A stretch of 64,000 bases of DNA. Origin: Opitutales bacterium (lineage in GTDB: Bacteria > Verrucomicrobiota > Verrucomicrobiia > Opitutales > Intestinicryptomonadaceae). The stretch lies in NCBI GenBank assembly GCA_015061945.1, contig SUVP01000005.1, forward strand, positions 1-64,000, in the 5' to 3' direction. The translations under genes were made by a program, and so were the position numbers. Shown here piece by piece: positions 1 through 64,000 of this stretch; within the stretch, counting starts at the first letter, position 1; each line of letters starts with the position of its first letter. The notes beneath the pieces are model-generated. The model had not been told where the DNA came from, ran no database searches, and worked only from the letters and a program-made list of their open reading frames with translations.

Positions 1-983
1 CGACAATCGGCGGATTCCTCGCACACCGTGGTACAGGCGTGCTTTCGACAAAGTGGGGTAAGATTGAAGATATGGTAATGAGCCTCGAAGTTGTAACACC
101 AACAGGCGAAATTATCAATACATTGCCAATCCCACGCCATGCATCTGGTCCAGACCTCACAATGATGTTCCTCGGTAGCGAAGGTACATTAGGCGTAATC
201 ACAAAGGTAACTTTGAAGATTCACCCAAAGCCAGAAGAACGTCAATTCAGAGCATATTTGTTCAAAGACTTCCACACTGCAATGCAAGCTGGTGCCGACC
301 TTATGCGTAGCCGTTTGCAACCTTGTGCAATCCGTCTTTACGACGAAACCGAAACTCTCACACACGTTAAAAAAGTGTTCGGTATGGACATCGGTTCAGG
401 TGCATACTTGGTATTTGGTTTCGACGGACGCAAAGATATTGTCGAGCTCCAAATGAAACACGCTCGCGAAATTATGGAAAAGAAGTACAAGGGTACTGAC
501 CTCGGTAGCAAGGGTGGAGATCTCTGGTGGAAAAATAAGTACAAATTCTTCTACCCAGGATATATGTTCCACTTGCCACAAGCATTCGGTACACTCGATA
601 CTGTCGCAGACTTTGCACACATCGAAAAAGTATATTGGGCGATGAAAAAAGTTGTTAACGAAAAGTTCCCAAAAGCACGCTTTATCGGACACTTCTCGCA
701 CTGGTACGAATGGGGTTGTATGCTTTATGCACGCTTCATTTTTGAAGGTAAAGATGTTCCACAAGATCCTCGTGAAGCAGCAGCATTGTACAACGCTGTT
801 TGGGACGCTGCTATCCGTGAAGCAATCAAAAATGGCGGTGTAATTAACGAACACCATGGCGTAGGTTTGAAACTCGGTCGCTATATGAAAGACTTGTACG
901 GAAAGAGCTTCCCAGTTCTCGAAGGTATCAAGAAAACTCTCGACCCGAACCATATTATGAACCCTGGAAAAATGGGACTCTAA
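1..983 (+). CDS. FAD-linked oxidase, 5'-truncated (GlcD / alkyl-DHAP synthase-like)
   Basis: The open frame runs in from the left edge, so the true start lies outside the window; a GTG at 39 is only an internal codon. The visible 326 residues begin inside a PCMH-type FAD-binding domain (TIGGFLAHRGTG, then ...GSEGTLGVITKVTLKI, the usual end of that domain). They continue into an FAD-oxidase C-terminal domain ending with EHHGVGLKLGRYM and DPNHIMNPGKMGL. This architecture is known from glycolate/D-lactate oxidase GlcD and alkyldihydroxyacetonephosphate synthase, which oxidise or rearrange 2-hydroxyacid-like substrates using FAD. The next gene, a (Fe-S)-binding protein, starts 15 bp downstream with its ribosome binding site overlapping this stop codon, so the two probably form a GlcD/GlcF-like pair. 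The substrate cannot be read from the sequence; the aldolase downstream suggests sugar-acid catabolism. Confidence 0.85.
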   Translation, partial: TIGGFLAHRGTGVLSTKWGKIEDMVMSLEVVTPTGEIINTLPIPRHASGPDLTMMFLGSEGTLGVITKVTLKIHPKPEERQFRAYLFKDFHTAMQAGADLMRSRLQPCAIRLYDETETLTHVKKVFGMDIGSGAYLVFGFDGRKDIVELQMKHAREIMEKKYKGTDLGSKGGDLWWKNKYKFFYPGYMFHLPQAFGTLDTVADFAHIEKVYWAMKKVVNEKFPKARFIGHFSHWYEWGCMLYARFIFEGKDVPQDPREAAALYNAVWDAAIREAIKNGGVINEHHGVGLKLGRYMKDLYGKSFPVLEGIKKTLDPNHIMNPGKMGL

Positions 984-998
984 AGGAGATAGAAAATT

Positions 999-2081
999 AT
1001 GAATATTGATAAATTTCAAGAAGACGTAAAAAAGTGCCGTTTCTGCTTTATGTGTCGCCACCTCTCTGGCGTGGCTAATGTCACATTCCGCGAAGCCGAT
1101 ACTCCAAGAGTTCGTAGCTCGATGATTTGGGGCGTAATGCTCGATAACTCGAAGCTCGCAAACCCTGATTTTATCGACACAATCTACACATCGGATATGT
1201 CGGCAGTCGGCTATTACCACTGTGTAAATAAGTGGAACGAAAACGCAATCGTACTCGCAGCACGTCAAGACATTGTCGAAGCAGGTCTTGCACCAGACGA
1301 CGTCGCAAAGCTCGCAAAGAAATTGATTGCAACATCGGCAGAGCCGAAAATTTCAGGCAAAGCAGACGTTCTCTACTATATCGATGACGATACTTCAGCC
1401 CTCGCAACAGAAGCTAAAGCTTTCGACAAAATCGCAAAGAAAGCAAAAGTAAAGTATGCAACTGCAACTGCTGGCAACTGTGGCAAAGCTCTCAAAGTTC
1501 TCGGTTATGTCGAAGAAGCAAAGTCGGCAATGGCCACATTTATCGACGCTGTGAACAAGTCGGGTGCAAAGACAATCGTCGTTTCAAGCCCATACGTTTA
1601 CGACGCACTGCTCAACGATTCAAAAGAATTTGGCTTGAAGCTTTCTGCAAAAGTTATGCACACAAGCGAATTCATCGCATCGTTGAAAATTAAATTCTCA
1701 AAGCAAGCTGGCGAATTGTATTATCTCGAAAGCGATTATTTGAAGAATTACAACGACAACCTTAAGTTCCCTCGTGTATTGCTCGGTCAACTCAAGGCTA
1801 AATCGCCAGACGGTTTCACAACCGATATTCTCGACGAACCAATCGACTATATGTTCGGCACTAACAACGAAGAATCTTACACATGTGGCGAAGGTGCTGT
1901 TGTTATGAATGTATTACGCCCTGATATCGTCAAGAAAATGGCAAAGTACGTTGAAGCTCGTGCGAACGATGTTAAGAACGATGTTATCATTGTCGCATCG
2001 CCATACACAAAGACTCAACTTTCAAAAAATACAAAGCTCAAAGTTTCGACTCTTACTGAGCTCGCAGCTTCGTGTCTCTAA
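999..2081 (+). CDS. (Fe-S)-binding protein with degenerate CCG domains (GlcF-like)
   Basis: A 360-residue protein, probably the electron-accepting partner of the FAD oxidase just upstream. An AAAGGAG site at 982-988 supports the ATG. The N-terminus has a cluster motif with C13, C16 and C19, but the CP pair that normally follows is missing. The second ferredoxin-like motif is reduced to a lone C75. The rest matches the layout of two CCG (heterodisulfide-reductase-like) domains, with cysteines largely replaced. Where the family usually has a DPCH-type motif this protein reads SDYLKNYND, CCGGGG has become TCGEGAVV, and the final CP.C motif has become ASPYTKTQL. It may therefore bind at most one cluster, or act as a structural subunit. 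Family membership is inferred from this pattern and from the neighbour. Confidence 0.7.
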   Translation: MNIDKFQEDVKKCRFCFMCRHLSGVANVTFREADTPRVRSSMIWGVMLDNSKLANPDFIDTIYTSDMSAVGYYHCVNKWNENAIVLAARQDIVEAGLAPDDVAKLAKKLIATSAEPKISGKADVLYYIDDDTSALATEAKAFDKIAKKAKVKYATATAGNCGKALKVLGYVEEAKSAMATFIDAVNKSGAKTIVVSSPYVYDALLNDSKEFGLKLSAKVMHTSEFIASLKIKFSKQAGELYYLESDYLKNYNDNLKFPRVLLGQLKAKSPDGFTTDILDEPIDYMFGTNNEESYTCGEGAVVMNVLRPDIVKKMAKYVEARANDVKNDVIIVASPYTKTQLSKNTKLKVSTLTELAASCL

Positions 2082-2093
2082 TTAAGGGAAGTT

Positions 2094-2921
2094 ATGGCTC
2101 TTGTTACATTAAACGAAATATTACCGCAGGCACGCAAAGAAAAGCGTGCCGTTGCGGCATTCAATGTCGCAAATTACGAAGCAGCTCTCGGTGTCATTCG
2201 TGCATCGGAAACTGAAAAGTTGCCAGTAATTATTCAGCTTTTCCAACGTATGTTCCGTTCGGAAAAAGGTGCCGACTTAGCCGCAACTTTATGCCGTATG
2301 GCAACACGTTGCTCGCAACCAGTTGTTGTACATCTCGATCACGGGGCAGAAGCTTGGCAAGTAAGAGACGCTCTCTCAGCTGGCTTGACCTCCGTTATGT
2401 TCGACGGCTCCGTTTTGCCTTATGACGAAAATGTCGCACTTACAAAATATACTGCAGATTATGCTCATCGAGTAGGTGCAAGTTGCGAAGGCGAAATCGG
2501 ACACGTCGCAATGGGCGATGAAAACGCAATCACAACAGTCGAAGACGCTGTTCGCTTTTACAACGATACAAATGTCGATGCCCTCGCTATCTCTGTCGGA
2601 ACCGTTCACGGTTTCTACAAGGCAGCTCCTTGTATCAATGTACAACGTTGCCGAGAAATTGCCGACGCATTGCCAAATACTCCGCTCGTATTGCACGGCG
2701 GTTCTGGCACGCCTCCTGAAGATATTCGTGCTCTAATTGAAAACGGTATCGCCAAGATTAATATCGCAACTGAATTTATGGACACATTCCTTAAATCAAC
2801 ACGTCGCGAAATCGAAAAACTTGGCGACGGCTTCAAACCAATCGATATCTTCAACGACCCAATCGTCGACGATTGTGCCTCACACGCATCAAAGCTCCTC
2901 CGCTTCTTCTCGGGAAGGTGA
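2094..2921 (+). CDS. class II (zinc) ketose-bisphosphate aldolase family protein
   Basis: A 275-residue TIM-barrel aldolase of the FbaA/KbaY/GatY type, which reversibly cleaves ketose 1-phosphates or bisphosphates to dihydroxyacetone phosphate plus an aldehyde. Family landmarks are visible: AAFNVANYE near the N-terminus, the zinc site VVVHLDHG, EGEIGHVAMGDE in the middle, the second zinc histidine in ISVGTVHGFYK, then LVLHGGSG and the phosphate-binding KINIATE. It starts 12 bp after the Fe-S gene and is likely cotranscribed with the oxidase. Length is slightly below the usual 280-290 residues. The last codons and the stop lie inside a perfect 7-bp hairpin that opens the repeat array downstream. 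The substrate (fructose bisphosphate, tagatose bisphosphate or another sugar phosphate) is not decidable by eye. Confidence 0.88.
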   Translation: MALVTLNEILPQARKEKRAVAAFNVANYEAALGVIRASETEKLPVIIQLFQRMFRSEKGADLAATLCRMATRCSQPVVVHLDHGAEAWQVRDALSAGLTSVMFDGSVLPYDENVALTKYTADYAHRVGASCEGEIGHVAMGDENAITTVEDAVRFYNDTNVDALAISVGTVHGFYKAAPCINVQRCREIADALPNTPLVLHGGSGTPPEDIRALIENGIAKINIATEFMDTFLKSTRREIEKLGDGFKPIDIFNDPIVDDCASHASKLLRFFSGR

Positions 2922-2930
2922 GCCACCTTC
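2914..2930 (+). repeat. hairpin over the aldolase stop codon
   Basis: GAAGGTG (2914-2920) pairs perfectly with CACCTTC (2924-2930) around a 3-base loop, and the TGA stop at 2919-2921 lies within it. No T-run follows, so it is not a classic intrinsic terminator. It directly abuts the tandem array and may be part of the same element. Confidence 0.6.
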
Positions 2931-2940
2931 ACATCATTGA

Positions 2941-3290
2941 AGGGGCTTTGCCCCTTACGATGATTGCTTCGCAATGCATCTATCCCCGAAGGGAGCATCG
3001 GTGGTTGCGGGAAAACCTTTGCCCCTTACGATGATTGCATTCGCAATACATCTATCCCCAACGGGAGCATTGGCGGTTTGTAAAAGGACTGCCCTTACGA
3101 TGATTGCTTCGCAATACATCTATCCCCGAAAAGAGTGGCGGTGGTTGCGGGAAAATCTTTGCCCCTTACGATGATTGCTTCGCAATGCATCTATCCCCGA
3201 AAGGAGTGGCGGTGGTTGTGAAAGGTACTGCTTCTTGCAATGATTTCACGCAGTGTATTTATTGAGAAAATTCACTGGTAGGTACACGGC
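2941..3290. repeat. tandem ~70-bp hairpin-rich repeat array (4 good copies plus a decayed one)
   Basis: This is the only gene-free stretch over 300 bp (2922-3323). Copies begin near 2946, 3017, 3089, 3157 and, decayed, 3228, giving periods of 71, 72, 68 and 71 bp. Each good copy has a conserved block of about 40 bp with CCCCTTACGATGATTGC and CATCTATCCCC, then a more variable GC-rich tail containing GGTGGTTG or a variant. Each carries a small stem ATTGC/GCAAT. In the second copy an inserted A only lengthens the loop, so the stem is kept. Copies one and two also have TCCC/GGGA stems, and a GGGGC/GCCCC stem at 2942-2954 opens the array. Copies differ by point changes rather than unique spacers, so this is not a CRISPR. 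It sits between the aldolase and an MFS gene. Confidence 0.85.
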
Positions 3291-3323
3291 GGTTTTATTT
3301 TCAACTTGAAACAAAAATTATTT

Positions 3324-4601
3324 ATGAACGACAGCACAAAAAAAACTGATATGTACAAGTGGATTCTATTGGGATTCCTTTGGGGAGCTTATTTTCTCCA
3401 GCAAGGAACCCGACAAATCTACAACGCAATTCTTCCACAAATTCAATCTGACTTCGGGGTGGACTCGGTTAAGATTGGTCTTGTTGCAACGCTCTTTACT
3501 GTTGTGTATGGTATATGCGTGCCGTTTAGTGGAGTCTTGGGCGATATTATCAGCCGTAAGAAAATTGTTGTTGCGGGCGTTATGGTTTTCAGCTTCGGGA
3601 TTTTCTTCTCGGGTGCAGTTGCGACAATCGGAATGATGGTTATCACATACGGATTGATAAATGCTGTCGGGCAAAGTTTTTATTATCCACCATCGAGTTC
3701 ATTGTTGGGGCAAGCTCATAATGAAACTCGCTCAACGGCTCTTTCGATTCTTCAAACAGCACAATATGCTGGGATTGTAATTTGCAGTTGTGTGGCTGGA
3801 TATTTAGCTGACTTAAAGTCGGTTCAACTTCCAGATGTTTTCAGCGGAATTATCGGTTCTGAAGTTTCGGGCTGGCGTTTGCCGTTCTACATATTTGGGG
3901 CAATCGGTGTAGTTTGGGCGATTTGCTTGGCGATATTTATGAAAGACGCAAAGCAAGGCGAACAGGGCGATAAAGCATCGTTCTTCGATGCATTGAAAGC
4001 TGTTTGCACGCGTCCGTCGGCATTGTTGTTGGCAGTAGTTTTTGGATTGCTCGTATATGTTGATGTCGGCTTTAAAACGTGGATGCCAACATTTATGGCT
4101 GAAAATTTCTTTGACGGAAAATTGACTTCGGCAAATTCAAATTTTGTCGGTTGGGTTTACGCTGGTTCGTTTATCGGTGTTTTGATTGGCTCGAGAATTT
4201 GCGATAAGCTTTTCAAAAAAATTAAGAATATCAGATTCTCTTTGAATTTAGTTGGGTTTGCACTCGTAACGCCATTCTTGTTGTTATCGGCTAACACAGA
4301 TGTTTTGGCAACTTGCAAAATCGCATTGTTGGGTTATGGATTCTTCAAGGGAATTTGCGATTCTTGTATGTTTGCGTCTATTCTCGATGTTGTGCCGACA
4401 CGCTATCGTGCATCGGGTATGGGTATTATGATATGTGGTGGGTTCTTTATCGGCTCAACATCATCAACAGTATTAGGGCTTATTCGTGATACTGCTGGTT
4501 TGACAACAGGTATATCCTCGCTTGGAATATTCTCGCTATTAAACGTTGTAGTTCTTTTGGTGATAATAAAATTCTTCTTCAAAAAGGACTACGTCGGTTA
4601 A
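3324..4601 (+). CDS. MFS transporter (organic anion or sugar-acid type)
   Basis: A 425-residue major facilitator with about twelve hydrophobic segments. The first begins at YKWILLGFLWGAYFL, and the loop between helices 2 and 3 has the expected acidic/basic pattern (GVLGDIISRKK). I chose the ATG at 3324 (MNDSTKK) over a TTG at 3306 because ATG is the stronger start and the extra residues are not conserved-looking; no clear ribosome binding site is seen for either. A cytoplasmic central loop (DAKQGEQGDKAS) splits the two six-helix halves. It lies on the same strand as the oxidase/aldolase set, beyond the repeat array, so it may import the substrate of that pathway. That link is inference. It converges on the next gene with only 20 bp between. 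Confidence 0.85.
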   Translation: MNDSTKKTDMYKWILLGFLWGAYFLQQGTRQIYNAILPQIQSDFGVDSVKIGLVATLFTVVYGICVPFSGVLGDIISRKKIVVAGVMVFSFGIFFSGAVATIGMMVITYGLINAVGQSFYYPPSSSLLGQAHNETRSTALSILQTAQYAGIVICSCVAGYLADLKSVQLPDVFSGIIGSEVSGWRLPFYIFGAIGVVWAICLAIFMKDAKQGEQGDKASFFDALKAVCTRPSALLLAVVFGLLVYVDVGFKTWMPTFMAENFFDGKLTSANSNFVGWVYAGSFIGVLIGSRICDKLFKKIKNIRFSLNLVGFALVTPFLLLSANTDVLATCKIALLGYGFFKGICDSCMFASILDVVPTRYRASGMGIMICGGFFIGSTSSTVLGLIRDTAGLTTGISSLGIFSLLNVVVLLVIIKFFFKKDYVG

Positions 4602-4621
4602 TTGAAAAAATAAAGTTTTCT

Positions 4622-5398
4622 TTAATTTGCGGTATTGGAATTGCTTTCTGATACCGTAAATTTTTTTAGCAAATAGTATGCAACTCCACCTGAAATTAAA
4701 GCGTAGATAAAGCCGAAAACAGCTTGTCCGAAAATTGTTGCCGACACAAAATCGAGCAAAGTTGACGGAGTTAACGCTATCAGTGCGAGTACTGCCGACT
4801 GCCAAATTGTAAGACTTGGGAACATTGTTCGCGATAAAATAAAACACGCCATAGTCAGCATTAGTGCGTACATTAAATTCATAAAAATTGCAAAGACCAG
4901 CGAGATTATCGGCAAGAAGAAATACAACATCATATCTTTTGATGGAATCAGCGACGACGCATTTATTTCTTTTTGTTTGAAGATTGGTTGATAATCTTTT
5001 GCCTTGATAAAACTTTCGGAGCCGTCTGGCATATAGATTGTGATTCTATCTTTTTCGAGCGAAAACAGCAGACCTTTTGTCTTGTTAGCATCGATATAAT
5101 TTTGGCTTGCGATAGCGAATACGGAGCCATCTGGATTTTTCATCAAAACGTCATTGCCGTTGGGTGTAATAATTTTTCCATCTTGAATTTTTATTGTTTT
5201 GAGTGTCTCAATGGCATTGTTGATTGTAGTGTTGTAAATCTCATCGAGTGGCTTATACGCACTTATTGCAATACCGATTGCCGATATTATCGACAATAGT
5301 AGGAAATAGAAAATTGCCTTCCAACGCCATTGCATTACGGCAATTTTACAGGCGTTATAGTCTAATGCAGAATGAGTAAAAATTTTGAAAATGGACAT
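4622..5398 (-). CDS. DUF1189-like integral membrane protein
   Basis: A 258-residue protein with one N-terminal transmembrane segment (about residues 29-47, FYFLLLSIISAIGIAISAY), an extracytoplasmic region of roughly 100 residues, then three or four membrane helices toward the C-terminus. The extracytoplasmic part contains two short similar motifs (KIITPNGNDVLMKNPDGS and RITIYMPDGSES) and resembles the DUF1189 arrangement. The function of that family is not established. It is the last gene of a minus-strand run. Its start is 3 bp beyond the stop of the pseudouridine synthase, so cotranscription is very likely. Confidence 0.6.
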   Translation of the reverse strand: MSIFKIFTHSALDYNACKIAVMQWRWKAIFYFLLLSIISAIGIAISAYKPLDEIYNTTINNAIETLKTIKIQDGKIITPNGNDVLMKNPDGSVFAIASQNYIDANKTKGLLFSLEKDRITIYMPDGSESFIKAKDYQPIFKQKEINASSLIPSKDMMLYFFLPIISLVFAIFMNLMYALMLTMACFILSRTMFPSLTIWQSAVLALIALTPSTLLDFVSATIFGQAVFGFIYALISGGVAYYLLKKFTVSESNSNTAN

Positions 5399-5401
5399 TT
5401 T

Positions 5402-6196
5402 TTAGAATCGGAAAATTTTTGCTATTTTAATGTTGAAATCAAGTATCGACGAGAAACTTTCGGGCAAAGGTGCTTCGGCTACAAAATGAATATCCTTGCC
5501 ATTATGGTTTATTGTTAATTCAGTTTTCGAGCAGTGCAAAAAGAGTCTGTTTATTTTTGATGCACTACGGATTCTCTTGTTGAATGCGAAGTCGCCATAT
5601 GTTGCGTCGCCTAAAATTGGGAATTTTCGTTTAGCACATTGAACACGCAACTGATGTGTTAATCCAGTAATTGGGTTGAGTTCAACAAGTGAGAGTTTTG
5701 CCCTGTTCAAATCTTCTTTGACAAACTTACAGTGCGTGATTGCTACATTGCCATCTTTGGAAGTGAACGAGCGAAGGTGTCCGTCTTTTGAACGCAATGC
5801 GAGCGAATCAATCCATTTATCTGTGCAACCGACTCTGCCGATACAAATTGCCATATACGTTTTTTGTACGGTCTTTTCTTTAAATGCGAGTTTTGCGAGG
5901 TTTGCAACTTCGGGATTATCTGCCCCCAATACGACACCCGATGTGGGCGAGTCGAGACGATTGATTAGATAGAGTCTGCGTTTCTCGCCATTTTCATCTT
6001 CCCAAGAATAATATTCATCTCGCAGATTATATCTTGTGCGAAGCATTGGTGGTTTTGCATTGCGTGATGAATTATTATTTGGGTGTGTTGCACGTCCAGC
6101 TTTTTTGTTGATTGCAATGAGTCCGCAATCGTCGAATTTTATGACCGAGCAACCACTTGAGAGTGGCATAGTTTTTATGAATTGTTCTGTGTTCAT
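5402..6196 (-). CDS. RluA-family pseudouridine synthase
   Basis: A 264-residue RNA pseudouridine synthase, isomerising specific uridines in rRNA or tRNA. The catalytic motif reads NRLDSPTSG (family consensus HRLDxxTSG), with the aspartate at about residue 82. Also visible are the entry motif LIAINKKAGRATHP and the C-terminal GLTHQLRVQCA and PILGDATYG. No S4 domain is present. The frame is open upstream to 6304, but I place the start at 6196, where ATG overlaps the TGA of the TonB-like gene as ATGA. That is a standard translational-coupling arrangement, and it gives a protein beginning just before the conserved core. The RNA target cannot be assigned. Confidence 0.88.
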   Translation of the reverse strand: MNTEQFIKTMPLSSGCSVIKFDDCGLIAINKKAGRATHPNNNSSRNAKPPMLRTRYNLRDEYYSWEDENGEKRRLYLINRLDSPTSGVVLGADNPEVANLAKLAFKEKTVQKTYMAICIGRVGCTDKWIDSLALRSKDGHLRSFTSKDGNVAITHCKFVKEDLNRAKLSLVELNPITGLTHQLRVQCAKRKFPILGDATYGDFAFNKRIRSASKINRLFLHCSKTELTINHNGKDIHFVAEAPLPESFSSILDFNIKIAKIFRF

Positions 6197-7500
6197 CGAT
6201 AGTGGAATGTTATTCTTACTGACTGGTCTTGTCCGCCAAAAGTGTTGACCATTTCTTGAGTCCATTCTCCGTATGGAGCTGTTGTCAAAATGGATTGTTC
6301 GCAAAGACCAGTTCCAGTGTTTGTTGATGTCGTGTGGAGGATTTTAAATTTTGAGAGTTCACCCATCGAGTTTAAGTAATATTCTATTATCACCATTGTG
6401 CCGACTGCAGTGCCGAGATCGTATTTAGATGCCAAGAGATTCCATTGTCTCGATATTGCTTCGAGCATTCTTTGTTGATATGCACCGAACTCGCTGAATC
6501 GTGAGTCGCACGCTACTATACCTTGATTGCTTGCGTGCGAGCGATTATCTGCGAGTGGACCAGCAGGAATTTTCATACTCAACGTTGGGCGTGGACGTGG
6601 TGTTGGCAGATTTTCTTCGGCAGGTTTTTCTTCAGCTTTTTGCTCTTGTTTTTTTTGCGTTTCTTGTTGCGATTGTGAATTGCCTTGTTTAGCGATTTCT
6701 TCAGTTGCGATTTCAGATTTATTTTTTGAAGTTGTTGTTTGATTCGTTTTATTTTGAACCGCCGAGTTTTCTTTCTTCTGTTGAATAGCACCGTATTCTT
6801 TTGCTTCGGCAGAATCTATTTCTTTTTTCTTTTCTATTTTGATAAAACCTTGTTCGTCGTGCGGAGCAGAATCTTTGGGGCTTTCTGATTTTTTAGGAGC
6901 AGTATCTTCGTCAGATTGTGCCGACGATTTTTGTTGAGATTGTTTGTCGGTTTGCGATTGTTTTTGTGCATCGCTTTCTGATTTTGCCGACTGCATTTTT
7001 TGCGTAGCTTGCGAAGTTTGTTGTGCCGAAGTTTCGGTCGGCTGGGCAGGTTGCTCAAGCGGGCGTTCTAAAGTTTCAAAAACTTTTTGAGGCGATAGTT
7101 CATCACGTTCAGCACTTGTACCCGATACGATTTTTTTACCGTCTTTAATTTCGCCTTCTACAAATGGTTTCTTCGATTTCGATGTAGGGTCGGGCAATTC
7201 ATCAGAAGCACGTTGGTCTTTGAAAGATTCTGGTGCATTTTTTGAAATAGGTTTGTCGTTATTTGCGTATGGGTTTGCCTCGATAAAATCGGGCATTCTT
7301 TTTTCAATTTTCGGGGGCAAAACCTCTATTTTTAAATCGTCGTATTTTTTTTCTTCTTCGCCAAATTTTGCGAATTCTTGCGGAACGACATAATATGCAC
7401 CGACGTGAATAAATATTGTAGCAATGAGAGCGACAGCAACAGCAAGAATATCTGTCTTGTTTGAGTTGTAATAAAAATCTCTGTCGAAGTCGTCCTGCAT
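6193..7500 (-). CDS. TonB/TolA-like energy-transducing envelope protein
   Basis: A 435-residue protein with one N-terminal membrane anchor (ILAVAVALIATIFIHVGAYYV). A very long polar linker rich in Gln, Lys, Ser and Glu fills roughly residues 60-310. A C-terminal domain of about 95 residues has the TonB_C/TolA pattern (YQQRMLEAISRQWN... followed by VIIEYYLNSMGELSKFKIL). Such proteins span the periplasm and couple inner-membrane proton motive force, through ExbB/ExbD or TolQ/TolR, to outer-membrane transport or integrity. No exbB, exbD or receptor gene lies nearby. A TTG at 7512 is possible, but the ATG at 7500 is preferred. It sits 25 bp after maf and overlaps the pseudouridine synthase by 4 bp. 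Confidence 0.75.
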   Translation of the reverse strand: MQDDFDRDFYYNSNKTDILAVAVALIATIFIHVGAYYVVPQEFAKFGEEEKKYDDLKIEVLPPKIEKRMPDFIEANPYANNDKPISKNAPESFKDQRASDELPDPTSKSKKPFVEGEIKDGKKIVSGTSAERDELSPQKVFETLERPLEQPAQPTETSAQQTSQATQKMQSAKSESDAQKQSQTDKQSQQKSSAQSDEDTAPKKSESPKDSAPHDEQGFIKIEKKKEIDSAEAKEYGAIQQKKENSAVQNKTNQTTTSKNKSEIATEEIAKQGNSQSQQETQKKQEQKAEEKPAEENLPTPRPRPTLSMKIPAGPLADNRSHASNQGIVACDSRFSEFGAYQQRMLEAISRQWNLLASKYDLGTAVGTMVIIEYYLNSMGELSKFKILHTTSTNTGTGLCEQSILTTAPYGEWTQEMVNTFGGQDQSVRITFHYR

Positions 7501-7525
7501 TATATTATGCAAATAAAATTTTGTC

Positions 7526-8128
7526 TTAAGTGTGTAGCAGATTTTCGAGCGTGTCGAGAATCTTTTTCGACGCTTCGACTGGTAAGCCCATTACATTGTC
7601 AAATGCACCATCGATTTTTTCGATAATCATTTCGCCGTGTTCTTGTGCTCCGTACGCACCAGCTTTGTCGAGAACATTTACAACTTTCAAATAAGCGTCG
7701 ATTTCTTCAGACGAAAGTTTTTTGAATTTTACTCTCGATTCTTCGACATCGCAACAGGTTTGCAGATTTTTATTTTCGTCGGCAACAGCAGAGCAAATGC
7801 CGGTGAATACTGAATGCGTATTGCCTTGCAATTCTGAGAGCATACGCTTGGCATCGTCTAAATCTTTTGGTTTGCCGTAAATTTTTCCACCAAAGGCTAC
7901 GACAGTATCGGCACCGAGTGTCGCACGATTCGGATTTTCAAGAGCTACTGCCGAGGCTTTTAATCGGGCATTTTCTGTTGCGACAGTTGCTGGATCGGCA
8001 GAGGGGTCATCGATTTCATCTGCATGCGAAACGATTATCTCGAAATCTACATTTGCTTTTTCGAGAAGTTCTTTGCGACGTGGACTTGCCGACGCCAAAA
8101 TTATCTTGTTGCGGTTTTTCAAATTCAT
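7526..8128 (-). CDS. maf: Maf-like nucleoside triphosphate pyrophosphatase
   Basis: A 200-residue Maf/YhdE-type house-cleaning enzyme, which hydrolyses non-canonical or excess nucleoside triphosphates to monophosphates. The signature ILASASPRRKELL starts near residue 10. GADTVVAFGGKIYGKP and KAGAYGAQEHG, which carry the metal- and substrate-binding residues, follow. The frame is open up to 8191, but the ATG at 8128 puts the signature at its normal position and removes a cysteine-rich extension unlike the family. It heads the minus-strand run maf, tonB-like, rluA-like, DUF1189-like. It is divergent from the ABC ATPase, with about 30 bp between the assigned starts. Confidence 0.9.
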   Translation of the reverse strand: MNLKNRNKIILASASPRRKELLEKANVDFEIIVSHADEIDDPSADPATVATENARLKASAVALENPNRATLGADTVVAFGGKIYGKPKDLDDAKRMLSELQGNTHSVFTGICSAVADENKNLQTCCDVEESRVKFKKLSSEEIDAYLKVVNVLDKAGAYGAQEHGEMIIEKIDGAFDNVMGLPVEASKKILDTLENLLHT

Positions 8129-8161
8129 TGTAAATATAAGCGGACAATAATTAGAAAAGCT

Positions 8162-8962
8162 TTGAAAAACGCAAAGAAAAATATCAACCAAAAGAAAATT
8201 TTGGATATCCGCAACCTCTGTTTCGCAACAGAAAAACCGATTCTTGACGACATCAACTGGACTGTTCTCGAGGGCGAACGCTGGGTTCTGCTCGGTGGGA
8301 ATGGTGCTGGCAAGACATCGTTAATTTCCACTATTTGTGCGTACAATACGCCATCGAGTGGTGAAATGTTTGTCGATGGCAAAGAGTACTCAAATTACAA
8401 CTGGCAAAAAATGCGTGAACGTATAGCCCTTGTCGGAAGCCAACTCCGACGTGCAATAAATCGTTCCGAGAAAGTAATGGAAGTTGTCGTCAGCGGAAAA
8501 TTTGGTCAGATAAACTATTGGGGAAAAATTACAAAACAGTTAATCAAGGAAGCATACGAACAAATGAAGCGTTTTGGTATTGCTCACCTTGTGGATAGCG
8601 ATTGGTTTTTAATCTCGCAAGGCGAACGCCAAAAAGTTTTGCTCGCACGTTCGATGATGCTCAAACCGTCGGTGGTATTTCTCGACGAGCCTTGCACAGG
8701 GCTCGATCCAATCGCACGCAAAGAGTTTGTAGGTTTTCTCGACTCACTTTGTGCAGATAAATCTATTCCCGCAATCATTATGGCGACGCATTATGTCGAA
8801 GAAATTCCACCGAGTTTTACGCACGCAATAATCATCAAAGACGGCAAAGTTCTCGCACAAGGCGAGATTGGCAAAGTGTTAACATCAAAAAATCTTTCAG
8901 AAGCATACGGTGCCACTTGTAAACTTTCAAAGAGCAATGGTTTCTACAAACTTTCTGTATAA
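8162..8962 (+). CDS. ABC transporter ATP-binding protein (ModF/YlmA-like)
   Basis: A 266-residue single-domain ABC ATPase. Walker A is GGNGAGKTS (about residues 45-53), the signature loop is ISQGERQKV in place of LSGGQ, Walker B is VVFLDEPCTGLD, and the switch histidine is in MATHYVEE. The frame is open further upstream into the maf gene, so the start must be internal. A TTG at 8162 gives a normal N-terminus (KKILDIRNLCF) without overlapping maf, but no strong ribosome binding site was seen. No permease or binding protein is adjacent. That makes it either an orphan ATPase or a soluble one of the kind named above. A good terminator follows. Confidence 0.8.
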   Translation: MKNAKKNINQKKILDIRNLCFATEKPILDDINWTVLEGERWVLLGGNGAGKTSLISTICAYNTPSSGEMFVDGKEYSNYNWQKMRERIALVGSQLRRAINRSEKVMEVVVSGKFGQINYWGKITKQLIKEAYEQMKRFGIAHLVDSDWFLISQGERQKVLLARSMMLKPSVVFLDEPCTGLDPIARKEFVGFLDSLCADKSIPAIIMATHYVEEIPPSFTHAIIIKDGKVLAQGEIGKVLTSKNLSEAYGATCKLSKSNGFYKLSV

Positions 8963-8987
8963 CTTGAAAGATATATAGTTTTAAGAA

Positions 8988-9021
8988 AACGAATTTCAAT
9001 CTTGCGAAGTTCGTTTTTTTT
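8988..9021 (+). terminator. intrinsic terminator after the ABC ATPase
   Basis: AACGAATTTC (8988-8997) pairs with GAAGTTCGTT (9006-9015), with one G-T wobble and an 8-base loop. A run of T follows. Confidence 0.8.
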
Positions 9022-9063
9022 GTTTTAGTTTTTAAGTATTAACCTTAACTCTAAAAAATATAT

Positions 9064-11181
9064 ATGATGAAAATAAAAATTGTTTTGTTTGTAGTGTTAT
9101 CGATTGCATTGTCGGCATCTGCTGAAATCTTCGAGTTGAAAAATGATAAATTACAATTCCAAATCGACGATAAGGGCAATTTGGTATCGCTTAAAAATCT
9201 TGTGCAGAACCGTGAATACGCAGGTGGAAAAGGTCTTTGGCGTATAATTTATCAAGACGGTTTGTCGTATGAAGAAAGCCTTGAATCTGAAGATGTGCCA
9301 GTGTCGGTCAAAAAAGATGGCGACAAAATTTTACTTTCGTATGGTGGCGAATTTTCGGTGAAAGTCGAATGTCGTCTCAAAGGCGATGAAGTACATTTCT
9401 CGCCAGAAATAAAAAATAATTCAAAAGATAAAATCTTGCGTGAGTTTCAGTTCCCAATGTTGAAATCGGCAAATCTTAAGAAAGACACAACGCTTTATTG
9501 GTCGTACGCAAATGGAACGTATTTTAAAAATATCCGTGCTTGGTTGATTGGCGGAGGCTTTAAAGGGTATATGGCACAAGACAATAAGGCGATTGAACAA
9601 TACAATATTTATCCGTCGCCAATGACTATGAATTATTATGTTCTCGATGACAAAGATTGTTCGCTTTACTTTGCCAGCCACGACCCCGAATTTGAAAAGA
9701 CTCTCCACTTGGTTCGCACAAAGAAAATCGGAGGTAAGGGCGAGTTTGCGTATGGTGGAATAGATTTCACAATGGCAAAATATCCATTCTTGAAATCGGG
9801 CGAATCAAAAAAAATTGCCGATTTTGTGATTTCTGCACACTCGGGCGATTGGCACGTTTCGGCAAAGAAATATCGCAAGTGGGCTGAAAGCACTTGGTAT
9901 AAACACGTTCCTATCGGCGAAACTTACAAAAAGTCAAATGGTTGGCAACGCATAATTTTACGACATCAATATGGAAAAATTTTGTACCGCTACGATCAAC
10001 TTCCAGAAATCCGTAAGGCTGGTAAAGAGGCAGGTCTTGATACATTGTTAATGTTCGGTTGGTGGAAAGAAGGTATGGACGCAGGCTATCCCGAATACTC
10101 GCCCGACGACACACAAGGTGGCGACGAAGCCCTCAAAAAATGGATTAAAGAATTCCAAAAAGACGGCGGAAAAGTAAATCTTTACTTCAACGGTCAGCTC
10201 ATCGATATGGGGACAAAGTACTATCGTGAAAGAGGTCGCAAGGTTTCAATCAAGCGTGTTGACGGCACTGAACATATCGAGCGTTATCCATTTGGTGGCG
10301 ACGGCACAGCTCTCAGAGTTTTTGGTAACAAAACTTTTGTTACAGCTTGCCCAGCGTGCGATGAATGGCTCGATGTTCTCAAAGGTTTTGCAGACAGAGC
10401 AATAGCACTCGGTTGCGACGGCGTGTTCTATGATCAACTCGGTTTGAAGAGCGAGCTTTGCTATGACGCATCGCACGGACACGCAGTTCCAGCACAAAAT
10501 ATTATGAAGTACAAAAGCGAAATGGTTCGCAAATTGCGTGAATATGTACGTTCAAAAAAACCTGAAATGAGTATGGGTATTGAATGGATATGCGACCCAA
10601 TTTCTATGCACTCTGATTATACTCATGGTGTTTACCAAAATCTCACTCTGACAGCTGGTCGCAATACACCAGGTGGTGTGCCACGCACAGCACACGCACC
10701 AATGTTCCAATACACATTCCCAGAAGTTCACACGACAAATCGTGAGATTTACAATAATCAAGACGTGCCACGCCGTATGAATCTCACCTTTATGCGTGGT
10801 TGGCGTGAAGACGCTGGCGTGTACCGTTGCCGTGCAACAGTTGACGAAGCACCAGTTTATAAAGAGTACTTGACGAAAATCAACAGGCTCCGTGATGAAT
10901 TCCGTGACGAAACACTCAATTCTATCTTGCGTGATACCGAGCTTGCGACATCTTCAAATCCAGATCTCGAATACCAAACTTTTGAGACAGATGATAAAAT
11001 CGCAGTAGTTGCAACGCAATCGTTCAAAGCAAAAATGGTGTCGACATTTACTGTTGATGGAGCATCGAAACTTTTGAAAACAGGTGGGCTTGGCGATTAC
11101 AAAGTTAAAGGCGACGGCAACAAAATTGATGTTGAAGTTGGCAAAGACGGGTTGGTCGTTTTGGTCTTCAAGAAAAAATAA
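9064..11181 (+). CDS. secreted DUF6259-like putative glycoside hydrolase, copy A
   Basis: A 705-residue exported protein with a signal peptide (cleavage likely after ALSASA, near residue 20). The first half resembles a beta-sandwich, and the second a TIM-barrel glycosidase. Notable stretches are DTLLMFGWWKEGMDAGYP, VNLYFNGQLIDM, GCDGVFYDQLG and MSMGIEWICD. The acidic residues in the last two are plausible catalytic candidates; this is inference from position only. The overall look matches DUF6259 proteins, which are common in Verrucomicrobia and Lentisphaerae and are thought to act on glycans. A second, very similar gene follows after 27 bp, so this is a tandem duplicate. The pair probably shares one transcript starting after the terminator at 8988-9021. 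Confidence 0.65.
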   Translation: MMKIKIVLFVVLSIALSASAEIFELKNDKLQFQIDDKGNLVSLKNLVQNREYAGGKGLWRIIYQDGLSYEESLESEDVPVSVKKDGDKILLSYGGEFSVKVECRLKGDEVHFSPEIKNNSKDKILREFQFPMLKSANLKKDTTLYWSYANGTYFKNIRAWLIGGGFKGYMAQDNKAIEQYNIYPSPMTMNYYVLDDKDCSLYFASHDPEFEKTLHLVRTKKIGGKGEFAYGGIDFTMAKYPFLKSGESKKIADFVISAHSGDWHVSAKKYRKWAESTWYKHVPIGETYKKSNGWQRIILRHQYGKILYRYDQLPEIRKAGKEAGLDTLLMFGWWKEGMDAGYPEYSPDDTQGGDEALKKWIKEFQKDGGKVNLYFNGQLIDMGTKYYRERGRKVSIKRVDGTEHIERYPFGGDGTALRVFGNKTFVTACPACDEWLDVLKGFADRAIALGCDGVFYDQLGLKSELCYDASHGHAVPAQNIMKYKSEMVRKLREYVRSKKPEMSMGIEWICDPISMHSDYTHGVYQNLTLTAGRNTPGGVPRTAHAPMFQYTFPEVHTTNREIYNNQDVPRRMNLTFMRGWREDAGVYRCRATVDEAPVYKEYLTKINRLRDEFRDETLNSILRDTELATSSNPDLEYQTFETDDKIAVVATQSFKAKMVSTFTVDGASKLLKTGGLGDYKVKGDGNKIDVEVGKDGLVVLVFKKK

Positions 11182-11208
11182 ATTTAATATAAATGAAAGG
11201 GCTATAAA

Positions 11209-13314
11209 ATGAAATCAATTATAAATACGTTGGCAATTTTTGCCTTTGTATGTTCGGCATCAGCAGAAGTGTTCGAGCTTAAGAACGACAAAATCCAACT
11301 ACAAATTGATGACAAAGGTAATTTGGTATCGCTAAAGAATATTCCACAAAATCGAGAATGGGCAGGGGGCGAAGGTTTGTGGCGTATAATTTATCAAGAC
11401 GGACTTTCGCTCGAAGAAAGTGTCGAGTCGAAGTCGGTTCCAGTGTCAGTCAAAAAAGATGGCGAGAAAATTAAGCTCTCTTATGGTGGAGAATTCCCTG
11501 TTCAAGTAGAATGTAAACTTGAGGGCGACGAGATACGTTTTTCGTCAGAAATTAAAAATGCCTCGAAAGACAAAGTCTTGCGTGAGTTCCAGTTCCCGAT
11601 GATACAATCGGCAAACATCAAAAAAAGTACAACGCTTTATTGGGCTAATGCAAAAGGACAATACTTTAATGATATCCGCAAATGGTTGATGTCGGGCTTT
11701 AAGGTATATATGGCACAAGACAACAAAGCGATTGAGCAATACGAAATGTATCCTTCGCGTCTGTCGATGAATTATTATGTTCTCGATGACGGCGATAACT
11801 CGTTGTATTTTGCAAACTATGATACAGAATTTGAAAAAACTTTGCACCTTTTGCGTACACGTCAAATTGGTGGTACGGGCGATTTCAAATATGGTGGAAT
11901 CGATTTAACAATGGCAAAATATCCATTCTTGAAAGCTGGCGAATCAAAGAAAATTGCCGACTATATCATTTCTGCACACGCTGGCGATTGGCACGTTTCC
12001 GCAAAGAAATATCGCAAGTGGGCTGACACATGGTATAAGCACATCCCGATTGACGAAGACTTTAAAAATTCAAATGGTTGGCAACGCATAATTATGCGTC
12101 ATCAATACGGTAAAGTTTTGCATCGCTACGACCAACTCCCAGAAATCCGTAAGGCAGGTAAAGACGCAGGTATCGACACATTGTTGATGTTCGGCTGGTG
12201 GAAAGAAGGTATGGACGCTGGATACCCTGAATACACTGCAGACGACACACAAGGTGGCGACGAAGCCCTCAAAAAGTGGATTAAAGAATTCCAAAAAGAC
12301 GGTGGTAAGGTTAATCTTTACTTCAATGGTCAGCTCATCGATATGAGTACAAAATTCTATCGTGAGAAAGGTTGCAAGCTTTCTGTAAAACGTGCAGACG
12401 GCACCGAACACATGGAACGTTATCCATTTGGTGGCGACGGCACAGCACTCCGTGTTTTCGGCAACAAGACTTTTGTCACAGCATGTCCGGCAACAGAAGA
12501 ATGGCTCAATATTCTCAAGAGTTTTGCAGATAGAGCAATCGCACTCGGTTGCGACGGTGTGTTCTTTGATCAACTTGGCATGAAAAGCGAGCTTTGCCAT
12601 GACGCATCGCACGGACACGCAGTTCCAGCTTTGAACATTATGAAGCTCAAAGGTGAAATGATACGCAAACTTCGTGAATATATACGCTCGAAAAAACCTG
12701 ATATGAGCATGGGTATTGAGTGGGAAACCGACGTAACATCAATGCACGTTGATTATATTCATAGCGTGGCTATTAGTACCGACTTGACTAATAGAAAAAC
12801 AGCAAATGGAGTTCCTCGTACAGCTTACGCACCTATGCACAAATACACATTCCCTGAAGTGTACTCGACAAACCGCCATATCTATAATAATCAAGATGTG
12901 CCACGCCGTATGAACCTCACCTTTATGCGTGGATGGCGTGAAGACGCTGGCGTGTTCCGTTGCCGTGCGACTGTCGACAAAGCACCAGTTTACCAAGCAT
13001 ACTTAAAGAAAATTTGCGACCTACGTGACGAATTCCGCGAAGAAGCACTTAACTCAACATTCCGTGATACCGATCTTGCGAAGTGTTCAAATCCAGATCT
13101 CGAATATCAAACGTATGAAACCGCCGACAAGATTGCAGTTATCACAACTCAATCTTACGCAAAGAAAGTTGAAGCTACATTCACTGTTGATGGTGCTACA
13201 AAGTTGCTGAAATCGGGAGGATTGGGCGAATACAGAGTCGAAGGCAAGGGCAATAAAATCAAAGTCGAAATGAGCAAAGACGGCTTGATAATCTTGGTTT
13301 TTGATAAGAAATAG
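11209..13314 (+). CDS. secreted DUF6259-like putative glycoside hydrolase, copy B
   Basis: A 701-residue paralogue of the preceding gene. The two align end to end with almost no gaps. Only the signal peptides differ freely (here cleavage after CSASA). The barrel motifs are shared: LLMFGWWKEGMDAGYPEY, NLYFNGQLIDM, RYPFGGDGTALRVFGNKTF, GCDGVFFDQLGMKSELC and MSMGIEW. The largest difference lies after MGIEW, where copy A has ICDPISMHSDYTHGVYQNL and copy B has ETDVTSMHVDYIHSVAISTD. That is next to the presumed active-site face and suggests divergence in substrate. Both chains then reconverge on a shared RRMNLTFMRGWREDAGV block. No terminator separates the copies. Confidence 0.65.
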   Translation: MKSIINTLAIFAFVCSASAEVFELKNDKIQLQIDDKGNLVSLKNIPQNREWAGGEGLWRIIYQDGLSLEESVESKSVPVSVKKDGEKIKLSYGGEFPVQVECKLEGDEIRFSSEIKNASKDKVLREFQFPMIQSANIKKSTTLYWANAKGQYFNDIRKWLMSGFKVYMAQDNKAIEQYEMYPSRLSMNYYVLDDGDNSLYFANYDTEFEKTLHLLRTRQIGGTGDFKYGGIDLTMAKYPFLKAGESKKIADYIISAHAGDWHVSAKKYRKWADTWYKHIPIDEDFKNSNGWQRIIMRHQYGKVLHRYDQLPEIRKAGKDAGIDTLLMFGWWKEGMDAGYPEYTADDTQGGDEALKKWIKEFQKDGGKVNLYFNGQLIDMSTKFYREKGCKLSVKRADGTEHMERYPFGGDGTALRVFGNKTFVTACPATEEWLNILKSFADRAIALGCDGVFFDQLGMKSELCHDASHGHAVPALNIMKLKGEMIRKLREYIRSKKPDMSMGIEWETDVTSMHVDYIHSVAISTDLTNRKTANGVPRTAYAPMHKYTFPEVYSTNRHIYNNQDVPRRMNLTFMRGWREDAGVFRCRATVDKAPVYQAYLKKICDLRDEFREEALNSTFRDTDLAKCSNPDLEYQTYETADKIAVITTQSYAKKVEATFTVDGATKLLKSGGLGEYRVEGKGNKIKVEMSKDGLIILVFDKK

Positions 13315-13398
13315 AAAAAAAATAAAAAAAACAGTTGCTTTTTATTTTGAATACAGTTTAATTCAACAACTTTATTGATATTTAAAAAGGAGAATTTT

Positions 13399-13557
13399 AT
13401 GTCACAGCACAACAGTTTCAAAAGCGGCGGTGCCGCATCTTCTAAAAAACGTAGCGTTCTCAAGCGTTTTGAACGCATTGATTTGCTCCGCAAACGCGGT
13501 CAAATTAAAGAAGTTACTCGCGTAACTGGCCTTCCAAAGACAAAGCCAGCTGAATAA
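13399..13557 (+). CDS. Verrucomicrobia/Chlamydiae-type small basic protein
   Basis: A 52-residue, Lys/Arg-rich protein starting MSQHNSFKSGG and containing KKRSVLKRFERIDLLRKRG and VTGLPKTKP. This matches the small basic protein family I know as restricted largely to Verrucomicrobia and Chlamydiae (TIGR04137), and it is the main phylum marker in the window. Its molecular role is not established; the charge and size suggest nucleic-acid or ribosome association. The ATG at 13399 has a strong AAGGAG site a few bases upstream, and a strong terminator follows. It therefore looks like a stand-alone, well expressed gene. A TTG at 13375 upstream in frame is rejected because it would place the ribosome binding site inside the gene. 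Confidence 0.85.
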   Translation: MSQHNSFKSGGAASSKKRSVLKRFERIDLLRKRGQIKEVTRVTGLPKTKPAE

Positions 13558-13579
13558 GATTGGTCTTTTCTTGAAAATG

Positions 13580-13613
13580 ACGCGTCCTCGCACACCGATG
13601 ACGCGTTTTTTTT
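13580..13613 (+). terminator. intrinsic terminator after the small basic protein
   Basis: ACGCGTC (13580-13586) pairs with GACGCGT (13600-13606). An inner TCG/CGA pairing extends the stem, and eight T follow. Confidence 0.85.
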
Positions 13614-13648
13614 ATGGAATAATATCTGATTTTAATTAGACTTGCTTT

Positions 13649-13849
13649 ATGGAATGTAAAATAGAAGAAAATAAAAAAAGATGTAAATGCTCGTACGCAT
13701 GCCCACGTGTGGGGTTTTGTTGCGAGTGTGTGAAACATCATTTGGCAAAACGTCAAGTACCAGCGTGTTTCTTTCCCTCCGATGCCGAGAAAACATACGA
13801 TCGCTCATTTGAGCATTTTGCACGCTTGGTAGACGAAAAGAAAGTTTGA
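13649..13849 (+). CDS. small cysteine-rich protein (DUF6485-like)
   Basis: A 66-residue protein with eight cysteines in its first 40 residues (C3, C12, C14, C18, C24, C25, C27, C40), followed by PSDAEKTYDRSFEHFARL. The pattern fits the DUF6485 family, small cytosolic proteins whose role is unknown; the cysteines suggest a zinc or Fe-S site. Its stop overlaps the upstream sequence of the U32 peptidase gene, whose ATG is 2 bp further on, so the two are almost certainly cotranscribed. U32 proteins are linked to tRNA modification. That makes an accessory role possible, but this is inference. Confidence 0.7.
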   Translation: MECKIEENKKRCKCSYACPRVGFCCECVKHHLAKRQVPACFFPSDAEKTYDRSFEHFARLVDEKKV

Positions 13850-13851
13850 TT

Positions 13852-15093
13852 ATGCAAAAGATAATTCCAGAAATTATGTCGCCAGCAGGCGATTTTATAA
13901 ATCTTTCGGCGGCACTCAATGCTGGTGCTGACGCCATTTATTTTGGCGTTAAAGGTTTTAATATGCGTGCTGGTGCAAAAAATTTTGAGCTTAAAGATTT
14001 ACCGAAAGTTGTAAATATGTGCCATAAAGCAGGTGCAAGAGCGTACCTAACTTTGAACACAATTTATTATCAAGGCGAATTAAAAAAACTCGACGGAATT
14101 TTGAAGAAAGCAAAATCGGCAAAGCTCGATGCCGTTATTGCATGGGATTTTGCAGTGCTTGCAAAGGCTCGTGAATATGGGGTTGAGGTTTATCTTTCGA
14201 CTCAAGCGAGCATATCGAATGCCGACGCACTTTGCGAATATTATGAGAAATTTGGTATACGTCGTTTTGTGTTGGCTCGCGAATGTTCGATAGATGATAT
14301 TATCACACTTCGCCGTCAAGTCTTGAAAAGATTGGGAAAATCGGCTGATATAAAAATCGAAGTGTTTGCTCATGGAGCAATGTGCGTATCGCAAAGTGGA
14401 CGTTGTTTTATGTCGACTTTCGCATGTGGAAAGAGTGCCAACAGGGGCGAGTGCTTGCAACCTTGTCGCCGTGAGTACGAAATTAGAGACGCAAATGGCA
14501 ACGGGTTTGTCATCGGCAATGGTTATGTGATGAGCCCACAAGACCTTTGCACGATTCCATTTATCGAAAAACTTTTTGAAGCTGGAGTCGATTCTTTAAA
14601 AATCGAGGGACGCAATCGCAACGCAGAGTATGTTGCAATCACGACAAGAACGTACAAGGCACTTCGCGATTTCTATTTTGCAAACCGCAAAGCAAAAGAT
14701 TTTAAAGAACGTTTTGAAGTCTTGAAAAAAGACGCAATGCAAGAACTCGCAAAAGTTTTCAATCGAGGTTTTTCGGACGGATTTTTTATGGGCAAACCCA
14801 TCGGCGATTGGACATCGGCTGGTAATCAGGCAACGGCAAAAAAGACAATCGTTGGGCATATCGTAAAATTCTTCCCGAAAATTTCAGTTGCGGAAATTTC
14901 TGTCGATGTTGCGTCGATGTCGATAGGCGAGCGTATTCAAATTGAGGGCGATTCTACTGGTTTTGTAGAATTTAATCTCGAAAGTATGCAAGCCGACGGC
15001 AAGCCGATTCAAACAGCGTCAAAAGGAATGAGCGTTGGTGTGAAAGTTCCACAAAAACTTCGCATCGGCGACAGAGTCTACAAGTTGGCATAG
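13852..15093 (+). CDS. U32 family peptidase / TrhP-like tRNA hydroxylation protein
   Basis: A 413-residue U32 family member. It opens with PEIMSPAGDFINLSAALNAGADAIYFG. It carries the family signature EVFAHGAMCVSQSGRC and then the cluster-type cysteines in FACGKSANRGECLQPCRREY, followed by SPQDLCTIPFIEKL and DSLKIEGRNRNAEYV. Characterised bacterial members such as TrhP (YegQ) and RlhA take part in tRNA or rRNA hydroxylation with prephenate; older annotations call them collagenases. The C-terminal small beta domain (about residues 330-413) is present. I place the start at ATG 13852; a TTG 6 bp earlier overlaps the upstream stop. It is paired with the cysteine-rich DUF6485-like gene. Confidence 0.88.
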   Translation: MQKIIPEIMSPAGDFINLSAALNAGADAIYFGVKGFNMRAGAKNFELKDLPKVVNMCHKAGARAYLTLNTIYYQGELKKLDGILKKAKSAKLDAVIAWDFAVLAKAREYGVEVYLSTQASISNADALCEYYEKFGIRRFVLARECSIDDIITLRRQVLKRLGKSADIKIEVFAHGAMCVSQSGRCFMSTFACGKSANRGECLQPCRREYEIRDANGNGFVIGNGYVMSPQDLCTIPFIEKLFEAGVDSLKIEGRNRNAEYVAITTRTYKALRDFYFANRKAKDFKERFEVLKKDAMQELAKVFNRGFSDGFFMGKPIGDWTSAGNQATAKKTIVGHIVKFFPKISVAEISVDVASMSIGERIQIEGDSTGFVEFNLESMQADGKPIQTASKGMSVGVKVPQKLRIGDRVYKLA

Positions 15094-15177
15094 AAAAACA
15101 TTGCCAAGAATATCCTTTCTCATTTATAACTTGTTAATTAAATAACATTTTATACGTCAAATGGGGAAGGTTTTTTT

Positions 15178-17700
15178 ATGCAAAGATTGTTAATCACATT
15201 TTTGTCGATGTTTAGTATCGCACTATTTGCCGACGATACAAATAAGCTTCAAGATATAATAAATAAGGCAGTTGAAAATGGTGAAAAATGCGTAAAGCTT
15301 GAGGGGTGGTACAATCTTGGAAAGCCCCTTGTACTAACATCTAAACATAGTGGACTTACAATAGACGGACAGGGGAAAACCGTTTTTTGTGGTGGTAAGA
15401 AAATCACAAATTGGCAAAAAGACGGCAAGTTTTGGAAGGCAAAAGTAAACGCAAAAGAAGTTTATTCACTATATGTAAATGGCAAGCGTGCCGAAGTTGC
15501 GCAAACAAAAGTAGCCTCGATATATTCTGGTTCTACAACCAATTCTGTTTTTGTTAGAGCTGACGATGTAAAGTCATTGATTGGTCTTTCTGAAGCACAA
15601 CTTAAAGGTGTGTATTTTGACGAGTACGATGCTTGGCGAAATTGGCATTGTCCGATACTTAAGTTGTCGTCAACGCAGTATCCACAAATAATGTGTCTTT
15701 CGATGTCGCATATGATAGAAAACGGATTTTGGTTTTTCAAAAATGATAAAGCCCCACGTTTCAGACTTTGTAATGTTCGAGCTGAATTAGACGCAGAGGG
15801 CGAATTTTTCTTCGATATAGAAAAGTCGGAAGTGTGGTATTGCCCACGCAAGAATGAAGATATAAACACAGCTCAAGCGTACTATCCAGTTCTTGAACAA
15901 ATTGTTTGTGCGCACGGCGATGCTATCGAAATTCCGCTGAAAGATATAACAATAAAAGGTGTGGAATTTTTCTGTGGGAAATCGCAACAAGGCGTGGGGA
16001 ATGGTCAACAAGCTGCAATTAAAAATAGCGCATTTATACATTTGAAAAATGTGGATAATGTATTGTTTGAAAACAACAAAGTTCACGGGACAAACTTATA
16101 CGGACTTTCTTGCGTGGAGGGTTCGCACAATATTAAAATAAAAGAAAATGAGTTTTTTGATCTCGGCTGTGGTGCGATTCGAATCGGAGAAACTCCTACA
16201 GATATTATCAGAAAATCAAAATTGCACGAAACCTATGGCGTGGTGGTGTGCAACAATTTGATATATGGCTTTGGTAAATTTATGAAGTCGGCAGTCGGGC
16301 TGATTGTTCTTGATGCGTCCGATGTCCATATTGAAAACAATACGATTTTTGATGGCCACTATACTGCAATTTCAAGTGGTTGGACATGGGGCTACAACCC
16401 GACTCGCACAAAAAATATTAAGATTTTAAATAATCGAATTTTTAAAATTGGTTATGGTTATCTTCACGATATGGGCGGGATATACACGCTTGGCGCACAC
16501 GATAATTCTGTGATATCGGGTAATGAAATTAGCGAGGTCATTACCCATAAAGAAGCAGGTGGTGCAATATACAACGATGAAGGAAGTGCAGGCTTTATTG
16601 TAGAAAACAATTATGTGCACGATGTTGATGATGATTGTTATCACCAACACTATGGGATAAACAATATTGTCAGAAATAACATTTTTGCGTATGGCAAATA
16701 CTCGCAAATTGCATTGTCAAGACGTGGTGGGAAATATCCAAACCAACTTGTGTTTGAACGTAATATCGTAGTTTACAAATCGCCTCAAAGAATTTTCCGT
16801 CGAGACAAAATGCCTATCGAGAGATTGAATGGTACGTTTGATAAAAATATCTATTGGAACGAATCGGGCGATGTGCAGTTTTGTGAAATGCCACTTGCAC
16901 AATGGCAAGAAAAATTCGGGCAAGACAAGAACTCGTACATTGTAAATCCACAACTAAATAATGGCAAGTTGGGCAATGACGAGTATAAGAAAATCGGCTT
17001 CAAGCCATTCTCAACAAAAGACGCTGGCGTTGTCGGGAAAATGAAAGATAGGCTAACGCAGATTCTGAAAACCTATCACTTCCCTGAAGTTGTTCGCTTT
17101 GCAAAGCTCCCAACTTGGACAACATTTTATCAAATGGGATTATCGAACAAAAGATTGGGCTCGCAACCCGATTGCATTGTGTCATCTGCAAAAGGTGGCA
17201 AAGATGTGACAGTGAGAAAAGACAACTCGGGCAAGTTCTTGCGCTTTGTCGATATGACATTGAAAACTGCTCATTTTATGCCTTACATCACAATTAATAA
17301 TGTTAGCCTTGCTGAAAATGAAACAGCTTTGTTCACTTGCGATATCAGAGTAAACAAAACATCTACTTTCTTTGCAGAGCTCCGAGGCGATACAGGTTTC
17401 CCCGGTGCAATAGTCCAGTTTAAGAACGGCTATTTAGTAAAGGGAAAAGAAAAAATCCAACTCCCACAAGACAAGTGGATTTCATTAGAAATTGTGCTGA
17501 AAATTTCTGACGACAAAAATTATATTGTAAAACTTTGCGATGGCAAAAATGTCTTGGCAGAGTTCACAGCAAAATACGAAGCACCAAAGATGAACTTTTT
17601 TAAAGAAATTGTCATTGCGCAAACATCGAACACACAAGATTACTACTTTGATATAAAAAATATATTTTTCCGTAGTAAAGAAATGGAAAAGTCAAAATAG
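15178..17700 (+). CDS. secreted right-handed parallel beta-helix protein
   Basis: An 840-residue exported protein with a signal peptide (cleavage near LFA-DD, residue 19). The region from about residue 250 to 560 has repeated short strands with Asn/Ile-rich coils, such as NVLFENNKVHGTN, NIKIKENEFFDLG, DVHIENNTIFDGHY, NIKILNNRIFKIG and GFIVENNYVHDVD. This is the parallel beta-helix pattern found in pectate lyases, GH28 and related carbohydrate-active enzymes. The C-terminal 200 residues look like a separate beta-sandwich, possibly carbohydrate-binding. A GGGGAAGG site precedes the ATG. The exact family and substrate are not assignable. It lies near the DUF6259-like pair and the sugar-isomerase-like lipoprotein, so a glycan-processing role is likely. 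Confidence 0.75.
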   Translation: MQRLLITFLSMFSIALFADDTNKLQDIINKAVENGEKCVKLEGWYNLGKPLVLTSKHSGLTIDGQGKTVFCGGKKITNWQKDGKFWKAKVNAKEVYSLYVNGKRAEVAQTKVASIYSGSTTNSVFVRADDVKSLIGLSEAQLKGVYFDEYDAWRNWHCPILKLSSTQYPQIMCLSMSHMIENGFWFFKNDKAPRFRLCNVRAELDAEGEFFFDIEKSEVWYCPRKNEDINTAQAYYPVLEQIVCAHGDAIEIPLKDITIKGVEFFCGKSQQGVGNGQQAAIKNSAFIHLKNVDNVLFENNKVHGTNLYGLSCVEGSHNIKIKENEFFDLGCGAIRIGETPTDIIRKSKLHETYGVVVCNNLIYGFGKFMKSAVGLIVLDASDVHIENNTIFDGHYTAISSGWTWGYNPTRTKNIKILNNRIFKIGYGYLHDMGGIYTLGAHDNSVISGNEISEVITHKEAGGAIYNDEGSAGFIVENNYVHDVDDDCYHQHYGINNIVRNNIFAYGKYSQIALSRRGGKYPNQLVFERNIVVYKSPQRIFRRDKMPIERLNGTFDKNIYWNESGDVQFCEMPLAQWQEKFGQDKNSYIVNPQLNNGKLGNDEYKKIGFKPFSTKDAGVVGKMKDRLTQILKTYHFPEVVRFAKLPTWTTFYQMGLSNKRLGSQPDCIVSSAKGGKDVTVRKDNSGKFLRFVDMTLKTAHFMPYITINNVSLAENETALFTCDIRVNKTSTFFAELRGDTGFPGAIVQFKNGYLVKGKEKIQLPQDKWISLEIVLKISDDKNYIVKLCDGKNVLAEFTAKYEAPKMNFFKEIVIAQTSNTQDYYFDIKNIFFRSKEMEKSK

Positions 17701-17806
17701 TTAAACTTTAAGTCAAATAAAAACAAAAGGTGGTTTCGATAAATCTTGCATAACGCAAAAGTTTTGGTAGGCTACTCTCATCAACAAGAAACAAAGGAAT
17801 ATGATA

Positions 17807-18718
17807 ATGTCAACAAGAAGAAAATTTTTGTCGCAAATTTCAACAGCAACAGCACTCGCTGGTATATCGCCAATGATATCGGCATGCTGTTCGTTCTGCA
17901 AAGATAAGGCAAAGGCTCCATTTAAGTTGGGCGTAGCTGACTGGACTCTTAAAATGGGTGGAGACCCAAAATCTTTTGATAAAGCAAAAGAGCTTGGTCT
18001 TGACGGCGTACAAGTTTCTATGCCTTTTGATCCAAAAAGTACAGCATGGGGAACTCCATTGCGTTTGGCTGAAGTGAAAGCTGCAATGGCTCGCACAAAA
18101 CTTGAGTGTGCATCGACGTCGCCAATGCTTAATCAAAATCCATTTCTTACAACAGATACTGCTATTGAATATACAATAAACTCAATTAAGGCAGCACACT
18201 ATTTTGGATCAAAAGATATTTTGATGCCTTTCTATGGCAAGGCTAACTTGCAAGATAAATCGACAAAGCGAATCAAAGAAGAATACTTTAAACCACTCGT
18301 TGAACGCTTGAAGAAAATTACTCCTATCGCTGAAAAGCTCGGTGTTCAAATTGGTATGGAAAATTCTCTCAACGCAGAAGACGATATTCGTATTATCGAA
18401 GCAGTTGGTAGCCCTAATTTGAAAGTATACTTCGATATTATGAATTTCCAATTCTATGGATTTGATAGCGTTCCTGAAATGAAAAAGCTCAAGGGATATA
18501 TCAACCAAATTCATATTAAGGATATTGACCATAAGCTCAGTCCAAAAGCGAAAATGCCTCGCGATGTTGAAGGTTGCTTGAATACGATTGCTGAAATCGG
18601 TTATCAAGGTTGGCTCGTTTTGGAAACACACGGACATAATCCAAAAAAACACGGACCACTTGATGATGTCCTCAAACATAATATGGCATACTTGAAAAAG
18701 TCGGTATTGTGGAAATAA
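17807..18718 (+). CDS. Tat-exported lipoprotein, sugar phosphate isomerase/epimerase-like
   Basis: A 303-residue protein with an AP endonuclease 2/xylose-isomerase-like TIM barrel (GLDGVQVSMPFD, GVQIGMENSL, LKVYFDIMNFQFYG, GYINQIHIKDIDHK, GWLVLETHGH). The acidic and histidine residues in those motifs are the usual metal ligands. The N-terminus has a twin-arginine-type signal (STRRKFLSQ) and a lipobox-like ISAC, so it is probably exported folded and lipidated. An AAAGGA site 8 bp before the ATG at 17807 favours that start over the ATG at 17801. Reactions in this family include isomerisation or epimerisation of free sugars. A strong terminator follows. Confidence 0.8.
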   Translation: MSTRRKFLSQISTATALAGISPMISACCSFCKDKAKAPFKLGVADWTLKMGGDPKSFDKAKELGLDGVQVSMPFDPKSTAWGTPLRLAEVKAAMARTKLECASTSPMLNQNPFLTTDTAIEYTINSIKAAHYFGSKDILMPFYGKANLQDKSTKRIKEEYFKPLVERLKKITPIAEKLGVQIGMENSLNAEDDIRIIEAVGSPNLKVYFDIMNFQFYGFDSVPEMKKLKGYINQIHIKDIDHKLSPKAKMPRDVEGCLNTIAEIGYQGWLVLETHGHNPKKHGPLDDVLKHNMAYLKKSVLWK

Positions 18719-18736
18719 TAAATTAAAAAAACATTT

Positions 18737-18769
18737 GCGGAGATTCCAATATGGGTCTCCGCTTTTTTT
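18737..18769 (+). terminator. intrinsic terminator after the isomerase-like gene
   Basis: GCGGAGA (18737-18743) pairs perfectly with TCTCCGC (18756-18762) and is followed by seven T. Confidence 0.9.
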
Positions 18770-18780
18770 CTTAAAAATAT

Positions 18781-18809
18781 TTGACGAGAAGGATATTTTC
18801 GGATTACAT
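18781..18809 (+). promoter_or_regulatory. candidate sigma70-type promoter for the kds cluster
   Basis: TTGACG (18781-18786) and TTACAT (18804-18809) are separated by 17 bp. They lie between the preceding terminator and the kdsB start at 18878. This is a consensus match by eye only. Confidence 0.4.
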
Positions 18810-18877
18810 AGGAACAAAGCATAATGAAAAATTGTCGATACTATTAAGTGTCGAAATAACTTATTTTTTTAGCTATT

Positions 18878-19930
18878 ATGAAAGTTATACCAGTAATATT
18901 TGAAATTTGTACCTTCGTGATTCCTCTTTTCGTCGCGTTGATATTTTTGTTGCGTTCAAACGAATCATACAACGAAGCGTACGATTCATCTAAATTTAAA
19001 TTTTTGGGATTATCAAAATCTCAATATCGTTTATTTTTCCGCATAATAGGTTTCGTTTGTTTACTCGTAGGCTTTTTTGCGATATACAGAAATTATTTTT
19101 ATGAGCCAGTTTCAGAATATCAAGAGACAAAGGATTTCTGGAAAGATGTAGAAGGCAAGGTTGATCCGTTCCGTTCGGCAATGCTCTTGGGGGCAGCGAT
19201 TGCAATTCCCGCAAGAATGGGGTCGTCGCGTTTCCCTGGTAAGCCGTTGGCGTTCCTCGGTGGCAAGGCTGTTTTGCAACACGTTTACGACAACTGTATG
19301 AAATGCGAGCTCGCTGAGAAAGTTGTCATCTTGACCGATAGTATCGAGATTCTCGAATTTGCCGATAAAATCGGGGCTCCGGCGATATCGACATCGCCAA
19401 ATTGTCAATCTGGTACAGAACGAATAATCGAAGCTTTTGAAGAAATTAACGCCGATTTTGTAGTGAATGTTCAAGGCGATGAACCATTTATCTCGCCAAA
19501 GTTGGTCGATTCAATTATCGAAGTTGGCAAAAATTCAAACGTAGAACTCGTAACGGCAATATCAAAAATAACCGACGAACAAGCTTTGATTAACCCAAAT
19601 ATTGTAAAAGTTTTACGAGATAATGATGGTGCAGGTATATATTTTAGCCGTACGCCATTGCCATATATTCGTGGAGAAGCGAATCCGTCGGAGTGGTTGA
19701 AGCGTTGCGATTATTGGCGTCATATCGGTATTTACGGGTATTCTGCAAAATCGTTGGCTCGGTACGCATCGTTGCCTGTTAGCAAAATGGAAAAGTGCGA
19801 AATGCTCGAACAGCTCCGCTTTATCGCATCTGGATATAAATTTGAACTCGTCGAAACCAACTACACATCAATAGGAATCGACACTCCAGAAGACTTGGCA
19901 GAGGCTGAAGAATTTTTGAAGAAAATATAA
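18878..19930 (+). CDS. kdsB: CMP-Kdo synthetase with an N-terminal membrane domain
   Basis: The C-terminal 245 residues are a CMP-Kdo synthetase (3-deoxy-manno-octulosonate cytidylyltransferase), which activates Kdo for lipid A core assembly. Motifs are IPARMGSSRFPGKPLA, PNCQSGTERI, VVNVQGDEPFI, YFSRTPLPYIRG and HIGIYGY. Unusually, about 100 residues precede it in the same open frame, with two likely transmembrane segments (about residues 4-25 and 53-70). E. coli KdsB is soluble and begins at the IPAR motif. An in-frame ATG at 19181 would give a normal-length enzyme, but neither start has a clear ribosome binding site. The start choice, and so the fusion, is uncertain. kdsD follows with a 1-bp gap. 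Confidence 0.88.
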   Translation: MKVIPVIFEICTFVIPLFVALIFLLRSNESYNEAYDSSKFKFLGLSKSQYRLFFRIIGFVCLLVGFFAIYRNYFYEPVSEYQETKDFWKDVEGKVDPFRSAMLLGAAIAIPARMGSSRFPGKPLAFLGGKAVLQHVYDNCMKCELAEKVVILTDSIEILEFADKIGAPAISTSPNCQSGTERIIEAFEEINADFVVNVQGDEPFISPKLVDSIIEVGKNSNVELVTAISKITDEQALINPNIVKVLRDNDGAGIYFSRTPLPYIRGEANPSEWLKRCDYWRHIGIYGYSAKSLARYASLPVSKMEKCEMLEQLRFIASGYKFELVETNYTSIGIDTPEDLAEAEEFLKKI

Positions 19931-19931
19931 T

Positions 19932-20903
19932 ATGGATAAATCTGAAATTTTGGCATCAGGGAAAGCTGTTCTCGAATGCGAGGCAAACTCGATTCTCGGA
20001 GCAGTAAAACGTATGGACTTAAACTTTGTTCGTGCGGTAGAAACAATACTCTCGCACAAGGGGAAACTCTTGGTTTGCGGAGTGGGTAAGTCTGGTTTGG
20101 TCGGACAGAAAATAACCGCTACACTCTCGAGTACAGGTACACCAGCAGTATTCTTGCACGCATGCGAAGCAGTACATGGCGACCTTGGTGTATACGAACC
20201 GGGCGACCCAACAATATTGATTTCTAACAGTGGTTCGACTGTCGAGTGCGTTCGCTTAATTCCAATTTTGAAAAGCTTTAACTCACCAATAATAGCACTT
20301 GTTGGGAATATCGATTCTCCGATGGGACGTGAAAGCGATATAGTATTAGATGTATCATCGCAAGGCGAAGCAGATCCCCTCGGAATAGTTCCAACAAATT
20401 CTACAACTTTGGCACTCGCAATGGGCGATGCACTCGCATGTGCATTGATGAAAGCTCGTGGCTTTTCAAAAGAAGATTTTGCACGTTTCCACCCAGCTGG
20501 ACAACTTGGTAGAAACTTGTTGCTTAAAGTTGGCGATGTAATGCACTCGGCAAAAGATTGTGCAGTCGCAACGGCGTCGACAAGTGTTCGTGAAGTTGTC
20601 ATTGCAATGACCCAAAAGCCACTCGGGGCAGCGTGCGTGCTTAATTCTGAAAATAAAATCGACGGATTTATTACTGATGGCGACCTTCGTAGAATGTTGC
20701 AAACTGTAGTAGATTTGGACGCACTTAAATGTTCAGATATTATGACAAAATCGCCAATCTGCATTACTCCAGATGCGTCGTTGGGCAAGGCTGTTGAGGT
20801 TATGGAAAACAGGAAATCGAAAATATCGGTTTTGCCGGTTGTCGATGAAAGTGGCGTATTTTTGGGGCTTTTGAGACTTCACGATATATATCAACCACAA
20901 TAA
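19932..20903 (+). CDS. kdsD: arabinose-5-phosphate isomerase (KpsF/GutQ family)
   Basis: A 323-residue enzyme converting ribulose 5-phosphate to arabinose 5-phosphate, the first step of Kdo synthesis. It has an N-terminal SIS sugar-isomerase domain (VCGVGKSGLVGQKI, SSTGTPAVFLHACEAVHGDLG, ISNSGSTVECV) and, after about residue 205, two CBS domains (VGDVMHSAKDCAVA and SDIMTKSPICITPD). This matches the family in order and length. It begins 1 bp after the kdsB stop, so two Kdo-pathway enzymes are coupled here. The histidine in GDLGVYEPGD's vicinity (AVHGDLG) fits the catalytic region. Confidence in the family is high; the KdsD rather than KpsF or GutQ role is inferred from kdsB next door. Confidence 0.92.
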   Translation: MDKSEILASGKAVLECEANSILGAVKRMDLNFVRAVETILSHKGKLLVCGVGKSGLVGQKITATLSSTGTPAVFLHACEAVHGDLGVYEPGDPTILISNSGSTVECVRLIPILKSFNSPIIALVGNIDSPMGRESDIVLDVSSQGEADPLGIVPTNSTTLALAMGDALACALMKARGFSKEDFARFHPAGQLGRNLLLKVGDVMHSAKDCAVATASTSVREVVIAMTQKPLGAACVLNSENKIDGFITDGDLRRMLQTVVDLDALKCSDIMTKSPICITPDASLGKAVEVMENRKSKISVLPVVDESGVFLGLLRLHDIYQPQ

Positions 20904-20907
20904 GTAA

Positions 20908-21480
20908 ATGGGTATAGTTGATACAGCATTGATGCTTTGTCGATATGTTGCATCTCCTCGCAGAACAGGTGCAGTCTGCCCGAGTTCGAGGTTTTTAGCC
21001 AGAAAGATGACAGCGTCAATCGGGCGAGAAGCAAAGGATTGCGGAGCCGTTGTCGAGTTGGGGGCAGGTACAGGTGCGATAACATCTGAACTTGTCAAAG
21101 CTGGGTATGCGACTGAATCGAATTTGTATTGCGTTGAATTTGACTCATCACTTTGTGCGTTGCTCGAACAGAAATTTCCGTCGGCGAAAATTCTCAATGG
21201 GAGTGCAGAAAATATCCGCAAGCTTGTCGGGGAAGATAGTAAGAACATTGCAACGATTGTTTCTGGTCTTCCACTTGTCAGCCTCCCGAAAGAATGCGTG
21301 AATAATATCGTAGCAGAAGTTGAAAATACATTGCCTAAAGGTGGTAGATTTATTCAATTTACTTATAATTTGACTCGTTCGCCAGAGTCGCTGGGCTTTA
21401 AAAGTATGCGACATATCGGGGCTTCGTTTGTCGTGTTAAATATTCCGCCAGCCCGAATAGATATTTTTGAAAAAATCTGA
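20908..21480 (+). CDS. SAM-dependent methyltransferase, PmtA-like
   Basis: A 190-residue class I methyltransferase. The SAM-binding motif is VVELGAGTGAITSEL (about residues 48-62). The N-terminal ASPRRTGAVCPSSRFLARKM and the later VSGLPLVSLPKE resemble phospholipid N-methyltransferases of the PmtA type and related rRNA dimethyltransferase-like proteins. PmtA converts phosphatidylethanolamine to its methylated forms at the membrane. The gene starts 4 bp after kdsD, so it belongs to the same lipid/envelope transcript, which favours a lipid substrate over rRNA. A small inverted repeat ATCTGAT/ATCAGAT spans the end of the gene (21475-21496) but lacks a T-run. Confidence 0.75.
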   Translation: MGIVDTALMLCRYVASPRRTGAVCPSSRFLARKMTASIGREAKDCGAVVELGAGTGAITSELVKAGYATESNLYCVEFDSSLCALLEQKFPSAKILNGSAENIRKLVGEDSKNIATIVSGLPLVSLPKECVNNIVAEVENTLPKGGRFIQFTYNLTRSPESLGFKSMRHIGASFVVLNIPPARIDIFEKI

Positions 21481-21549
21481 TTTGGTAATATCAGATGTTG
21501 ACATCACACTTTTTTATCTTAACATTTTAATCTTTAAAAAATTTATAGT

Positions 21550-23193
21550 ATGATTACTTGGATTCAATTAGTTCTTCAAAAACACCACAAGTCTGTTTTT
21601 AGTGTATTGCTCGTCGCGATTGTAATTGCGTTCGTATTTACAATCGGCTCAGTGCCATTCTTTGGCGATAGTTATGGCGGAGGAGCAAGACAGAATAAAG
21701 AATTTTACGGCTTCGATTTTTCAAACGAAGCTGTCGTAAATAATCTGCAAAACGCAGTTTATTACGAAATTATTATGAGTGGTCAACAACCACAATCACA
21801 AGAGCAATTCACACAGTTGATGCTCCGCCAAGCATATGCACGCTACTTGGCAGAAAAGCTCGGTATGCTCCAAGTTTCACAAGCAGAGCTTGACGCATAC
21901 ATCCAAGAATCACCTTTGTTTGCTGGCAAAGACGGCAAGTTTGATGCTAATGCATTCAAAAAATTTGTCGCCGAACGCTTGGCATCGGGCAGAATGACAG
22001 AAGAATATTTGTCAGAAATTTTGTCGCAAAATGCACTCGTAGCAAAAGTGGTAAAGCTTTTGGGCGGACCTGGATATATGCCAAAATTTGAAATCGAACA
22101 CGAGTACGCACAAATGTATGGTAAGTGGGACTTCAATATGGCAGTACTCTCAATGGATTCTTTCAAGCCAGAAATTAAGCCATCGGCAGAAGTTCTCCAA
22201 AAATATTTCAAAGATAATATCGAAGCATATAGAGTTGGCGAAGGTGTAGTATTGGAAACAGTATTCATCCCATCGACAAATTTTGCAAAAGAATCTAACC
22301 CAACAGAAGCTGAAATGGTATCATACTTTGCAACAAATAGTGCGAAGTATGAAACAACAAAAGAAGGCAAAACAATCAAGCCAAAGCTCGCCGACGTAAA
22401 AGCACAAGTTAGAGCCGATATGGTTGAAACGAATTCCTTGGTAAAAGCAACACACTTTGCAGAAGAACTTGTTCTCAAGATTTACGACGCTGAAGCAAAG
22501 AAAGGTTCAGCAGAATTTAAGAAGATTCTTTCTGAAGCAAAAGTCGTATTGAAGAAATCGCCACAAATCCGCAAGACAGACAGTGCGATGCCGAAGGATA
22601 TCCCAACGCAAGTTGTTGTCGAAGGTTTGAAGCTTGACGATAACCGTTTTTATACTGACCCAATCCAAGCGGGCGACGGAGTATGGGTGGCATTCCTTTC
22701 TGAAAAGCTTTCGTCATACTTGCCAAAGTATGAAGATGTAAAAGCAAAAGTTTTGGAAAATTATATCGCATCGGAAAAATCACGTTTGTTCAACGAACGT
22801 GCAAATACGCTCGCAAAGGCACTTGCAAAAGCAGTTGCAGAAAAGAAATCTTTTGCAAGCGTAGCACGTGAAGGTGGTGCAAAAGTTGAATCTGTAAAAG
22901 ACTTTGTAATGACCGAACCAAAAGGCGATGCAGTAATGCGTGCATACTCGGCAATCAATTCGACATTGCCAACATTGAAGGTTGGTGCAGTATCGCCAGT
23001 AAAAACATTTGGCGGAAACGCATATATCTTTGAATTGACAAAGTTCACAGCACCAGCAGAAAAAGCCGACGCAAATAAGTTGAAGAATATCTCGAAACGT
23101 ATGATAGGAATTTCGAGTATGATTACATCGATGTCGGTTTTATCTGAAAAAGTTCAAGCTCAAGAAAAGAACTTGCAAGAAGAGCAACAATAA
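21550..23193 (+). CDS. PpiD/SurA-like periplasmic folding factor
   Basis: A 547-residue protein with one N-terminal membrane anchor (SVFSVLLVAIVIAFVFTIGSVPFF), then a long alpha-helical SurA_N-like chaperone region (MLRQAYARYLAEKLGMLQVSQAELDAYIQ). The C-terminal half is a plausible parvulin-like region. A clear parvulin signature is not obvious, so isomerase activity is uncertain; the chaperone fold is the safer call. PpiD-type proteins assist folding of envelope proteins at the Sec translocon exit. It has its own upstream region, including TTGACA at 21498-21503, and a strong terminator downstream. Confidence 0.75.
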   Translation: MITWIQLVLQKHHKSVFSVLLVAIVIAFVFTIGSVPFFGDSYGGGARQNKEFYGFDFSNEAVVNNLQNAVYYEIIMSGQQPQSQEQFTQLMLRQAYARYLAEKLGMLQVSQAELDAYIQESPLFAGKDGKFDANAFKKFVAERLASGRMTEEYLSEILSQNALVAKVVKLLGGPGYMPKFEIEHEYAQMYGKWDFNMAVLSMDSFKPEIKPSAEVLQKYFKDNIEAYRVGEGVVLETVFIPSTNFAKESNPTEAEMVSYFATNSAKYETTKEGKTIKPKLADVKAQVRADMVETNSLVKATHFAEELVLKIYDAEAKKGSAEFKKILSEAKVVLKKSPQIRKTDSAMPKDIPTQVVVEGLKLDDNRFYTDPIQAGDGVWVAFLSEKLSSYLPKYEDVKAKVLENYIASEKSRLFNERANTLAKALAKAVAEKKSFASVAREGGAKVESVKDFVMTEPKGDAVMRAYSAINSTLPTLKVGAVSPVKTFGGNAYIFELTKFTAPAEKADANKLKNISKRMIGISSMITSMSVLSEKVQAQEKNLQEEQQ

Positions 23194-23214
23194 AAAATCC
23201 AAGTAAATTTGAGG

Positions 23215-23242
23215 ACGCCCGAAAATATCGGGCGTTTTTTTT
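23215..23242 (+). terminator. intrinsic terminator after the PpiD-like gene
   Basis: ACGCCCGA (23215-23222) pairs perfectly with TCGGGCGT (23228-23235) over a 5-base loop and is followed by a T-run to 23242. Confidence 0.92.
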
Positions 23243-23371
23243 AATTAGTAATATGGAAATACGATATATAAAAATAGATTTTTTTCAAAAAAAGCTTGTA
23301 AAGGATAACAATTATAAGATTGTAAGAGAATGGCGATTATTTAAATTGCTAAAATTGAAAGGAAAATAAAA

Positions 23372-23761
23372 ATGCCAAGACCAAAAAAAACAGCAACATC
23401 GGCAGTTGCAGAAAAGAAAACAACAAAAAAAGTAGCAACAAAAAAATGTGCTACTAAAAAGACAGCAAAGAAAACAGCTTCAAAAGTTTGTGCATCAAAA
23501 GCTAAACTCACAAGAGTAATTGCAAAATTTGACGCAGGTTGGGGAAACCAACTTTTCATTCGTGGACTCGGTGGAAGCCTCGACTGGCAAAAGGGAATAG
23601 CGATGCAAAATATCAGCGAAGACGAATGGCTCTGGGAACAACTCGTGCCATGTGGAACTGTTGCTTTCAAGATCTTGTTGAACGACGAAAATTGGAGCGA
23701 AGGCGAAGATTTCGTAGTGTCGGCAGGCGATACAGTAATTTGCCGTCCATCGTTTCAATAA
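23372..23761 (+). CDS. lysine-rich tail fused to a glycan-binding-like domain
   Basis: A 129-residue cytoplasmic protein (no signal peptide) of two parts. Residues 1-47 are almost only Lys, Ala, Thr and Cys with KK-A-T repeats, like histone H1 tails. Residues about 48-129 (AKFDAGWGNQLFIRGLGGSLDWQKGIAMQNISEDEW and FKILLNDENWSEGEDF) follow the strand and aromatic pattern of CBM20/CBM48-type starch- or glycogen-binding modules. I do not recognise a named family for the combination. It could tether DNA, RNA or an acidic polymer to glycogen, or sense it; this is inference. GAAAGGA at 23357-23363 supports the ATG. It is monocistronic, with terminators on both sides, just upstream of a sugar transporter. 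Confidence 0.7.
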   Translation: MPRPKKTATSAVAEKKTTKKVATKKCATKKTAKKTASKVCASKAKLTRVIAKFDAGWGNQLFIRGLGGSLDWQKGIAMQNISEDEWLWEQLVPCGTVAFKILLNDENWSEGEDFVVSAGDTVICRPSFQ

Positions 23762-23770
23762 AAAAATCTA

Positions 23771-23794
23771 ACCGCGAGAAATCGCGGTTTTTTT
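23771..23794 (+). terminator. intrinsic terminator after the lysine-tail gene
   Basis: ACCGCGA (23771-23777) pairs with TCGCGGT (23782-23788) over a GAAA loop, followed by a T-run. Confidence 0.92.
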
Positions 23795-23814
23795 GTTTTT
23801 GCGATGTTATACTA

Positions 23815-23843
23815 TTGACTTTTTATCGTAGGTATTCTTCATT
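23815..23843 (+). promoter_or_regulatory. candidate sigma70-type promoter for the GRP transporter
   Basis: TTGACT (23815-23820) and TTCATT (23838-23843) are 17 bp apart, between a terminator and the start codon at 23864. Confidence 0.4.
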
Positions 23844-23863
23844 TTTTTACAGAAAGGTAAATT

Positions 23864-24874
23864 ATGGTAACAATTACATCTTATCCAATCGCAGTTATAA
23901 TGTGCATAATCACAATGATTTGCTGGGGCTCGTGGGGCAATACCCAAAAGCTCGCAAGTAAAGAATGGAAATTCCAACTATTCTATTGGGACTACACATT
24001 AGGTATTTTAATATTTTCGCTTCTCTTGGCGTTTACAATGGGTTCTTGCGGAGAAGGCGGAAGAAGCTTTTTGGCAGACCTCGCACAAGCCGATTCAAAA
24101 TGGCTGATGTCGCCATTGATTGGCGGTATAATCTTTAATGCGTCAAATATCTTGCTTGTTATCGCTATCGATATAGCAGGTCTTGCGGTGGCATTCCCAG
24201 TAGGGATAGGTCTTGCACTTGTACTCGGTGTTATCACGACATACGCAGTGCGTCCAGAAGGCGATCCAGTTATGTTGGGTGCAGGTGTTGCGTTTATATG
24301 CGTAGCAATTATTTTAGACGCAATCGCATTTAAGCGACTTGGCGGACGTGGAGCGACAGTCAAAGGTGTTGTCGTATCGGCATTGGCAGGTATCTTGATG
24401 GGCTTTTTCTACAGCTTTGTTGCCGACGCAATGGGCAAAATCGAAGTTCAACCAACAGGTGTTGTTCTCGAAGCTGGCAAACTTTCACCATACACAGCAA
24501 TGGTAATTTTTGCTACAGGTATACTTGTATCGAACTTTGTATTTAATACATTGGCGATGAAATTCCCAGTTGGCGGTGGCAAGAGTGTATCATACTCATC
24601 TTATTTCTCAGACGGCAATATGCGTTTGCACTTGATTGGTATGCTCGGTGGATCAATTTGGTGCTTGGGAACAAGCTTTAGCTTTATCTCATCAAGTGCG
24701 GCAGGTGCAGCACTCGCATACGGGCTCGGACAAGGTGCGACAATGGTATCGGCATTTTGGGGCGTATTCGTATGGAAAGAATTTAAGGGTGCACCAAAGG
24801 GCACAAATATGTTGCTCGGTTTGATGTTCTTGTTCTTCTTTGTAGGGCTCGCAATATTGGTCGCTGCAAAATAA
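23864..24874 (+). CDS. GRP-family sugar transporter
   Basis: A 336-residue membrane protein with about ten helices and no signal peptide. The first helix is followed by the characteristic MICWGSWGNTQKLASKEWKFQLFYWDY. Later stretches, GLAVAFPVGIGLALVLGVITTY and KFPVGGGKSVSYSSYF, fit the glucose/ribose porter (GRP, DMT superfamily) group. These carry monosaccharides by proton or sodium coupling. It has its own candidate promoter, an AGAAAGG ribosome binding site and a strong terminator, so it appears to be regulated alone. The substrate is not readable. Its place beside a glycan-binding-like protein hints at hexose metabolism. Confidence 0.82.
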   Translation: MVTITSYPIAVIMCIITMICWGSWGNTQKLASKEWKFQLFYWDYTLGILIFSLLLAFTMGSCGEGGRSFLADLAQADSKWLMSPLIGGIIFNASNILLVIAIDIAGLAVAFPVGIGLALVLGVITTYAVRPEGDPVMLGAGVAFICVAIILDAIAFKRLGGRGATVKGVVVSALAGILMGFFYSFVADAMGKIEVQPTGVVLEAGKLSPYTAMVIFATGILVSNFVFNTLAMKFPVGGGKSVSYSSYFSDGNMRLHLIGMLGGSIWCLGTSFSFISSSAAGAALAYGLGQGATMVSAFWGVFVWKEFKGAPKGTNMLLGLMFLFFFVGLAILVAAK

Positions 24875-24898
24875 TAAACGAGAAGAAATTTTTTACGG

Positions 24899-24929
24899 AA
24901 GCTTGCGATATTTTTTCGCAAGCTTTTTT
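24899..24929 (+). terminator. intrinsic terminator after the GRP transporter
   Basis: AAGCTTGCGA (24899-24908) pairs perfectly with TCGCAAGCTT (24916-24925), followed by T. Confidence 0.92.
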
Positions 24930-24980
24930 GTTTTTTTGCTTTAAAAATCTGAAAAAAAATGCGGTAATAGTATCAATTAT

Positions 24981-24994
24981 ACGCCGTGAGGCGT
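24981..24994 (+). other. short leader hairpin with a GTGA loop
   Basis: ACGCC (24981-24985) pairs with GGCGT (24990-24994) around a GNRA-type GTGA tetraloop, 20 bp before the RluB-like start. It is too small to call a riboswitch, and no FMN-type elements were seen here. Confidence 0.35.
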
Positions 24995-25013
24995 TGGAAA
25001 GGTTCTATAATAT

Positions 25014-25730
25014 ATGCGTATTCAAAAATACATATCGCAGTGCGGAATATGCTCACGTCGCGAGGCGGAGCGAAAGATTCTCGAAGGCGACGTGCTTGTA
25101 AATGGCTCGCTCGCACAAATTGGTCAGGATATCAATCCCGACAAAGATAAAGTAGTCGTCGACGGAGTAGTTGCGAGAGGTGTCGTGGAAGATAAGGTTG
25201 TTCTTGCGATGAACAAGCCCAAAGGGTATATCTGTTCAAATGGTGATCCATTTAAAGCTCAAACCGTTTTCGATTTATTGCCAGAACCATTCTCAACAAT
25301 GAAACTTTTTTGTTGTGGCAGACTCGATAAAAATTCACAAGGTTTGCTCATACTCACAAACGATGGCGATTTGGCAAACAAGATAACACATCCGTCGAGC
25401 GGTATAGTGAAACGCTATCGAGTAATGCTCAATCGTGAAGTCGATACAAAAATAATCCCGATTCTGTTGCGTGGCGTTATGTGCGATGGCGAGAAATTGC
25501 GTGCATCGAAAATTATTCCAGATACATCGCCTAACGACGATGCTCCACGTCGTGTAGAAGTGTGGTTGAACCAAGGTCGCAAGCGTGAGATTCGCCGAAT
25601 GTTTGAATCGCTCGGGTATTATGTGAAAGAGCTGAAGCGTTTTCAAATTGGTGGATTGGTACTCAAGAAAATTCCCGAAGGGTCAATTAAAGTTTTGGGA
25701 AAAGCCGATATCGCAAAAATATTTTCATAG
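25014..25730 (+). CDS. RsuA/RluB-family rRNA pseudouridine synthase
   Basis: A 238-residue enzyme with an N-terminal S4 RNA-binding domain (RIQKYISQCGICSRREAERKI ... VLVNG). The catalytic domain bears AMNKPKGYICS, the active-site motif GRLDKNSQGLLILTNDG (Asp within GRLD) and LNQGRKREIRRMF. Relatives RsuA, RluB, RluE and RluF isomerise single uridines in 16S or 23S rRNA during ribosome assembly. The length and the S4 domain favour RluB- or RsuA-like, but not a specific site. It leads a tight plus-strand run, with ribBA starting 8 bp later. Confidence 0.92.
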   Translation: MRIQKYISQCGICSRREAERKILEGDVLVNGSLAQIGQDINPDKDKVVVDGVVARGVVEDKVVLAMNKPKGYICSNGDPFKAQTVFDLLPEPFSTMKLFCCGRLDKNSQGLLILTNDGDLANKITHPSSGIVKRYRVMLNREVDTKIIPILLRGVMCDGEKLRASKIIPDTSPNDDAPRRVEVWLNQGRKREIRRMFESLGYYVKELKRFQIGGLVLKKIPEGSIKVLGKADIAKIFS

Positions 25731-25738
25731 GAATAAAA

Positions 25739-26824
25739 ATGAATAAAGAAGAAATATTTGATAGTGTCGAGGAGTGCATAGCAGATTTTGCAGAAGGCAA
25801 AATTGTGATTGTCGCCGATGATGAAGGTCGTGAAAACGAAGGCGATATGATTTGTGCAGGCGAAAAAGTCACTCCAGAAATTATAAATACAATGGTGCGT
25901 TATGCACGTGGATTGGTCTGTGTGCCGACAACAAGCGAACGCTTGCTCGAACTCGGTATCGACGATATGGTACGCCTTAATCGCGACGCAAAAGGGACAG
26001 CATTTACTGTAACAGTCGACGCATCGCAAGGAATCACAACAGGCATCAGTGCGGCAGATAGAGCGTTGACAATTAACTTGCTCGCAAACCCAAAGGCGAC
26101 AGCGTCAGACTTTGTATCGCCAGGGCATTTGTGTCCGCTACGTGCGAGAAACGGTGGAGTGCTCGAACGTGCTGGTCATACAGAAGCGGCGGTAGATATG
26201 GCACGTCTTGCAGGACTCTATCCTTGTGCGACAATTTGCGAGATTATGAATGATGACGGTACAATGGCTCGCTTGCCAGATTTGGTCGAGTTCAAAAAAC
26301 GTCATAATATGAAAATGATGAGCGTTGCATCGTTGATTGAGTATCGCCTTAAGCACGACACAAATTTAGTCAAAAAGATTTTTGAACGCGAAATCACAAC
26401 AACAGCCGGAGATTTTAAACTTGTCGGATTCAGAGCATCGGACGGACGTGTTCATTATGCACTTGTTCGTGGTGTTATCGACGAATCGCCAACACTTGCA
26501 CGTGTACATTCAGAAAATGCGTTTGCAGATATTTTCTTTGATGTCTCTTGCAAAAATGGATCGAAGACTTTTGAAAAGGCATTGGAAATGATTGCCGAAG
26601 AGGGCGTTGGTGCAGGCGTATATATTACACAGCCCGATTCAGGCATAAACGTTGCCGACGCATCGCCACTGGCACCAAATGTGCGTGATTATGGTATGGG
26701 TTCGCAGATTCTCCGTGCACTCGGTTTCAAAAAAATTAAATTGCTAACTACAAATATCGGCAAGCACGTCATCCCAGAAGGATTCGGTTTGGAGATTGTC
26801 GAAGAAATAAAAATAAAGGATTAG
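25739..26824 (+). CDS. ribBA: RibBA with an intact RibB half and a degraded GTP cyclohydrolase II half
   Basis: A 361-residue two-domain riboflavin protein. Residues 1-200 are an intact 3,4-dihydroxy-2-butanone 4-phosphate synthase (DDEGRENEGDMI, GISAADRALT, FVSPGHLCPLRAR, RAGHTEAAVD, CEIMNDDGTMAR). Residues 200-361 align with GTP cyclohydrolase II but have lost two of its three zinc cysteines: HSEC becomes HSEN at N260 and RCDCG becomes SCKNG (C271 kept, N273 replacing Cys). The catalytic QEGRGIGL has become EEGVGAGV. DYGMGSQIL survives. The second half is therefore probably not a GTP cyclohydrolase and may be structural. A separate ribA is expected elsewhere. ribH follows after 3 bp. Confidence 0.93.
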   Translation: MNKEEIFDSVEECIADFAEGKIVIVADDEGRENEGDMICAGEKVTPEIINTMVRYARGLVCVPTTSERLLELGIDDMVRLNRDAKGTAFTVTVDASQGITTGISAADRALTINLLANPKATASDFVSPGHLCPLRARNGGVLERAGHTEAAVDMARLAGLYPCATICEIMNDDGTMARLPDLVEFKKRHNMKMMSVASLIEYRLKHDTNLVKKIFEREITTTAGDFKLVGFRASDGRVHYALVRGVIDESPTLARVHSENAFADIFFDVSCKNGSKTFEKALEMIAEEGVGAGVYITQPDSGINVADASPLAPNVRDYGMGSQILRALGFKKIKLLTTNIGKHVIPEGFGLEIVEEIKIKD

Positions 26825-26827
26825 TTT

Positions 26828-27343
26828 ATGAGTTTAGATAAAGGCAAAATGCCCAAAAAAATTGACGTGAGCCAATATCGCTATGCGATTGTCGCATCAC
26901 GTTTCAATAAAAAATATGTCGATGCTCTCGTTAAAGACGCAGTGAAAACTTTTAATGAACATGGCGTAGATTCAAAAAATATCAAGCTCGTTCGTGTTCC
27001 AGGTGCAGGCGAAGTTCCACACGTTTGCAATATGCTCGCAGAAACATGTCAGTACGACGCAGTGATTGCGTTGGGCGTTGTTATTGCAGGCGATACTCCA
27101 CATCACTTGATTATCGCACATAGCACAGCAAATGCACTTCAACAAATTGCAGTGTCGACAACTGTGCCAATGATAAACGGGATTGTCGTTACAGAAAATG
27201 AAGAGCAGGCAAAGGCTCGTACAGTCGGAAAAATCGCACGAGGAGCAGAGTTTGCTGAATGTGCAATGGAAATGGCTTGGCACGCAGCAGTTCTTCTCGA
27301 TGAAATAACAGAGTCGCAAGAATCAGGCGAAGGAGAAAAATAA
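26828..27343 (+). CDS. ribH: 6,7-dimethyl-8-ribityllumazine synthase
   Basis: A 171-residue enzyme of the penultimate riboflavin step, condensing the RibB product with ribityl-aminouracil. Motifs in order are YRYAIVASRFNKKYVDALV, VRVPGAGEVP, ALGVVIAGDTPHH with the catalytic histidine, and PMINGIVVTENEEQAKAR. The length fits the family apart from a short acidic tail. It sits between ribBA and nusB with gaps of 3 bp and 1 bp. ribH next to nusB is a widespread arrangement. Normally such proteins assemble as 60-mer or pentamer shells. Confidence 0.95.
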   Translation: MSLDKGKMPKKIDVSQYRYAIVASRFNKKYVDALVKDAVKTFNEHGVDSKNIKLVRVPGAGEVPHVCNMLAETCQYDAVIALGVVIAGDTPHHLIIAHSTANALQQIAVSTTVPMINGIVVTENEEQAKARTVGKIARGAEFAECAMEMAWHAAVLLDEITESQESGEGEK

Positions 27344-27344
27344 T

Positions 27345-27794
27345 ATGGGCGAAAATAAAAATGCAGGACGTCGTGAAAATCGAATTGCGGCAATGCAGTT
27401 CCTCTATATGCGTGATGTAAATAAAGGACAGTCTATTCAAACGGCACTCGAGTCTTTCTTCTCGACAAAAGAAAATCCACGTGAGTATTACTCATTTGCT
27501 GAAGAACTCATAGCAGGTGTGGAATCTCGAATTGATGAGGTAGATGCGTTGATTGAAAAATGTGCTACAAATTGGTCGAAAGATAGAATTGCAAAAGTTG
27601 ACTTGGCAATTTTGCGTTTGGCTATTTTTGAACTTCTTTTTCGTGAAGATATTCCACCAGTCGTTTCGATAAATGAAGCGATTGATTTAGCAAAAGAATT
27701 TTCGTCAGCAGAAGCACGTCGTTTCGTAAACGGTGTTCTCGACAATGCAAAAGGTTCGTTAAAACGTCCACTTCGCACAGCTAATAAAAAATAA
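27345..27794 (+). CDS. nusB: transcription antitermination factor NusB
   Basis: A 149-residue all-helical protein. The opening RRENRIAAMQFLYMRDVN and the later CATNWSKDRIAKVDLAILRLAIFELLF plus PPVVSINEAIDLAKEFSSAEARRFVNGVLD are the standard NusB signature. NusB with S10 (NusE) binds boxA RNA and helps ribosomal RNA transcription avoid termination. It starts 1 bp after the ribH stop, and its stop overlaps the ftsY start (TAATG-type junction at 27794). Confidence 0.95.
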   Translation: MGENKNAGRRENRIAAMQFLYMRDVNKGQSIQTALESFFSTKENPREYYSFAEELIAGVESRIDEVDALIEKCATNWSKDRIAKVDLAILRLAIFELLFREDIPPVVSINEAIDLAKEFSSAEARRFVNGVLDNAKGSLKRPLRTANKK

Positions 27795-28711
27795 TGTTTT
27801 CTATCTTAAAAAAATTTAAAGACGGATTAAAACGCACAGCTAATGTTGCACTGAATAAGTTTTCGTCTTTGTTTGGTCGCAAAATAGATGAATCGGATAT
27901 CGAGCTGATTGAAGAGACTCTCTATGGAGCAGATTTCGGGTTTGAGACAACGTCTGAAATTGTCGACGCAATACGAACTGAATATCGAAAAAATAAAGAG
28001 TTGCACGGCAAGGAGGCAGCACAGATTGGTGCAAATGTCTTGTGCAAAATTCTCGAAGGCTCTGAGGCTGAGTTTAATCAATCGCAAGATGGCAACCCGA
28101 CTGTTATTTGTCTTGTCGGTGTGAATGGAGCTGGGAAAACTACGACTTCTGCAAAGCTCGCATATTTGGCAAAACAAAATGGCGACGAAGTTTTGCTCGG
28201 TGCGTGCGACACATTCAGAGCTGCGGCAAATGAACAAATCCGTGAGTGGTCGCAACGCTTGAATGTTCGCTTGGTCGAGAGTGCTCATGGTGCAGACTCT
28301 GCGGCAACTGCGTTCGATGCGTGGCAATCGGCAAAATCTAAAAATGTAAAATGGCTTGTTCTCGATACGGCAGGACGTTTACATACTAAAGAAAACTTGA
28401 TGTCGGAACTCGCAAAACTTTCACGTGTTTTAAAGAAGAATGACGCCAACGCTCCGCATAATGCAGTGATTGTTCTCGACGGTAGTTTGGGGTCGAACAA
28501 TATCGAACAGGCACTTGCGTTTAACAAGATTTTTCCTCTGACAGGCGTGATTATTACAAAGCTTGACGGCACTGGTAAGGGCGGTGCACTCGCTGGTATT
28601 TATAGGAAATTGAAACTTCCAATTCTTTATGTCGGGCTTGGCGAAAAGCCTGAAGACTTGCAGAAATTTAATGCACGAGCATACGCAAATGGCGTGTTTG
28701 GATTAGATTGA
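27794..28711 (+). CDS. ftsY: signal recognition particle receptor FtsY
   Basis: A 305-residue SRP GTPase with only the N and G domains; the acidic A domain of E. coli FtsY is absent, as in many lineages. The N domain begins at KKFKDGLKRTANVALNKFSSLFG. The G domain shows GVNGAGKTTTSAKLAYLAK, the DTFRAAANEQIREW insertion-box motif, LDTAGRLHTKENLM, TKLDGTGKGG and YVGLGEKPEDL. It docks the ribosome-SRP complex at the membrane for Sec targeting. It overlaps nusB by one base, and aroB follows 3 bp later. Confidence 0.96.
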   Translation: MFSILKKFKDGLKRTANVALNKFSSLFGRKIDESDIELIEETLYGADFGFETTSEIVDAIRTEYRKNKELHGKEAAQIGANVLCKILEGSEAEFNQSQDGNPTVICLVGVNGAGKTTTSAKLAYLAKQNGDEVLLGACDTFRAAANEQIREWSQRLNVRLVESAHGADSAATAFDAWQSAKSKNVKWLVLDTAGRLHTKENLMSELAKLSRVLKKNDANAPHNAVIVLDGSLGSNNIEQALAFNKIFPLTGVIITKLDGTGKGGALAGIYRKLKLPILYVGLGEKPEDLQKFNARAYANGVFGLD

Positions 28712-28714
28712 TTT

Positions 28715-29800
28715 ATGATTACATTAAAAGTAAAACTTTCAAAACGTGAGTATCCGATTATCGTCGGTGATGGTGCGTTTGACGAAGCATTGAAAACATT
28801 TTCGCAACTTGTATCGCAAAAACGTTCTGTATTTTGTATCGCAGATTCAGCGGTTTTAAAAGCACATACAGAAAAAGCAAAAAAGCTTTCGAGTGTCGCA
28901 AAAATAATTTCTGTCAAAGGAGGCGAAGCGTCGAAATCGATAAAAAAGTTTGCCGAACTCTGTTCGATTCTCGCACAAGAACACGCCGATAGAAAGAGTG
29001 CGATTGTCGCATGGGGCGGTGGCGTTATCGGCGATTTGACTGGGTTTGTTTCAGCGTCGTATATGCGTGGTGCAGATTTTTATCAAATACCAACAACGCT
29101 TTTGTCTATGGTCGATTCTTCGGTTGGAGGCAAGACAGGTATAAATATTGCTGAAGGAAAAAATCTTGTCGGAGCATTTCATCAACCGAAAGCTGTGTTC
29201 ACAGATATGTCGTTTTTGAAAACACTTCCGAAACGTCAATTTTCCGCAGGTATGGCTGAAGTTATCAAGTGTGCGGTCTTGGGCGATTCTCGATTCTTTA
29301 AAAAACTTGCATCGCAAAAAGAGAAGATGTCGTACAACTCGCCGATGCTCGCTGATGCAATCGTCAAAGCGTGTTCATTGAAAGCAAAAGTTGTGGCGGA
29401 CGATGAACGTGAAACTGCATCGCAAGGTGGTCGGGCCCTTCTGAATTTGGGGCATACGTTTGGGCATGCGATAGAACATTGTGCAGGTTATGGAAAATAT
29501 TTGCACGGCGAAGCTGTCGCAATCGGAATGGTGATGGTGGCTGTGTTGTCTCGTAGAATGGGGCTTATTGGCGATTCAGAAATATCTGAAATAGTCGATA
29601 TGCTTAAGTTTGCCGACTTGCCGACATCGTTGCGTACGCCAATTTCAGCAGACGATTTTATCGACGCTATGTTGCGTGATAAGAAGTCGGTTTCAGGACA
29701 GTTGCGTTTTGTTGTTATCGATTCAATCGGTAAAACGCACACAGAAAATGTCGATAAAAAGATTGTGAAAAAAGCGATAGCAGATTTCCAAAAAATGTAA
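28715..29800 (+). CDS. aroB: 3-dehydroquinate synthase
   Basis: A 361-residue enzyme, the NAD- and metal-dependent second step of the shikimate pathway that converts DAHP to 3-dehydroquinate. Visible family motifs are AWGGGVIGDLTGFVSASYMRG, QIPTTLLSMVDSSVGGKTGIN, KNLVGAFHQPKAV, LNLGHTFGHAIEH with metal-binding histidines, and LHGEAVAIGM. MLRDKKSVSGQLRFV near the end also fits. The length is normal. It begins 3 bp after ftsY, and its last base overlaps the TatD-like ATG, so it is tightly packed in the housekeeping run. Confidence 0.95.
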   Translation: MITLKVKLSKREYPIIVGDGAFDEALKTFSQLVSQKRSVFCIADSAVLKAHTEKAKKLSSVAKIISVKGGEASKSIKKFAELCSILAQEHADRKSAIVAWGGGVIGDLTGFVSASYMRGADFYQIPTTLLSMVDSSVGGKTGINIAEGKNLVGAFHQPKAVFTDMSFLKTLPKRQFSAGMAEVIKCAVLGDSRFFKKLASQKEKMSYNSPMLADAIVKACSLKAKVVADDERETASQGGRALLNLGHTFGHAIEHCAGYGKYLHGEAVAIGMVMVAVLSRRMGLIGDSEISEIVDMLKFADLPTSLRTPISADDFIDAMLRDKKSVSGQLRFVVIDSIGKTHTENVDKKIVKKAIADFQKM

Positions 29801-30543
29801 TGTTTATTCATCAAACAGACGCACATTGTCATTTAAACCTCACTGATGATTTTGATTGCAGTGATTTATTTGGTATTAATATTTGTGCGTCGGCTTGCTT
29901 TGTTGATGAGTGGAAATTGCTTTTTGATTTTGAAAAACTCGACGTGAAAAAATCGTATGGGGTGTATCCGTCGCTCCAAAAATCGAGTGCAGATAAAACT
30001 GCAATAAGCGAAGGCGAATTGTTTTCAAAATATCTGCCAACCTTGCAAGAGTTCTTAATTAACGCAGATGCAATCGGCGAGATTGGCTTGGATAAGCGAT
30101 TTGAAAACGATGTTCCAGCGTCGCTACAAGAAAAAATATTTTGTACGCAACTCGAACTTGCCGATAAATATAATTTGCCAGTTGTTATTCATTGCGTCGG
30201 CAAATGGGGAGCATTGCAAGATATATTGAAATCGTGGGTGGGTCGAGAAAAGGCAAAACGTTTTTTGCTCCACGCTCCAAATTGTTCGCCTGAACAAGTG
30301 GATTGTTTTTTACAAATGGGTGGATTTTTTTCTTTCGGCGAACGCGAATTACTTTCCGAAAAAGGTGTTTGCTGTGCAAAAAAAATTCCGTCGGATAAAA
30401 TTTTGATAGAGAGCGATTCATTTCCGTCTCGAAAAATTTTAGACAAAACCATTTTGAAACTCGCTGAAGTACGGAACGAAAACGCCGAAGATTTGTCTGA
30501 AAATATATACGCAAATTTTTTAGAATTTTATAAAAATGAGTGA
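29800..30543 (+). CDS. TatD-family metal-dependent hydrolase (divergent)
   Basis: A 247-residue TIM-barrel amidohydrolase-fold protein. The metal ligands of TatD/YcfH are recognisable: HxH in TDAHCHLN, the glutamate in IGEIGLD, His in VVIHCVGKW, His in LLHAPNCS, and the acidic ESDSFPS motif where many relatives have ETDAP. The N-terminal half is shorter and less conserved than in E. coli TatD, so it is a divergent member. Related proteins act as DNases or D-aminoacyl-tRNA deacylases. Its start overlaps aroB by one base and its end overlaps tcdA by 8 bp. Confidence 0.82.
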   Translation: MFIHQTDAHCHLNLTDDFDCSDLFGINICASACFVDEWKLLFDFEKLDVKKSYGVYPSLQKSSADKTAISEGELFSKYLPTLQEFLINADAIGEIGLDKRFENDVPASLQEKIFCTQLELADKYNLPVVIHCVGKWGALQDILKSWVGREKAKRFLLHAPNCSPEQVDCFLQMGGFFSFGERELLSEKGVCCAKKIPSDKILIESDSFPSRKILDKTILKLAEVRNENAEDLSENIYANFLEFYKNE

Positions 30544-31243
30544 TGGTCAATTCTCAAGAAGTGCGATGCTCTATGGCATAGAAGCACAGAGAAAGATAGA
30601 ATCCGCAACGGTTATGGTTTGCGGAGTTGGTGCTGTCGGCTCATTTGCAACAGAAGCGTTGGCACGCATAGGTGTTGGAAATTTTATTTTGATTGATAGC
30701 GATGTTGTCGCCGAGTCAAACATCAACAGACAACTTTGTGCGTTGCATTCAACTATCGGAAAGAGTAAAACTGCAGTTATGCAAGAGCGAATTGTGGATA
30801 TAAATCCAAACGCTAATGTGCAAGTTTTTGACGAGTTTATCGATGCAACAAACGTGTCAAAATTTGTCGATATGCAACCGACAGTTATCGTGGATGCTAT
30901 TGATTCAATTTCGGTTAAAGCAGAACTGGCGTGTATGGCTATTTCAAAAAATGTTCCGATAGTATCGAGTATGGGAGCTGGACGGAAAACAAATCCCGCA
31001 TTAGTTGAAGTGTCGCAAATTTTCAAAACATATAATTGTCCGCTTGCGTCGAGAATGAGAAAAGAGTTGCGTTTGCGAGGTTTGAAAAATGCCGATTTAC
31101 AGTGCGTGTTTTCGCCTGAAAATACATCTGCTGAAACACATATCAACTCGGATAATTCAGAAAAAATAATAGGTAGCACGCCAATGGTAACAGGTGTGTT
31201 TGGTTTGATGTTAGCCAATCTCGCACTTGGTCGCATTATTTAA
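30536..31243 (+). CDS. tcdA: tRNA threonylcarbamoyladenosine dehydratase (TcdA/CsdL-like)
   Basis: A 235-residue E1-like (ThiF/MoeB fold) enzyme that uses ATP to cyclise t6A37 in tRNA to ct6A. The opening QFSRSAMLYGIEAQRKIESATVMVCGVGAVGS has the RxxxLYG lead-in and the GxGxxG nucleotide loop. NINRQLCALHSTIGKSKT and DAIDSISVKAELA follow, as does a FKTYNCPLASRMRKELR region like that of TcdA. The usual CsdL-type cysteine region is shorter. It overlaps the TatD-like gene by 8 bp and precedes the rhomboid gene by 10 bp. Confidence 0.88.
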   Translation: MSDGQFSRSAMLYGIEAQRKIESATVMVCGVGAVGSFATEALARIGVGNFILIDSDVVAESNINRQLCALHSTIGKSKTAVMQERIVDINPNANVQVFDEFIDATNVSKFVDMQPTVIVDAIDSISVKAELACMAISKNVPIVSSMGAGRKTNPALVEVSQIFKTYNCPLASRMRKELRLRGLKNADLQCVFSPENTSAETHINSDNSEKIIGSTPMVTGVFGLMLANLALGRII

Positions 31244-31253
31244 AAGGAGTTGT

Positions 31254-32147
31254 ATGTCGATTTACGATAGAGATTATATGAAAGAACGTGTGCGTGAAAA
31301 ATTTTCGACGATAAGTGTGTCGGCGTCGAAAGTTTTGATTTGTGCAAATATCGTCGCATTCTTTATTCAAGCATTCGGTGAGCGTATATTTGGCAGAGCA
31401 GAATTTTTAAATTTCTTTGGGTTGTCTATTGACTCGCTTTTATCTGGCAAAGTATGGACACTTGTGTCGTATGCATTTATGCACGGCGATATTTTTCATA
31501 TTTTCTGCAATTTACTTGGGTTGTATTTCATCGGCAAATATGTTGAGCGTGTTGTTGGCAACAAGCGTTTTTATATCTTGTATTTTTCGGGTGCTATTTT
31601 TGGCGGACTTTTGTGGATGTTGTTATCGTATCCAAATACGTCTGAAACGTTGATAGGAGCGAGTGCATCGGTGATGGCAGTGTTCGCAACATTTTGCTAT
31701 TTGTATCCGCCAATGCCAATTACATTCCTTTTGTTTTTTGTCATTCCAATATCGATGCGACCAATGACGATGTTGAAAATCGCAACGTGTTTTGAAGTGT
31801 TGGGTTTGCTTTATTCTCTCGCAGGTGGAAATGCTGTTGTAGCATATTCTGCACACTTGGGTGGAATTTTAACAGGGCTTGCCTTCGCAATGTTGCTGAT
31901 AAAAGGCAAACTGATGTTTGTAGATAATCTGCGAATGCCGAAATTCCCGAAGTCGAAAAAAGTTCAATCTGATTCTCGTGGAGGCAACGCAACCGATTAC
32001 TCGTTCAAGGTAAATATTTCAACAAATGAAAATTCTGCCGATGAAATTGATAGAATACTCGACAAGATTTCTGAAAGCGGATTTTCTTCGTTGACCGAAT
32101 CTGAAAGAGAGACATTGCGAAAAGCTCGCAATGAGTTGAACAAATGA
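31254..32147 (+). CDS. rhomboid-family intramembrane serine protease
   Basis: A 297-residue membrane protein with about six helices. The catalytic serine is in LIGASASVMAV (S137) and the catalytic histidine in YSAHLGGILTG (H201). An HGDIFHIFCNLLGLYFIGK segment forms the conserved second helix. The cytoplasmic C-terminal tail of some 80 residues is polar and extends past the usual core. Rhomboids cleave membrane-anchored substrates inside the bilayer. AAGGAG at 31244-31249 supports the ATG. It is the last gene of the RluB-like to rhomboid run. Confidence 0.9.
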   Translation: MSIYDRDYMKERVREKFSTISVSASKVLICANIVAFFIQAFGERIFGRAEFLNFFGLSIDSLLSGKVWTLVSYAFMHGDIFHIFCNLLGLYFIGKYVERVVGNKRFYILYFSGAIFGGLLWMLLSYPNTSETLIGASASVMAVFATFCYLYPPMPITFLLFFVIPISMRPMTMLKIATCFEVLGLLYSLAGGNAVVAYSAHLGGILTGLAFAMLLIKGKLMFVDNLRMPKFPKSKKVQSDSRGGNATDYSFKVNISTNENSADEIDRILDKISESGFSSLTESERETLRKARNELNK

Positions 32148-32173
32148 TGAACGGAACAAATTTTTAAAGCTAC

Positions 32174-32202
32174 TTGTCAAAAACAAAAAAAAGATATTTA
32201 AT
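32174..32202 (+). promoter_or_regulatory. candidate sigma70-type promoter for the Prc-like protease
   Basis: TTGTCA (32174-32179) and TTTAAT (32197-32202) with a 17-bp A-rich spacer, 22 bp before the start codon. Confidence 0.45.
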
Positions 32203-32223
32203 TAACAGGAAAATTTTTTGAAG

Positions 32224-34584
32224 ATGAAGAATATTGTAAGAATCTTAACTTTTGTAATGCTCGCATTTGTTGCGATTGTGTCGGCATCGGCACAAGTGTC
32301 GCAACCACGTCAGCCAGTGCAGAAACGCACGCCGATATCGTTGCAAACCCCAACAAAAATGCGTAATGAAACACGTTATATCGTCTTTCTTCTCGAACGT
32401 GGGCATTATTTGAAAACACCTGTGAGCGAATTAGATGTGCGTGAGTTTATCCGAGAGTACATGCAGAATGTCGATTTCTTTAAGCTCTTTTTCACAGCCG
32501 AAGATGTTCAGTATTTTCAAGATTTCTTTGCTCCGTCGATTGAAATTATGCTCGCACAAGGAACACTTTTGCCAGCGTTCTCGATTTACGATAGATTTAT
32601 CGAGCGTGCCGATGCTCGTATAAAATGGATAAAAGAACGAATGGATAAGCCTTTCGATTTCGATTCAAAAGAAACTTTCCGTCCAGATAGAAGTAAAGAA
32701 GATTGGCCAAGAAATATGGCTGAAGCCGATGAATTATGGAATAAGAGAATTCAATACGATTTAATAAATCAAATTCTCGGCTATTCCGATGAATTAGACG
32801 AACTCACTGACGAGCCAGAAACTCCTGAAAAAATGGAGGAAGAAAATAAAAAACTTCAAGAAGAATCAACTTGCGTAGCAGGCGAAGGTGAAAAACGAGA
32901 AGCAGAAATGCAAAAGCGTTCTGCAGAAATCGAAAAAGAAGAAGAGAAAGCTCCAAAAACTTTTGAAGAAAAACTCGCAAAGGCAAAAGAAGAAGTTTTA
33001 AAACGTTATCAACGCTTGATTGAAAATTATGCGAAAGCCGACAATATGGAAATTCAAGAAATTTACTTGAATACGCTCTCGCAACTTTACGACCCTCACT
33101 CATCTTTCCTCTCTGAATATTATCTCGAAGAATTTGATATTTCAGTTCGCAACTCGCTTGTAGGTATCGGTGCAGTTCTCCAAGATAAAGACGGCTATTG
33201 CACGCTCGCAGAACTTATGCCAGGCGGACCTGCTGAAAAGTGTAAACAACTAAAAACAGGCGATAAAATTTTGGCAGTTGGGCAAGAGTCTGGACCAATG
33301 GTTGATGTCATCGGAATGAAACTTCGCAAAACCGTTAGGATGATTCGTGGGAAAGAGAATACAAAGGTACGTTTGCTTATCGAGCCAGCATCGAACCCGT
33401 CGGCGAGAAAAACAATCACTCTTGTTCGTGAGGAAATTAAGCTCACAACAAAGCTCGCAAAGGCGGCAGTTTATACAATCCCAGTTGGCGATAAAACTAT
33501 CCCAATCGGTGTTATCGACTTGCCCGCTTTCTATGGGGAATCTGGCTCTGGTGCCGATGCAAAAGGTTTCAGCACATCTAAGAACGTAGAAGAACTTCTT
33601 GTGAAATTAAAGGCAATGGGCGTGAAGGGAATTATCCTCGACTTGCGTCGCAATGGTGGCGGATTCCTAAATGAAGCTGTCGATTTAGCAGGCTTGTTTA
33701 TTAAGAAAGGTCCAGTTGTTCAGGTCCGCGACGCAACAGGTAGAACAAATCAATTACGCGATGAAAACGAAAAAATCGTTTGGGACGGTCCTTTGGTAAT
33801 TTTGGTTAGCCGACTTTCAGCATCGGCAACTGAAATTGTCGCAGGTGCATTGCAAAACCATCGTCGTGCGATTATCGTCGGTGATAAATCGACACACGGC
33901 AAAGGAACTGTTCAAGCAGTTTATCATCTTGAAAATTTTGATCCACAACAAAAGAGTGCGGCAAAAGTAACTGTTCAAAAATGGTACGCACCAAATGGCG
34001 ATTCAATCCAAGTTAAAGGTGTCCATTCCGACATCGTACTTCCGTCAGTTTACGATTATATGGAAATTGGCGAAGAATACAAAGATTACGCATTGAAGTG
34101 GGACGCAATCGCCCCCGATATTATCGAGACAGTTTGGGGCTATGGCTTTGACGAAAATATGGCAAAGAAGTTGATGGACAAACTCACTGCACAATCAATC
34201 GAGCGAAGAAAAACACTCGACGAATTTAGGATTCTTGAGGAAAGAATAAATTGGGTAAAGCAACGACAAGAGAAAAAAGATTGGAGCTTGAACTTCAAAA
34301 CTCGTGAGGCTGATCTCAAAGCAGATGAAGAATTCAACAAGAAGTTAAAAGAACGTCAGAAAAAATTTACTGATGCAAATTATCCAAAAACCGAAGTACT
34401 TTTGGACTCTGCAAAGGAAAATGAAAAAGATAAAAAAGCCGAAAAGCCAAAGAAGAAATCTAAGTCAGATAAATTAGATGACGATGATGAAGATTCATTT
34501 GATTTTGATGTCCAACTTCACGAAGGCTTGAGGATAATGGGCGATTGGATTGATATAATCGAACATCCTGAAAAACTTAACTAA
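32224..34584 (+). CDS. prc: tail-specific (Prc-like) S41 protease with PDZ domain
   Basis: A 786-residue exported protease (signal peptide ending SASA-Q). It has an N-terminal helical region with a charged insert, a PDZ domain (GIGAVLQDKDGYCTLAELMPGGPAEK ... LKTGDKILAVG) and an S41 catalytic core. The nucleophile serine is S534 in LSASATE, and the general-base lysine is K560 in STHGKGTVQ, one residue further along than in E. coli Prc. The E. coli Asp441 position is Asn here. A lysine- and acid-rich C-terminal tail follows (KAEKPKKKSKSDKLDDDDEDSF). Prc trims periplasmic substrates including lipoproteins. A TTG at 32218 is possible, but the ATG at 32224 is preferred. A promoter candidate lies upstream. 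Confidence 0.9.
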   Translation: MKNIVRILTFVMLAFVAIVSASAQVSQPRQPVQKRTPISLQTPTKMRNETRYIVFLLERGHYLKTPVSELDVREFIREYMQNVDFFKLFFTAEDVQYFQDFFAPSIEIMLAQGTLLPAFSIYDRFIERADARIKWIKERMDKPFDFDSKETFRPDRSKEDWPRNMAEADELWNKRIQYDLINQILGYSDELDELTDEPETPEKMEEENKKLQEESTCVAGEGEKREAEMQKRSAEIEKEEEKAPKTFEEKLAKAKEEVLKRYQRLIENYAKADNMEIQEIYLNTLSQLYDPHSSFLSEYYLEEFDISVRNSLVGIGAVLQDKDGYCTLAELMPGGPAEKCKQLKTGDKILAVGQESGPMVDVIGMKLRKTVRMIRGKENTKVRLLIEPASNPSARKTITLVREEIKLTTKLAKAAVYTIPVGDKTIPIGVIDLPAFYGESGSGADAKGFSTSKNVEELLVKLKAMGVKGIILDLRRNGGGFLNEAVDLAGLFIKKGPVVQVRDATGRTNQLRDENEKIVWDGPLVILVSRLSASATEIVAGALQNHRRAIIVGDKSTHGKGTVQAVYHLENFDPQQKSAAKVTVQKWYAPNGDSIQVKGVHSDIVLPSVYDYMEIGEEYKDYALKWDAIAPDIIETVWGYGFDENMAKKLMDKLTAQSIERRKTLDEFRILEERINWVKQRQEKKDWSLNFKTREADLKADEEFNKKLKERQKKFTDANYPKTEVLLDSAKENEKDKKAEKPKKKSKSDKLDDDDEDSFDFDVQLHEGLRIMGDWIDIIEHPEKLN

Positions 34585-34587
34585 AAT

Positions 34588-34621
34588 AAAAATGCGTCGA
34601 ACAGAATCGACGCATTTTTTT
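34588..34621. terminator. bidirectional terminator between prc and the His/Pro-rich gene
   Basis: AATGCGTCGA (34591-34600) pairs with TCGACGCATT (34607-34616) over a 6-base loop. It is flanked by A on the left and T on the right, so it can stop transcripts from both converging genes. Confidence 0.9.
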
Positions 34622-34622
34622 G

Positions 34623-35039
34623 TTATCGACGGGGTGGCATCGGGCGATGCATGTGGACTCGTGGAGGAGGGCGATGTGCAATTCTATGATGATGCGGGCG
34701 TGGATGAATTGGTCTGTAATGAGGTCGTGGATGGTGGTGTGGTCTATCAATAACAAATGGTGTGATAGCACGAATAATCGGAGCGATATTACCAATCACA
34801 ACTTCTGTTGTCGTTGGCGGTTCAACGTAAACTGTTTGTTGTGTCGGTTGTTGAACGACTACAGCCGGAGTTGTCGGTTGTTGAACGACTACAGTTTGTG
34901 CAGTTGCCGATGGTTGAATTACAACAGTTGTTTGTTGCGGGATGTATGTTTGTGTTTGCGGATATATAATCGTCGTGCCTCCAAATGATAGGAGCGATGA
35001 CGATACCAACATAGTTGTAAGAATAATATTTTTTTTCAT
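34623..35039 (-). CDS. exported Gln/Val/Pro- and His/Pro/Arg-rich protein
   Basis: A 138-residue protein with a signal-like N-terminus (MKKNIILTTMLVSSSLLSFGG) and an AAAGGGG site before the ATG at 35039, which I prefer to an upstream start at 35093. The middle is Thr/Gln/Val/Pro-rich, with two 10-residue repeats containing VVVQQPT encoded by a 30-bp tandem repeat. The C-terminal 45 residues are mostly His, Pro and Arg (DRPHHHPRPHYRP and RPHHHRIAHRPPPR). I recognise no family. The histidine density suggests metal or anion binding, but low complexity alone does not prove it. It converges on prc with a shared terminator. Confidence 0.7.
   Translation of the reverse strand: MKKNIILTTMLVSSSLLSFGGTTIIYPQTQTYIPQQTTVVIQPSATAQTVVVQQPTTPAVVVQQPTQQTVYVEPPTTTEVVIGNIAPIIRAITPFVIDRPHHHPRPHYRPIHPRPHHHRIAHRPPPRVHMHRPMPPRR
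34843..34894 (-). repeat. 30-bp tandem repeat within the His/Pro-rich gene
   Basis: A 22-bp core, beginning GTCGGTTGTTGAACG on the plus strand, occurs at 34843-34864 and again at 34873-34894, period 30 bp. It encodes the VVVQQPT repeats in frame. Confidence 0.85.
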
Positions 35040-35098
35040 TTTAATTTTCCCCTTTCTGTTTAGTAAAACGCACACAAAAGGGGAGAGTTTCAAAAAAA

Positions 35099-38000
35099 TT
35101 ATATTACGTCGGTAATCTGCGAATCGTTGTACGAAACAATTTTTACAGATATTTTATTTTCTGGAATTTTAAATATGTTTTCGATTGCTCTCTTGTAAAT
35201 TTCAACTTGAGGTTTGTATGTATCTACAAAATTTTTGTTCGATTTATAATCGATGATTGTTGCTGAAATCGGTTTGTTATTATTATCTGTATTTATAATC
35301 AGACGGTCGATTGACCCTCGTGCGATTTTACCATCGATTAGTACGTCGAAAGAAAACTCAGTTTTTATGATGCGATTTTTCTCTTCCAAAAATAAATTTG
35401 CAATCTCTGGATTTTTTAGAGCATCTCGCAAATGATTGTAAACTTCGGCTTGTATTGCGTCTGGAGTTCTCGAGTCTTTTACGGCACGCATCGCTTTGTC
35501 TTCAGGAGAGTCGTTCGATGTATCGACAAACTCAAATGCTTTGTGAATAGCCGTTCCGAGAGCGATTTTTTTAATATCAAAATTTTTTAAAGAATTGTGT
35601 GATTGCGATGGAACAATTCTTTCAAATGGTTTTGGGATTTTCGGATTTTCAATTGTCGATAGTTGCTTGAGTGGCTCTGCCATCGGAATTGGGGAATTTA
35701 CCAAGTACCACTTTTCGTCGCCGATAGAAATTATTTTCCGATTTACTAAATCTTCGTAGATTAAATTTTTTTCTTGTGGTGTTAATTCTTGCGAACGCAA
35801 TTTTGGTTCAAATGCATTGACGATAAGTTGGCTTGTACTTCCGTTGGATGAGTCGTATTCTTTTGCTTCGGGCAGTATGATATAGAGTGCTTGTTCTGCA
35901 CGAGTTAGCGCAACATATAGCTTGCAAATATTTTCAAACGATTCGTTTTCTGTTTCTAAATCTACGCTTTCTCTTAGCACCTTGCTCATTCTGCAAACAA
36001 GTTGAGGAGGAAAATACGATATCGTTTTTTGGACACGTATTCCGTTGTGATTTTGCGTTATATATTTCAGCCCTCTATCTATAAAATCGGCAATGTTGTA
36101 TAGGTCGGGCAAGATGACAGTTCCGAAGCCAAGTCCCTTCGATTTATGAATTGTCATCACTTGAATCGCTGTTGAGATAGACGAAATTTTGTATTTCTTT
36201 CCAGCAAAAAATTCGATGAAATTATCTATGCCTTTTGATTGCGATGCATCAAATTCTCTACAAGCCGATTTTAATAATTCTATATTTTCTTCGAGTTGTT
36301 GATTTACTTTAATTTTTTTACGCAAGTATTGTTCTACATTTTCAGCGACTTTTTCTATGCCATACATTGCGATTGTTGACATTATTTCATCTCTAAAATT
36401 TTCTCGAGAGACGAGGTCGGCAAGTGGCGTCATTTTTAGATATACTTCCGATGCTGTATCGCTCGGGTGTGCTGTGTTTTTCAGCAGTTGTAGAAATGCC
36501 GATGCGAGCATATTGTCTGCCAAGATATTCTTTTCGAGTTCGCCCGAAACCTCTATTGCGAGATTTTCTTCGGCGATTCTTTCTCTCAAATATTTAACTA
36601 TTTCTTCTGCGGTTTTATTGTCGTTTACAAGTATCGCACAAGTTTTGCCGTTTGCAGTCGGGTTTGTTTGCTTTATAATCTCAAAAATTTCTGCACAGAC
36701 ATTTTGCAATTTTTTTAGAGACTTTCCTCTTGGATCTATAAACCTCAATTGAGCTAAAGACGGCTTTGCTTTTTTTGCATTACTTAATGTTTCAGCCGAT
36801 ATATGTGGTGTGAAAATTTTTGTAAATTGTTTCGCTGATTCAGGGTGGAAGGCTTTTTTCAAATAATCGCCGTCCTCAAATATTGAGTTTATTATGTCGA
36901 TAATATGTTTTCCAGAACGCCATGATGTAACGAGTTCTTTACCATCGAATATAACTTGTCTTTTGTGTATAGCATTGTAGTTGTTGAAAACTTCGTCGAA
37001 CAAAAGTCGGTCGCCACCACGCCAAGAGTAGAGCGATTGTTTTACGTCGCCAACATAATAAAAAGTTTTATCGCCACTATCTTCAGCGACAGTTTCGTCG
37101 ATAATACTTCTGAAGAAACTCCACTGCTGACGCGACGTATCTTGGAACTCATCAAACAACCAGTGGTTGAATTTTGAATCGAGTCGGTACTCAATCAGAT
37201 TTGAAAATAATGAAGCCGATTTGCTCAAGAGAATAGGGATGTCGCCAAACGCTAATTTTCCAGCGAGGCGAACATTGGTGTTGTAGCGTTCTTCGTACAA
37301 CTTTGCGATTTGTGCTGCGGCTTTTGATGCGTCGCAAACACGGAGTATATGTGCGTGGAGAATACGTTTATAAAGCGATTCCAATAGGCACGCTATTTTT
37401 TTCGAGATAAGATATGTCCGTCTGTTGTAGTTTAGTTCAAAAGAATTATTTAACTCGCCTAATGCAAAAAGATCTATCGTTCTTTCAACAGTTGAGTATT
37501 TGTTGCCGAGTGTATTGTTATCGGTTGCTTCGAGAAATTTAATTATACCGTCAAAAGACTTTCCGTAGTCTTCATTTTTTAGCAGATTTTTTAATTCATT
37601 TAGTTCTCGATTGTATTCTTGTCGATTCCAAGGTATCGGTGTTTCGTCGATTATTTCTTCGATTTTCCCCCAGAGATTTTCGTCGGGAACTTCTATAAAT
37701 TTTTGATGGCTGTCGTCAATATTATTGCCAAGAGTTGTGCGTAGAGATTTCTCGTCGGCACCGAAAGATGCACGCTTGATGATTTCTGCAAATGTTGCGA
37801 ACGTTTTTTTGCTGGTAGAAATAGTCTGTAAAATATCGTCGATAATTTTTTCTTTTTCCTCTTTTAACTGTGCGTCTTCGAGAACTGATAATTCTGAAAA
37901 GAGTCCGCTTTCGGTTGAAAATGCAGTGAGTGCAGAGGCAAAGAAAGAGTCGATTGTTGAGAGTCGCATACGATTCAAATTTTTTACGCACTCTTTTAAT

Positions 38001-38326
38001 AACAAAAGTATTTTTTCTTGTGTGAGGTATGTGCCATCTTTTTCCTCGCCAAAGGTGAGTTCTTCTACTTCGAGAGAAAGAGCTCGCGATTTTTCTGCGT
38101 TCATCGATGCATCGGCAAGACGTGTTAAAATTTTGTCGAGAAATTCTCCTGCAGATTTTCTTGTGAAGGTTAATGCAGTGATTTTGGTCGGGTCGGGTAA
38201 ACGAGTTTCTGAATCTATTTCTTTTGAAGCAAGTGCGATAAAGCGTTTTGTGAGTGCATACGTTTTGCCTGCACCAGCCGAGGCAGATACTCTTTCGTTT
38301 TGGAAAATTTCTGGTCGATTTTTCAT
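35099..38326 (-). CDS. UvrD/AddA-like helicase-nuclease
   Basis: A 1075-residue superfamily 1 DNA helicase with a C-terminal nuclease, as in AddA or RecB. Walker A is SASAGAGKTYALT (about residues 15-27), Walker B is LFDEFQDTSRQQW, and later motifs are YYVGDVKQSLYSWRGGD and VMTIHKSKGLGFG. The C-terminal PD-(D/E)XK nuclease reads GSIDRLII ... IIDYKSNK. These enzymes load RecA at broken ends in double-strand break repair. Its ATG overlaps the TGA of the AddB-like gene (38323-38326), so the pair is translationally coupled. AddA/RecB naming is by architecture. Confidence 0.85.
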   Translation of the reverse strand: MKNRPEIFQNERVSASAGAGKTYALTKRFIALASKEIDSETRLPDPTKITALTFTRKSAGEFLDKILTRLADASMNAEKSRALSLEVEELTFGEEKDGTYLTQEKILLLLKECVKNLNRMRLSTIDSFFASALTAFSTESGLFSELSVLEDAQLKEEKEKIIDDILQTISTSKKTFATFAEIIKRASFGADEKSLRTTLGNNIDDSHQKFIEVPDENLWGKIEEIIDETPIPWNRQEYNRELNELKNLLKNEDYGKSFDGIIKFLEATDNNTLGNKYSTVERTIDLFALGELNNSFELNYNRRTYLISKKIACLLESLYKRILHAHILRVCDASKAAAQIAKLYEERYNTNVRLAGKLAFGDIPILLSKSASLFSNLIEYRLDSKFNHWLFDEFQDTSRQQWSFFRSIIDETVAEDSGDKTFYYVGDVKQSLYSWRGGDRLLFDEVFNNYNAIHKRQVIFDGKELVTSWRSGKHIIDIINSIFEDGDYLKKAFHPESAKQFTKIFTPHISAETLSNAKKAKPSLAQLRFIDPRGKSLKKLQNVCAEIFEIIKQTNPTANGKTCAILVNDNKTAEEIVKYLRERIAEENLAIEVSGELEKNILADNMLASAFLQLLKNTAHPSDTASEVYLKMTPLADLVSRENFRDEIMSTIAMYGIEKVAENVEQYLRKKIKVNQQLEENIELLKSACREFDASQSKGIDNFIEFFAGKKYKISSISTAIQVMTIHKSKGLGFGTVILPDLYNIADFIDRGLKYITQNHNGIRVQKTISYFPPQLVCRMSKVLRESVDLETENESFENICKLYVALTRAEQALYIILPEAKEYDSSNGSTSQLIVNAFEPKLRSQELTPQEKNLIYEDLVNRKIISIGDEKWYLVNSPIPMAEPLKQLSTIENPKIPKPFERIVPSQSHNSLKNFDIKKIALGTAIHKAFEFVDTSNDSPEDKAMRAVKDSRTPDAIQAEVYNHLRDALKNPEIANLFLEEKNRIIKTEFSFDVLIDGKIARGSIDRLIINTDNNNKPISATIIDYKSNKNFVDTYKPQVEIYKRAIENIFKIPENKISVKIVSYNDSQITDVI

Positions 38327-41076
38327 TTCTCGAATTTTACAATCTCTTTGAGAATATCGAAGTTCAGGTTGAATACCGAGTTGTAGTTATCGTACGTTGG
38401 TCGTACTTCTGGAGCGAATTTACCCAACTGAATACTCGTTATTATTTCCATCATTTTGTCCAATGCTGATTCTTGGTATTTGCAAACGTCTTCCCAAATG
38501 TCGATTGATGTTTGGGTGATGTTTTTGGGTGCTACAAAATAACCGCAAATAATATTGTTGCTTTGCAGAATCACGTTTGCGACACAAATGTATAGTGGCA
38601 ACTGTAGGTTTTTCCAGAAAACCTTATCATTAATTTCTTGTAAATGTTTTGATTTTGTTATTTCTGAAAAATTCCTATCGTAAGTTTTGTAATCGAGAAC
38701 AAGGTACTGCCCAGTATTTTCGTTTATATCTATGCGGTCGAACACGCCGGTAAAATCTTGTCCACATAGTTCTATTTCAAACGGTTTTTCAGCATATAAA
38801 ATTTTCCATCCTTGCTTGCGATGTTCTGCTTGGACTTTTGCACATGCCAAGATTCTATTCTTCAAATTCTCGAGTTGTACACGCACTTGTGCTCGTGTTG
38901 TTGTGCCGAACATTTCGTTTTCTATCGACAAAAATTCTTTTAGGAGAAAATCGGATATTTCTTTTTCGTCGATAGAATCTTTGATGTTAGAAACTGCAAA
39001 TTTGTAGAGTATTTTATGGAAAATATTGCCGAATTGCATAGCATCCATTTCGTCATTTTGCGTTTCTACTATTCCCATTGAAAGCACATATTGAAGATAG
39101 AATTGCCAAGGCGAGTCTAAGTAAGTGTTTAATTTTGTCGCACTATATTTGCCTTTGAATTTTTTTGTTGGGACATTGAGGTTCCATTCTGGCGTGTAGG
39201 GTTGTTGCGAATCGTTGATGGTTGGTGTTTTGAAAAGTAATTGAGTGCGTTGTGCAAGGTTCTCTGTTTGGAATAAAATTCTCGACGGCATCAATGGGTC
39301 GGCAGATAAATTTTGTCTGGGTACGCATATTGTGATTGCACCACCGTTCTTACGCGATTTTTTCAGTGTGTCGAGCATATATGCGTCTCTTGCTTGACGC
39401 AGATATTGGTGTCTTAAGTCAAGCTTTTTTCTGATTAAATCGTTTAAGAATTTTCCATCTGAGTTTGACAGCGGAACGATGCCATCATTCATATCGCACA
39501 AAAGTAGATGAGGCTTTGTCGACCAAAAAATTTCCATCCAGTCTTGAAGTGGAATACGTTTATCTTCAAGGTCAATCTTCGTGGAAACCGATTTGATATA
39601 GTTGATGATAATCGAGAATACTTCGTCGATGCTAAATTTTATTTTTGCGAACTCTTCTGCTTTTACGATGTTTTCTACACATTCCAATAATACCGAGTGG
39701 GCAAGCTGATTTTTTTCGCTCAATTCTTCGGGCAAAATTTCTGATATAAAATCTAAGAGATCGCTCGCACTTTTATTTGCATTTAGACATTTTTCGGCAA
39801 AGTCGAAAATTGTACGCAAATATTTTATTTTTATAAACGCCGATGTTGTTCTGTCGTTTTGGGAATCGGTTGGATTTATGCGTGCATAAAGTGTTGATTT
39901 GGCTTGTGCAACATTTGAACAAAGCGATTCTTCGGCGATAAAATCTAAATCGGCGAGTATGTCTGTCGCACTATGTTTTGAAATAGATTCCAAATTTTTT
40001 AATACAATCGGGTTGCGGACAAAATTTAAAAAGTTCTTAAAATTCGGTCTTCCGTAGTAGGCGTAAAGGCATGATATAAAGTTGAAAAGTTCGGTTTTTT
40101 CAAGGCTTTCAGCTTCAAGTGAAATTGCGTTGATAGAATTTTTTGCAAACTCACTTCGGAAAATATCAATAGATTTTTTTTGGTCGCACGATATTGCGAT
40201 TACGTCGTACGCCTTTTCGTCATACGCTTTTGCGAGGTTTACTACTGCTTGTGCTTGTTTTTTTACATCTATATATACGTTGATGTCGGAATCTTCAACA
40301 GACAGGTTTACTTCTGAATATATGTCGGGAATTGGTGTTCCGTATTCATCGAAAGCATTTTTGTCGTCCGATATTATTACGATGGTTATTTGTGTTCCGT
40401 TGGAATCCAGTTGTGTTAAGTATTCTTTTAACACGGCGGATGCGTCGGGATTGCCAATTACAACAACGTGTTTCCAGTTGCCCGACTGTGTGCTTTTTTC
40501 GATTGCACTTTTTAATGATTGAATGCGTGTTAATTTCTCACCTTGCTGGACTTTGTTGTTGAAGATTATTTCAAGTTGTTTTAAGTCTTGCCAGCGTCGA
40601 TTGTCGGGCGAGTCTGCAAGCTTGTCGGAAGCCGACGATATTGTTTGCAGATTCTCGGCGAGTGTATTTTGTAAAAATTCCAACTCTTTTGCGAGATGTG
40701 AATAGTCGTTGCGAGATGGAGTTGTAAAAGGGAAAAGCCCTGTGAAATTTTCTAATGGAGCATCTTGAAATGAAGCAATCCAAGTGGCACGAGTTTCTAT
40801 TGCAGTTATCGCATTTGTCTGTTTTTGATACTCGGTAAGTTCGTCTTCGAGCGTTTTTATGTTGAGTTCGCAAACGCCATATACCTCTCGTGCAAAACAC
40901 TCGCCTAAAATTGCTTCACGAAGATTTTTTGCCGACGCTCTTGTGGGGACAAGCACAAGTACGTCAGAAAAACTCACTGGTACTTGAGTGAGTTTTTCTG
41001 CGAATGTATCCACAAACCACTTTGCAGATATTTCAGGGATAGTGCCAAGTGGCGATATAAATTTTCTTTCAATCAC
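38323..41076 (-). CDS. AddB-like PD-(D/E)XK nuclease subunit
   Basis: A 917-residue protein with helicase-like relics and a C-terminal nuclease. The N-terminal phosphate-loop region is LVLVPTRASAKNLREAIL, without a classic Walker A. A TATKLNTYLDSPW-type segment introduces the nuclease (FKGKYSATKLNTYLDSPWQFYLQYVL), and VFDRIDINENTGQYLVLDYKT is the PD-(D/E)XK core. AddB and RexB normally hold a 4Fe-4S cluster with C-terminal cysteines; here that region reads GKFAPEVRPTYDNYNSVFN with none. The start is probably GTG at 41076, 6 bp after the SGNH-hydrolase stop. It is coupled to the AddA-like gene by an ATGA overlap. Confidence 0.78.
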   Translation of the reverse strand: MIERKFISPLGTIPEISAKWFVDTFAEKLTQVPVSFSDVLVLVPTRASAKNLREAILGECFAREVYGVCELNIKTLEDELTEYQKQTNAITAIETRATWIASFQDAPLENFTGLFPFTTPSRNDYSHLAKELEFLQNTLAENLQTISSASDKLADSPDNRRWQDLKQLEIIFNNKVQQGEKLTRIQSLKSAIEKSTQSGNWKHVVVIGNPDASAVLKEYLTQLDSNGTQITIVIISDDKNAFDEYGTPIPDIYSEVNLSVEDSDINVYIDVKKQAQAVVNLAKAYDEKAYDVIAISCDQKKSIDIFRSEFAKNSINAISLEAESLEKTELFNFISCLYAYYGRPNFKNFLNFVRNPIVLKNLESISKHSATDILADLDFIAEESLCSNVAQAKSTLYARINPTDSQNDRTTSAFIKIKYLRTIFDFAEKCLNANKSASDLLDFISEILPEELSEKNQLAHSVLLECVENIVKAEEFAKIKFSIDEVFSIIINYIKSVSTKIDLEDKRIPLQDWMEIFWSTKPHLLLCDMNDGIVPLSNSDGKFLNDLIRKKLDLRHQYLRQARDAYMLDTLKKSRKNGGAITICVPRQNLSADPLMPSRILFQTENLAQRTQLLFKTPTINDSQQPYTPEWNLNVPTKKFKGKYSATKLNTYLDSPWQFYLQYVLSMGIVETQNDEMDAMQFGNIFHKILYKFAVSNIKDSIDEKEISDFLLKEFLSIENEMFGTTTRAQVRVQLENLKNRILACAKVQAEHRKQGWKILYAEKPFEIELCGQDFTGVFDRIDINENTGQYLVLDYKTYDRNFSEITKSKHLQEINDKVFWKNLQLPLYICVANVILQSNNIICGYFVAPKNITQTSIDIWEDVCKYQESALDKMMEIITSIQLGKFAPEVRPTYDNYNSVFNLNFDILKEIVKFEK

Positions 41077-41082
41077 GTCTGT

Positions 41083-42402
41083 TTAGTCGAGTATTTCTCC
41101 GACAAACATAATGCACGACGGCTTAAATATATATGCGTCGTACTCGGCTGGATGTTTGTCAAAATGTTTTTTATTTGCTTCGGAGAGGAAGTTTCTCTTA
41201 TTCAATTTTTTGTCAGAGACGCGTAATTCAACTTCGCGAATTTTTTCTTCTGGAAGGTCGAACAATCGGGTTATTTGTAATCTTGCCCATGTGGAATGTT
41301 TGTCGACTGTGCGGAATGTAGAGTGTTTTTTGCCGTCAATATAAACTTCAATTTCTGCTCCATGTTGACCCATTACATGAAATACAAAAAGCGATTTCGA
41401 CTTTACTTTGAATTTCATTGATGAGTTAACTTGCATATCTTTGAGCGAATCAATACTACGCTTAAAATGTTTGAAATTGGCGTCTTTTACATTTCCCGAA
41501 TACTTAATTCTCGAATCGGTTGAATCGATACGAGTTGCTCTTTCAAAATTGTCTGCAGAAAGAGGTGCTACTAATTTATGCTTTACTGGATGCTTTTTAT
41601 TTTCCATTTTTTCAAAAGATTTTATCAGCGTGCGAGTATAAAGAATGTGTCCAGTACTGGGGTATGGGTGAACGCCGTCTTTTGCAAAAATAATTCTGCC
41701 TTGATTGTCTTTTAATTTGATTGCGTCTTCGTTGAGAATATCGCCTGCGACAGCAGTCATCACGCCACCAGGGGCTTTCATTATGAGTTTATTTTCGTTG
41801 ACGAGTTTTGCGATTTCTACGCCAAAGTTGATTGACGGGATTTTGTAATGGTCGGCAATATCTTCCATTACTGTTTCCGATTCATACATTTTTCCCTTTA
41901 AAAGAGGTGGAAGATTTCTTTCGTTATCTGTTACCGTATAGACAAAGCAAATATCTGTTTTAGGATTTGCTTTCCAAATTTGTCTGATAAGCCCCTCCAT
42001 TGTATTTCTGATATTTGCTGGTTTTTGTCCACTATCGTTTACGGCAAATTCGATAAATACGAGGTCGGGATTATATGCGATGACATCACGTTGAACTCTG
42101 AATGTTCCGAGCAAAGAGCCTGTTCCACCAATTGCCGAATGTATTGCTTTAAAGTTCGCATTTGGGAAACGCTTTTTGAAATACGTTTCACTTTGCAAAC
42201 GCCAGCCTTGTTGTGCGGTGATACTTCCGCCGAAATAAACAATTGTAATTTCTTTGCCGGCTTTCGCTTTTTTGAAAAAGTTTGGGAGACCGTCACGTTC
42301 GATAAATTCAACCGCATTGCGTTCTGCTGGTTTGTATTCAGACGCAAAAACTGTCGATGTTAATACTGCAAAAACTAAAAATATTCTAAAGACTAATTTC
42401 AT
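41083..42402 (-). CDS. secreted SGNH/GDSL-type hydrolase
   Basis: A 439-residue exported protein (signal peptide ending VFA-S). The SGNH fold is shown by VYFGGSITAQQGW (nucleophile S60), the block GGTGSLLGTFRVQ, FIEFAVNDSG with its asparagine, and the C-terminal catalytic pair in KDGVHPYPSTGH. Such enzymes commonly deacetylate plant or microbial polysaccharides. A beta-sandwich of about 130 residues follows (KFKVKSKSLFVFHVMG, EVYIDGKKHSTF), as in multi-domain carbohydrate esterases. It lies in the CAZyme island, downstream of the GH-A enzyme and upstream of the AddB-like gene. Confidence 0.8.
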   Translation of the reverse strand: MKLVFRIFLVFAVLTSTVFASEYKPAERNAVEFIERDGLPNFFKKAKAGKEITIVYFGGSITAQQGWRLQSETYFKKRFPNANFKAIHSAIGGTGSLLGTFRVQRDVIAYNPDLVFIEFAVNDSGQKPANIRNTMEGLIRQIWKANPKTDICFVYTVTDNERNLPPLLKGKMYESETVMEDIADHYKIPSINFGVEIAKLVNENKLIMKAPGGVMTAVAGDILNEDAIKLKDNQGRIIFAKDGVHPYPSTGHILYTRTLIKSFEKMENKKHPVKHKLVAPLSADNFERATRIDSTDSRIKYSGNVKDANFKHFKRSIDSLKDMQVNSSMKFKVKSKSLFVFHVMGQHGAEIEVYIDGKKHSTFRTVDKHSTWARLQITRLFDLPEEKIREVELRVSDKKLNKRNFLSEANKKHFDKHPAEYDAYIFKPSCIMFVGEILD

Positions 42403-42437
42403 ACCTTTGTGCTATCATATTATTTCGTATAGACAAC

Positions 42438-42466
42438 AAAAAAACCGCTCGATTTTTTTCGAGCGG
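42438..42466 (-). terminator. intrinsic terminator after the GH-A clan gene
   Basis: CCGCTCGA (42445-42452) pairs with TCGAGCGG (42459-42466). On the minus strand the stem is followed by a U-run, matching the A-run at 42438-42444. Confidence 0.9.
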
Positions 42467-42474
42467 CTAAATAT

Positions 42475-44745
42475 TTATTTTAATTTTACGAGGATTTTTT
42501 GGAGTACTTCTGAAGTATCGGTTGTTATGTATATCGGGATAGGTGTGATTGGTAGTACAAATTCATTTGAACTTGAACTTAACCGATTTCCGAGGTAATC
42601 CGATACCAATGTGCCTTCTGGTAGTTTACCAAGATTTTTTTTCGTACGATTAATTGGGTCTATAACTTTTGTCTTTGGATAATTTTTATCTTGAGTAAGA
42701 TTTTGCATGTACGCATTGAGTGCAAAAATTATCCCAACACATTTATCCGAGTTCCTGCTTTTGTACTCATAGCAAAGCATTTTATCTTTGAGGACGTGTT
42801 TTTTTGCAAAATCAGTGTTTTGTAGCTTTTGAGCAAATACAGCTGATGCAATATATTTTTCGTTAGGAATGTAAATATCACCTCCGTTGCAGACATTTGG
42901 CAAATTACCTCCATTGTTCGCAAAATTCGTGCATTTGACAGGTTTTATCGTTTTGCAAACTTGTCCAGCAGTAAGCAAAATTGATGCTTCAATACCATTT
43001 GCAGAATCAAGTACATAGCGACGGATTAAATATCCTGCATGGAATACTGGACCATTTTTATGGTCTCCACCACCGAGTCTACTTTTTGGATTAAGATAGA
43101 ATAACTCGCTATGCCAAAGTGGTTGAACAACTTCATTGCGTTTCAAAAATGTTTTGAAATTATCAATGAGTTTGTCGGCTGGCTTGGGAGAATCTTCAAA
43201 CAATGAAGCGTATGAGTGAAATGAAACTGCATCGCTGTATTTTCCTGCACCCATTGGCAAAAGAGTTGCGAGAAATCCATTGATGTCGGCACCATAATCG
43301 CTCGATGTTGAAAACCCGATAACCCGATTTTCTTGGTCGATTGATTTTAAAATTTCATTAGCTCTTTTTAAGTAAGGGAGGTATGTTGTGAAATCTTGCC
43401 AGACACTATTGGGCTCGTTCATAATTTCATATTGTTTGATTTTCCCTTTGTAGCGAGTTGCTATCGTTGTAATCATTCTTTCCCAATCTTGCATCTGGAA
43501 TTTCAACGCTTTACGACCACGTTCTTGGAAACATTTAATTGTCGGCACAATTTCCGATTTCTTCCTCAACCAATCTGCTTGCATATGAGGGTGGTTTTTT
43601 ACTCTTGCTGGATATTCAAAGAACATTCCGCCTAAAACGGGTAAAACTTCCAAACCGTGTTTGAGTGAGTATTCAACATATTTATCTGTAATATTGAAAC
43701 AATATTTATTTTCCTCCGGTTCAACTGATTTCCATGCGAATGGGGCAGGATCCCACGAACGCAAATATGCAATTCCGCTATCGGCAAGGAATTTTATTTC
43801 GTATTCTGTCGGAGCATCATATTGACAGTTGCTCAAAAGTCCATTGTAGCCGATATCGATTGGGAGGCTTCCTTTGGGAGCACGTACTTTAGGCGTTACT
43901 GCAAAATCAAAATCGCCAATTTTCTTTTCTCCGACTTTCAAAATAATAGTGTATGTTCCATTGAGTTTGGGCGTTCTTGTTCTTAACGAAAGTTCGCTAT
44001 TGCCATTGGGGATAAATATTGTTCTATGTAGTTGTTTGATAAGTTTTCTATCGGCATTGACAAGTTCAAATGTTACGGGTTGTTCTCGCAAATCAACACC
44101 AGTATTTTTGATTTTTGCAGAGATTTTTATCTTTGCATTTTTGTTAAAAATACGAACAGATTTTTTTGCACTATTTTGCACATCGAGTTTTGCAGAAATT
44201 GGTTCTACTACATTATCCTCTGACTTACAGACAAGCTTTACATCGGCAATATAGATATTTGTTGCAACTTCTTCAATCTTTTCAAATCGCAATGGTAACC
44301 ATTCTGCAAAGCCTTTTATTTTACCTTTTTCTTTTATGCGATGATCTTTAAGATTGAATGAATATGTATATTTTTGCCATTCAGATGTGATGTTGAAATC
44401 GGTCAAATGGCGGAAATATACAGAGTATAAGCCGTTTGCCATCCCTGAAAGTTTGAATTTTGCGGGCTTTGACGACTTTGCCCAAAATGAAACTTCATAT
44501 ATGCCTTCAGTTCCAACATAAACTTCTGAGAAGTTTAGGGCGATTGTCGATTTTGCGGAAAGGTAGTATGTGAGATGTTTCCCATGCTCGCCGTCTTCTA
44601 TTTTTGCATGGGCTGTTCTGATTGATGCGTACGCAAAACCAATGTCTTCAAATCCGTTTTCAAAATTTCCATTTTTGAGCAGATTGACTTCGGAAAATAA
44701 TGGCGATGTCGCAAAGTAAAGTAAAAAAATAAGTTTTTTAACCAT
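42475..44745 (-). CDS. secreted clan GH-A glycoside hydrolase with N-terminal CBM-like domain (GH39-like)
   Basis: A 756-residue exported protein (signal peptide near FATSPLFSEV). Residues about 25-190 look like a CBM4/9-type carbohydrate-binding jelly roll (NLLKNGNFENGFED). A connecting beta domain follows, then a TIM barrel of clan GH-A. The acid/base glutamate is in YEIMNEPNSVW (E444) and the nucleophile in PLWHSELFY (E547), 103 residues apart, as expected. GH39 or GH5-like is plausible, but the family is not certain. Start ATG at 44745 is preferred to a frame extension to 44793. It probably lies downstream of the six-hairpin glycosidase gene on the same strand. Confidence 0.8.
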   Translation of the reverse strand: MVKKLIFLLYFATSPLFSEVNLLKNGNFENGFEDIGFAYASIRTAHAKIEDGEHGKHLTYYLSAKSTIALNFSEVYVGTEGIYEVSFWAKSSKPAKFKLSGMANGLYSVYFRHLTDFNITSEWQKYTYSFNLKDHRIKEKGKIKGFAEWLPLRFEKIEEVATNIYIADVKLVCKSEDNVVEPISAKLDVQNSAKKSVRIFNKNAKIKISAKIKNTGVDLREQPVTFELVNADRKLIKQLHRTIFIPNGNSELSLRTRTPKLNGTYTIILKVGEKKIGDFDFAVTPKVRAPKGSLPIDIGYNGLLSNCQYDAPTEYEIKFLADSGIAYLRSWDPAPFAWKSVEPEENKYCFNITDKYVEYSLKHGLEVLPVLGGMFFEYPARVKNHPHMQADWLRKKSEIVPTIKCFQERGRKALKFQMQDWERMITTIATRYKGKIKQYEIMNEPNSVWQDFTTYLPYLKRANEILKSIDQENRVIGFSTSSDYGADINGFLATLLPMGAGKYSDAVSFHSYASLFEDSPKPADKLIDNFKTFLKRNEVVQPLWHSELFYLNPKSRLGGGDHKNGPVFHAGYLIRRYVLDSANGIEASILLTAGQVCKTIKPVKCTNFANNGGNLPNVCNGGDIYIPNEKYIASAVFAQKLQNTDFAKKHVLKDKMLCYEYKSRNSDKCVGIIFALNAYMQNLTQDKNYPKTKVIDPINRTKKNLGKLPEGTLVSDYLGNRLSSSSNEFVLPITPIPIYITTDTSEVLQKILVKLK

Positions 44746-44762
44746 AAAAACATTGTTTATTT

Positions 44763-44793
44763 TTGTGCCCGCAGAAATTATCTGCGGACACAA
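44763..44793. other. stable hairpin between two CAZyme genes
   Basis: TTGTGCCCGCAGA (44763-44775) pairs with TCTGCGGACACAA (44781-44793) with one mismatch and a 5-base loop. On the minus strand it lacks a U-run, so it is not a clean terminator there. It may be an RNA stability or processing element between the two genes. Confidence 0.55.
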
Positions 44794-44804
44794 TTTTTAT
44801 TAGA

Positions 44805-47075
44805 TTAAAGCGAGAAATTTTTTTCAATTTCTATTATATAATATCTGTCGTCTTTTTTGGTAGATGCGGGTAGTTTGTTGTTGTCCAAGAGATATTGTGG
44901 AATTACAAGGCGACGTTTTACATTATCATTTTTTCCACCTGTATATTCAAGTTTTACAAGCTTTCCATTTTTTATCTCTGCATTTATCCAAGCTCCGCCA
45001 AACGATGGCAAATAGAATGAGTAATCTTTCCATTTTTCAGGAACGGTAACAGCGATGTCGATGTTTCCGTTTTCGTGTGGATTTACGAGCATTTGCGAAA
45101 CCGATTGTAAATAGATTCCAGCTGCAGTTGAGAACCATGGATTGTGTCTAATTTTGGGCTCGCGAATTTCCCACGTTTCGCCAAAGAGACCAGCGTTTTT
45201 TGCAGTTGCAGAAAGCATTTGCTCTGGCAAGATATTGTCTCCAACCTGTTGCAATGCGATACTTGCCCAACCTGAATACCAAGGGCAAACGTCTTTTCCT
45301 AAAGGATACATGTTGCCGTAAGTTTTGATTACCGACATAAAGTCGTAAAGGGCTTTTGCTTGTTTTGTTTCGGTTTTATCAAAAATTTCGTATGGGTAGA
45401 ATCCCCCAAGTGCAACTATACTTTTTTGGTCACAGTTGATATGGGGTACATACTTTTCGCCATCGTGTGGGAGACTCTTACGGAGTTTTTTTGCAACATC
45501 AACAAGTCTTTGGGCATAGTCTGCGTCAACGCCGAGAATCTTTGATGCACGGGCGACAGCCTCAAAATTATAAATTACACCGCATGAAGTCATAAACGGA
45601 TTTTCCACAGCAGGTCCGAGTCTTTCGATGTCAGTACACTTGCCAATGAAAGTTCTTTCAGGTGTTTCGTAAACCATATGCGACAAATAAAATGCCGCAC
45701 ACTCACGCATAACTGGATATGCAATTTCTTCAAGATACTTTTTGTCGCCAGTGAACAAATAATGTTTCCAAACACTTTGCGTTATGTTCGACATATGAAA
45801 AATATGCTCGTTCCAAAAGCCAGTGTCAGAGCCTTCTGATGCATCTTCAAGATTTTGCCAAGCATAGCGTGCTCCGAATTTTTTTTCGGCGAGTGGTCTC
45901 CAAATGTAATAGTAAGAAACGCGATACATTGCGTATTTGAGAATATCTTTTCTAAATTTTGCAGTTTTGAGCGACAAGTTAAATTTGCCAGTTGCTTGTT
46001 CTCCGAGAACACAGAACATTTCGTCCCAGCCGTAGTATTTTCCTGACCAACCAAATCCGTGAGAGAGAATTGTAACAGGTATTGACCATTCAGTGTGGAG
46101 TGAGTTCATATGATAGAGAGCGGTTTGATACGCATTTTGCATATTTTGGTCTGGGAGTTTTACGAACGCACCTTCCCAAAACTTTGCCCAATCGGCTATA
46201 TGCTCGGCAAAGATACCGTCAAAACCTTTTGTTGCGACAGCGTTCTTGAGTTCTTTTGAACGTTTTTTGTAATCTGATTTTATTGTGCCAACCTTTTGTT
46301 TCGATGTAATCATCGGATCAGATTCTGGCTTTGTATAGCTATCAGCAAAAGAGATAAAATATGTTGCGTCCGCCGAGCCTTTGGATATGTCGAGCGAAGT
46401 TGTGAGTGTTGTGGCGTATTTGCTTACAGATGGTGATGATGGCTTATCGGACATTAACGATATTTCTCCACCAATTTCATAGAATGCTTGTGCAGTGTAG
46501 AAAATAGAAGCCGAATTTGTACGCAAATCATCAACTTTTGTGTTTATTGTCGTGCGTGCTGGTGGCGTGTCATCATTGATGTCAGCGAGATGATATGTGA
46601 ATTTAATTTCGGCATTTTTTACATTGTTTGACTTAGGTTCGATTGTCTTTTTTACAACAAGCATATTACGATTTTTGGGAACAAATGCCATTGTTTTCAC
46701 AAAGACATTTTCGTATTCAACAATGCATTCTGTATAAGCTTTGGTCGTATTGAGTGATTGTTCCCAGTTGATGACTTTGCCAAGTGGTTTTCCGTCAATA
46801 ATGATGTTCTCGCTATAATGCCCCATTGTCATAAGAGCATAACGTTCTGAGCGTGCATAGCGTCTGCCAGCCCAAGCGACATCGGGATAGCAGTTGATAT
46901 ATTTCTTTTGAACTTGTTGTCCGAGATTATCTACTCTTGTAGAAATTGCACCATTTGCCAACATCGGTGGAACATAATCTCTGAGATTTTTACTTTCAGA
47001 TGTCACCGTCATCACATGGTCGGCAAACAATGATGTTGAGGCTAAAAGTAAGCCTGCAAATATAAATTTTTTCAT
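44805..47075 (-). CDS. secreted six-hairpin (alpha/alpha)6-barrel glycoside hydrolase (GH65/GH95-like)
   Basis: A 756-residue exported enzyme (signal peptide ending LFA-D). The N-terminal beta-sandwich domain (RDYVPPMLANGAISTRVDNLG ... RRYARSERYALMTMG) and the catalytic helical barrel (YQTALYHMNSLHTEWSIPVTILSHGFGWSGKYYGWDEMFCV) resemble the GH65, GH95 and related six-hairpin families. The tail HNPWFSTAAGIYLQSVSQML fits the end of the barrel. I cannot fix the family or the substrate (fucosides and disaccharide phosphorolysis are both possible for the clan). It is on the minus strand between the PEP-CTERM gene and the GH-A enzyme. Confidence 0.75.
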   Translation of the reverse strand: MKKFIFAGLLLASTSLFADHVMTVTSESKNLRDYVPPMLANGAISTRVDNLGQQVQKKYINCYPDVAWAGRRYARSERYALMTMGHYSENIIIDGKPLGKVINWEQSLNTTKAYTECIVEYENVFVKTMAFVPKNRNMLVVKKTIEPKSNNVKNAEIKFTYHLADINDDTPPARTTINTKVDDLRTNSASIFYTAQAFYEIGGEISLMSDKPSSPSVSKYATTLTTSLDISKGSADATYFISFADSYTKPESDPMITSKQKVGTIKSDYKKRSKELKNAVATKGFDGIFAEHIADWAKFWEGAFVKLPDQNMQNAYQTALYHMNSLHTEWSIPVTILSHGFGWSGKYYGWDEMFCVLGEQATGKFNLSLKTAKFRKDILKYAMYRVSYYYIWRPLAEKKFGARYAWQNLEDASEGSDTGFWNEHIFHMSNITQSVWKHYLFTGDKKYLEEIAYPVMRECAAFYLSHMVYETPERTFIGKCTDIERLGPAVENPFMTSCGVIYNFEAVARASKILGVDADYAQRLVDVAKKLRKSLPHDGEKYVPHINCDQKSIVALGGFYPYEIFDKTETKQAKALYDFMSVIKTYGNMYPLGKDVCPWYSGWASIALQQVGDNILPEQMLSATAKNAGLFGETWEIREPKIRHNPWFSTAAGIYLQSVSQMLVNPHENGNIDIAVTVPEKWKDYSFYLPSFGGAWINAEIKNGKLVKLEYTGGKNDNVKRRLVIPQYLLDNNKLPASTKKDDRYYIIEIEKNFSL

Positions 47076-47113
47076 ATGTGTTCCTTTTTTTATATAGATA
47101 TTTAAAGTTAAAG

Positions 47114-47136
47114 AAAAGGGGCTTATTGCAAGCCCC
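47114..47136 (-). terminator. probable terminator after the PEP-CTERM gene
   Basis: GGGGCTT (47118-47124) pairs with AAGCCCC (47130-47136). On the minus strand it is followed by a short UUUU run (47114-47117). The short run makes it weaker than the others. Confidence 0.65.
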
Positions 47137-47159
47137 CCTCGGAAAAGTTGCTATCTAAA

Positions 47160-48920
47160 CTATTTGCGTCTGCGGTATATTGTAATGCCGAGAGCAAGTG
47201 CACCCAAGATAAGCGCCCATTCAGCTGGTTCTGGTACTGTTGCCATTGCAAGCCAACCATCAGATGTGATATAAAGCGAGTCAATCTTTTGCGACATATC
47301 ACTTGATGAGTATGCTTGGAAGATTGTGTTTACATCTGAAATATCTGTCGCATTTTTCAATTTAATTTGATTATCTGTAAAATTAAAGACGATAAATCTA
47401 CCATTGTTTTCGGATACAAATGAAGCGTTGAGTACGACATTTTCTGCGATGTCGATTTCAAGGGTCTTTGTATTAGCAGTGATAGTATCGAATTCTTGTG
47501 ATGCGTCCAAGTCGAGCAAAGCTTTTGTCGAATTTGAATCAAGGAAAATTTTTGCATTAGTGCCAAGAGCGTTCACTTTTTTCAACATCAATCTCGCATT
47601 TTGCATATATAGATTACCGCTAAACGATACATTTGCACCATCATTAATAATCAAAGATGTTGAAGCGCTGTTATTAAAATCTGTTATATTCTTGTTATAC
47701 AATGTGATGTCGCCATTCATTATAAGATTTGAACCATTATAGAATGTTGCAGAACGAATGAAGCGTGCATTCCCTGATTCTTGGATTAAGTAGCCGTGAA
47801 CTTGAAGTTGATAATAATCATTTGTGCCACTGATTACCAATGAAGATTCATTATCACCTATTGCACCAATTGTGATTGTTTGTCCTGAACCTTGGTTTAA
47901 TTTAGTCGCTGTTACAACTGCGCCATTGATAATTTTTGTTTTGGCACTACCTACTGTTCTATTAAGACTTCCATTAATAGTTAATGAACCTCCGTCTACC
48001 GTAAGCAATCCATTTGAAACGTTGAAATTAGCGTCAGTTTGAACTGTCACATCTGAATTTTTGAAAGTAGTATCTCCGTTTGTTGTGAAGTTACCACTTA
48101 TATCTACAAGTGAACCAGCAATTGTTGCTCCTGTGTTTTTAACATCAATCGAACCAGTTGTTCCAACCGTGATCTTTGAGCTTGAACCAACAGTCCAAGT
48201 CGTGCCTTGATTAATAATCAAATCGCCATTTGAAACAATATCTCCATATTGCTGAATTTTGAATTCATCATTGAAAGTTGCACTTGATCCAGTTGAAATT
48301 GACAAGTGGGCGAATGTATCGCCACTTTTATTTGCACCTTCAAGTTTTGTTTTTCCATTTATTTCAAGTTTTGCGTTTGATGCAACGTTAAGTTTTGTTT
48401 TTCTGCCAATGTAGATGGCATCAGTAGTATATGCACTATTTATCTTTGTGTTCGCATTAATGTTAATTATTGGGGTGCCTTCTGTGTAGAATCGTGAATT
48501 ACCCATTTCGATAACGGCATACGCATTGTCAGAACTTTCTACGTTTTCTGCGCGGTTTACTGTAATCGATCCTTTAACTTTAACCATGCAACCTGTATTA
48601 TTTTGTAAAATAACTTGATTTGCTGAATTTGATGTTAAACTAAAAGTATGGTTGCCGTTCATTTCCCAATTTTTTGGCGAAATGTAGGTGTTTCCATCAA
48701 CATCACCACTCGCAAAAGTCAATTTTATCGGTGTGTACGATGTTTTAGATGTATCAATACCGACTACTGTTGAAGCGTCAGATCCTGAGTAATATATGGT
48801 GTAGTCGCCCGTTTCGGTTGGGAGTGTCTCTGTTGGGATTAGAACATTCGTTGCATAAGCAGATGCTCCAAAAAACAGTGCCGAGAGGACGATAAGCGAT
48901 GAATGTGTGTTTTGTTTCAT
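47160..48920 (-). CDS. PEP-CTERM-anchored secreted beta-repeat protein
   Basis: A 586-residue exported protein (signal peptide ending SAYA-T) rich in Asn, Ser, Thr and Gly. Its short strands repeat much like autotransporter-type beta-helices (LVDISGNFTTNGDTTFKN, LLTVDGGSLTING, NGSNLIMNGDITLYN). The C-terminus is a PEP-CTERM sorting tag: VPEPAEWALIL, a hydrophobic stretch and a terminal YRRRK. Such proteins are sorted by an exosortase system that is elsewhere in the genome and usually linked to extracellular polysaccharide. It has no enzymatic motif I recognise; it may be a surface or matrix component. It lies within the CAZyme island, divergent from the GH2 gene. Confidence 0.85.
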   Translation of the reverse strand: MKQNTHSSLIVLSALFFGASAYATNVLIPTETLPTETGDYTIYYSGSDASTVVGIDTSKTSYTPIKLTFASGDVDGNTYISPKNWEMNGNHTFSLTSNSANQVILQNNTGCMVKVKGSITVNRAENVESSDNAYAVIEMGNSRFYTEGTPIININANTKINSAYTTDAIYIGRKTKLNVASNAKLEINGKTKLEGANKSGDTFAHLSISTGSSATFNDEFKIQQYGDIVSNGDLIINQGTTWTVGSSSKITVGTTGSIDVKNTGATIAGSLVDISGNFTTNGDTTFKNSDVTVQTDANFNVSNGLLTVDGGSLTINGSLNRTVGSAKTKIINGAVVTATKLNQGSGQTITIGAIGDNESSLVISGTNDYYQLQVHGYLIQESGNARFIRSATFYNGSNLIMNGDITLYNKNITDFNNSASTSLIINDGANVSFSGNLYMQNARLMLKKVNALGTNAKIFLDSNSTKALLDLDASQEFDTITANTKTLEIDIAENVVLNASFVSENNGRFIVFNFTDNQIKLKNATDISDVNTIFQAYSSSDMSQKIDSLYITSDGWLAMATVPEPAEWALILGALALGITIYRRRK

Positions 48921-49091
48921 GTGTTGTATTTTATATTTGAATTAACGTTTGTTTTGTTTAAACAGAAAGAAAAATAGAGAGAAATTTAAATTAGTCAAGA
49001 AAATCCCAATGGTTATAAATATCTTTATTTTAAAGAAAGTTTTGCCTTTTTTGTTGTCTTGAATTCTTATTTTCGTTAACTCTATCATCAA

Positions 49092-52000
49092 ATGAAAAAA
49101 CTGATACTATCATACATCTGCACAGCCTTTGCGGTTATCGCTATGGCTCAAACAAAAGACAATCTTGCTTGGAATAAGCTTGAGGTCTTTAGAATAAATA
49201 AAGAAGCACCATCGGCATTCTTCTTGAATTACAAGAGTTTTGATGAAGCTATAAAGCCAATCTCGGTCGATGCAATCGCAGATATTTATAAGAATAACTC
49301 GAAGGTAAAACTTCTTAATGGCGATTGGAAGTTCGCATTCTTGAACTCGGTAAACGATGTCAAAGAAGAATTTTTTGCCAAGAATTTTGACGATTCTGCA
49401 TGGGATATTTTAGATGTCCCGAACTCGTGGCAATGTAAAGGTTATGACATCACTTTCTATAATAATTGGGATATGGAATATTTCTATGAGAAAAATTCTA
49501 CAAAACCACGTTCCGATTTTATGAAGGTAAAAAAAGGCTTCCCGAAAGCTGCAATATCGCCATACATCCCTGAAGATTTTAGGCAAGTAGGTGTGTATCG
49601 TCGCACATTTGAAGTGCCAACTTCGTGGAATGGTGAAAACGTATTTATCCGTTTTAATGGTGTCCGAACAGGTTTCAATTTGTACATCAACGGCAAGTTT
49701 GTAGGTTATAGCGAAGACAGCTTTACGCCAGCAGAATTTAATATCACAAAGTATCTCGACAAAGGCGAAAATTCTGTCGCAGTTGAAGTCTTTAAATACA
49801 CAACAGGTTCATATATGGAAATGCAAGATATGCCTCATGTAATGGGGATTTTCCGCGATGTCTTGCTCGTTGCTCGCCCATCTGTATTCATTCGCGACTA
49901 CTACGCACCAGCGACAATTTCTGAAGATTTGAAATCAGCGAAAATCGATTGCAATCTTTGGTTGAAATCCACATCGGCAGAATCGAAGAAAGTAAAAGTG
50001 CAGGGCTATCTTCTCGACCAAAATGGAAATTTTGTTTCAGAAAAATCTCTTTTTGAAAAAGTCGTAGATGTTCCAGCAAATACTGAAATAAAGGTATCGC
50101 AAGTTGTAGATGTAAATGGATTCAAATTGTGGAGTCCCGATTCGCCCGACTTCTATACAATCGTATTTAAGCTCACTGATGCGAACGACTCTCAGATTGA
50201 ATCAATCAAGGCAGATTATGCTTTCCGCAAATTTGAAATAAAGGGACGTCAACTTTTCCTCAATGGCAAACGTCTTATTTTCAAAGGTGTGAATCGCCAC
50301 GATTGGTCGCCAGACAAGGGCAAAGCAGTCGCTTTTCACTGGATGAAAAAAGATGTCGAATTGATGAAGCGTGCAAATATGAATGCTGTTAGAACATCGC
50401 ACTATCCAAACGATAGCACGTTCTATATGCTTTGCACTCGTTATGGATTGGCTGTTCTCGACGAAGCAAACCATGAGATGCACGGCTTTATCAAAAATCC
50501 GCCTTTGAATATGGAAAAATATTTTGCACCAAGTATCGACCGTGTGGTCAATATGATTATGCGAGATAGAAATATACCTTGCGTCTTGATTTTCTCACTC
50601 GGCAACGAATCGGCAGTCGAGCCGACAAAGGGACATGAGGAAATGGCAAAAGTAGCTCGCAAACTCGACCCGTCTCGACCAGTTCACTCTGAGCCAGAAT
50701 GTCGTGTAATCAAAGACGGCAAGGCTGGTGGTTGCTCCGATTTTTACTCGCCAATGTATGGTGGTGTAACAAAAATGAATCACTATCTTAACGAACTTAA
50801 AAATGAAACTCGCCCATTCTTCTTCTGTGAATACGCACATACAATGGGAAATGCTCTCGGGAATTTCCAAGGCAAATGGGAGTTAATTCGTGCAAATAAA
50901 GACTCGCTCAACGGCGGTTTTATTTGGGACTGGGTTGACCAAGCACTTCTTCAACCACGCAAGGACGGCAAGGGTTTGTACTTGTCTGACGGACGCGATT
51001 GGTGCGAAGGTATCCGTGCAAGTCAACGCAATTTCTGTATGAATGGTGTCGTTTTTGCAGACCGCACATACAGTGCAAAATATTATGAAATACAAAAAGT
51101 TTATCAGGATATTCAGATTGACGCAATCGACGCAAAAAATGGGAAATTAAAAATATCTAACGAGTTTTTTGCAACATCGACACTCGCATTTACTACACTT
51201 GTTGAAGTTCAACGCAATGGCGAAAAAATCGCTGAAAAGCAACTTGAACCAATCGAAGTAGGTGCAGGCGAATCGAAAGAAATTGCAATCTCACTCCCGA
51301 ATTTTGACGACTCAAAAGTTGGCGAATATTTCTACACTATAAAATTTATCCGCAATCAAGATACTCTCTTTGCGAAGAAGGGCGAAGTGATTGCACAAAA
51401 TCAGTTCGAGTTAAAGAAAGTTGCACAATCTAAAAAGTGTTCTTCAAAACTTTCAGCCCCTAAATATGTTCAAAACGATTCCGAACTTATCGTAAATGTT
51501 AAGGGTGGAAAAATCGTTTTCGACAAAGTTTTCGCAGAGTTGAAATCGTACTCAATGTTCGGCAAAGAGTTGATAACATCGCCACTTTCATTTGATACAA
51601 GCATCGCATTAATTGACAATTATCGTCGCTTTGAAAGAGAATACAAGAAGCAACAAGTTGACAAAATTGTATTGAAAAATTCATCTTTGAAATTTGAAGA
51701 AACAAAGTGTGGCTTAAAAGTTGTATGCTCGCAAACTTGGAAAACTCCAAAAAATACAGGCTTTGAGAACGTTATCGAATATTTGATTTCATCGAATGGA
51801 GAAATTAAAGTAAACGCAAACTTCAAGAAACTTGATAAGACGCCAGCTGATTTCCCATTGCCACGACTCGGCTTGAAGACAACTCTCGCAAAGGAATTTG
51901 ATATGGTTGAATACTTCGGCAGGGGCGAGTTTTCTAACTATTGCGACCGCAAATATTCAGCGAATGTTGGCAGATATAAATCTCGAGTTGCCGATTGGTA

Positions 52001-52361
52001 CGAAAACTTTACACGTCCACAGGATATGGGTAATCGCGAAGAAGTCCGTTGGTTGACACTTCGCAATAAAATCGGTTGCGGTTTGATGTTTGTAAGTTTG
52101 CAAAACAATTTGCCGATGTCGGTTTTGCCATACTCGCAAGGTCAGCTCGATTCTGTAATGCACAAGTACGAGTTGCCAGAATCGGACGGCAATTATTTCC
52201 GAATTGCATGGATGGTTAGAGGTGTAGGCAACGCATCGTGTGGACCAGATACACGTGAGCAATTCAGATGCGACTTCACTGGTTCTGCAAATTGGTCGTT
52301 TGCGATTGTTCCAGTATTCTCGAATACAGACGCATCTGAAAAATACAACGACACACTCTAA
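49092..52361 (+). CDS. secreted GH2 beta-galactosidase-like enzyme
   Basis: A 1089-residue LacZ-type protein with a signal peptide (cleavage near IAMA-Q). It has the jelly roll and Ig-like domains of GH2 (NSWQCKGYDITFYNN, GVYRRTFEVPTSWNGENVFIRFNGV, FNLYINGKFVGYSEDSF), then the barrel (FKGVNRHDWSPDKGKAV, VRTSHYPND, LDEANHEMHGF). The acid/base is E506 in FSLGNES and the nucleophile is E580 in FFFCEYAHTMGNA. The C-terminal large beta domain is present. GH2 enzymes remove beta-linked galactose and related sugars. Secretion points to action on glycans outside the cytoplasm. It is flanked by a divergent PEP-CTERM gene and a strong terminator. Confidence 0.92.
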   Translation: MKKLILSYICTAFAVIAMAQTKDNLAWNKLEVFRINKEAPSAFFLNYKSFDEAIKPISVDAIADIYKNNSKVKLLNGDWKFAFLNSVNDVKEEFFAKNFDDSAWDILDVPNSWQCKGYDITFYNNWDMEYFYEKNSTKPRSDFMKVKKGFPKAAISPYIPEDFRQVGVYRRTFEVPTSWNGENVFIRFNGVRTGFNLYINGKFVGYSEDSFTPAEFNITKYLDKGENSVAVEVFKYTTGSYMEMQDMPHVMGIFRDVLLVARPSVFIRDYYAPATISEDLKSAKIDCNLWLKSTSAESKKVKVQGYLLDQNGNFVSEKSLFEKVVDVPANTEIKVSQVVDVNGFKLWSPDSPDFYTIVFKLTDANDSQIESIKADYAFRKFEIKGRQLFLNGKRLIFKGVNRHDWSPDKGKAVAFHWMKKDVELMKRANMNAVRTSHYPNDSTFYMLCTRYGLAVLDEANHEMHGFIKNPPLNMEKYFAPSIDRVVNMIMRDRNIPCVLIFSLGNESAVEPTKGHEEMAKVARKLDPSRPVHSEPECRVIKDGKAGGCSDFYSPMYGGVTKMNHYLNELKNETRPFFFCEYAHTMGNALGNFQGKWELIRANKDSLNGGFIWDWVDQALLQPRKDGKGLYLSDGRDWCEGIRASQRNFCMNGVVFADRTYSAKYYEIQKVYQDIQIDAIDAKNGKLKISNEFFATSTLAFTTLVEVQRNGEKIAEKQLEPIEVGAGESKEIAISLPNFDDSKVGEYFYTIKFIRNQDTLFAKKGEVIAQNQFELKKVAQSKKCSSKLSAPKYVQNDSELIVNVKGGKIVFDKVFAELKSYSMFGKELITSPLSFDTSIALIDNYRRFEREYKKQQVDKIVLKNSSLKFEETKCGLKVVCSQTWKTPKNTGFENVIEYLISSNGEIKVNANFKKLDKTPADFPLPRLGLKTTLAKEFDMVEYFGRGEFSNYCDRKYSANVGRYKSRVADWYENFTRPQDMGNREEVRWLTLRNKIGCGLMFVSLQNNLPMSVLPYSQGQLDSVMHKYELPESDGNYFRIAWMVRGVGNASCGPDTREQFRCDFTGSANWSFAIVPVFSNTDASEKYNDTL

Positions 52362-52377
52362 AAAGCACACAAGTTTT

Positions 52378-52411
52378 ACGGCGGAACTGCGAGAGCGTTC
52401 CGCCGTTTTTT
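52378..52411 (+). terminator. intrinsic terminator after the GH2 gene
   Basis: ACGGCGGAAC (52378-52387) pairs perfectly with GTTCCGCCGT (52397-52406) over a 9-base loop, followed by T to 52411. Confidence 0.92.
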
Positions 52412-52447
52412 GTTGAATTTAAATCAATAATTTTTCATCCTTAAAAT

Positions 52448-54127
52448 ATGAAATTTTGGGCTTTGATATTTTCAATTTTCGTTTTTGTTGCTTGCGGTTT
52501 TGCAAAAGTTTCAAAAGAAAAAATCTTTGTTGTTGTAAACGCAAATTCAGCCGACTCAAAGGCGATAGCAAACTATTATTGCGAGGTTCGCAGTATTCCA
52601 AAAGAAAATATTATAACATTGAATATTCCCGATAAAGACGTTTTGTCTCGTGCGGAATATCAGAAAAAATTGGCAAATCCACTTGTTGCAGAACTCGCAA
52701 AACGCAAGGTCGTATCGGCTGATGTTATTACGACCGATAGCAACACACATCGCCCAAATTATCTTTTTATTTCGCACGATATAGACTTTGTTGTGCTTTG
52801 TAAATTGCCGTTCAAGGTTGCACCATTTTCAAAGTCTCGTGGTTTTGCAACAGATGCGTCGTCGGTTGATTCAGAATTGTCGGCAACGTTTCTTCAGATG
52901 AAAAAAATGAATGGACCACTTCGCAATCCGCTATATAAAAATTATAGTCCAGAATCTATCCATAAAACTTATGGTGTGTTGCGTGTGGCACGTCTCGACG
53001 GGAAAAATTTTGATGAAGCAAAATCGATTATAGATTCTGCTCTTACTGCCGAAAAGAATGGGATTAGAGGGCGTGCATATATCGATAAAAACACGAGCAA
53101 AGGCGGATATAAAATCGGCAACGATTGGCTTTCGAGTGCAGAGGAAACGCTCAAGAAAATGAACTTCGATATTTCCGTCGATAGCGTTCCAGCTCTTATG
53201 GGGTACGAAAAGCGTTTTGATTTTCCAGCGTTCTTTTTCGGTTGGTATAATGGAACACCGCAATCTTATTTTATCGAGAAAGGGTTTAAGTCGGCAGAGG
53301 GTGGAGTAGGTTTGCACTTGTATTCATTTAGTGCGTCGTATTTGCGACGTTCTGGTTGGACAAGTGTGATGATGAATAACGCCTTTGCACAAACTTATGG
53401 TAACGTGTACGAGCCGTATCTGACAGGCACACAAGACATCAGTGCGATTATGAAAGCGTACGAAAATGGTCTGACAGCAGGCGAAGTTGCGTATGCGTCT
53501 ATTGCAATTTTGAGTTGGCAGACACTTGTTGTTGGCGATCCACTTTATAATCCATTTGCTGTATCGCTCGATGAACAAATGAAACGTATCGATAACGGAG
53601 AAGTTGACAAGCTTTCGCAGTACGTCGTTTTGCGACAATCAAACAAAATGAAAGCCGACGGAATATCACAAAATGCTTGTGATGATTTTGTGAAAAAATA
53701 CATCGGTAAAATGCCAGATGTCGCACTTGTTTGGCGTATGATTGAATCGGCAATTACTAATAAAAATAATGAAGTGGCAGAAAAGTACGTTCTTGAATTG
53801 CACGCAAAAAAAATATGGTCAGATATTCAGTATGTAGGTTTGTCGATGGAGCTTGCATCAGTTTGTGAGAAAATCGCAATGGCAGAGCTTGGAATGGATA
53901 TTTACAATAAACTTGGCGAGCTGAATTTGAGCAAAAAATTTATGAAGACGCTTGTTCGTGAAGCGTCGAAGTTATCTAAGAAATCGGGCGTAAAACTTTC
54001 TGAAAAATTTGCAGAAATGAAGAAACTTTTTGATGCTGAAGACGCCGAGGCAAAGCGTATTGCCGAAGAAAAAAAGAAACAAGCTGAAGCCACTAAACAA
54101 AGGCGAACAAAAAGTAAAAAAAATTAA
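52448..54127 (+). CDS. TIGR03790-like exported protein with a charged helical tail
   Basis: A 559-residue protein with a signal-type N-terminus; FVACG is close to a lipobox, so lipidation is possible. The first 370 residues fit the TIGR03790 family: KIFVVVNANSADSKAIANYYCEVRSIPKENI, YLFISHDIDFVVLCKLPFKV, GVLRVARLDG, GVGLHLYSFSAS and TQDISAIMKAYENGLTAGEVAYASI. The function of that family is not known to me; it is frequent in Verrucomicrobia and Planctomycetes. The remaining 190 residues are helical and end in a Lys/Glu-rich stretch (KRIAEEKKKQAEATKQRR). It sits between the GH2 gene and an MFS transporter. Confidence 0.8.
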   Translation: MKFWALIFSIFVFVACGFAKVSKEKIFVVVNANSADSKAIANYYCEVRSIPKENIITLNIPDKDVLSRAEYQKKLANPLVAELAKRKVVSADVITTDSNTHRPNYLFISHDIDFVVLCKLPFKVAPFSKSRGFATDASSVDSELSATFLQMKKMNGPLRNPLYKNYSPESIHKTYGVLRVARLDGKNFDEAKSIIDSALTAEKNGIRGRAYIDKNTSKGGYKIGNDWLSSAEETLKKMNFDISVDSVPALMGYEKRFDFPAFFFGWYNGTPQSYFIEKGFKSAEGGVGLHLYSFSASYLRRSGWTSVMMNNAFAQTYGNVYEPYLTGTQDISAIMKAYENGLTAGEVAYASIAILSWQTLVVGDPLYNPFAVSLDEQMKRIDNGEVDKLSQYVVLRQSNKMKADGISQNACDDFVKKYIGKMPDVALVWRMIESAITNKNNEVAEKYVLELHAKKIWSDIQYVGLSMELASVCEKIAMAELGMDIYNKLGELNLSKKFMKTLVREASKLSKKSGVKLSEKFAEMKKLFDAEDAEAKRIAEEKKKQAEATKQRRTKSKKN

Positions 54128-54182
54128 AATTTAATCGACAAATTCTTTCAGAGGTTTTCAATCGTTTAGAAAATTTTTTTCA

Positions 54183-55364
54183 ATGGAAGCTTTACTTTAC
54201 AAACCACTTTATTATCGAATTGCAGTTGGGATATTATTTTTTAATCAAGGGATAATTTTTTCAGCGTGGGCAACACGTATTCCCGACTTTAAAAATGCAC
54301 TCAATTTGACAGAATCGCAACTTGGTTCATTGTTGTTTGCACTCCCACTGGGGCAGATATTGGTGATGATGCTTTCGGGGTGGCTCGTCGCAAAATTCAC
54401 GAGCAAAAATGTTATCAAAATTTCGGCATTCATACATCCGGCGATGTTATTATTGCTTGCGTCGGCAGGTTCGTACTTGCAGTTGTTTTGGTCGCTTTTG
54501 TTGTTTGGTATGTGTGCAAACCTCACAAATATTTCAATCAACACACAGTCGATTGATGTAGAGCGAATCTACGGACGTTCGATAAACGCATCATTCCATG
54601 GTATATGGAGCTTGGCTGGTTTTGTCGGTGGGCTATTGAGTATGTTGCTTGTTGCATACAATGTGAGTGTGTGGGAACATTTCATAGGAGTTGTCGCATA
54701 CATTTGGTGCATTTTATTTTTCATTTTGAAGTACACCGTGCCGACCGATTTTTCGCCTGCAAAAAATGACGAATCGGGCAAGACTCGTTCTATGTTTAAA
54801 CCAACGCCGTATATCTTGCTTTTGGGATTGTTCACATTTGCGTGTATGAGTTGCGAAGGTTCTATGTTCGACTGGAGCGTGATTTATTTCCGCGATGTAA
54901 TCGGTACGCCAAAAGATATAAGCAGAATTGGCTTTGCGTCGTTTATGTCGGCAATGGCGATGGGCAGATTTTTAGCTGACTTTTTTATCGAAAAATTTGG
55001 TCGAATGGCGTTGTTGCGATTGAGTGGAACACTTATATGCGTAGGGATGTTGTCGGCGATAGTTGTTCCAAATGTATATGCAGGTGCGATAGGTTTTGTG
55101 CTTGTCGGATTTGGGGTGTCGTCGGTTGTTCCAACTTGTTATAGCTTGGCAGGACGCTCTCGAAGATTGCCTTCTGGAATTGCAATTGCGATAGTTTCAA
55201 CAATCGGATTTTTCGGATTTCTTTTGTTTCCGCCAATCATTGGGTATATCGCAGAAATATCGAGTTTGCGTTTTTCGTTTGCTTTAATGGGTTGCGTCGG
55301 GATTATGGTTGCGTTGATGTCGCCGTTGCTCCGCAATCGCATTGCTGAAATTGAAAAGAAATAA
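54183..55364 (+). CDS. MFS transporter (YbjJ/FucP-like)
   Basis: A 393-residue transporter of about twelve helices. The first is AVGILFFNQGIIFSAWATRIPDFKNALNLTESQLG, with the TRIPDFK motif common to YbjJ-type and sugar-specific MFS. The loop between halves is short. CEGSMFDWSVIYFRD in the second half also fits this subgroup, which includes fucose permease-like proteins. It is on the plus strand beside the GH2 and TIGR03790-like genes, so it may import a sugar released by these enzymes. That is inference from context. A shared bidirectional terminator lies between it and the GH31 gene. Confidence 0.82.
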   Translation: MEALLYKPLYYRIAVGILFFNQGIIFSAWATRIPDFKNALNLTESQLGSLLFALPLGQILVMMLSGWLVAKFTSKNVIKISAFIHPAMLLLLASAGSYLQLFWSLLLFGMCANLTNISINTQSIDVERIYGRSINASFHGIWSLAGFVGGLLSMLLVAYNVSVWEHFIGVVAYIWCILFFILKYTVPTDFSPAKNDESGKTRSMFKPTPYILLLGLFTFACMSCEGSMFDWSVIYFRDVIGTPKDISRIGFASFMSAMAMGRFLADFFIEKFGRMALLRLSGTLICVGMLSAIVVPNVYAGAIGFVLVGFGVSSVVPTCYSLAGRSRRLPSGIAIAIVSTIGFFGFLLFPPIIGYIAEISSLRFSFALMGCVGIMVALMSPLLRNRIAEIEKK

Positions 55365-55393
55365 AAAAAGGACTGTGATTTTTTCACAGTCCT
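55363..55393. terminator. bidirectional terminator between the MFS and GH31 genes
   Basis: AGGACTGTGA (55369-55378) pairs with TCACAGTCCT (55384-55393). The A-run just left of it is a strong U-run on the minus strand. The plus-strand side has only a weaker T-run. Confidence 0.9.
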
Positions 55394-55403
55394 CAATTTT
55401 TGA

Positions 55404-57014
55404 TTAGTTGATTTTTTCAAAGTATGGCAGGCGTTCTATCGGTGCGTCGATTTTAATTGTCTTTCCGCCATCGTAGATATTGCCAAGTTCGTCTCGCCAT
55501 TTTCCTTTTGGAAGTTTTACATAGCGATAATCGTTCTCATCGAGAACAGGTGCGACAAGGAATTGGTCGCCGAGCATAAATTGGTCGTTGCAATTTTCAA
55601 AATCTTGATTTGGGAATTCATATTCCATTGAACGCACAATAGGTTCGCCAGTTTTTGAAGCGTGTTTTGCGAGCTTGATAATATATCCACCAAAGCGAAC
55701 GTGCAAGTCGGCAACATTTTTGCAGATTGCAAGATGCTTTTTGTCGAGCACGCGCCATGGTGCGAGCGAAAACTGCATCATAGGCATAAGTGCCGATGCT
55801 TGAGCAGAACGCACAATCAAGCGTTGGTCGAACTTTGTCTGGTCGATATTTTCAAACGAACCAATCTCGCCACCACCAATCATATCGGGGCAAGTGTACG
55901 CACTGCCGATAAGACCAGCAACTGTCATTTGTGGAATGAGTTTTTTAATGTCTTCGTACGAATATTTTTTGTCATGCAAGCGTTGTACAACTGCTTTGCC
56001 ACCCATCTTCCACGAAGACCTAAGCTCGTTGTACGGGAAGCGATATGCGAGCATCGCCCAGCCTTTTGTGTAGTCAGACGGCGTTGCATTAGGATCATCA
56101 AAAAGGACATTTTTTCCTGTGACATGGTGAACATCGCCACCATCAAATTTAAAGCCGTCGATATCGTATTTTTCGGCAAGGGCAGTGAGTCGATTTTGCA
56201 AGTGAGCCATTGCTTTGGGGTCGGTAGTGTCGTACGACGCACTGAAACCACTCCACCAAGGGATTACAGCTGCACGCTTTTTTGTACAACCTTTACGACT
56301 TCCCTTTGTTTTGTCTTGAAGAAGGACACCTTCTTTTTCCCAGTCCATAAATTCTCCACCAGCCGATAGGATAAACGGACCTATCCAATAGATAATCTTG
56401 TAGCCCATTTGGTGAATTTTTTTATGGAGAGCTTTGGGGTCATCGAATTTATCTTTGCGGAACTCGAGCAATCCGAGTCCACGGTCCCAACCGCCATCGA
56501 CCATAATTACGCCACAAGGGAATTTATTTTCGACAATAGCTTCAGCGTATTTTTCGATATCAGCTTGGTTTTGGTTTCTGACAAGTTCAATCCAAGTATT
56601 GAATTGTGGATGTGTGAAAAATTCTTCAGGTGGAATTTTTCCGTCGGGTGCAAAGTGTTTTTTTGAAGCCGACAGATACGCATCCTTGAGCGTTTTTCCA
56701 GCTTGAACAGGAGAGAGCTTTTCAAACTTGGAATCAATAATCAAGTTGCCATTTTTATATTCCATTGCGAAAGGTTTTTCGCTCCAAATGTATCGACCTT
56801 TATTTGAAATCAAAAGAGGCGATGCTTGGTTGCCGGCATGGCTGGTATTCAAATTTATTTTTCTGGATTTCTCATTAAATGGCATTTCTTCGCCACGTCC
56901 AGTTGCCATACCCCACCATTTTTCGCCCTCGAGCGATTTTATTTCAGATTTAATTTGTGCAAATGCGTTAGTCGCAAAAATTGCACCGATAAATAATATT
57001 GATAATTTTCTCAT
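55404..57014 (-). CDS. secreted GH31-family alpha-glycosidase
   Basis: A 536-residue exported enzyme (signal peptide ending NAFA-Q). The TIM-barrel landmarks are GVIMVDGGWDRGLGLLEF, then the nucleophile region DIDGFKFDGGD (D291) and CPDMIGGGEIGSFENI. Later, SAQASALMPMMQFSLAPWRV and the C-terminal beta domain LGDQFLVAPVLDENDYRYVKLPKG are typical of GH31. This clan includes alpha-glucosidases, alpha-xylosidases and alpha-transglycosylases. The N-terminal beta domain is shorter than in most GH31 enzymes. It converges on the MFS gene, and the two share a terminator. Confidence 0.87.
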   Translation of the reverse strand: MRKLSILFIGAIFATNAFAQIKSEIKSLEGEKWWGMATGRGEEMPFNEKSRKINLNTSHAGNQASPLLISNKGRYIWSEKPFAMEYKNGNLIIDSKFEKLSPVQAGKTLKDAYLSASKKHFAPDGKIPPEEFFTHPQFNTWIELVRNQNQADIEKYAEAIVENKFPCGVIMVDGGWDRGLGLLEFRKDKFDDPKALHKKIHQMGYKIIYWIGPFILSAGGEFMDWEKEGVLLQDKTKGSRKGCTKKRAAVIPWWSGFSASYDTTDPKAMAHLQNRLTALAEKYDIDGFKFDGGDVHHVTGKNVLFDDPNATPSDYTKGWAMLAYRFPYNELRSSWKMGGKAVVQRLHDKKYSYEDIKKLIPQMTVAGLIGSAYTCPDMIGGGEIGSFENIDQTKFDQRLIVRSAQASALMPMMQFSLAPWRVLDKKHLAICKNVADLHVRFGGYIIKLAKHASKTGEPIVRSMEYEFPNQDFENCNDQFMLGDQFLVAPVLDENDYRYVKLPKGKWRDELGNIYDGGKTIKIDAPIERLPYFEKIN

Positions 57015-57128
57015 AAAAATAATGCGTTCTTGTTTTATAGGGAAGATTATTTACATTTGCGAGTGTGTCAATATATCATTTTTTTTTTATTACTTGACAG
57101 TTTAGGGCGTTTGTCGGAAAATTGTGAA

Positions 57129-58064
57129 ATGAAACGTATATATTTTATTTTTACACTATTTATTTTAACATCTCTTTCTCTTTTTGCGAAAGATGTAAAA
57201 TTGCTCACAATCGGCAATAGTTTTGCCGCAAGCGTGTTTAGAGACCTACCAGAAGTTGTAAAAGATTTCCCAGATTGCAGTTTGACTTTGAAATCGGCAA
57301 ATCATGGTGGATGTTCGTTTGAGAGACACTGGAGATATATTACCGAAGAAGAAGCCGATCAGAATGTATGTCATTATGGTAAATCGTCAAAAAAAGCTAA
57401 AGGCAGTAAACTCAAAGAAATTCTCGCAAGCAAGAAGTGGGACTTTATCACAATCCAACAAGCAAGTCCAAAAAGTTGGGATATAAATACATTCTATCCG
57501 TACGCAGAAAATATCTACAACTATGTAAGAAAATATTCACCGAGTGCCGAAGTAATCATACAGCAAACATGGTCGTATCGTTGCGATGACCCACGCATTT
57601 CAAAAGGAGGCAAGTGGGGTTTTGACCAAACCGAAATGTTTAATCGTCTCGAAAAAAATTATGCACAGCTTGCAAAGAAATTAAATCTTCGCGTCCTTCC
57701 GACAGGCAAAGCTGTGCAGAATTATCGCGCAGTAGAAAAAAATCCATTTAAGCCATATTCAAAAGAATATTTGGCTACATTTACAAAACCAAATGTGCCG
57801 TCGGATAAAGGCGATATCGTTGGTCAATATGGTTGGAGAAAAGACAAAAAGACAAAAGAGGTTAAACTTACCGCCGATAATATCCATTTCAATAAACGAG
57901 GCAGATATATGCAAGCATGCTTGTGGTTCGGTTTCTTTTTTGAAAAAGATCCACTTGAAATTAAATATGTACCAAAGGGCATCTCTGCTGAAGAAGCAAA
58001 ACTTTTACGCGAAGTCGCATCAAAAACTCTCAAAGAATTTAAGCAACCACGAGATTCAAAATAG
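57129..58064 (+). CDS. DUF4886-like secreted SGNH hydrolase
   Basis: A 311-residue exported protein. The signal peptide (MKRIYFIFTLFILTSLSLFA) and the ATG at 57129 are chosen over an open extension to 57030, because the signal peptide starts there. The core has LLTIGNSFAASVF (nucleophile serine), a central ITIQQASPKSWD and the catalytic Asp-x-x-His in TADNIHFNKRG, together the SGNH set of DUF4886-type proteins. A role as an esterase on acetylated or methylated glycans is plausible but not proven. A TTGACA at 57094 with a 17-bp spacer may be its promoter. It converges on the zinc-ribbon gene across a strong terminator. Confidence 0.8.
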   Translation: MKRIYFIFTLFILTSLSLFAKDVKLLTIGNSFAASVFRDLPEVVKDFPDCSLTLKSANHGGCSFERHWRYITEEEADQNVCHYGKSSKKAKGSKLKEILASKKWDFITIQQASPKSWDINTFYPYAENIYNYVRKYSPSAEVIIQQTWSYRCDDPRISKGGKWGFDQTEMFNRLEKNYAQLAKKLNLRVLPTGKAVQNYRAVEKNPFKPYSKEYLATFTKPNVPSDKGDIVGQYGWRKDKKTKEVKLTADNIHFNKRGRYMQACLWFGFFFEKDPLEIKYVPKGISAEEAKLLREVASKTLKEFKQPRDSK

Positions 58065-58080
58065 ATTTCTAATCACGCAA

Positions 58081-58121
58081 AAAAAAGACAGCTTGGTGGA
58101 ATTTTCCAAGCTGTCTTTTTC
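58081..58121. terminator. bidirectional terminator after the DUF4886-like gene
   Basis: A 13-bp stem AAAGACAGCTTGG (58084-58096) with CCAAGCTGTCTTT (58106-58118) over a 9-base loop. It is flanked by A and T runs and serves both converging genes. Confidence 0.92.
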
Positions 58122-58139
58122 ATTTGGTGAAAGTTGGAT

Positions 58140-58382
58140 TTATTGAATATATTTTGTGAGTTGCTCGAGAATGTCTTGAGCTGCTACAATACGACGTTTA
58201 AGCTCCGTCGCATATTCGGGAATATCGCATTCATGGCGACGTGGTGGAAAACCTTTTTTACCACAATCGCATTCTTCGCTGACGTAAAACCCATCATCAT
58301 CTTGATAGATTGTTACAAAGATTTCTTGTTTACAAAGACGGCATTTACGCCCCATCGATAATGTTACTTTTTCTTTTTTCAT
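58140..58382 (-). CDS. small zinc-ribbon protein of unknown function
   Basis: An 80-residue protein with a CxxC pair at C14 and C17, a C-x-C pair at C38 and C40 and one more cysteine after it, suggesting a zinc site. It ends with a helix (ATELKRRIVAAQDILEQLTKYIQ). No known family is recognised. An AAAAGGAAAA site precedes the ATG. It is divergent from the DoxX/cyd cluster, with a 100-bp AT-rich gap. A role in regulation is possible because of the size and divergence, but nothing in the sequence proves it. Confidence 0.65.
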   Translation of the reverse strand: MKKEKVTLSMGRKCRLCKQEIFVTIYQDDDGFYVSEECDCGKKGFPPRRHECDIPEYATELKRRIVAAQDILEQLTKYIQ

Positions 58383-58483
58383 AATGTTTTCCTTTTCGTA
58401 AAAATTTATAACATATTTATATTTTATTATGCAAACAGTTTTTAATTTTTTTTACTTTTAGCAATTTTGCCGATATTTATCGT

Positions 58484-58894
58484 ATGAGAGATTGGATTTA
58501 TAATTTAGGAGTGTTAGTTCTTCGCATAGTGGCAGGTGGAATGATGTTTGCCTTGCACGGACTCCAAAAAATCGAGATGATAATCAAGGGCGAGTTCGGT
58601 GAATTCCCAAATCCGATAGGTCTTGGTTCGGCATTGTCGCTGTATGTTTCGGGTCTGGCAGAAAGTTTAATTGCTCTTTTTTTGCTCTTCGGATTTTGGA
58701 CTCGCTTTTCGGCTCTGATTTTATCGATAAATATGTTTGTTGCAATTTACTGGCATTGCACAGTGAATAATGGTGGGGTTGAGTTGCCCTTGATTTATAT
58801 GCTTATGTATATTGTCATTGCCATTCTCGGCGGTGGAGACATCTCGATTGATTCAACAATTCGACACAGAAAATTTTTGAAAAATAAGCTTTAA
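58484..58894 (+). CDS. DoxX-family membrane protein
   Basis: A 136-residue protein with four transmembrane helices, including LGVLVLRIVAGGMMFALHGLQKI at the N-terminus and GLAESLIALFLLFGFWTRFSALIL in the middle. It fits the DoxX-type family, found in respiratory or thiosulfate-related contexts and in unrelated envelope roles. A KIEMIIKGEFGEFPNPIG loop is typical of the group. It lies 32 bp before cydA on the same strand. That supports, but does not prove, a link to the cytochrome bd oxidase. Confidence 0.85.
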   Translation: MRDWIYNLGVLVLRIVAGGMMFALHGLQKIEMIIKGEFGEFPNPIGLGSALSLYVSGLAESLIALFLLFGFWTRFSALILSINMFVAIYWHCTVNNGGVELPLIYMLMYIVIAILGGGDISIDSTIRHRKFLKNKL

Positions 58895-58926
58895 AAAGAA
58901 TACACGAAATGCGATAATTTCGTCGT

Positions 58927-60375
58927 ATGGAAGTTGATATTTTAAGTAGAATACAGTTTGCAATCACTGCGGGGTTTCACTTTTTATTTCCGCCGATAAG
59001 TATAGGGCTGGGACTATTTCTCGTTTTGGTCGAGGGGGCGTGGTTGAGGACTGGCGATGAAAAATATCTGCAAGCGGCAAAATTTTTCACAAAACTATTT
59101 GTCGTAATCTTTGCAGTTGGTGTCGTAACAGGAATTGTGCTCGAGTTTGAGTTCGGCACAAATTGGCCAATCTACTCGAATTTTGTCGGCGATGTTTTCG
59201 GTAGTCCACTTGCCATTGAAGCGTTGTTTGCTTTCTTTATGGAATCGGTTTTCTTGGGGATTGTCGTATGGGGTTGGGATAGACTCAGCAAAAAAGCACA
59301 TTTTGTGTCGACGTGTTTTGTCTGTTTAGGTGCTCATTTGAGTGCCGTTTGGATTATCGCTGCGAACTCATTTATGCAAACGCCCGACGGATATTCTCTT
59401 GAATATACAAGCCCGACAGGCGTTGTGCAAACTCTGCCCGATGGTGCAGTTCCGACAGTCGAACAGATCGCAAATACCCGTGCTGTGATTACAGATTTTT
59501 GGGATATGGCTTTGAATGCGTCGACAGCCGATAGACTTTTTCACACAGTCTCGGGAGCGTGGCTTTGCGGAGCATTTTTCGCACTCGGAATTTGCGGGTG
59601 GTTGATACTTCGCAACAAGACGACATTTGCAAAACCTTGTGCGAAGATAGCGTTGGTGTACTCGGCAATTTCAGTCTTATTTATGATGTTTACAGGTCAT
59701 GAAAGTGCGAGGACATTGGCGACTACACAGCCTGAAAAACTCGCATCTCTTGAGGGGCATTATAAAACAGAAAAGAATGCTCCGCTCTATGTTTTCGGTT
59801 GGGTCGATGAACAGGCAAAATGTGTGCGTGGGTTGAAAGCTGACGGATTTTTCAGTTTCTTGGCATTCGGTTCTTTCGACAAAGAAGTGAAGGGTTTGAA
59901 CGACTTGCCGTCAGACGAATTCTTGCGTAAGATTTATCCGACAGCAACAACGCAAGAACTCGCAGAAGTCAGACCACAATACTGGGCTCCAGTAGGTTTT
60001 TGTTTTCAAACATTTCGCATAATGGTCTATTTGGGCGTAGCAATCGCAGTGTTTGTGATGTTCGGATTTTGGCTTTGGATTAGGAATAAATTGTTCGATA
60101 CGGAAAATCGATGGACTCGCCTATTTTGGAAATGGTCTGTACTATCTTTTTTGATGCCGATAGTTGCGTGTCAAGTAGGCTGGGCTGTCGCAGAAGTCGG
60201 GCGACAACCATGGATTGTTTGGCACGTTTTGAAGACATCTGACGCAGTAACAACTACTGCAACATCGGGCGAAGTTTTGTTTTCGATAATATTATTTAGC
60301 GCAATATTCTTGTTGATTGCAATCCTCGCAGTCTGGGTATTGTGCAAAAAAATTAAAGCAGTTGCGGGAGAATAA
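58927..60375 (+). CDS. cydA: cytochrome bd ubiquinol oxidase subunit I
   Basis: A 482-residue CydA, the haem-bearing subunit of the high-affinity oxygen-reducing bd oxidase. Visible motifs are the GFHFLFPP haem ligand histidine (H18), GIVLEFEFGTNW in the proton/haem region, FHTVSGAW with a second histidine, and GRQPWIVWHVLKTSDAV near the C-terminus. The Q-loop is short (TTQPEKLASLEGHYKTEKNAP...), as in non-enterobacterial types. It starts soon after DoxX, and cydB begins 2 bp after it. No cydC/D assembly genes are in the window. Confidence 0.95.
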   Translation: MEVDILSRIQFAITAGFHFLFPPISIGLGLFLVLVEGAWLRTGDEKYLQAAKFFTKLFVVIFAVGVVTGIVLEFEFGTNWPIYSNFVGDVFGSPLAIEALFAFFMESVFLGIVVWGWDRLSKKAHFVSTCFVCLGAHLSAVWIIAANSFMQTPDGYSLEYTSPTGVVQTLPDGAVPTVEQIANTRAVITDFWDMALNASTADRLFHTVSGAWLCGAFFALGICGWLILRNKTTFAKPCAKIALVYSAISVLFMMFTGHESARTLATTQPEKLASLEGHYKTEKNAPLYVFGWVDEQAKCVRGLKADGFFSFLAFGSFDKEVKGLNDLPSDEFLRKIYPTATTQELAEVRPQYWAPVGFCFQTFRIMVYLGVAIAVFVMFGFWLWIRNKLFDTENRWTRLFWKWSVLSFLMPIVACQVGWAVAEVGRQPWIVWHVLKTSDAVTTTATSGEVLFSIILFSAIFLLIAILAVWVLCKKIKAVAGE

Positions 60376-60377
60376 AA

Positions 60378-61370
60378 ATGGAAGTTTTACAAATAATTTG
60401 GTTCGCACTTTTGGGAGTTTTACTCGCATCGTTTTTGATATTTGGTGGATTTGATTTTGGGGTAGGGGTCCTCGCAGGATTTTCTCGCAATAATGAAACG
60501 CGAGATAAAGCGATGAAGTCTATTGCACCGTTTTGGGACGGCAATCAAGTATGGCTTGTAACGGCAGGTGGAGCGTTGTTTGCAGCGTTCCCCAAGGCAT
60601 ATTCAACAATACTTTCAAACTTGTATATCCCGATAATCCTATTTCTTTGCTTATTGATTTTTCGCGCAGTTTCTATCGAATTTTATTTGTCGTTAGAAGG
60701 AGAAAAATGGAGAGGTTTTTGGGCGAAAATTTGTGGGCTTACAAGTTTACTTTCGCTTGTGGTTTTTGGAGTCGCATTGGGTGCATTGTTCAATGGCAGT
60801 GCGTTGTCGGATTCAAGTGAAAGCGTTGCTCTCATTAGAATTTTAACACCGCTTTCTCTTTGTGCTGGTGTATTGACAGCCATTTTCGGTATTGCACAAG
60901 GTGCTGGATATTTAGCATTGAAAAACGAAAATATCGAAACTTTCGCTACTGCGAGAATTTGGGTATTTGTGTTAGCAGTTTGCTACTTGGCATATATGGG
61001 TTGCTTTGTCGTTTATGGCAGAATCAATGAGTTGCCCAGACTCATCCCATTGGGGATTCTCTTGCTATCGTACATTCCATTGAGCCTTGCAATCAAGTTG
61101 CACCGAAAGGCAATGTTTAAAACATCGTTTGTGCTGACATCATTATTTGCGTTGTTATGCGTGGTTGGACATAGCTTGGCAGGTTTTCCGTATATAGTGT
61201 CGCCAACAAAAGCGTCAATAGGTATAGATATTTACACGGCGTCGTCGAGTATAAAGACTTTGCAAATTATGTTGGGTGTTGCTCTTGTAGGTGTGCCGAT
61301 AGCGTTGTCATACTTCATTTATGCACATATCGTTTTTTTCGACAAAAAGCCTCAAAAAAAATCTGAATAA
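60378..61370 (+). CDS. cydB: cytochrome bd ubiquinol oxidase subunit II
   Basis: A 330-residue CydB with about eight helices, partner of the upstream CydA. Its opening IIWFALLGVLLASFLIFGGFDFGVGVL and FWDGNQVWLVTAGGALFAAFPKAYST are the family signature. ISIEFYLSLEGEKW-type loops (VSIEFYLSLEGEKW) follow. It begins 2 bp after cydA, which shows close coupling. No accessory CydX could be identified directly after it. The oxidase supports growth with little oxygen or protects against it. Confidence 0.95.
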   Translation: MEVLQIIWFALLGVLLASFLIFGGFDFGVGVLAGFSRNNETRDKAMKSIAPFWDGNQVWLVTAGGALFAAFPKAYSTILSNLYIPIILFLCLLIFRAVSIEFYLSLEGEKWRGFWAKICGLTSLLSLVVFGVALGALFNGSALSDSSESVALIRILTPLSLCAGVLTAIFGIAQGAGYLALKNENIETFATARIWVFVLAVCYLAYMGCFVVYGRINELPRLIPLGILLLSYIPLSLAIKLHRKAMFKTSFVLTSLFALLCVVGHSLAGFPYIVSPTKASIGIDIYTASSSIKTLQIMLGVALVGVPIALSYFIYAHIVFFDKKPQKKSE

Positions 61371-61431
61371 AAGAGAGATAGAAAAGTGATTTTTATCTTG
61401 AGTTTTGGGGCGGTTGTCATAGAAAAGAAGT

Positions 61432-63759
61432 GTGAAATTTATACTCCAAATAATAGCCTTTTTGTGTGCAGTTGCTTTTTGCACATCGGCATACGCTCAA
61501 GACGTCTCCGTAAATGCTAAAAAAACGGACGCTACTGCCGTGTCTTCTTCATCTTCATCTGCGGTAAAACCACAGAAAAAACGTCAACGCAGAGACATCC
61601 CATGGGTGTCGTTGGCACATCAACGCAAGTTGCGTTCTATTGCCAATGGCGAAGTTGTCGAAGAAAAATCTTCCGAAAAGAAAGGTAATTATATCACTCG
61701 TTTGATGAAAGATTCTTCGGTTGAACTTTCTGCCGATAAGACTGAATATGCAAACGATGAAACAGGTAAGCTCATTGCTGTTGGTGGGGCGAAAATTACC
61801 GGTAAGAAGTTTGAAATTTTGGCAGATAAAATTGAATTCAGCGAAAAGCAAAGCTACGCAAAGACAAGTGGCGATGTAAAACTTTCAACAGAAAGAGAAA
61901 GAATTACTGCTCGTGATATTTATGTGAATTTTGGCAACGATGCAATGGCATCAGGTTATGTCAAGTTTGGGTCTTCTCCTGTATTTGCTGAATCAGCAAG
62001 CTTGAAAGGCGATGAAAAGAAAGTCGAGCTTGGCGAATCGGTAATGTATATCGGCGAGCCACATTGGCTTTCTATGAACGTTAGAACTTCATCTATCAAA
62101 TACGATAGAGAAACTGAACTTTTGGAAATGGAAGATGTAACTATGCGTGTTGGCGAAGTCCCATTTTTCTACATTCCAAGCTACTCTCAATATGGTTTGA
62201 AACGTCCGCCTTACGACGTAAATACACGTGTTGGCTACAATAGCGATTATGGTGCATTTATAAGAAATAACCTTTACTACAACGGTCTTGGCGAAATATC
62301 TCCAGGAATATTGCTCGACTATTACACAAAACGTTCTGTCCTTTTCGGACCTGCTGCAAACTACAAAACCGAACTCGCAAACAGCATTATGGAAGGATGG
62401 TTCCAAGGTGCGTATATAGACGACAATGGTGGTCGAGATATTCTCGGTGAAGACTCGTGGGGCAACGAAATTGAAAGAGAACGCTTCTTTGTCGAACTTC
62501 GCCATAAACAAATGATTTCTGATAGAGTCGGCATAACAGGCAATATCTCGTATTGGAGCGACGAATATGTAACGCGTGACTTCCGTCCAGAACTTTTCTA
62601 CGACAACCAAGTGCCAGATAATTTTGCCGAAGCAATTTATTATGGCGATTACTTCACAGGTTCTGTCTTTACCCGATTCTCGCCAAATAGCTGGGAATTT
62701 GTGCAACAACGTTTGCCAGAAGTCAGAATGGATTTGCAACCAGTTGAAATTTTCAAAACAGGTGCATACCAAACAGGTTATATGTCGTACGCATATTTGC
62801 GTGAGTTTGATCCAACATCAATCGCAAATTATAAATATAGCAACAGAGCCGACGCATACTACGGAATAACTCGCCCGATTCAGTTGTCGTCGTGGAGCAA
62901 ATTCACACCAGTTATCGGTGGAAGAGCAACGTATTATGCAAACGCTCGTGGAAAAAGTAGCGACTATATGCGATTCTTGGGGCAAATCGGTTTCGACGCT
63001 CAAATGGATATTTGGGGTGCGTGGGAATACGAAAGTCAAACTATGGGAATCGACGGAATCCGTCATCATATGATTCCACAAATTTCTTACCGATTCATTC
63101 CAAACGCAGAGCAGGGCGACTCTCGTATTGCACAGATTGATGATAATTATATCACAACTTATCCACCAGTGCTCGACTTGGGCGACCTTCGCAATACCGA
63201 CGAAATTTGGAACACAAATACGATGCGTTTCGGTTTGCAAAATATATTTGAAACAAGAGATGAAGAATACGGCTCTCGTGAAATTGCACGCTTTGATATC
63301 TATCAAGATGTCAACTTTGATGGTCGTAGAATCCCCAATCGCGACTACAAAGAATCGTATTCAGACTTGTTTATAAATGCGTCTCTTTCGCCAGCACGTT
63401 GGTTGACAATCGGTACATATACTCGCTATAATCTCGATTATCTCGATGTTCCAGAAGTCAATACATATCTCGGATTGTTCGATGGCGATGCGTTCTCGGC
63501 ATACTTGGTGACAAGTTATCTTGATGGTTCAATTAACCAGTACTCTGCACATGTTGAATATCGAATCAGCGAACGTTATAAACTTTTTGGACGTTGGCAT
63601 TACGATGCAGAACTTTCAAAATTTACTCACCAAGTTTACGGCTTGTGGACAAGAGTCGGCAACTCTTGGGTTGTAGAATACTTTATTTCAGAACGCTCGG
63701 GTTCAACACGCCAAAACAGTCTCTCATTTGGTGCTCGTATCTCAGTAATGATTTTCTAA
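61432..63759 (+). CDS. lptD: LPS-assembly outer membrane protein LptD
   Basis: A 775-residue outer-membrane protein with a signal peptide (ending SAYA-Q) and a GTG start at 61432. An OstA/LptA-like beta-taco domain occupies about residues 90-220 (VELSADKTEYANDETGKLIAVGGAKITGKKFEILADKIEF), and a large beta-barrel follows, ending in the outer-membrane-protein-type terminal Phe. LptD with LptE inserts lipopolysaccharide into the outer leaflet. In E. coli, disulfides between cysteines in the two domains switch the protein on; here the mature chain shows no cysteine at all, so maturation must differ. A basic/serine stretch precedes the domain. scpA follows within 2 bp. Confidence 0.88.
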   Translation: MKFILQIIAFLCAVAFCTSAYAQDVSVNAKKTDATAVSSSSSSAVKPQKKRQRRDIPWVSLAHQRKLRSIANGEVVEEKSSEKKGNYITRLMKDSSVELSADKTEYANDETGKLIAVGGAKITGKKFEILADKIEFSEKQSYAKTSGDVKLSTERERITARDIYVNFGNDAMASGYVKFGSSPVFAESASLKGDEKKVELGESVMYIGEPHWLSMNVRTSSIKYDRETELLEMEDVTMRVGEVPFFYIPSYSQYGLKRPPYDVNTRVGYNSDYGAFIRNNLYYNGLGEISPGILLDYYTKRSVLFGPAANYKTELANSIMEGWFQGAYIDDNGGRDILGEDSWGNEIERERFFVELRHKQMISDRVGITGNISYWSDEYVTRDFRPELFYDNQVPDNFAEAIYYGDYFTGSVFTRFSPNSWEFVQQRLPEVRMDLQPVEIFKTGAYQTGYMSYAYLREFDPTSIANYKYSNRADAYYGITRPIQLSSWSKFTPVIGGRATYYANARGKSSDYMRFLGQIGFDAQMDIWGAWEYESQTMGIDGIRHHMIPQISYRFIPNAEQGDSRIAQIDDNYITTYPPVLDLGDLRNTDEIWNTNTMRFGLQNIFETRDEEYGSREIARFDIYQDVNFDGRRIPNRDYKESYSDLFINASLSPARWLTIGTYTRYNLDYLDVPEVNTYLGLFDGDAFSAYLVTSYLDGSINQYSAHVEYRISERYKLFGRWHYDAELSKFTHQVYGLWTRVGNSWVVEYFISERSGSTRQNSLSFGARISVMIF

Positions 63760-63760
63760 A

Positions 63761-64000
63761 ATGGCTCAACAATCACAAGGTTTTGATGACGCAATTACGG
63801 GCGGTTTCGAGATGTCCGTAAAATTGAACGTCTTTGAAGGTCCGCTCGATTTGTTGCTGTTCCTCATTAGAAAAAACGAAATTGATATTTACGATATCCC
63901 GATTGTCGAAGTAACAAAACAATATATGGGTGTTTTGCGTTCAATGGAAAATATGTCGCTGGAAATTGCGGGAGAATTTTTCGTTATGGCTGCAACACTT
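63761..64000 (+). CDS. scpA: segregation and condensation protein A, 3'-truncated
   Basis: The first 80 codons of an scpA gene run off the right edge of the window. The translation MAQQSQGFDDAITGGFEM continues into VKLNVFEGPLDLLLFLIRKNEIDIYDIPIVEVTKQY, which is the standard ScpA opening. ScpA is the kleisin of the SMC condensin complex that organises the chromosome. The ATG at 63761 follows the lptD stop immediately. The rest of the gene, and probably scpB, lies outside the window. Confidence 0.9.
   Translation, partial: MAQQSQGFDDAITGGFEMSVKLNVFEGPLDLLLFLIRKNEIDIYDIPIVEVTKQYMGVLRSMENMSLEIAGEFFVMAATL

Follow-up and report, generated by a model that had tools for sequence, protein, structure and literature searches.

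What function might be served by a small protein in which a lysine-rich, histone-H1-like tail is joined to a domain resembling those that bind starch and glycogen? This question is raised by a gene for a 129-aa protein at positions 23372–23761 (+) of the window, the 64-kb stretch of Opitutales DNA analysed here. The gene is conserved in relatives, and its reading frame, coordinates and composition agreed with the first-pass annotation, made from the letters alone, which had described a KK-A-T lysine tail followed by a CBM20/48-like domain. The product consists of MPRPKKTATSAVAEKKTTKKVATKKCATKKTAKKTASKVCASKAK and then a domain of 85 residues. A Shine-Dalgarno-like AAAGGA (23358–23363, +) lies 9 bases 5' of the ATG, and AAAGGA or AAAGG is found at similar spacing in most relatives of the same genus or family. 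On the upstream side, the intrinsic terminator of a SurA/PpiD-like gene (23211–23239, +; 12-pair stem and T-run) separates the transcription units, and a second one (23770–23789, +; 8-pair stem and T-run) immediately 3' of the 129-aa gene precedes a transporter gene starting at 23864. Having its own Shine-Dalgarno sequence and terminators on both flanks, the 129-aa frame is a real, stand-alone gene. The first-pass annotation had allowed for the tail being a mis-annotated start; this was ruled out, as the stretch from the upstream stop codon to residue 40 contains a single in-frame ATG, GTG or TTG, namely the ATG at 23372, and most relatives have their start region at an equal position. As had been noted before, no signal peptide was evident, nor was any transmembrane segment, so the protein should be cytosolic, as glycogen is. 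No catalytic Pfam or NCBIfam family scored above its cut-off in the 129-aa chain, which consists of tail and beta-sandwich only; NCBIfam also matched the full protein to RutB, but at 19 bits (E 8e-4) where the cut-off is 378, and this match was dismissed as compositional.

To the domain (codons 45–129, 23504–23758, +) a CBM20-type alpha-glucan-binding fold could be assigned by structure prediction. Modelled alone with AlphaFold2 it gave a beta-sandwich with a pLDDT of 96.9, for which the best Foldseek match was the CBM20 domain of the mammalian glycogen receptor STBD1 in complex with maltotetraose (E 2.2e-4, TMq 0.82), ahead of the starch-binding domains of beta-amylase, glucoamylase and CGTase; 4yee and 1z0m, of the AMPK beta CBM48/glycogen-binding domain type, were also among the matches. 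VIA yielded Z 11.8 (1.9 Å, 84 residues) to the CBM20 domain of a CGTase and Z 11.3 to that of STBD1, with a range of Z 10.9–11.8 to the CBM20 domains of CGTases, maltotetraohydrolases and glucoamylases. All Pfam matches of the window protein, X25 among them, were sub-threshold: its domain had no match to PF00686 (CBM_20) at E ≤ 1 and did not reach the gathering cut-off, and among 18 family members two matched PF00686 weakly (best E 0.007), some also matching AMPK1_CBM below threshold. A chain of homologues bridges this gap. A Tenacibaculum protein carries an alpha-amylase catalytic domain and, at its C-terminus, a copy of the same domain with 43% identity to that of the window; this amylase-linked copy was the only relative passing the Pfam CBM_20 cut-off (31.0 vs 23.3 bits), and it also matches the solved CBM20 of a maltotetraohydrolase. 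Among relatives attached to an enzyme, the nearest to the domain is thus an alpha-amylase's starch-binding domain. Although the window protein lies below the Pfam cut-off, the CBM20/48 relation proposed at first reading is confirmed by predicted fold and homologues together, with CBM20 at the top of the fold search, and homology lends good support to alpha-glucan binding. Assignment to CBM69 (AmyP/MalS), for which a strand topology different from that of CBM20/48 has been reported (PMC10223318), was also weighed; the model matched CBM20 chains at Z ~11 and CBM69 was absent among the matches listed. The domain has a conserved motif of its own, G[WFY]GNxLxxRGxGxxLxW. A search of plasmid records for the domain yielded one distant copy, close to the N-terminus of an alpha/beta-hydrolase-fold protein encoded on an actinomycete plasmid (Kitasatospora indigofera, NZ_CP108209.1); given this occurrence the ligand cannot be read from the fold alone, and the ligand range of the domain may be wider than alpha-glucan.

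The predicted glucan site was mapped by profile alignment to the CGTase E domain, the letters being checked against the PDB. Since the hhalign probability for the single-sequence window domain against the CGTase E domain was low (14–23%), the match to CBM20 rests on the fold search and the motif. W72 (23585–23587, +), K100 (23669–23671, +) and W108 (23693–23695, +) aligned to W616, K651 and W662 of CGTase, its CBM20 site-1 residues. A second Opitutales family allowed a comparison: its members, of ~340–620 aa, have two predicted N-terminal transmembrane helices, a coiled-coil/acidic linker (net charge −8 to −62 over 150 aa) and a C-terminal CBM20-like domain (for example positions 292–1773 of locus L002 in the window's own genome), and in some genera this membrane-anchored paralogue is the sole form. 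W72 is tryptophan in 80/80 tailed proteins and 9/16 membrane paralogues, K100 is lysine in 80/80 and 4/16, and W108 is tryptophan in 78/80 (tyrosine in two chlamydial members) and 2/16 (Fisher p 1e-6 to 6e-13), whereas all 16 paralogues retain the fold-type residues R64, N104 and D105. The loci were collected with the motif around residues 56–65, so that conservation of that motif is biased; W72, K100 and W108 lie outside it. As judged from these alignments, selection acts on the glucan site of the tailed form, and the sugar-site residues of the membrane-anchored paralogue are mostly decayed.

The tail (codons 1–44, 23372–23503, +; beginning KKTATSAVAEKKTTKKVATKKCATKKTAKK...) is composed of Lys/Ala/Thr and is predicted to be disordered, its residues 1–43/44 having a pLDDT of 42–55 in the full-length AlphaFold2 model against ~95 for residues 45–129. 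With 16 K/R and one D/E, residues 1–46 have a net charge of +15, a value reached by none of 16,281 46-residue stretches from 37 long open reading frames of the same 64-kb window, where the maximum was +13. Lysine-rich tails are present in nearly all Opitutales relatives; among 68 Opitutales-type tails the median length was 66, with 27% lysine and a net charge of +15 (range +5 to +44). Competibacter tails are longer and A/P/K-rich (median net +15, one at −4), while two chlamydial tails are short or weakly basic (+4 and +10). PAKKA-type motifs occur in 18/80 tails, and among family members there were NCBIfam matches to the histone-H1-like DNA-binding model hist_H1_lk_Burk (two) and to Hc2 (one). 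Among tailed relatives the tail is far more variable than the domain in length and charge, suggesting that selection acts chiefly on the domain. By analogy, we infer DNA as the partner of the tail. Ribosomal protein L17 of the same genome (locus L003, 1096–1653) bears a C-terminal histone-H1-like tail, KKATAKKTATKKATKK (KKATAKK), and owing to this resemblance RNA is a possible partner too.

The tailed protein proved to belong to an order-wide family. A family match was found in 44 of the 54 nearest genomes, almost all with a K-rich tail. In an order-wide sample the domain was present in 195/226 genomes and the tailed short form, counted by frame length, in 144/226; the latter persists in genomes of 0.7–1.1 Mb. 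Named loci fall in Opitutales/Opitutia and include Coraliomargarita, Geminisphaera and gut MAGs. Beyond the order, the family was rare in the rest of the class (2 of ~118 genomes sampled); it was found in 29/40 genomes of the order of Ca. Competibacter and kin, and in 15/68 genomes from the order to which a Parachlamydia-labelled MAG belongs. Competibacter are glycogen-accumulating organisms rather than polyphosphate accumulators (PMC9041414), so that this second home of the family fits a role in glycogen. The literature searched, which reached few subscription journals, contained no description of a tailed CBM20 family, in keeping with the earlier suggestion of an undescribed protein type; the architecture is apparently that of a glycogen tether. 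Since H1-tailed tethers of storage granules and cytosolic CBM20 proteins are both already known, the tailed protein is best regarded as a variant and not as a categorically new system. The architecture given by the first-pass annotation thus stood, and the order-wide family, its occurrence in Competibacter and the membrane-anchored paralogue were absent from that picture.

In line with a glycogen ligand, the genome of the window encodes a GlgA-type glycogen (starch) synthase and the branching enzyme GlgB, and 141 of the 144 carriers of the tailed gene have GlgA and/or GlgB. With GlgA present almost throughout the order, the test of co-occurrence with the tailed gene was uninformative (both 121, tailed gene only 23, GlgA only 74, neither 8; p = 0.23). 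GlgB is kept in 20 of the 23 GlgA-negative carriers, and the three carriers in which these searches detected neither gene may reflect assembly gaps. Among the 81 loci examined there was no conserved operon with glycogen genes, the neighbours being lineage-specific: glgC (ADP-glucose pyrophosphorylase) lies within 6 kb of the gene in only three loci, at distances of 2.4–5.8 kb, all from gut genomes (L040, identified by NCBIfam, and L046 and L049, whose copies cluster with that of L040). In 16 Puniceicoccales/Coraliomargarita-type loci the tailed gene comes immediately after pstB-phoU, in the same orientation, which may link it to phosphate starvation and points as easily to phosphate or polyphosphate; this neighbourhood is limited to one set of loci and is not found in the genus of the window. 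In ten Competibacter-type loci, the next gene, on the opposite strand, codes for a protoporphyrinogen-oxidase-like FAD protein.

The closest functional parallels are found among proteins that place storage granules. PhaF, PhaM and AlgP have H1-like tails by which they bind DNA and place storage granules (PMC9239181, PMC13052382, PMC3556143); loss of PhaM or AlgP leads to fewer, larger granules and loss of PhaF to clumped ones (PMC3556143, PMC9239181, PMC13052382). By analogy, the tailed CBM20 protein may be the glycogen counterpart of PhaF and PhaM on PHA granules and of AlgP on polyphosphate granules. Like PhaF and PhaM it is one small protein that combines a (here predicted) storage-polymer-binding part with a disordered, K/A/P-rich H1-like tail, occurs together with a carbon store and is conserved without an enzyme activity of its own. 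In contrast, their polymer is PHA and not glycogen, their binding part is an amphipathic helix or phasin where a CBM20 beta-sandwich is predicted here, their tail is C-terminal and not N-terminal, and the sequences are unrelated. AlgP of Pseudomonas aeruginosa shares the KPAA/KKAA-type disordered tail, and it has a nucleoid association and the storage-granule role proposed here, but its granule is polyphosphate, its globular part is helical, its tail is much longer and it has no CBM. The protein also resembles STBD1, the source of the top structural match, in being a non-enzymatic intracellular CBM20 protein with a C-terminal CBM20 and a long flexible N-terminal part. A conserved tryptophan of STBD1, W293, is required for glucan binding (PMC4076837). 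Unlike the tailed protein, STBD1 is membrane-anchored, acts with autophagy and is without an H1-like tail; its layout is that of the Opitutales membrane paralogue, in which, however, the sugar site is decayed. With the CBM20 domains of CGTases, maltotetraohydrolases and glucoamylases the window domain shares the predicted fold and the site-1 residues, and its nearest enzyme-linked relative is an amylase CBM20, but these are appendages of secreted enzymes, whereas the window domain is shorter, has its own motif, scores below the Pfam CBM_20 threshold and stands alone in the cytosol. The AMPK beta CBM48/glycogen-binding domain has a related fold and a cytosolic glycogen-targeting role such as is proposed here, but is part of a kinase complex and matched less well in structure than CBM20 did. 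Chlamydial Hc1/Hc2 and the Burkholderia H1-like proteins, on whose NCBIfam models some family members score, share the lysine-rich H1-like composition, but these tail or DNA-binding proteins lack any domain for glycan binding.

We therefore consider at about even odds (probability roughly 0.5) that the tailed protein acts in the cytosol as an adaptor, binding glycogen with its domain and tying it to the nucleoid with its tail. The proposal builds on a conserved gene with a two-part architecture, a predicted CBM20 fold, a conserved site 1, a disordered cationic tail and the glycogen genes of the host, and it was suggested by the PhaM, PhaF and AlgP precedents and by the fact that the protein amounts to a naturally occurring fusion of a CBM20 with a tail of the DNA-binding type. 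The CBM20-type domain would use site 1 (W72, K100, W108) to grip the outer chains of the glycogen that the cell itself makes, while the flexible polycationic tail would bind a polyanion non-specifically, most likely the chromosome, so that many copies per particle would attach the particle to the nucleoid. In E. coli, where GFP-CBM20 has served as an in vivo glycogen sensor, glycogen displaces the nucleoid and the two are mutually exclusive (PMC12706056). Tethering would counter this exclusion, keep particles apart and so limit their coalescence, and spread the glycogen store to both daughter cells; by this analogy the protein would have a role in positioning and partitioning. The uneven basicity of the tail speaks against a tether: one Competibacter tail, as given above, is net negative, one Opitutales tail is at +5, and the two chlamydial ones are at +4 and +10. 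The link between a polyanion and glycogen that was envisaged at first reading is supported, for alpha-glucan through homology and for DNA through analogy.

The main rival to DNA tethering is an AlgP-like binding of polyphosphate, in which the protein would still be a glycogen-binding adaptor but its tail would hold polyphosphate, or RNA and ribosomes, coupling glycogen to polyphosphate granules or to the translation-active cytoplasm. AlgP itself, which sits on polyphosphate granules with a comparable H1-like tail (PMC9239181), the pstB-phoU neighbourhood and the tail of L17, ribosomes being RNA, all point this way, but the absence of that neighbourhood from the window's genus, the preference of Competibacter for glycogen and the PhaF and PhaM precedents, which favour DNA, make it an unlikely though serious contender. 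A somewhat less probable reading is that of a targeting or regulatory subunit resembling the glycogen-targeting part of AMPK or PP1, with the CBM on glycogen and the tail recruiting or neutralising an acidic protein such as the linker of the membrane paralogue, by which glycogen would be held at the inner membrane. The complementary charges of tail and linker and the STBD1-like layout of the paralogue, with its two predicted transmembrane helices, acidic linker and same C-terminal domain, would suit such an arrangement. However, in reduced genomes and in some families one of the two proteins is present and its counterpart missing, so that they do not form an obligate pair, and the paralogue's own sugar-site residues have decayed.

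That the sugar-binding function has been lost altogether, leaving a nucleoid-compacting H1-like tail on a degenerate CBM20-fold domain with a structural or dimerising role, appears improbable. H1-like proteins of the Hc1/Hc2 type are typical of the PVC superphylum, the window domain falls below every Pfam CBM cut-off, and, to judge from the membrane paralogue, sugar binding can be lost in domains of this fold; yet W72, K100 and W108 are retained in essentially all tailed members and decayed in the paralogue, and it is the tail, not the domain, that varies more in length and charge. Least credible of all is the proposal of the first-pass annotation that the protein regulates the adjacent GRP sugar transporter. 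The two genes are physically adjacent in the window and the neighbour does belong to a transporter family (PF07168, GRP/ureide-permease-like), but a terminator lies between them, the transporter has its own upstream region, and the adjacency recurs in only 3/81 loci, whereas the tailed gene is conserved across the order with many different neighbours.

Bacteria very commonly store glycogen. For PHA and polyphosphate, proteins are known that place the granules on the chromosome, and a conserved fusion of a glycogen-binding-type domain with an H1-like tail provides a concrete candidate for glycogen, which a 2025 review of the positioning of bacterial compartments does not mention (PMC13052382). 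More broadly, and with somewhat less confidence than the tether itself, we suggest that bacteria may own dedicated glycogen-positioning proteins, a tailed CBM20 protein tying glycogen to the nucleoid and a separate membrane-anchored paralogue of CBM20 fold, by which glycogen would be partitioned like PHA or polyphosphate granules; this solution would have arisen in, or been transferred among, Opitutales, Competibacter and a chlamydial lineage. The positioning of glycogen and its sharing at division thereby become directly testable questions, with possible relevance to the glycogen-accumulating organisms of wastewater and to Verrucomicrobiota of the gut, and the domain could be used as a compact cytosolic glycogen tag. 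Elsewhere in the window, the KdsB (CMP-KDO synthetase) gene at 18878–19930 codes for an extra N-terminal stretch of ~105 aa with apparent transmembrane segments, and in four relatives a long form clusters at this position.
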